Below the pieces are notes generated by a model that was not told where the DNA came from, did not search any database, and saw only the letters and a list, made by a program, of their open reading frames with translations. Positions 1 to 17,518 of a stretch of 17,518 bases of DNA are shown here, one piece after another. Positions within the stretch are counted from its first letter, which is position 1. The number at the start of each line of letters is the position of its first letter. Source of the stretch: an uncultured Chromatiaceae bacterium (GTDB taxonomy: Bacteria; Pseudomonadota; Gammaproteobacteria; Enterobacterales; Alteromonadaceae); contig CAMLRA010000080.1 in the NCBI GenBank assembly GCA_946482325.1, positions 1-17,518 of the forward strand, given 5' to 3'. The position numbers and the translations under genes are program-made.

Positions 1-611
1 CGGCAGACCGGGTCACGGCCAGTTTGCAGGGCGATTCGCACCGGGTGCAAACTTCACATTGTTACTTGCTGGTTTATCATGCGGGGTGCGCCGGCCCGAG
101 GCCAGATCTGGTGCTGGCAGCCGGCAGCACTGAAGGGACAGGGCAGGCAGAGCTGAGCCTCGGATTTGTGCCAAAAACCACTCTGTTGTTGATTGAAAAC
201 GAGGAAAATTTTTTCCGCTATTCGCAGGTGCTGACTCTGTGCCGGCAGATGCTGGCTGAGCCGTTTGCGCTGGAGCATTGTGATGTGGCGCTGGCGGCGG
301 GATCGCGGATTGGTTCGGCGTTGTTAAGCCCGTTACTGGCCGGTTATCAGCAGATTTTTTGTGCTTTTGATTTTGACAGTGCCGGGCTTGAAGTGTTTGA
401 CCACCTGCATAAACGTTATGGCGACAAAGTGCGTTTTGTGGTGCCGCCGGATTTGACACCCTGGCTCAATGGCTTTCGCGCGGAGGCGAAATCAGCCGCG
501 CAGCTGCAGCGGGCGGTGCAGCTGGCGGACCAGCACAAGCTTTACGGGCTGGCGCAGGCTTTGTTAACGACTAAGCGTTTTTTGGAGCAGGAAGTGCTGT
601 TAACCGCCTGA
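1..611 (+). CDS. TOPRIM-domain protein, C-terminal part (JetD/MksG-like candidate), 5' truncated by window edge
   Basis: The reading frame (codons from base 3) is open from the window edge to a TGA at 609-611, so the true start is probably outside; a TTG at 24 is possible but has no ribosome-binding site. About 202 residues are visible. They show a TOPRIM-like pattern: a hydrophobic strand ending in IENEENFF (metal-binding Glu near visible residue 65), a GSRIGS turn, and a strand ending FDFDSAGLEVFDHL (the Asp-x-Asp pair, bases 369-377), then a VPPDL segment. This spacing resembles the C-terminal domain of JetD (DUF2220), the nuclease subunit of Wadjet plasmid-defence systems, and of the related MksG proteins, but sequence identity looks low. 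Function is therefore inference; another TOPRIM family (OLD-like, primase-like) is possible. It converges on the chemoreceptor gene with six bases between stops. Confidence 0.6.
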   Translation, partial: ADRVTASLQGDSHRVQTSHCYLLVYHAGCAGPRPDLVLAAGSTEGTGQAELSLGFVPKTTLLLIENEENFFRYSQVLTLCRQMLAEPFALEHCDVALAAGSRIGSALLSPLLAGYQQIFCAFDFDSAGLEVFDHLHKRYGDKVRFVVPPDLTPWLNGFRAEAKSAAQLQRAVQLADQHKLYGLAQALLTTKRFLEQEVLLTA

Positions 612-623
612 ACCGGTTCAGGC
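606..623. terminator. 18-bp perfect palindrome spanning two convergent stop codons
   Basis: GCCTGAACCGGTTCAGGC is a perfect palindrome. It contains the TGA stop of the TOPRIM gene (609-611) and, on the other strand, the TGA stop of the chemoreceptor gene (618-620). A hairpin at the 3' end of both messages is expected. There is no T tract on either side, so it is not a classical intrinsic terminator and may instead protect 3' ends or block read-through. Confidence 0.45.
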
Positions 624-2189
624 ATCACGCCGAAAGCGCAGCACCAGCTCGTGTAACGCTTCAGCGGTGTTGTTGAGTTCTTCGCTGCTATGACAAACTT
701 CAGTGCCACTTTGCATACTTTCATTGGCCAGCGTTGAAATCGACACCACTTGCTGATTGATATCTTCGGCTACATGCGACTGCTGTTCGACGGCAGCCGC
801 CATTTGTGTCGCCATGCTGGCGATACCAATCACCACGTCGCTGATGCCGCTGAGCATCTGCTCGGCTTCCTGCACTTTCGACACACCGGTGGCGGCGTCC
901 TGCACGCCATTTTCAGCCACAGCGACTGAGCTTTTGGCCTGTTCGGATAATTGGCGGATGATCTGATAAATCTGCCGGGTTGATTCCGTGGTGCGCGAGG
1001 CCAGATGCCGCACTTCATCGGCAACGACGGCAAAACCACGGCCTTGCTCGCCGGCGCGGGCGGCTTCAATGGCGGCATTCAGTGCCAGCAAATTGGTCTG
1101 ATCGGCAATTTGTTCGATAATTTGCGCCGCTTGGTTGATCAGGCCGGTTTGGTCAGCAAGTGTGGTCACGGCCTGGCTGACACCATTGACGGTTTGCTGC
1201 AGCTGTAAAATCGCCTCGCGGGTCTGGCGGGCAATGGCTGAGCCTTGCCGTGCCAGGCCGTCGGCATCATTGGCTTTGGTGGCGGTTTCCTGCACATGGC
1301 TGGCAACTTCAGCAATGGTGGTTGTCATCTGGTGCATCGCTGTTGCGACCAGTTCGGTTTGTTGCTGTTGCTGCTGTAACTGCTGCACAGCCTGGCTGGA
1401 CAGCTCATAGGCTGATACTGAACGCTGAGCCACTGTCGTTGCGGTGTCTTCAATCCGCGTCAGCATCGTATCTAAATGCGAGTTGCTGGCACGCAACGCG
1501 ACTTCCAGCGCGCCCAAGGCTCCACTGTGCCGGGCGTAGGTCAATACGGCCAGTGGATCGGTAAACGGATGTTGCATCTGCGCTGTTAATAAAGCCAATT
1601 CACTGTTACTGCGTAGTTGAGTCGCAGCCATGGCCGTGACTGCAGAGACTGCCGCTAAACCGGCAGCCCAGCCGACCGCGCCAGTGGCAGCCGCGACACC
1701 CGCGCCCAACAGACTTGCCAGCGGCAATGCAAACCACTGACTGAGATAAGCCAATGCAGAGCTGCGGCCTTGCGGGGTTTTACCGGCATTAATCTGGGCA
1801 TACAAAGTACTGGCATGTTGCACCAGCTGGCGGTCTGGTGCGATACGGACCGATTCATAACCAACCACTTTACCCAGTTCGCTGATGGGGGTGACATAAG
1901 CGTGCACCCAATAAAAATCACCGTTTTTACAGCGGTTTTTTACCAGCCCCATCCAAGGCTTGCCCTGCTGCAAATATTGCCACATGGTCTTAAAAGCAGC
2001 CGGTGGCATATCCGGATGCCGGACAATATTGTGATGTGCCCCAACCAGTTCCTCACGAGAAAAACCACTGATCGCGACAAAAGCATCATTGGCGTAGGTG
2101 ATAGTACCTTTTAAATCTGTGGTAGAAATCAGTTTCTGACCGGCAGGAAAGGTACGTTCGTGGTTGGTCACGGGTAAATTCTGACGCAT
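618..2189 (-). CDS. Methyl-accepting chemotaxis protein with N-terminal PAS domain (Aer-like)
   Basis: A 523-residue chemoreceptor. Residues about 15-120 form a PAS domain of the Aer/FAD-binding type ([18 protein letters not shown], then [13 protein letters not shown] and [14 protein letters not shown]). Residues about 153-190 are a hydrophobic hairpin likely to anchor it in the inner membrane without a periplasmic domain. The rest is a long helical signalling domain with the conserved tip [20 protein letters not shown] that contacts CheA and CheW. Such proteins sense redox or oxygen state from the cytoplasm and steer motility; the ligand here is inferred from the family. I chose the ATG at 2189 (MRQNLPV) because AAGGA lies just upstream; an open frame continues 18 codons further to 2243 but has no such signal. 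A Q-rich run (QQLQQQQQQ) lies in the helical part. No chemotaxis genes adjoin it. Confidence 0.93.
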
Positions 2190-2235
2190 ATGGCAAGGTC
2201 CTTCAGGCAAAAAGGGGAAAAAACAAGGGGCTGTG

Positions 2236-2280
2236 CTGAGCATAGCTCAGGCAGCTGAAAATTTTGCTGAATTTCAGCAA
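2236..2280. repeat. Two short dyads between the chemoreceptor start and the MITE-like element
   Basis: CTGAGC-ATA-GCTCAG (2236-2250) and TTGCTGAA-T-TTCAGCAA (2264-2280) are perfect inverted repeats in the leader/promoter region of the minus-strand chemoreceptor gene. The second stops five bases before the left end of the MITE-like element. They could be regulator-binding sites or hairpins of the former upstream gene's terminator; nothing decides between these. Confidence 0.4.
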
Positions 2281-2285
2281 GTTCG

Positions 2286-2303
2286 AGAGCACCATATAGT
2301 TTA
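2286..2303 (+). repeat. Left terminal inverted repeat of the MITE-like element
   Basis: AGAGCACCATATAGTTTA, an exact inverted copy of 2535-2552. Confidence 0.85.
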
Positions 2304-2534
2304 AAAAAGCGGCAGCAGCGATAGCAGAATGGCCGCAGGCAAGGCAGCTTTTTGAAGCTTTAGTGGTTCTAAAGCGAGAAAATTTAATGCCGCATGCGGC
2401 CATTCTGCTATCGCCCGTCCGGGAGCGCCTGCAATTGCCTCATGCGGCGTTGCCACAGCTCGAAAGAGCGCCACTATTCCTTCGCCGTGTCGCCTTGCCT
2501 GAGGCAATTTCAGGCCGCTCTGCTGTTCGCTTAT

Positions 2535-2552
2535 TAAACTATATGGTGCTCT
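2535..2552 (-). repeat. Right terminal inverted repeat of the MITE-like element
   Basis: Exact reverse complement of 2286-2303. Its last two bases are part of the stop codon (2551-2553, TAG on the minus strand) of the oxygenase gene, so the element abuts or defines the 3' end of that gene. Confidence 0.85.
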
Positions 2553-3144
2553 AGTCAATCCGAAACCAGCCGGCAATGCTGTAACGGGTCGAATGAGCAG
2601 GCAACACTTCGTGCGGAAACCGGGCGCTTTCGAATAACACCAGAGTGCCGGCCTGTGGTTTGACCTGCAGCAACGGTTGGTTATCTTCACTGTAAATTTG
2701 CAGCTCGCCGCCGCTGTCAACGTCATTGAGATAACAGACGGTGGTCAGCACCCGGTTAGAGCGGCCGACAAAGGCATCCAGGTGTTTTTGATAAAAGTCA
2801 CCAGACTGATAACGGGCAAAATGGGCTTCGTGGTGTGTCAGACCCAGAAAACAACGGCGGTTGGCCGCTTGTTGAATATGCGCCATCAGGCTTAGGTATT
2901 GTTGTTGTGCCGCAGAGCTTCCATCCAGCCACAACGTGTGGTCGCGGCGGATCTCCGGGTTGAGCTGTAACGCCTGACTCCGGCCGACCCCGGCTGGCTG
3001 CAGACTGGCTTGTTGCGCTTCGGTAAGCAGTTGCTGGCAGAGCGCTGGATCCAGCGTTTTTGGCAGGATCACCAGCCCGCTGGCGTAAAAGGTTTCAATA
3101 GCAGTGGCTAACCAGGCTGGTTCAGACAAATGGCTGACAGACAT
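2551..3144 (-). CDS. 2-oxoglutarate/Fe(II)-dependent oxygenase (prolyl 4-hydroxylase-like)
   Basis: A 197-residue double-stranded beta-helix oxygenase. The iron triad is visible: H121 and D123 in YQKHLDAF and H178 in FPHEVLP. R187 (STRYSIAGWF) is the expected 2-oxoglutarate-binding arginine. The surrounding text (RVLTTVCYLND, GGELQIY, GTLVLFES) matches the prolyl-hydroxylase-like 2OG-Fe(II) superfamily (PF13640 type). Such enzymes use oxygen and 2-oxoglutarate to hydroxylate a substrate; the bacterial substrate is unknown. The ATG at 3144 follows AGAGGA with good spacing, so it is preferred to the ATG at 3177. The TAG stop uses bases of the adjacent element's terminal repeat, so the original C-terminus may have been altered; residues to FRID look complete for the family. 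It probably forms a monocistronic unit. Confidence 0.9.
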   Translation of the reverse strand: MSVSHLSEPAWLATAIETFYASGLVILPKTLDPALCQQLLTEAQQASLQPAGVGRSQALQLNPEIRRDHTLWLDGSSAAQQQYLSLMAHIQQAANRRCFLGLTHHEAHFARYQSGDFYQKHLDAFVGRSNRVLTTVCYLNDVDSGGELQIYSEDNQPLLQVKPQAGTLVLFESARFPHEVLPAHSTRYSIAGWFRID

Positions 3145-3252
3145 CACAAATCCTCTGTAGCAAGCGGATACAGGCATGGCTTTTTACGCAGCGGCGTCTG
3201 TGCTGTCAAGGTTTCGGTTGGAATAAAGTCGGGAACAAGCGGGACTAAAGCA

Positions 3253-3280
3253 AAGCGGGCCGCAGCTGCGGCCCTGCTTA
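3253..3280 (-). terminator. GC-rich hairpin downstream of the exported coiled-coil gene
   Basis: GGGCCGCAGCTGCGGCCC (3257-3274) is a perfect palindrome, extended by AAGC/GCTT across a one-base bulge. It follows the minus-strand stop at 3288 by about eight bases. On the minus strand it is followed by GCTTTGCTTT rather than a pure T run, so it is a probable but imperfect intrinsic terminator. Confidence 0.6.
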
Positions 3281-3287
3281 AAGCGGG

Positions 3288-4220
3288 TTAATACTGATAA
3301 TAATCGGCTTTTTTCAGTAACCCTTCAGCACCTACTTTACCGCTGATACACTGATTAATATCAGATTTTTTGAAGACCCAATAAATATCCCGGCTGTCGC
3401 GGCCACCGTCAGTGGACAGTTGCAGCGAGACAAATTCATTGTCTTTCAGCTCGCGCAGGCTGGCGCCGTAATCACACAAAGTGGCGGCAAATTTGCTGCC
3501 GACCTGCGCGATCAGTTCGGTTTGTTTCTGCTGGGCAATTTTGGCTTGTTCCTGGCGTTTCTTCAGCATTTCCTGCTCAGCCGCGTCGTATTTCAGCTGC
3601 ATCTCTTTGACTTGTTTGGCGAGCGCGGCCTCTTTATTGGTCAGCTGCTGTAATTGTTTTTGTTGCTCAGCGTCCAGCTTGCCGACTTTGGCCTGGAATT
3701 CGATATCGCGTTTGTCGCGTTGCACGTCACGTAAATCGCGCTCTAAATCGCGTTTTTGTTCACGCAGTTCGCGGCTCTGGTCGCGCATCCGTTCGTGTTG
3801 TTCCATCATTTGTTCGGCTGCCAGTTCAGCTTGCTCCTGCAATTCCTGTAACTGATCTTCGTCAACGGCGTGGCCGGCTAAGGCCGCCTGCGCTACGGCG
3901 TTGGCATGGTCGGTAATAGCTTCCAGATCCGGTGGTGAAATCGGCGCCACGGGCGGAATAGGTGCAACTGGTGCCACCGCGAAGAATCGGCCAAAGCCAC
4001 CTGAGGTATGGGTCTGGAATAACACGCCTTGTCCAGCCAGATAACTCAGCTCGATGCGGCCCACGCCGGCAGAGCGGCCGGGTTGTTCCATCGATTTCTG
4101 CAGAATGTCGCGCATAATCTCCAGATTTTGTTTCATTTTGTCGCTGACCTGCGTGGCCGCCTGGCCGCCGGTCGATAAGCTCAGCAGCACTGCAGCTGCC
4201 ACATAAGAAATAAGTTTCAT
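3288..4220 (-). CDS. Exported coiled-coil protein, third gene of the ECF sigma operon
   Basis: A 310-residue protein of unknown function. Residues 1-21 are a signal peptide (hydrophobic VAAAVLLSLS, cleavage near GGQA). A proline-rich stretch follows at about 83-97 (VAPIPPVAPISPP). Residues about 100-245 are a long charged coiled coil (QEQAELAAEQMM, REQKRDLERDLRDVQRDKRD). A compact C-terminal region (247-310) has two cysteines, C249 and C291, that could form a disulfide in the periplasm. GGAG precedes the ATG. It starts 24 bases after the anti-sigma candidate gene and is probably co-transcribed with the sigma factor. By position it may be an accessory sensor or effector of envelope-stress signalling; that is inference. 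I do not recognise a named family. Confidence 0.85.
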   Translation of the reverse strand: MKLISYVAAAVLLSLSTGGQAATQVSDKMKQNLEIMRDILQKSMEQPGRSAGVGRIELSYLAGQGVLFQTHTSGGFGRFFAVAPVAPIPPVAPISPPDLEAITDHANAVAQAALAGHAVDEDQLQELQEQAELAAEQMMEQHERMRDQSRELREQKRDLERDLRDVQRDKRDIEFQAKVGKLDAEQQKQLQQLTNKEAALAKQVKEMQLKYDAAEQEMLKKRQEQAKIAQQKQTELIAQVGSKFAATLCDYGASLRELKDNEFVSLQLSTDGGRDSRDIYWVFKKSDINQCISGKVGAEGLLKKADYYQY

Positions 4221-4244
4221 CAGACTACTCCATCAAAAGCGGCG

Positions 4245-4892
4245 TTAATTTTGGCGATTGTTGCGGTTATCCGGACTGTAATTCAGCCGGGCCTGACTGG
4301 GCTGAACATTGTCCTGCCAGTATTGCCAGTCGGCCTGCCGTTGCTGATTTAGGTATTCCACCAGCTCCAGCATGTCCCCGCGTCGGTTTTTCTGTTCGGC
4401 TTCGGTCAGGTAATCCTTCAAGAGGATCAACTGCGACGCCTGTTGTTGTTGCTGTGTCTGCAGTTGTAACTGCAGATACTGTTGTTGTTCGGTTTTGTAG
4501 CTGGCCAGTTGTGCCGCTACTTGTTGCTGTACCTGCAGCTGCACGGCGGCCGGGTCAACGTCGCTCCAGCGCAGCGCGATGCCGCCGTCCTGCATTTGCA
4601 GACTTAACGGCGACATGCTGATCACCAATGCCATTGCAGACATGCCGACACTGAGTTTTGGCCACCAGGATGTCGCCCGCGGTGTTTTGTGGCCCCATTG
4701 CTGGCGGAACATGGTGCTCGTATCGACCTGCGGCACCGGCGGATAATCCGGCTGCCGTGCCAGTTGCTGTAACTGGGCGGCGGTTTCAAATCGGGCCCGC
4801 CAGACCGGGTCATGCGCCAGCGCGCTGCGGCAGGCATCTGTGGTCAGATCACCGGCGAGCCAGGCGTCAAAAACTTGCTGACTGTTCGACAT
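4245..4892 (-). CDS. Putative membrane-anchored anti-sigma factor
   Basis: 215 residues. The N-terminal part (1-75: FDAWLAGDLTTDACRSAL, HDPVWRARFETAAQLQQL) resembles the short helical sigma-binding segment of anti-sigma factors. One hydrophobic segment follows at about 79-100 (LSVGMSAMALVISMSPLSL). Then comes a glutamine-rich, probably helical periplasmic part (QVQQQVAAQLA, LQLQTQQQQQ) ending in QNNR-type polar sequence. The zinc motif of ZAS anti-sigmas (HxxxCxxC) is absent. The ATG at 4892 follows GGAGG. The gene overlaps the sigma-factor gene by 26 bases (4867-4892), which suggests translational coupling and supports the anti-sigma role. Identification rests on position and topology more than on sequence. 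Confidence 0.78.
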   Translation of the reverse strand: MSNSQQVFDAWLAGDLTTDACRSALAHDPVWRARFETAAQLQQLARQPDYPPVPQVDTSTMFRQQWGHKTPRATSWWPKLSVGMSAMALVISMSPLSLQMQDGGIALRWSDVDPAAVQLQVQQQVAAQLASYKTEQQQYLQLQLQTQQQQQASQLILLKDYLTEAEQKNRRGDMLELVEYLNQQRQADWQYWQDNVQPSQARLNYSPDNRNNRQN

Positions 4893-5430
4893 CGTGGTCC
4901 TCCAATTGCACCCGAAGTTTATCCAGGGCGCTATAAAATCTTGATTTGACTGTATTACTTGAAATGGCCAACTGGTCGGCAATTTCGTCAAAGGTGAAAT
5001 GCTGATAAAACCGCAGTTCGACCACCAGCTTTTGCTCCGGTGGCAGCGTCTTTAATTTTTGCTGCACTAACGTCTGGGTTTGTTGTTCAGACAATTGCTG
5101 CTCATGACTCTGCTGGTCTTCATGCTCCAGTTCCGGCAAATCATCTAAATCCTGCGTTGGTTTGCGTTTACGCAGCATGTCCATGGCGCGGTAGTTGGCG
5201 ATGCCAAATAACCAGGTTTTAAAACTGCTGTCACCGCGAAACTGCGCCAGATTGCGGCACAGCACCAATAACACATCCTGCAGCAGGTCGCGGGCATCGT
5301 CCGGGTTGCCCATCAACCGCAGGCTGTAATAGTACAAAGCCGACTGATAACGGCCGACCAGCTGCTGCCAGGCGCGCTCATCACCGTGGATGGCTTTGTC
5401 GATTAAGGTTTCGTCGCTGCGTTTAAACAC
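4867..5430 (-). CDS. ECF-type RNA polymerase sigma factor
   Basis: A sigma-70 family protein of the extracytoplasmic-function class. Region 2 is DETLIDKAIHGDERAW, ALYYYSLRLMGNPDDARDLL, then FKTWLFGIANYRAMDMLR. Region 4 is LPPEQKLVVELRFYQHFTF and SSNTVKSRFYSALDKLR, a helix-turn-helix that reads the -35 box. An acidic Q-rich linker joins them. There is no in-frame ATG at the front: the frame extends to a TTG at 5532, and the only other ordinary start is GTG at 5430. I chose 5430 because it puts region 2 six residues from the start, as in RpoE, and because the extension is translated from A/T-rich, promoter-like DNA. Neither start has a good ribosome-binding site. Overlap with the next gene suggests a regulated operon, probably autoregulated. 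Confidence 0.88.
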   Translation of the reverse strand: MFKRSDETLIDKAIHGDERAWQQLVGRYQSALYYYSLRLMGNPDDARDLLQDVLLVLCRNLAQFRGDSSFKTWLFGIANYRAMDMLRKRKPTQDLDDLPELEHEDQQSHEQQLSEQQTQTLVQQKLKTLPPEQKLVVELRFYQHFTFDEIADQLAISSNTVKSRFYSALDKLRVQLEDHDVEQSASF

Positions 5431-5715
5431 TGTCTGGTCTGTTTCTGCGTTGTTGATATGCCTTGGTCGCGGCAGGGGTTGATTAAGTTTGGCAAATTCG
5501 CAAAAAAGCCAAAAAATTTTAGAAATAATCAAAAAGTTATTCTATTTCATATAGTTCTGTTTTGACTATTTTTCACTACGCCAGACCTTTGGACTGTTAT
5601 CCGTAGCCGCGCCGGGCATTTTGTTGTTCATCACAAGGCGAATAGTCGCTGAAGTAGATCCGATGGCCTGAGACTGGCGTACTGCGTTCACAACCTCTAT
5701 GAACCGGACCCGCAG
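5431..5715. promoter_or_regulatory. Divergent intergenic region between the ECF sigma gene and the DUF3833 lipoprotein gene
   Basis: About 285 bases, rich in A/T at 5500-5575. It should contain promoters for both directions, but I see no confident -35/-10 pair or ECF-type GGAAC box. TACGCCAG (5577-5584) and CTGGCGTA (5674-5681) form a widely spaced 8-bp dyad. If the sigma gene starts at the TTG at 5532, the gene-free part shrinks to 183 bases. Confidence 0.4.
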
Positions 5716-6303
5716 ATGAAATACGCTACATTACCCGTTATCCTGCTCTTGCTCACCGGTTGCAGTCAATCGCTGGATGATTACCAGCAGATGCAGCCGA
5801 AACTGACCTTACCCGGCTTTTTCAGTGGCAGCAGCCAGGCATTTGGCGTGTTGCAGAACTGGCGCGGCCAGCAAACGCTGCATTTTTCCGCCGAGTTGTG
5901 TGGTCAGTGGCGTGGCAATCAGGGCGATTTATATGAGATTTTTCAGTACAGCGATGGCCGCACTGACAAAAGGCACTGGCAATTGCAGGTCGCTGAGAAT
6001 GGTGAAATCAGTGGCAGCGCCGAAGATGTGGTGGGCACAGCGTCTGGCCGTATCGCCGGCAACACGCTGTATTGGGAATATGTACTGCGTATTCCGCAGA
6101 CTGATGGTTCTATTGATGTTGCCGTCAAAGACTGGTTGTATCTGGTGACACCGCAGCAGCTGGTGAATCGCTCCACTTTACATAAATATGGCCTGACAGT
6201 GGGAGAGCTGACTTTGTCGATCCAACAGCAAGACCCGGCAGCCTCTTGTGCTGATTTTATTCAGCGGTATCAGCAAACACAGAGGTCAGCGCCTGCTGCC
6301 TGA
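5716..6303 (+). CDS. DUF3833 family lipoprotein
   Basis: 195 residues. The start is a lipoprotein signal peptide with lipobox LLTGC (Cys16), so the mature protein should be lipid-anchored; the residues after the cysteine are SQS, not Asp, so outer-membrane sorting is likely. The body carries features of DUF3833 proteins: an early LPGFFSGSSQAFGVLQNWRG segment, then GQWRG, GRTDKRHWQLQ and NTLYWEYVLRIP, alternating strands that suggest a beta-barrel-like fold. The family has no firmly assigned function. The ribosome-binding site is weak. A six-codon open frame (ATG at 5699) overlaps the start as ATGA. It diverges from the ECF sigma gene and might be a target of it, but no matching promoter was seen. 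Confidence 0.88.
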   Translation: MKYATLPVILLLLTGCSQSLDDYQQMQPKLTLPGFFSGSSQAFGVLQNWRGQQTLHFSAELCGQWRGNQGDLYEIFQYSDGRTDKRHWQLQVAENGEISGSAEDVVGTASGRIAGNTLYWEYVLRIPQTDGSIDVAVKDWLYLVTPQQLVNRSTLHKYGLTVGELTLSIQQQDPAASCADFIQRYQQTQRSAPAA

Positions 6304-6315
6304 GTTGCAGGCAGC
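6295..6315. terminator. Stem-loop between convergent genes
   Basis: GCTGCCTG-AGTTG-CAGGCAGC forms an 8-bp perfect stem that overlaps the stop of the DUF3833 gene (6301-6303) and lies 12 bases from the stop of the convergent HD-GYP gene. There is no T tract on either strand, so the terminator role is tentative. Confidence 0.35.
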
Positions 6316-6327
6316 TGTTGTGGCTGG

Positions 6328-7884
6328 TCAGTGCTGAGAGTCTTCGTCCGGAAAGGCGTCGCGGATCGCCAGAAATTCATCCAGGTGACTGAGCAGAATA
6401 TCGGTCAGCACCGGGTCGAACTGTGCGCCTTTGTGCTCGTGCAGGTATTGCACAACTTTGGGCATAGGCCAGGCTGGTTTGTAACAGCGTTCGCTGGCGA
6501 GGGCGTCAAACACATCAGCCAGCGCCGTAATACGACCGGCAATATGGATTTCTTCACCTTTAAGACCTCGCGGATAACCCATGCCGTCCCAGCGCTCGTG
6601 ATGCTCGTGTGCGATCACCGCACCGTATTGCAGAATTTCATTCTGTGATTTTTGCAGGATTTGATGCCCGACTTCGGCATGAGTCCGCATGATGGCCCAT
6701 TCATCGGCGTCGTGTTTGCCGGGTTTATTCAGGATGTAATCCGGGATGGCGATTTTACCGACATCATGCAGCGGCGACGCCAGTTTGATTTTTTCCGCGT
6801 CGTAGCCGGACAACCCGTATTTGACTGCCAGTAGATGGCTGAAATTCGCCACCCGTTTGACGTGGCTACCGGTTTCTTTTGAACGTTTTTCTACCGCTTC
6901 ACCGAGGATGTACGACAGTTCGCGCTGGCTTTCTTTTATAAGCTCGCGCAGCCGCACGTTTTCATAAGCCACCGCGATATTGCTGGCGAAATAACTCAGC
7001 AAATGATGGTCAATCTGGTCAAACTTACTGTCTTTACTGACGTAGAGAAAATTCTCCAATCCGCGGTTGGTTGTGAAGTAACCAACAAAATAGTCGTCAC
7101 CATGATAAGAACGTTTCAGCTGATGCACCTGCGCCAGTTTGGCTTCAACATCTTCAGGCAGCTGAAAACCCGGGCCTGTGGCATGACCGGAGGCCGCGAT
7201 AATATCGAGGGATAACTGTTGCTGGCGTGGATCGCCGGTCGCGGCGCAGCAAAAAATTTGTGAATGTTCAAGGCCTAGTAAACTGGCGGCCTGTCCCAAA
7301 ATGATCGAAGCAAATTCCTGTAGACTGTCGCATTCGAGAAAACTGACGGTCGAGGCAATCACGCGTTCCAGACCTTTTTTGTTATTTTCGATAATGCAGA
7401 TATCGCGATAAGCCCGCAGCGCTGAATACAGCAGGGTCTTGAGCTTAATTGCTGTGACTTCAGTTTTGTTTTTGTAATCGTTGATGTCGTAATCGCGGAT
7501 CACATGTTCTTCCGGCGCCTCGCCGGGCTGCCCTGTGCGCAGAATCAAACGGATTTGATGGTTTTTCAAGTCGCTGCGGATAGTTTTGACTAAATCCAAA
7601 CCGGCGTGGTTGGATTCCATCACGACATCGACGATAGCCACGGCAATATGTTGATGTTGCTCCAGCACCAACAGCGCGGCTTTGGCGCTATAGGCATGTA
7701 ACAACTGCAAGGGCCGGCCTTCAAACTGAAAACCTTTTAGTACCAGATTGGTAATTTGATGAATACTTTCGTCGTCATCAACAATTAACACCTGCCAGGG
7801 TTCTGCCGGCGGTAAAGTTTGCGTTGACTCAGTATGGAGCGGAAAATCCTGATCGGCACCAAACAGAAAATCCTGATTTGACAT
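6328..7884 (-). CDS. Response regulator with DUF3369 and HD-GYP domains (c-di-GMP phosphodiesterase)
   Basis: 518 residues. Residues 30-150 are a receiver domain: acidic pocket VDDDES, phospho-acceptor D86 (AIVDVV), T117 (LRTGQP) and lysines in DYDINDYKNKTE, a text typical of receivers joined to DUF3369. Residues about 160-310 are DUF3369, a GAF-like sensor module. The C-terminal HD-GYP domain has HD at 373-374 (PLHDVGKIAIPDYIL), HAEVGHQIL, and HHERWDGMGYP (428-438), so metal ligands and the GYP triad are intact. It should hydrolyse cyclic di-GMP in the cytoplasm when phosphorylated. The paired histidine kinase is not in the window, so this is an orphan regulator here. The ATG at 7884 (MSNQDFLFGA) is the only reasonable start; upstream bases show no strong ribosome-binding site. 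A second c-di-GMP-type protein (EAL/HDOD) lies at 15853-17076. Confidence 0.95.
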   Translation of the reverse strand: MSNQDFLFGADQDFPLHTESTQTLPPAEPWQVLIVDDDESIHQITNLVLKGFQFEGRPLQLLHAYSAKAALLVLEQHQHIAVAIVDVVMESNHAGLDLVKTIRSDLKNHQIRLILRTGQPGEAPEEHVIRDYDINDYKNKTEVTAIKLKTLLYSALRAYRDICIIENNKKGLERVIASTVSFLECDSLQEFASIILGQAASLLGLEHSQIFCCAATGDPRQQQLSLDIIAASGHATGPGFQLPEDVEAKLAQVHQLKRSYHGDDYFVGYFTTNRGLENFLYVSKDSKFDQIDHHLLSYFASNIAVAYENVRLRELIKESQRELSYILGEAVEKRSKETGSHVKRVANFSHLLAVKYGLSGYDAEKIKLASPLHDVGKIAIPDYILNKPGKHDADEWAIMRTHAEVGHQILQKSQNEILQYGAVIAHEHHERWDGMGYPRGLKGEEIHIAGRITALADVFDALASERCYKPAWPMPKVVQYLHEHKGAQFDPVLTDILLSHLDEFLAIRDAFPDEDSQH

Positions 7885-7967
7885 AACGGCAGCCTGGAAG
7901 TCGGTTCAATCAACCACAGCTTTGAATGTAGCAGGCCTGTCAGAAAAAACCTCTGTAACAGACCGGA

Positions 7968-8369
7968 TCAGGATTGCCGATCGGCGGCTTCCAGCGATTC
8001 CAGCTCAATATTAATTGCATTACAGGAGATCTGAATTTCATACAAAGACACAGCCAGGCTCAGCACCAGACTGGCCAGACTCGCGCCAAAAAACCATTTG
8101 CCAGCGATATCCCACTGCATAAACAAAGTGAACATCGACAAAGTGCACAGGATAAAACTGATCACGCCCCAGCGCTGCATCGAGCGGATCAGCACAATGC
8201 GCTGACGTAAATTTTCAATCTGCCGTTTGGCTAAATCCCGCACCTGATCGCCTTCGCGGTTATTCAGCTGCCGGATTAACTGGGCCAGCACCAGAAAACG
8301 GTTGGTATAGGCCAACAACAGCAGGGAAATGGCCGGAAATAATAAGGCGGGGGTGGTGATGGTCATCAT
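7968..8369 (-). CDS. DUF2721 family membrane protein
   Basis: 133 residues with the DUF2721 layout: an N-terminal membrane helix (PALLFPAISLLLLAYTNRF), a charged amphipathic stretch (LIRQLNNREGDQVRDLAKRQ, IENLRQRIVLIRSMQ), then two more hydrophobic helices (WGVISFILCTLSMFTLFMQW; FFGASLASLVLSLAVSLYEI) and a short acidic tail. It is an inner-membrane protein of unknown function. AGGAG sits seven bases before the first of two ATGs (8369). It lies 83 bases upstream of the HD-GYP gene on the same strand, so co-transcription is possible but not shown. Confidence 0.88.
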   Translation of the reverse strand: MMTITTPALLFPAISLLLLAYTNRFLVLAQLIRQLNNREGDQVRDLAKRQIENLRQRIVLIRSMQRWGVISFILCTLSMFTLFMQWDIAGKWFFGASLASLVLSLAVSLYEIQISCNAINIELESLEAADRQS

Positions 8370-8489
8370 GATCTGGCTCCTGAACCGGACTATGCTGTGC
8401 CGGTATCCTGCATAGTGCGAAAACAGCTGCAGCAGTGCAAGTTTTTGATCATACTCAGGACTTCTTTAGCACAACACCGGGGCACTGGC

Positions 8490-9086
8490 ATGGCGGTTGA
8501 TTTGTGGAGCGCGATGCTCACCTTGTTTCTGATTATGGACCCGCTGGGCAATCTGCCGATTGTGGTCGCTATCTTAAAGAACATTAAAGCCGAACGCCGG
8601 ATGAAAGTGCTGGTGCGCGAGCTGCTGCTGTCGCTGGTGATTTTGTTGTTGTTTTTATATGGCGGTCAGGCGTTTCTCAGCGTGCTGGGTGTCAAAGAGG
8701 AGGCGGTCAGCATCGCCGGCGGCATTATTTTATTTTTGATTGCACTGCGGATGATATTCCCGCAGGAAGGCGGTGTGATTGGCCTGAAAGAAGGCGAGGA
8801 GCCGTTTTTATTTCCGCTGGCGGTACCGATGATTGCCGGCCCGTCGATTCTGGCGGCTTTAATTCTGCTGGCCAATCAGCAGCCGGGTCAGATGATCGAC
8901 TGGACACTGGCGCTATTAGGCGCCTGGCTGGTTAGTTCGGCGATCCTGCTATTTGCGCCTGCGCTGCACCGGGTGCTGGGTGAGCGGGGCCTGACTGCGA
9001 TGGAGCGGCTGATGGGGATGATTCTGGTTATCATTTCCGTACAAATGTTGTTAAATGGCATTGGTCATTATTTTAAGTGGGACTGA
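8490..9086 (+). CDS. yhgN: MarC family integral membrane protein (YhgN-like)
   Basis: 198 residues and mostly hydrophobic, with six predicted membrane helices. The text is close to E. coli YhgN: FLIMDPLGNLPIVVAILK near the front, VRELLLSLVILLLFLYGG, VSIAGGIILFLIALRMIFP, GEEPFLFPLAVPMIAGPSIL, and GERGLTAMERLMGMILVI. MarC/YhgN proteins are inner-membrane proteins of unsettled function; the old link of MarC to multiple antibiotic resistance has not held up. I chose the ATG at 8490 because it aligns with the family N-terminus; an open frame runs back to 8397 but adds residues unlike the family. The Q-rich gene starts three bases after the stop, so the two are probably one operon. Confidence 0.93.
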   Translation: MAVDLWSAMLTLFLIMDPLGNLPIVVAILKNIKAERRMKVLVRELLLSLVILLLFLYGGQAFLSVLGVKEEAVSIAGGIILFLIALRMIFPQEGGVIGLKEGEEPFLFPLAVPMIAGPSILAALILLANQQPGQMIDWTLALLGAWLVSSAILLFAPALHRVLGERGLTAMERLMGMILVIISVQMLLNGIGHYFKWD

Positions 9087-9089
9087 GTA

Positions 9090-10541
9090 ATGCAACAGGA
9101 TCCAGTGATTCAGCAGTGGCTGGAACAGGCAGAGCAACAGCTTAAAACTCAGCTGGGCTTGCTGGCGCAGCAAATACAGCAACAACAGCGGCAGTGGCAG
9201 GACCAGCAACAGCTGCAGCTGGCGCAACAGGCGGCACCTGAGTTGGCGGCATTGCAGGCTGAAACTCAGCAACTCAGACAACAGCTGGAAGCCGCGCAGC
9301 AGCAAGCGCAACAAAGCGCAGCGGCACTGCATGAGGCACAAACACAAAATAAAGCCGCGCAAGATGAACGTGACGAAGCGCTGGCGGCGATGCGCCGTCT
9401 GGCCGATCAGCTGAGGCTCAGTCAGGACGAATTCCGCCAGGAGAAGTTGCTGGGCCTGTCGTTGCAACAACAGTTAGTGCAGCAGGAGCAGCAGCTCAGT
9501 ACTGCGTTACAACAACAGCAACAACTGCAGCAGCAGTTGGCCTCAGTTGCGGCCGAGCTGGAACAGACAGCACAACAAGGCCAAAACGCCAGATCCGAAG
9601 AAATGACTGCATTACAGACTGAACTGGCCGAAGTTCGTGCCAGCCTGAATGCGGCTGAAACCGCGGCCAGCCAACAGCTGACGCAACTGAATCAGTTACG
9701 CCAGCAATTGCAGCAGATGACCGACACTGATCAGCAGCTGCAGCAACAACTACACCATCAACTGCAACAGCTCGATAACGCTGAATTGCAGCGTCGGCAA
9801 TTAGAACAACAGCTGGTAGCCGCTGCCGGTGACAGTCAGCTGCAGCAACAACAGGCTGAACAGCTGCAGTTGCTGACACTTGAGCATCAACAGCAACAGG
9901 CGGAACTGTTCAAGTTGCGGGATTTGCTGCAACAGGCGCAGCAGGAGCAACAGGCGCTGCGGCAAGCGCAGGACGCGCAGCTGCAACAACAGCAGCTTCG
10001 GGCGCAGCAATTGTTGGAGTCGGTCAATGCTGAGCGCGACAGCGCCCGGCAGGAGCGGCAACAACTGCAAGCTCAACTGGTGCATCTGCAACAAATGCAG
10101 CAGGAATTTGGTCTGATACAACAAGAGCAGCAGACGCTGCGTGCTGAGCGCGATACTTTGCTGGCGTCGGTCACACAGTTACAGCAGCAACTGGCTGAAA
10201 CCAGCAATCAGTTTGAAGCCCAACAACAGGCGCTGCAGGCGCAGCAACAGTTACAAACCGAAATTGACACCTTATTGCAGCAACAGCAGGACTGGCAACA
10301 ACAGCAACACAAGCTGGAAAGCCAGTTGTTCCGTGCACAGGCCAGGGTCGACAGTATCGAAGAGCGGCAGCAGGCAGAAGCTGAGCAGTCGCGGGAAACC
10401 ATCCGCCAGTTACGTTTGCAACTGTTGCAGGAACAAGCGGCCGCGCAGGAACAAATCCAGCAGTTGCAGCAACAGGCCACTGAATTCCGGCTGAAATTTG
10501 ATTATGCGCAAAAACAGCTGCAACAACAGTCGCAGTCATAA
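9090..10541 (+). CDS. Glutamine-rich long coiled-coil protein
   Basis: 483 residues of unknown function. About 35 of the first 100 residues are glutamine, and the rest is leucine, alanine, glutamate and arginine in heptad-like order (LRQQLEAAQQQAQQSAAAL, ERDSARQERQQLQAQLVHLQ). It is predicted to be one continuous, cytoplasmic coiled coil: there is no signal peptide, no membrane segment and almost no aromatic residue. The DNA is an imperfect mixed CAG/CAA run, which keeps the reverse strand and other frames free of stops and creates several false long reading frames. The start, ATG at 9090, is three bases after the MarC stop; the ribosome-binding site is weak, so translational coupling is likely. 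It could be a scaffold or filament-forming protein, but that is only inference from the coiled coil. Confidence 0.85.
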   Translation: MQQDPVIQQWLEQAEQQLKTQLGLLAQQIQQQQRQWQDQQQLQLAQQAAPELAALQAETQQLRQQLEAAQQQAQQSAAALHEAQTQNKAAQDERDEALAAMRRLADQLRLSQDEFRQEKLLGLSLQQQLVQQEQQLSTALQQQQQLQQQLASVAAELEQTAQQGQNARSEEMTALQTELAEVRASLNAAETAASQQLTQLNQLRQQLQQMTDTDQQLQQQLHHQLQQLDNAELQRRQLEQQLVAAAGDSQLQQQQAEQLQLLTLEHQQQQAELFKLRDLLQQAQQEQQALRQAQDAQLQQQQLRAQQLLESVNAERDSARQERQQLQAQLVHLQQMQQEFGLIQQEQQTLRAERDTLLASVTQLQQQLAETSNQFEAQQQALQAQQQLQTEIDTLLQQQQDWQQQQHKLESQLFRAQARVDSIEERQQAEAEQSRETIRQLRLQLLQEQAAAQEQIQQLQQQATEFRLKFDYAQKQLQQQSQS

Positions 10542-10645
10542 TACTGGCTATCGCAGCCTGAACAGTCAGGAGCTGAACTGGCTGATATGGCTGGCTTTGT
10601 GTATCATGGCCGTCAGAAACCCAGCCCGTCACGGACTCTTTATTC

Positions 10646-11248
10646 ATGTCAAAAGCCAATAATTTCCAGAAGATGCGTGAGCTGAGTTTTTATCAGCAAG
10701 CCGCGGTAGCCATTGTCCTGTTAGAACGGATGCTGCCGAATTATCAGTTATTTGCTGAAGTCAGCAGTTTCGGCGACGCTGCATTGCCACGCCATACCTT
10801 GGATTTAGTCTGGGAATGGTTACAGGTGCGCCGCGCGAAAATCAATTTTGAACGGCTGCAGGAAGAGCTGGAGCTCGTCACACCGGAAGTTAATCACTTT
10901 GATATGTTTGGCGTTTATCCGGCAGTGGATGCAATGATTGCACTCGACAGCATGCTAAACGGCATTCGCGAACAGGACAGCACTGAATTTATTAATGTGG
11001 CAAAAATCTCGCAAGCTTCAGTGGCGCGGCTGATTGAACATGAATCAGCCGACTTGGATATCAGCACTGAAGCGGAACTGAAAAAAGTGGTGCGTGACCA
11101 TGAACTAATGGCATACGAGATGGATTGTCTGGCCGAGCTGATTGACATCTGTGCCACGGTGCAGTCGTTTGACCGCGAACAAATTCAGCAGCTCAAAGCC
11201 TGGGTAAAAGAACAAGGTGTAACGAATCTGGGTATGGAACTGAACTAA
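10646..11248 (+). CDS. yjaG: YjaG family protein (DUF416)
   Basis: 200 residues matching E. coli YjaG along its length: AVAIVLLERMLPNYQLFAEVSSFGD at the front, then RHTLDLVWEWLQVRRAKINF, FDMFGVYPAVDAMIALDSML, VAKISQASVARLIE and a closing QGVTNLGMELN. DUF416 proteins are all-helical, cytoplasmic and of unknown function; in enterobacteria the gene lies near hemE, nfi and hupA, which is not so here. The ATG at 10646 gives the family N-terminus. The ribosome-binding site is weak. It lies 104 bases after the Q-rich gene on the same strand; I saw neither a convincing terminator nor promoter in that gap. Confidence 0.92.
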   Translation: MSKANNFQKMRELSFYQQAAVAIVLLERMLPNYQLFAEVSSFGDAALPRHTLDLVWEWLQVRRAKINFERLQEELELVTPEVNHFDMFGVYPAVDAMIALDSMLNGIREQDSTEFINVAKISQASVARLIEHESADLDISTEAELKKVVRDHELMAYEMDCLAELIDICATVQSFDREQIQQLKAWVKEQGVTNLGMELN

Positions 11249-11392
11249 GTAACAAGCTGAAGCCGATGGTCAAGGAATTGTTTCTGTTTTAAAAACCCTG
11301 TTGTCTGTTTATTTTACAATCATGGCGCCCGTATTGGTGCGAAACAATGTTCGACATGTAAAAAATTTATATAAAACAATGTTTTGCTCTTG

Positions 11393-11409
11393 TTGGCACG
11401 TTGCGTGCT
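11393..11409 (+). promoter_or_regulatory. Candidate sigma-54 (RpoN) promoter of the PEP-CTERM-like gene
   Basis: TTGGCACGTTGCGTGCT matches the consensus TTGGCACG-N4-TTGC-W with one mismatch, and has the required GG-N10-GC spacing. It lies 83 bases before the ATG at 11493, leaving a leader of about 70 bases. The A/T-rich sequence upstream (11350-11385) would suit DNA bending. PEP-CTERM genes are known in some floc-forming bacteria to depend on RpoN and the PrsR activator, which fits. A similar match could occur by chance. Confidence 0.6.
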
Positions 11410-11492
11410 TATAAGTACGGTATCTAGTCAGGCATGTCGTTGTTGAGAGCAAGTCTGGTTATGGATAATGGACTTTTCTACAGGAGAATAAA

Positions 11493-12110
11493 ATGAAATT
11501 GATCACCAAACTGGCTGCAGTAGCTGCCTTAGCAACTTCTGCACTGACTCAAGCAGCACCAATCACTGACGTTCAAGATCACAGCAACAACACCGCAACA
11601 GAGTTCTTTGTTGACGTTGATGCCAACAAATACAACTCACCATATTATCGCAATCAAAATTCTGACTGGGGATGGATCCACAATGCCATCGCTGGTACTT
11701 TCAGCTCAATTAAGCTGCAGGTTTCTGCTTTTGACGTCGATTACTACGGTGTTCAATCATTCAGTGAGTGGGACCGCATCGAAGTTTTTGATGGTATCAG
11801 CTGGGTATCTTTAGGTTTACTGCAGGGTGCAACCGACGTTTGGGCGTTCACTGACTTTGATTTAACAGGTTACAGCTGGGCACAAACCCAGGTGAATAAC
11901 GGTTTAAAAGTGCGCATGAATATTGACGTACAGAACGAAGGTTGGGTTGTGACACTGGGTAAAGCGACCTTGTCGCTGGATGGCGGTAATCAGCAGTGCG
12001 TACCAACTCCGGGTATCCCATGTACACCAAGCGTTTCTGCCCCAGGCGTTGCTGGTCTGTTTGGTTTAGGTGCTTTTGCACTGTTCTTACGTCGTCGCGT
12101 TGGCGCGTAA
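11493..12110 (+). CDS. Secreted protein with PEP-CTERM-like sorting tail
   Basis: 205 residues. A Sec signal peptide (MKLITKLAAVAALATSALTQAA) is followed by a beta-rich body with many aromatic and acidic residues (YNSPYYRNQNSDWGWIHNAI, WDRIEVFDGISWVSLGLL). A two-cysteine loop (CVPTPGIPC) comes next, then a C-terminal tail: VSAPG at 181-185, a hydrophobic helix (VAGLFGLGAFALFL) and RRR. That tripartite tail is the layout of PEP-CTERM signals cleaved by exosortase, with Ala in place of the usual Glu (VPEPG). The protein is probably processed in the inner membrane and released to, or attached at, the cell surface with exopolysaccharide. AGGAG precedes the ATG by six bases. A sigma-54 promoter candidate lies upstream and a strong terminator downstream, so it is monocistronic. 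Ligand or enzymatic role unknown. Confidence 0.85.
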   Translation: MKLITKLAAVAALATSALTQAAPITDVQDHSNNTATEFFVDVDANKYNSPYYRNQNSDWGWIHNAIAGTFSSIKLQVSAFDVDYYGVQSFSEWDRIEVFDGISWVSLGLLQGATDVWAFTDFDLTGYSWAQTQVNNGLKVRMNIDVQNEGWVVTLGKATLSLDGGNQQCVPTPGIPCTPSVSAPGVAGLFGLGAFALFLRRRVGA

Positions 12111-12134
12111 AACTGCAGAACATTCATTGTTTGA

Positions 12135-12167
12135 AATCCCGGCTCTATAGCCGGGATTTTTTATTTT
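12135..12167 (+). terminator. Strong Rho-independent terminator
   Basis: AATCCCGGCT-CTAT-AGCCGGGATT forms a 10-bp perfect stem followed by TTTT-A-TTTT, directly after the PEP-CTERM-like gene (stop 12108-12110). It also lies just past the stop of rsmD on the other strand, where the downstream bases are less T-rich. Confidence 0.93.
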
Positions 12168-12783
12168 AATTTGGTTGATACTGAAACAGACGGTAAGCCA
12201 ACTGACCGGCTATTTTGTCTTTTAACAAGCGCCAGCTTGGTGGTAATTGGCTGATATCCAACTCTTTTTCTGTTTCCAGATAAATCAGCGCTTCCGGCTT
12301 CAGCCAGCCGTTACTAAGCAATGCGGCACAAGGCAGAGCCAGATTTTGCCGAAATGGCGGGTCAATAAATACCAAATCAAACTGCTGCAGCACAGGGCCG
12401 GCCAACAACTGCATGGTGTCGCTTTGCCGCACTTCGGCATTGCTGCAGTTGAGCCGCGCCAGATTGTGTTTCAGCTGCAACGCAGCTTTTTGATCGCGTT
12501 CAATCAACAAAGCGCTATGTGCATAACGCGACAACGCTTCAAACGCCAGACTGCCGCTACCGCTGAAACAATCCAGCACCAGCCGGTCCCGGGTATCGTG
12601 CATCAGCCAGTTAAACAAGGTTTCTTTGACCCGATCAGTGGTCGGTCTTAAGCCCTGCACATCGAGCACCGGCAGTTTACGGCCACGCCACTGCCCGCTG
12701 ATAATGCGGACTTCACCGGGTTGCGCTGTTGGCGCGGCGGCAGTTTTACTGCGGGACTGTGGGCTGAAGGCGCGGCTTTTCAT
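12166..12783 (-). CDS. rsmD: 16S rRNA (guanine(966)-N(2))-methyltransferase
   Basis: 205 residues, close to the E. coli enzyme (198). RsmD methylates N2 of G966 of 16S rRNA in the assembled small subunit, using S-adenosylmethionine. Visible signatures are the N-terminal VRIISGQWRGRKL and LRPTTDRVKETLFNWL, the SAM-binding loop DCFSGSGSLAFEAL (71-84), the acidic ribose contact LIERD, and the catalytic DPPF (141-144). The first 22 residues are a basic, low-complexity extension. The ATG at 12783 has no strong ribosome-binding site. It is transcribed divergently from ftsY, the arrangement found in most gammaproteobacteria. Confidence 0.96.
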   Translation of the reverse strand: MKSRAFSPQSRSKTAAAPTAQPGEVRIISGQWRGRKLPVLDVQGLRPTTDRVKETLFNWLMHDTRDRLVLDCFSGSGSLAFEALSRYAHSALLIERDQKAALQLKHNLARLNCSNAEVRQSDTMQLLAGPVLQQFDLVFIDPPFRQNLALPCAALLSNGWLKPEALIYLETEKELDISQLPPSWRLLKDKIAGQLAYRLFQYQPN

Positions 12784-12809
12784 CAGGGTTTATGCACTTT
12801 GAATAAAGG

Positions 12810-12818
12810 TGATACTAT
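12810..12818 (+). promoter_or_regulatory. Possible extended -10 promoter for ftsY
   Basis: TGATACTAT is an extended -10 match 45 bases before the ftsY ATG, in the 80-base gap between divergent rsmD and ftsY. No good -35 box is seen at the right spacing, which extended -10 promoters tolerate. Confidence 0.35.
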
Positions 12819-12863
12819 AAGCGCCGATTTTACCGCAGTTTCGACAATCTGACAGCGAACCTT

Positions 12864-14180
12864 ATGACTAAACCGAATAAACTGTTTTCCTGGCTGGGTT
12901 TTGGCAAAAAAGATCCGGCACCGGCTACGCCTGAAGTGGTGGGGGATACCACTGCGGCACAGACTCCGGCTATACCAACGCCAGCCAAACCAGAATCAGC
13001 GGTCACGCCGCCACCCGCTGCACCTGCGCCGGAAACCACTACACCCGCACCAACGCAGCCTGAAGAGGCTCCCGCGCCAGTCAACGCAGCGTCGACGGAA
13101 CTTGTCGGGACAGCCTCTGCTCATCCTGCAACTGCTGTTGTTACAGCGACCGGCAGCACCATAACTGTCACTGCAGAGCCAGAGCCAGAGCCAGAGCCTG
13201 CTGCAGCACTGGTGACATCAGTCATCACCGCACCACTTGCTGAAGAACCGGCGAAAAAACCGGGCTTTTTTGCCCGGCTGAAACAAGGCCTGGCCAAAAC
13301 CAGTCAGAATCTGGGCTCAGGGCTTGCCAGCTTATTCCTCGGTAAAAAAATCGATGACGAGTTGTATGAAGAGCTGGAAACGCAGTTGCTGCTGGCCGAC
13401 GTCGGGGTTGAAACCACACAAAAACTGATCAAACAGCTGGTGGCTGATGCAAATCGGCGCGAACTTAAAGACGCCGAAGCCCTGTATGAAAAATTACAGG
13501 ATGAAATGGCGTCATTGCTGGATAAAGTCGAGCAGCCGCTGCAAATCGACAGCAGCACTGGCCCCTATGTCATCCTGATGGTCGGCGTTAATGGCGTCGG
13601 CAAAACCACCACTATCGGTAAACTGGCGCAGCAATTTAAGCAGCAGGGCAAATCTGTGATGTTGGCGGCCGGCGATACCTTCCGCGCGGCGGCGGTTGAA
13701 CAGCTGCAAGTCTGGGGTGAACGCAACGACATCCCGGTGATAGCCCAGCACAGCGGCGCCGATAGTGCCTCAGTCATTTTTGACGCTTACCAGGCCGCTA
13801 AAGCGCGCAAAATCGATGTGTTAATTGCTGACACTGCGGGACGCCTGCAGAACAAAGCGCATCTGATGGAAGAGCTGAAAAAAATTGTGCGGGTGATGAA
13901 AAAAATCGACGGAGCCGCACCCCATGAAGTGATGTTGACGCTGGACGCCGGCACCGGTCAGAATGCTCTCAGTCAGGCCAAACTGTTCCACGAAGCGGTG
14001 CAGCTGACCGGCATTACGCTGACCAAGCTGGATGGTACCGCCAAGGGCGGGGTGATTTTCGCCATTGCCGACCAGTTCAGTCTGCCAATCCGCTATATCG
14101 GCGTTGGCGAAGGCATTGACGATTTACGCGTATTCCACAGTAAAGATTTTATCCGCGCGCTGTTTAACAGGGAATTCTGA
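12864..14180 (+). CDS. ftsY: Signal recognition particle receptor FtsY
   Basis: 438 residues. FtsY is the membrane-associated GTPase that receives SRP-ribosome-nascent chain complexes and passes them to SecYEG. The N-terminal A domain (about 1-135) is Pro/Ala/Glu-rich and starts with an amphipathic helix (NKLFSWLGFGKK); a second one (PGFFARLKQGLAKTSQ) precedes the N domain, and both are membrane-contact segments in the family. The G domain is complete: P-loop GVNGVGKTT (241-249), DTFRAAAVEQL (271-281), DTAGR (323-327), TKLDG (387-391), and GVGEGIDDLRVF (413-424). The A domain holds a short repeat (EPEPEPEPEP). It is the first gene of ftsYEX; ftsE starts two bases after its stop. Confidence 0.98.
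   Translation: MTKPNKLFSWLGFGKKDPAPATPEVVGDTTAAQTPAIPTPAKPESAVTPPPAAPAPETTTPAPTQPEEAPAPVNAASTELVGTASAHPATAVVTATGSTITVTAEPEPEPEPAAALVTSVITAPLAEEPAKKPGFFARLKQGLAKTSQNLGSGLASLFLGKKIDDELYEELETQLLLADVGVETTQKLIKQLVADANRRELKDAEALYEKLQDEMASLLDKVEQPLQIDSSTGPYVILMVGVNGVGKTTTIGKLAQQFKQQGKSVMLAAGDTFRAAAVEQLQVWGERNDIPVIAQHSGADSASVIFDAYQAAKARKIDVLIADTAGRLQNKAHLMEELKKIVRVMKKIDGAAPHEVMLTLDAGTGQNALSQAKLFHEAVQLTGITLTKLDGTAKGGVIFAIADQFSLPIRYIGVGEGIDDLRVFHSKDFIRALFNREF
13175..13198 (+). repeat. Four-copy AGAGCC hexamer repeat inside ftsY
   Basis: AGAGCC occurs four times in perfect tandem. The six-base unit encodes Glu-Pro twice per repeat step, giving the EPEPEPEP tract of the FtsY A domain. Copy-number change would stay in frame. 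Confidence 0.85.
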
Positions 14181-14182
14181 GC

Positions 14183-14866
14183 ATGCTTCGATTTGAGCAG
14201 GTGAGCAAAAGCTATCCGGGTGGTTTTGTTGCGCTGGACCGCGTCAGTTTTGAACTGCAAAAAGGCGAAATGGCCTTTTTGACCGGTCATTCCGGCGCCG
14301 GCAAAAGTACCATGCTCAAGCTCATCAGCCTGATCGAACGGCCTTCCGCCGGCCGTGTTGTGATTAACGGTATTGATTTATCTGGCATTAAATCCAGCCA
14401 AATCCCTTATGTGCGGCGTGATATCGGCATGATTTTTCAGGATCACCGCCTGCTGATGAATCACACCGTATTTGATAACGTGGCGTTACCGCTGATGATT
14501 GAAGGCTTTACCGGCCGCGATATGGCAAGACGGGTGCACGCCGCACTGGATCAGGTCGGTTTACTCGACAAAGCCCGCTGTTTGCCGGCGACTTTGTCCG
14601 GCGGTGAAGCGCAGCGAGTTGGCATTGCCCGGGCTGTCGTTAACAAACCCCCGCTGTTATTGGCTGATGAACCGACCGGTAACCTGGACCCGGATTTGTC
14701 GAAAGACATCATGCGGGTGTTTGAAGCATTTAATCAGGCCGGTGTGTCGGTGCTGGTCGCCAGCCACGACCTGAGCCTGATCGCGCGGATGCGGTATCGC
14801 ACAATGACGCTCAAAAGCGGAAAAATGATCAACGATGGTTTGCTGCATACTGAGGATGCCGAATGA
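14183..14866 (+). CDS. ftsE: Cell division ATP-binding protein FtsE
   Basis: 227 residues, typical of FtsE (222 in E. coli). It is the cytoplasmic ATPase of the FtsEX complex, an ABC-type machine that links the FtsZ ring to periplasmic activation of amidases via EnvC. Walker A is GHSGAGKST (35-43), Q-loop Gln86 (IFQDHRLL), signature LSGGEAQ (138-144), Walker B LLLADE (158-163), and switch His195 (VASHDLS). AGGGAA precedes the ATG, which starts two bases after ftsY. It overlaps ftsX by four bases (ATGA). Confidence 0.98.
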   Translation: MLRFEQVSKSYPGGFVALDRVSFELQKGEMAFLTGHSGAGKSTMLKLISLIERPSAGRVVINGIDLSGIKSSQIPYVRRDIGMIFQDHRLLMNHTVFDNVALPLMIEGFTGRDMARRVHAALDQVGLLDKARCLPATLSGGEAQRVGIARAVVNKPPLLLADEPTGNLDPDLSKDIMRVFEAFNQAGVSVLVASHDLSLIARMRYRTMTLKSGKMINDGLLHTEDAE

Positions 14867-15837
14867 GTATTCTGTTTAATGGCCGCGCCAGCGGTGCCAG
14901 TGACAGCGCACCGGGTCTGGTGCAAAAATTTGTGATGGGCATTGTCGGCCATCTGCGCCAGTCGGTTTCCAGTTTAGGCGAATTGTGGCGCAGTCCGGTC
15001 TGGACTTTTGTCACTATCGCGGTGCTGGGCATCAGTATGACGTTGCCAGCCACTTTGCATGTGCTGGTGAAAAACTTACAGCAGGTCAGCAGCAGTTATG
15101 ACCAATCATTTGAAATCAGTCTGTTTTTGAAAAACGACGTCACTGAAACCGATATCGCCACGCTGGTGACGCTGTTACAGGGCGACAAAGATGTCGCCAA
15201 AGTACGGCTGATTGATAAAACCGCTGCGATGGCGGAATTTAAACAAGAATCCGGTTTTGGTGAGGCTATTAGTTTTCTCGACCAGAACCCGTTGCCGGAT
15301 GTGTTGCTGGTGACGCCGACACTAAGCCAGCCGGCAGCCGCCGAAGCGCTGTTAAACAAACTGCAAAAAGAACGGTATGTGGAGCTCGCCAAACTCGATA
15401 TCAGCTGGCTGGAGCGGCTGGCAGCTATTATGTCGCTGGTACAACAAGTGGTTTACACCATCGCCGCTTTGTTACTTTGTGGTGCTTTACTGGTGATCGG
15501 CAACACTATTCGCTTGCTGATCATGGATAAAAAGGCCGAGATTGAAGTGATGAAACTGGTCGGCGCAACCGACAGTTTTATTCAGCGGCCATTTTTATAC
15601 ACTGGCATCTGGCTTGGGGTGTTTGGTGGTTTCCTGGCGTTTCTGGTGATTGAGCTGATGTTGTACTGGCTGCGGGGCGCTATTGCCAATGTGACGCAGC
15701 TGTACCAGAGTGGTTTTGTGCTGAATGTACTGACTCTACAGGAATTCGGTTTGTTGATGGCGATTGCCGTCAGCCTAGGCCTGGTCGGTTCTTATCTGGC
15801 GGTAAGAAGTCATATCAAGGCCATTGAACCTTGTTAA
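14863..15837 (+). CDS. ftsX: Cell division protein FtsX
   Basis: 324 residues. It is the membrane subunit of FtsEX. A cytoplasmic N-terminal tail (1-45) is followed by helix 1 (about 46-70, WTFVTIAVLGISMTLPATL). The periplasmic domain (about 70-185, including ISLFLKNDVTETDIATLV) binds EnvC-type activators in relatives. Three more helices lie at about 195-222, 245-270 and 292-318; the cytoplasmic loop IMDKKAEIEVMKLVGATDSFI is a family hallmark. The start overlaps the ftsE stop by four bases and has GAGG upstream, indicating coupled translation and fixed stoichiometry. In E. coli rpoH follows at once; here an opposite-strand EAL/HDOD gene intervenes. Confidence 0.97.
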   Translation: MSILFNGRASGASDSAPGLVQKFVMGIVGHLRQSVSSLGELWRSPVWTFVTIAVLGISMTLPATLHVLVKNLQQVSSSYDQSFEISLFLKNDVTETDIATLVTLLQGDKDVAKVRLIDKTAAMAEFKQESGFGEAISFLDQNPLPDVLLVTPTLSQPAAAEALLNKLQKERYVELAKLDISWLERLAAIMSLVQQVVYTIAALLLCGALLVIGNTIRLLIMDKKAEIEVMKLVGATDSFIQRPFLYTGIWLGVFGGFLAFLVIELMLYWLRGAIANVTQLYQSGFVLNVLTLQEFGLLMAIAVSLGLVGSYLAVRSHIKAIEPC

Positions 15838-15864
15838 AAACTGCGGTTGAAATCAGTCAACCGC
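15835..15864 (-). terminator. Intrinsic terminator of the EAL/HDOD gene, overlapping the ftsX stop region
   Basis: GCGGTTGA-CTGATT-TCAACCGC (minus strand, 15864 to 15843) is an 8-bp perfect stem followed on that strand by AG and five T. The stem overlaps the last codons of the EAL/HDOD gene (stop at 15853), and the T tract touches the ftsX stop codon. On the plus strand it lacks a T run but may still stabilise the ftsYEX message. Confidence 0.7.
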
Positions 15865-17076
15865 CGCTTCCTGCATCAAGCCATGTGCCCAGCTGACCGC
15901 ATCGAGATATGTCATGCTGAGATCCCGCGCAGTGCTAAACAGTTGCGTCGTTAACTGCTGTTGTAAGTCCCACTCGCCATTTTCATAGGCTTTGGTCAAT
16001 TGCAGATAAAGCCCAAGCCTTCCCTGATGTTCCAGCAAAGCGGCTTTGATTTCCGGCAGTATCGGTAAATCGTCCAATAGTTGCTGCAATGGCTGTTCCA
16101 GCAGGGCATCAACCAGCGAAAACAATCCAGTCAGGAACGCAGCCGGCGGATTGTCGGCATCGCCCATGATGGATGCCAGCTGGTCACAGAATCTGGCCCG
16201 CACTATCGACATATGCAGTAATTCACTGGGGCCGTCTTCTTTCAGATTGGCCAGCGCCAGTAAGGCAATAAACTTTTTCAGCTCGCCTTCACCCATATAC
16301 ACCATGGCGTGTTTTAACGAGCCAATCGGCTGCTCACGGGCAAAGCTGGCGCTGTTCACAAAGCGCAGCAATTTATACGACAAGCCCAGATCACGTTCGA
16401 CAATGGCCGTCAGCTTTTCAAAATCCAGCCGCAGTGCACTGGACTCAGCAATCAGCAGCAGCAGATTTAATTTACTGCTGGCGATTTTTTTATGCTTCAG
16501 CATCTCCGGCCGGGCGAAAAAATAACCCTGAAACAACGTAAAACCGAGTTGTTTCAGCTTTTCGTATTCGGTCTGGGTTTCGACTTTTTCGGCCAGTAAA
16601 GTGACAGGGTGATGTTTGACCCGCGATACATATTTGCTGATCTGCAGAATATTAAACTGCCGCACGTCCACTTTGATAAAGCTGATATAAGGCAGAAAAA
16701 TGTCCCATTTCGGGTCAAAGTCGTGATCATCCAGCGCCAGCTTATAGCCCATACGATGCAGCTCGCGGCATGCAGTCAGCAGTTCCATACTGATCGGCAC
16801 CGTTTCCAGCACTTCAATCACCATACTGTGCGGATTAATCGAAGTGGGAAAATGGTGAATGAGCGTATCGGCGGAGAAATTGATAAATGCCTGATGGCCA
16901 CCGGTGATTTTCTCAACACCCATCAGCAGGTGATGTTCAGTAATAAGTTTTGACGTCGCCTCATCGGCGTTGATATCGGGAAAACTGTTTTGCACCCCAT
17001 CACGGAATAACAGTTCATAGCCAAATAAGTTTTTATGCTGATCAAAGATCGGCTGGCGTGCCAGGTAACAATACAT
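15853..17076 (-). CDS. EAL-HDOD domain protein (YuxH/CdgJ type signalling protein)
   Basis: 407 residues. The EAL-like domain (about 3-200) starts ARQPIFDQHKNLFGYELLFRDG, the usual opening of EAL-HDOD proteins. Candidate active-site positions are E21 (ExLxR form), N67, E88, D116/D117, K135, E163 and Q183 (QGYFFARP); however the loop after the DD pair reads DDHDFD instead of DDFGTG, so catalytic activity on c-di-GMP is uncertain. The C-terminal HDOD domain (about 200-390: LNLLLLIAESSA, LGLSYKLLRFVNSASF, LKHAMVYMGEGELKKFIALL) is a helical, non-catalytic relative of HD phosphohydrolases. Relatives affect motility and surface attachment. I chose the ATG at 17076, six bases after AGGAG; an open frame runs to 17241 but its extra 55 residues are unlike the family. 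It is an insertion into the ftsX-rpoH neighbourhood. Confidence 0.94.
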   Translation of the reverse strand: MYCYLARQPIFDQHKNLFGYELLFRDGVQNSFPDINADEATSKLITEHHLLMGVEKITGGHQAFINFSADTLIHHFPTSINPHSMVIEVLETVPISMELLTACRELHRMGYKLALDDHDFDPKWDIFLPYISFIKVDVRQFNILQISKYVSRVKHHPVTLLAEKVETQTEYEKLKQLGFTLFQGYFFARPEMLKHKKIASSKLNLLLLIAESSALRLDFEKLTAIVERDLGLSYKLLRFVNSASFAREQPIGSLKHAMVYMGEGELKKFIALLALANLKEDGPSELLHMSIVRARFCDQLASIMGDADNPPAAFLTGLFSLVDALLEQPLQQLLDDLPILPEIKAALLEHQGRLGLYLQLTKAYENGEWDLQQQLTTQLFSTARDLSMTYLDAVSWAHGLMQEAAVD

Positions 17077-17248
17077 CGACGACTCCTGAACCAAAGGCCT
17101 GATAAGGCCGTAAACGCGCTGGTATGCAGGTCTGGCTGTGCCAACGTCCGATGTTTGATAGGGGACCAGACTTCTGTTGAGATGCTTTGAGCATATCGGA
17201 AAATCGCACTTTGTCTTATGCAGATATATTCTGAAATTCACTTTTTAA

Positions 17249-17254
17249 TATAAT
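17249..17254 (+). promoter_or_regulatory. Possible -10 box of a sigma-70 promoter for rpoH
   Basis: TATAAT, a perfect -10 hexamer, 93 bases before the rpoH ATG in an A/T-rich stretch. No convincing -35 lies 16-18 bases upstream. Transcription from here would place the CIRCE palindrome in the leader, where it usually lies in HrcA-controlled genes. Confidence 0.35.
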
Positions 17255-17273
17255 TTGGTTCTTAAAAACGCGG

Positions 17274-17300
17274 GAACCGGCATTAGCACTCTCTGTCAAA
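17274..17300 (+). promoter_or_regulatory. Possible sigma-E type promoter for rpoH
   Basis: GAACCG (17274-17279, with a further G before it) resembles the sigma-E -35 box GGAACTT. After 16 bases comes TCAAA (17296-17300), similar to the -10 consensus TCTRA. The E. coli rpoH P3 promoter has the same class and spacing. The -35 lacks the final TT, so the match is partial. It overlaps the CIRCE palindrome. Confidence 0.35.
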
Positions 17301-17309
17301 GAGTGCTAA
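17283..17309. promoter_or_regulatory. Perfect CIRCE element (HrcA operator) upstream of rpoH
   Basis: TTAGCACTC (17283-17291), nine bases, then GAGTGCTAA (17301-17309): all 18 arm positions match the CIRCE consensus, including the N9 spacer. CIRCE is the binding site of the heat-shock repressor HrcA, which normally controls groESL and dnaK operons. It ends 37 bases before the rpoH ATG and would also form a hairpin in the leader RNA. HrcA itself is not in the window. Confidence 0.85.
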
Positions 17310-17346
17310 CATGAGTCCACTTTCACATCTCCACAGGAGTTTGTTC

Positions 17347-17518
17347 ATGACCAAAGCGAATCAATTGATGACATTGTCAGTCGCAGGCAGCGGTAGCCTT
17401 GAGGCTTATACTCACGCTGTCAGTACTATTCCGATGCTGTCGGCTGAAGAGGAACGCGCTCTGGCTGAACGTCTGCAGCAACACGGTGACCTGGAAGCGG
17501 CCCGTCAGCTGATTATGT
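17347..17518 (+). CDS. rpoH: RNA polymerase heat-shock sigma factor (sigma-32), N-terminal part, cut by window end
   Basis: 57 codons are visible. The text (LEAYTHAVSTIPMLSAEEERALAERL, then QQHGDLEAARQLIM) aligns with E. coli RpoH ([39 protein letters not shown]). RpoH directs RNA polymerase to chaperone and protease genes in heat shock. AGGAG lies seven bases before the ATG at 17347. An in-frame ATG at 17311 would add 12 residues, but it lacks a ribosome-binding site and the real one would then lie inside the gene. The location after ftsYEX is the conserved gammaproteobacterial order, apart from the intervening EAL/HDOD gene. Regulation probably includes the CIRCE element in its leader. Confidence 0.95.
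   Translation, partial: MTKANQLMTLSVAGSGSLEAYTHAVSTIPMLSAEEERALAERLQQHGDLEAARQLIM

Follow-up and report, generated by a model that had tools for sequence, protein, structure and literature searches.

A candidate HrcA operator apparently merged with a sigma-E-type promoter before rpoH in Rheinheimera and other Gammaproteobacteria

Accounts of bacterial stress responses usually treat HrcA (with its operator CIRCE), sigma-32, and sigma-E as circuits that are separate or run in parallel, and Escherichia coli does without HrcA. In Bacillus, HrcA and CIRCE control the class I heat-shock regulon, with operators at groE and dnaK, and GroEL is established as the sensor for HrcA. An alternative view, from Campylobacter, is that HrcA itself senses temperature (PMC8533110). 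The described arrangement that is closest to ours is in Geobacter sulfurreducens, which contains hrcA and for which a perfect CIRCE was predicted at -51 from the start of rpoH (Rodionov et al. 2004, PMC545781). Input from sigma-E into rpoH has also been described: the P3 promoter of E. coli rpoH is reported to be sigma-E-dependent, and in Bordetella bronchiseptica SigE, which is of the RpoE type, is reported to transcribe rpoH (fam) in vitro (both PMC3490749). The form given for RpoE promoters is GGAACTT and TCAAA (PMC4890791).

The window that we analysed (the whole stretch of DNA, 17,518 nucleotides) contains the CIRCE operator TTAGCACTC-TCTGTCAAA-GAGTGCTAA at 17283-17309, and both arms match exactly. 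It lies in the leader of rpoH, 37 bases before the start codon at 17347. The features around it are as follows.

15853-17076, minus strand: gene for an EAL-HDOD protein, divergent from rpoH, with CIRCE in the intergenic region that the two genes have in common (from the list of open reading frames and domain matches)
17249-17254, plus strand: TATAAT, tentatively the -10 of a possible sigma-70 promoter (read in the leader)
17273-17279, plus strand: GGAACCG, sigma-E-type -35, with 5 of 7 bases as in GGAACTT (leader alignment and motif score)
17283-17309, plus strand: CIRCE, the HrcA operator, with left arm 17283-17291, spacer 17292-17300, and right arm 17301-17309 (word match)
17295-17300, plus strand: GTCAAA, sigma-E-type -10 within the CIRCE spacer, 15 bases past the -35 (leader alignment)
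17335-17339, plus strand: AGGAG, ribosome-binding site of rpoH (read in the leader)
17347-17518, plus strand: first 57 codons of rpoH (sigma-32), truncated by the end of the window (ATG start and profile matches)

Nothing else in the window matches CIRCE at up to 3 mismatches, and none of 200 dinucleotide shuffles of the window gave a match. The 57 residues of rpoH match NCBIfam PRK06596 (RNA polymerase factor sigma-32, 1e-12) and TIGR02392 (rpoH, 2.3e-10); these scores are below the whole-protein cut-offs because the gene is partial in the window. The identification agrees with the open frames upstream, which we read as ftsY-ftsE-ftsX, and with full-length rpoH in relatives. So the perfect CIRCE before rpoH that the sequence-only reading had claimed is there.

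Elsewhere in the window, we noticed a gene for an ECF sigma factor (Sigma70_r2 and r4; 4870-5532, minus strand). A frame that overlaps and follows it (4245-4916, minus strand) has no match in Pfam and may encode an anti-sigma factor. We also note a frame of 483 residues (9090-10541, plus strand) with 160 glutamines, which is perhaps a coiled coil.

We consider it likely that the operator controls rpoH, in an arrangement where HrcA would gate transcription of rpoH driven by sigma-E (and perhaps by sigma-70) and where sigma-32, GroESL, and HrcA would form a loop. The argument starts from what can be read in genomes: the operator, its conservation, its co-occurrence with hrcA, rpoH as the sole target, groESL without CIRCE, and the enrichment of a sigma-E motif. 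From these we infer the binding of HrcA, the use of the promoter by sigma-E, the direction of the regulation, GroEL as the sensor, and the feedback loop.

At three loci (a Rheinheimera metagenome-assembled genome (MAG), a gammaproteobacterial MAG, and R. texasensis DSM 17496), FtsX has 93-98% identity to that of the window; the identity is 77-80% at six further loci and 51-52% at two Paraferrimonas loci. We therefore place the window in a Rheinheimera close to R. texasensis. We sought hrcA in these relatives, and the nine nearest genomes are seven Rheinheimera and two gammaproteobacterial MAGs. All nine contain hrcA (in G004 it is split across two contig ends), and all nine have kept the palindrome upstream of rpoH, which at up to 2 mismatches is the only CIRCE in each genome. 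With no second site at this threshold, we see neither CIRCE control of groESL or the dnaK operon nor autoregulation of hrcA via CIRCE in any of the nine. HrcA of R. texasensis exceeds the TIGR00331 equivalog cut-off (231.8 vs. 197.2 bits), its DNA-binding domain is slightly below the Pfam cut-off (20.7 vs. 21), and grpE follows hrcA. The two Paraferrimonas genomes of the nearest-locus set gave no match to hrcA, and nothing in the loci that we fetched from them, which include rpoH, is fewer than 6 mismatches from CIRCE. One of the two has a 2-mismatch match elsewhere, with no rpoH-like frame beside it.

For wider surveys, we used family, order, and class as in a GTDB-based taxonomy. NCBI places Rheinheimera in the Gammaproteobacteria, Chromatiaceae, while its GTDB family is, we take it, Alteromonadaceae. 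We drew 118 genomes evenly from the family to which R. texasensis belongs; the HrcA model has a match in 20, which is above the Pfam cut-off in 19. CIRCE is found at up to 2 mismatches in 23 genomes and at up to 1 mismatch in 20, and in every one of those 20 it lies before rpoH. These 20 are the 19 genomes with hrcA plus G120, so that just 1 of the 99 other genomes has the operator, and in the family genomes with hrcA, rpoH is the sole target. In G120, hrcA was found neither with the Pfam model nor with the HrcA protein of a relative as the query. Three genomes (G013, G032, and G055) have 2-mismatch sites alone and lack hrcA. The 2-mismatch sites L021, L040, L051, and L042 (G011, G013, G032, and G055) have no rpoH-like frame and are excluded from the counts at up to 1 mismatch; for L042 and L051, the check for open reading frames found none of 60 residues.

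The order behaves in the same way. HrcA model matches occur in 28 of 247 genomes, 27 of them above the cut-off, and the 27 genomes with CIRCE (up to 1 mismatch) are the very same 27; the 28th match, in G050, is below the cut-off and that genome is without CIRCE. The operator targets rpoH in all 27 (24 plus G007, G028, and G029), and 19 of them have CIRCE at groES in addition. As far as comparison goes, then, the hierarchy that the sequence-only reading had proposed, with HrcA above rpoH, is well supported by hrcA and the palindrome in 9 of 9 nearest genomes and by co-occurrence in 27 of 247 genomes of the order. Of the outcomes that this reading had named as refutations, neither a lack of hrcA nor a lack of conservation at rpoH was what we saw in these relatives.

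In a sample of 321 genomes drawn evenly over the class, 231 have CIRCE (up to 1 mismatch) and 230 have hrcA: 217 have both, 77 have neither, 14 have CIRCE alone, and 13 have hrcA alone. We assigned targets in 84 of these genomes, 32 with multiple sites among the matches listed and 52 that we selected by eye from the genomes with a single site (without G007). Among the matches listed for the 32 multi-site genomes, CIRCE is at rpoH in 29, at groES in 31, and at hrcA in 9; in the 52 picked by eye, it is at groES in 32, at rpoH in 19, and at hrcA in 1. (L143, at a contig end, was left unclassified, and its genome, G218, is counted as lacking CIRCE at rpoH.) CIRCE at rpoH is thus widespread in the class, so the link to rpoH is probably old. 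This survey rules out our early idea that the arrangement is rare. Nor is the placement before rpoH the exception that it had been taken for, given its spread in the class and the prediction of 2004 for Geobacter sulfurreducens (PMC545781).

Seven genomes of the class (G142, G164, G225, G254, G303, G347, and G440) have CIRCE at rpoH and no detected hrcA. With HrcA from G091 as the query, one that is distant from the genomes of the class, there was no match in G120 or in six of the seven (G303 excluded). Incomplete assemblies or recent loss of hrcA would explain such cases.

Some leaders of rpoH have two sites. In the family, G046, G059, and G122 each bear a pair of CIRCE-like sites separated by 31-33 bases, and 17 of 24 genomes of the order have such a pair at 31 or 33 bases. 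We observed these pairs, about three helical turns apart, at L041, L038, L050, and most of L232-L246; at groES, the same genomes have at most one site at up to 1 mismatch. The spacing suggests that HrcA may bind cooperatively or with looping of the DNA. We also noticed that the HrcA proteins of G074, G108, and G029 are very diverged (Pfam E values of 1e-7 to 5e-9 and a tree branch of 3.5). At rpoH, these genomes have a perfect CIRCE and a sigma-70-like promoter (L065, L066, and L067).

What has become of the other targets of HrcA? We read the groES leaders of 23 genomes with CIRCE at rpoH (22 with hrcA, plus G120). In all 23, the nearest CIRCE-like stretch is at least 6 mismatches off, and in all 23 there is a sigma-32-like promoter (at least 10 of 13 matches to CTTGNNN-N13/14-CCCNAN, in a scan without a shuffled control). 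All 8 hrcA-grpE leaders that we read from the nearest genomes contain CCCCACTATA; in six of them TTGATT comes before it, and in two TTGTTT does. We read this element as a sigma-32 promoter; in the promoter scan, the hrcA-grpE leaders of Rheinheimera fell below the threshold. At three loci from a related group, CTTGAAT-N13-CCCCAT precedes hrcA-grpE.

When we built a tree from 50 HrcA proteins, all genomes with rpoH as the sole target fell on one side of a single branch, with support of 97/98. We regard this as support and not as proof, as the tree has long branches, which may join falsely. The labels on the tree use up to two mismatches for genomes of the family and one for genomes of the order. 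The outgroups G405 and G297 are labelled as having operators at rpoH plus groES, and at up to 1 mismatch they have operators at hrcA, or at hrcA and groES, alone. G616 was given the same label by kinship (we saw only its rpoH sites), and G004 was omitted as its hrcA is split.

In the rest of the order, CIRCE at groES is itself joined to a sigma-32 promoter. The end of its spacer and its right arm read CTTGAGT, followed by 13 bases and CCCCAT, in 17 of 19 leaders, some of which are from close kin. The same combination is found at groES in 0 of 63 leaders from the class and in 21 of 950 sequences with shuffled downstream bases. (L269-L274 of the order sample are examples of operators that share bases with the sigma-32 promoter.) Since operator and promoter are fused in this way, loss of the operator with the promoter kept would be an easy route to a single target.

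We turn to the promoter of rpoH. In the alignment of leaders, GGAACTT starts 10 bases before CIRCE, and GTCAAA, 15 bases further on, fills the final six positions of the spacer. Together the two blocks have the form given for RpoE promoters (PMC4890791). Among the nine nearest genomes, six have a perfect -35 (7 of 7). The motif of the window, GGAACCG-N15-GTCAAA, scores 11 of 13, and the nine nearest relatives score 11 to 13; GGAACCG is common to the window and two of its closest relatives. We also defined a strict form (a -35 with at least 6 of 7 bases, 15-16 bases between, and NTCNNA, with one leader per genome), which the window fails because its -35 has just 5 of 7. As a positive control, the strict test finds TGAACTT-N15-GTCTGA in the rpoH leader of E. 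coli, which we take to be the known P3. RpoE itself (TIGR02939, above the cut-off) is present in 26 of 26 relatives.

The strict form is found in 52 of 72 rpoH leaders from the class and order, with the -10 extending into CIRCE in 38 of the 72, and it is absent from the other 20. It is found in 0 of 82 groES leaders and 0 of 10 hrcA leaders; for rpoH against groES, Fisher's exact test gives 8e-25, although such p-values overstate independence because leaders within a clade are related. In the family, window aside, 10 of 26 leaders have the strict form, 9 of these with the -10 inside CIRCE. With the looser score of at least 11 of 13, the motif is found in 59% of 27 family leaders (including the window and the nine nearest genomes) vs. 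1.3% with shuffled flanks, and in 36% of 89 rpoH sites from the class and order vs. 0.5%, with 0 of 82 at groES and 0 of 10 at hrcA.

Two further tests concern the spacing. The final A of the -10 would coincide with the third base of the CIRCE spacer, which gives a test that is independent of the -35: this base is A in 36 of 38 leaders whose -35 is 16 or 17 bases before CIRCE, in 14 of 34 other rpoH spacers, and in 9 of 82 groES spacers. There are 30 matches to the -35 in other registers, with two from a few of the leaders. TCNNA follows at a spacing of 15 bases in 25 of them and of 16 bases in 1, and no other spacing between 8 and 24 bases yields more than 5. We also permuted the -35 word. 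The real word is found in 54 of 72 leaders, which none of 400 permuted words reached (the best, at 49, was the same word shifted by one base), while at groES it is found in 4 of 82 leaders, close to the permuted mean of 4.4. Among the 27 family leaders, it is found in 11, equalled by 1 of 400 permuted words (TGGAACT, which is again the word shifted by one base). The enrichment of the -35 is weaker in the family than in the class and order. Judging from these motifs, CIRCE at rpoH mostly overlaps a sigma-E-type promoter or lies just past it, with a -10 that is often made up of operator arm and spacer.

Which promoter would HrcA act on? HrcA might instead block a sigma-70 promoter whose -10 is the TATAAT at 17249-17254, with CIRCE as a roadblock 28 bases downstream, so that the sigma-E look-alike would be decayed or unused. 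That word, the -35 of the sigma-E-type promoter in the window (5 of 7, weaker than in most relatives), and related clades with an apparent sigma-70 promoter and CIRCE near +1 (L044-L046, judged by eye; some other clades show neither type of promoter) are what make this a possibility, if a rather doubtful one. Against it, TATAAT is not conserved, as aligned relatives have TACAAT, TAAGAT, or GACTAT at this place (by eye); we found no sigma-70 promoter with a proper -35 in the window leader (best total 8 of 12); and few columns outside the arms are as well conserved as those of the GGAACTT block and the spacer's GTCAAA. A sigma-32 promoter for autoregulation of rpoH is not credible in the window leader either, as the best score is 8 of 13.

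That the palindrome acts as RNA, as a leader hairpin that governs the stability of rpoH mRNA or serves as a thermometer, seems very unlikely to us. In the leader RNA as predicted, the arms can pair to give a hairpin of 10 bp, but the fold of the whole leader is no better than that of shuffled sequences (z of -0.83) and the window has no Rfam match above the gathering score, so we set the thermometer aside. Furthermore, in the order, the HrcA word tracks hrcA (27 of 27 genomes vs. 0 of 220), and a transcript that starts past the sigma-E-type -10 would begin in the right arm, with no hairpin left. Because CIRCE is symmetric and lies between two divergent genes, one could also imagine that the EAL-HDOD gene is the true target and rpoH a bystander. 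But rpoH is downstream in all 20 genomes of the family and all 27 of the order with a site at up to 1 mismatch, while L032-L034 and L044-L050 have no frame of at least 60 residues that starts within 250 bases on the other side, and we hold this idea to be extremely improbable. Finally, G120 and the seven class genomes with CIRCE at rpoH and no detectable hrcA are what one would expect of an operator that is a relic and no longer functions. We can give this hardly any credence for the window, as the arms are exact even though the leaders have diverged, only 27 genomes of the class have one of hrcA and CIRCE without the other, and hrcA has been kept in all nine of the nearest genomes, where no other operator remains within 2 mismatches.

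Under the reading that we prefer, in which HrcA controls rpoH through CIRCE, active HrcA would sit on the operator when proteins are well folded and would stop RNA polymerase at the rpoH promoter. Bound at 17283-17309, it would mask the spacer together with the -10 and start region of the sigma-E-type promoter, and it would obstruct transcription that starts at an upstream sigma-70 promoter. Because the operator overlies the sigma-E-type promoter, HrcA would gate the input from envelope stress into rpoH. Folding stress would inactivate HrcA, and rpoH would then be transcribed in proportion to the activity of sigma-E, where that promoter is intact. Sigma-32 would turn on groESL and probably hrcA-grpE as well. 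Since both lack CIRCE and have sigma-32-like promoters, new GroEL and new HrcA would restore repression.

More broadly, we lean towards the view that this composite gate at rpoH is found across the Gammaproteobacteria that have kept HrcA, that in Rheinheimera it has become a single node, that the union of operator and promoter was made at least twice, and that groES has a sister composite. Such a gate would let envelope stress, acting through sigma-E, raise sigma-32 only when folding stress has freed the promoter of HrcA. In the commonest register, the left arm of CIRCE and the spacer would supply the -10. The registers differ, with the -35 at -16 relative to CIRCE class-wide and at -10 in the Rheinheimera clade. 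At groES in the order, the CIRCE spacer and the right arm would supply the -35 for sigma-32. And in the family of Rheinheimera, HrcA would have turned from a repressor of chaperones into a dedicated feedback repressor of the gene for sigma-32.

So a single spot before rpoH seems to join three stress circuits, those of HrcA, sigma-32, and sigma-E. If this is true, then the three meet at a short stretch of DNA before rpoH in many Gammaproteobacteria, and the wiring of E. coli, with sigma-E alone at P3, may be a remnant after the loss of HrcA. Fusion of CIRCE with promoters for alternative sigma factors may be a general means by which HrcA is connected to sigma circuits. Also, because they have one operator and one target gene, the organisms with a single CIRCE should be a clean system for studying what HrcA senses.

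How does this compare to the known systems? In the literature that our search covered, which did not extend to Permina and Gelfand 2003 or to RegPrecise, CIRCE before rpoH came up in one paper (PMC545781), and we saw none in which it is combined with a sigma-E promoter. As in Bacillus, the operator and the repressor family are the same and the operator is in a promoter-proximal leader. Unlike in Bacillus, the target is the gene for a sigma factor rather than chaperones, and hrcA of Rheinheimera has no CIRCE. Our control genome of E. coli has no match to HrcA, and within the 5 kb around its rpoH nothing is nearer to CIRCE than 7 mismatches. The P3 promoter of E. coli is of the same type and at the same gene, but the one described here is overlain by an operator. 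For the rpoH promoter of Bordetella bronchiseptica, CIRCE and HrcA are not mentioned in the part of the paper that concerns it (PMC3490749). In Geobacter sulfurreducens, groESL and hrcA-grpE-dnaKJ also bear CIRCE, while in the order that we sampled the operator is constant at rpoH and not at groESL; the part of the Geobacter paper on the rpoH site does not discuss a sigma-E promoter there (PMC545781). CIRCE before rpoH has itself been predicted already, for Geobacter sulfurreducens (PMC545781). What is special here, judging from the genomes that we compared, is that rpoH appears to be the sole target and that the operator appears to be merged with a sigma-E-type promoter.
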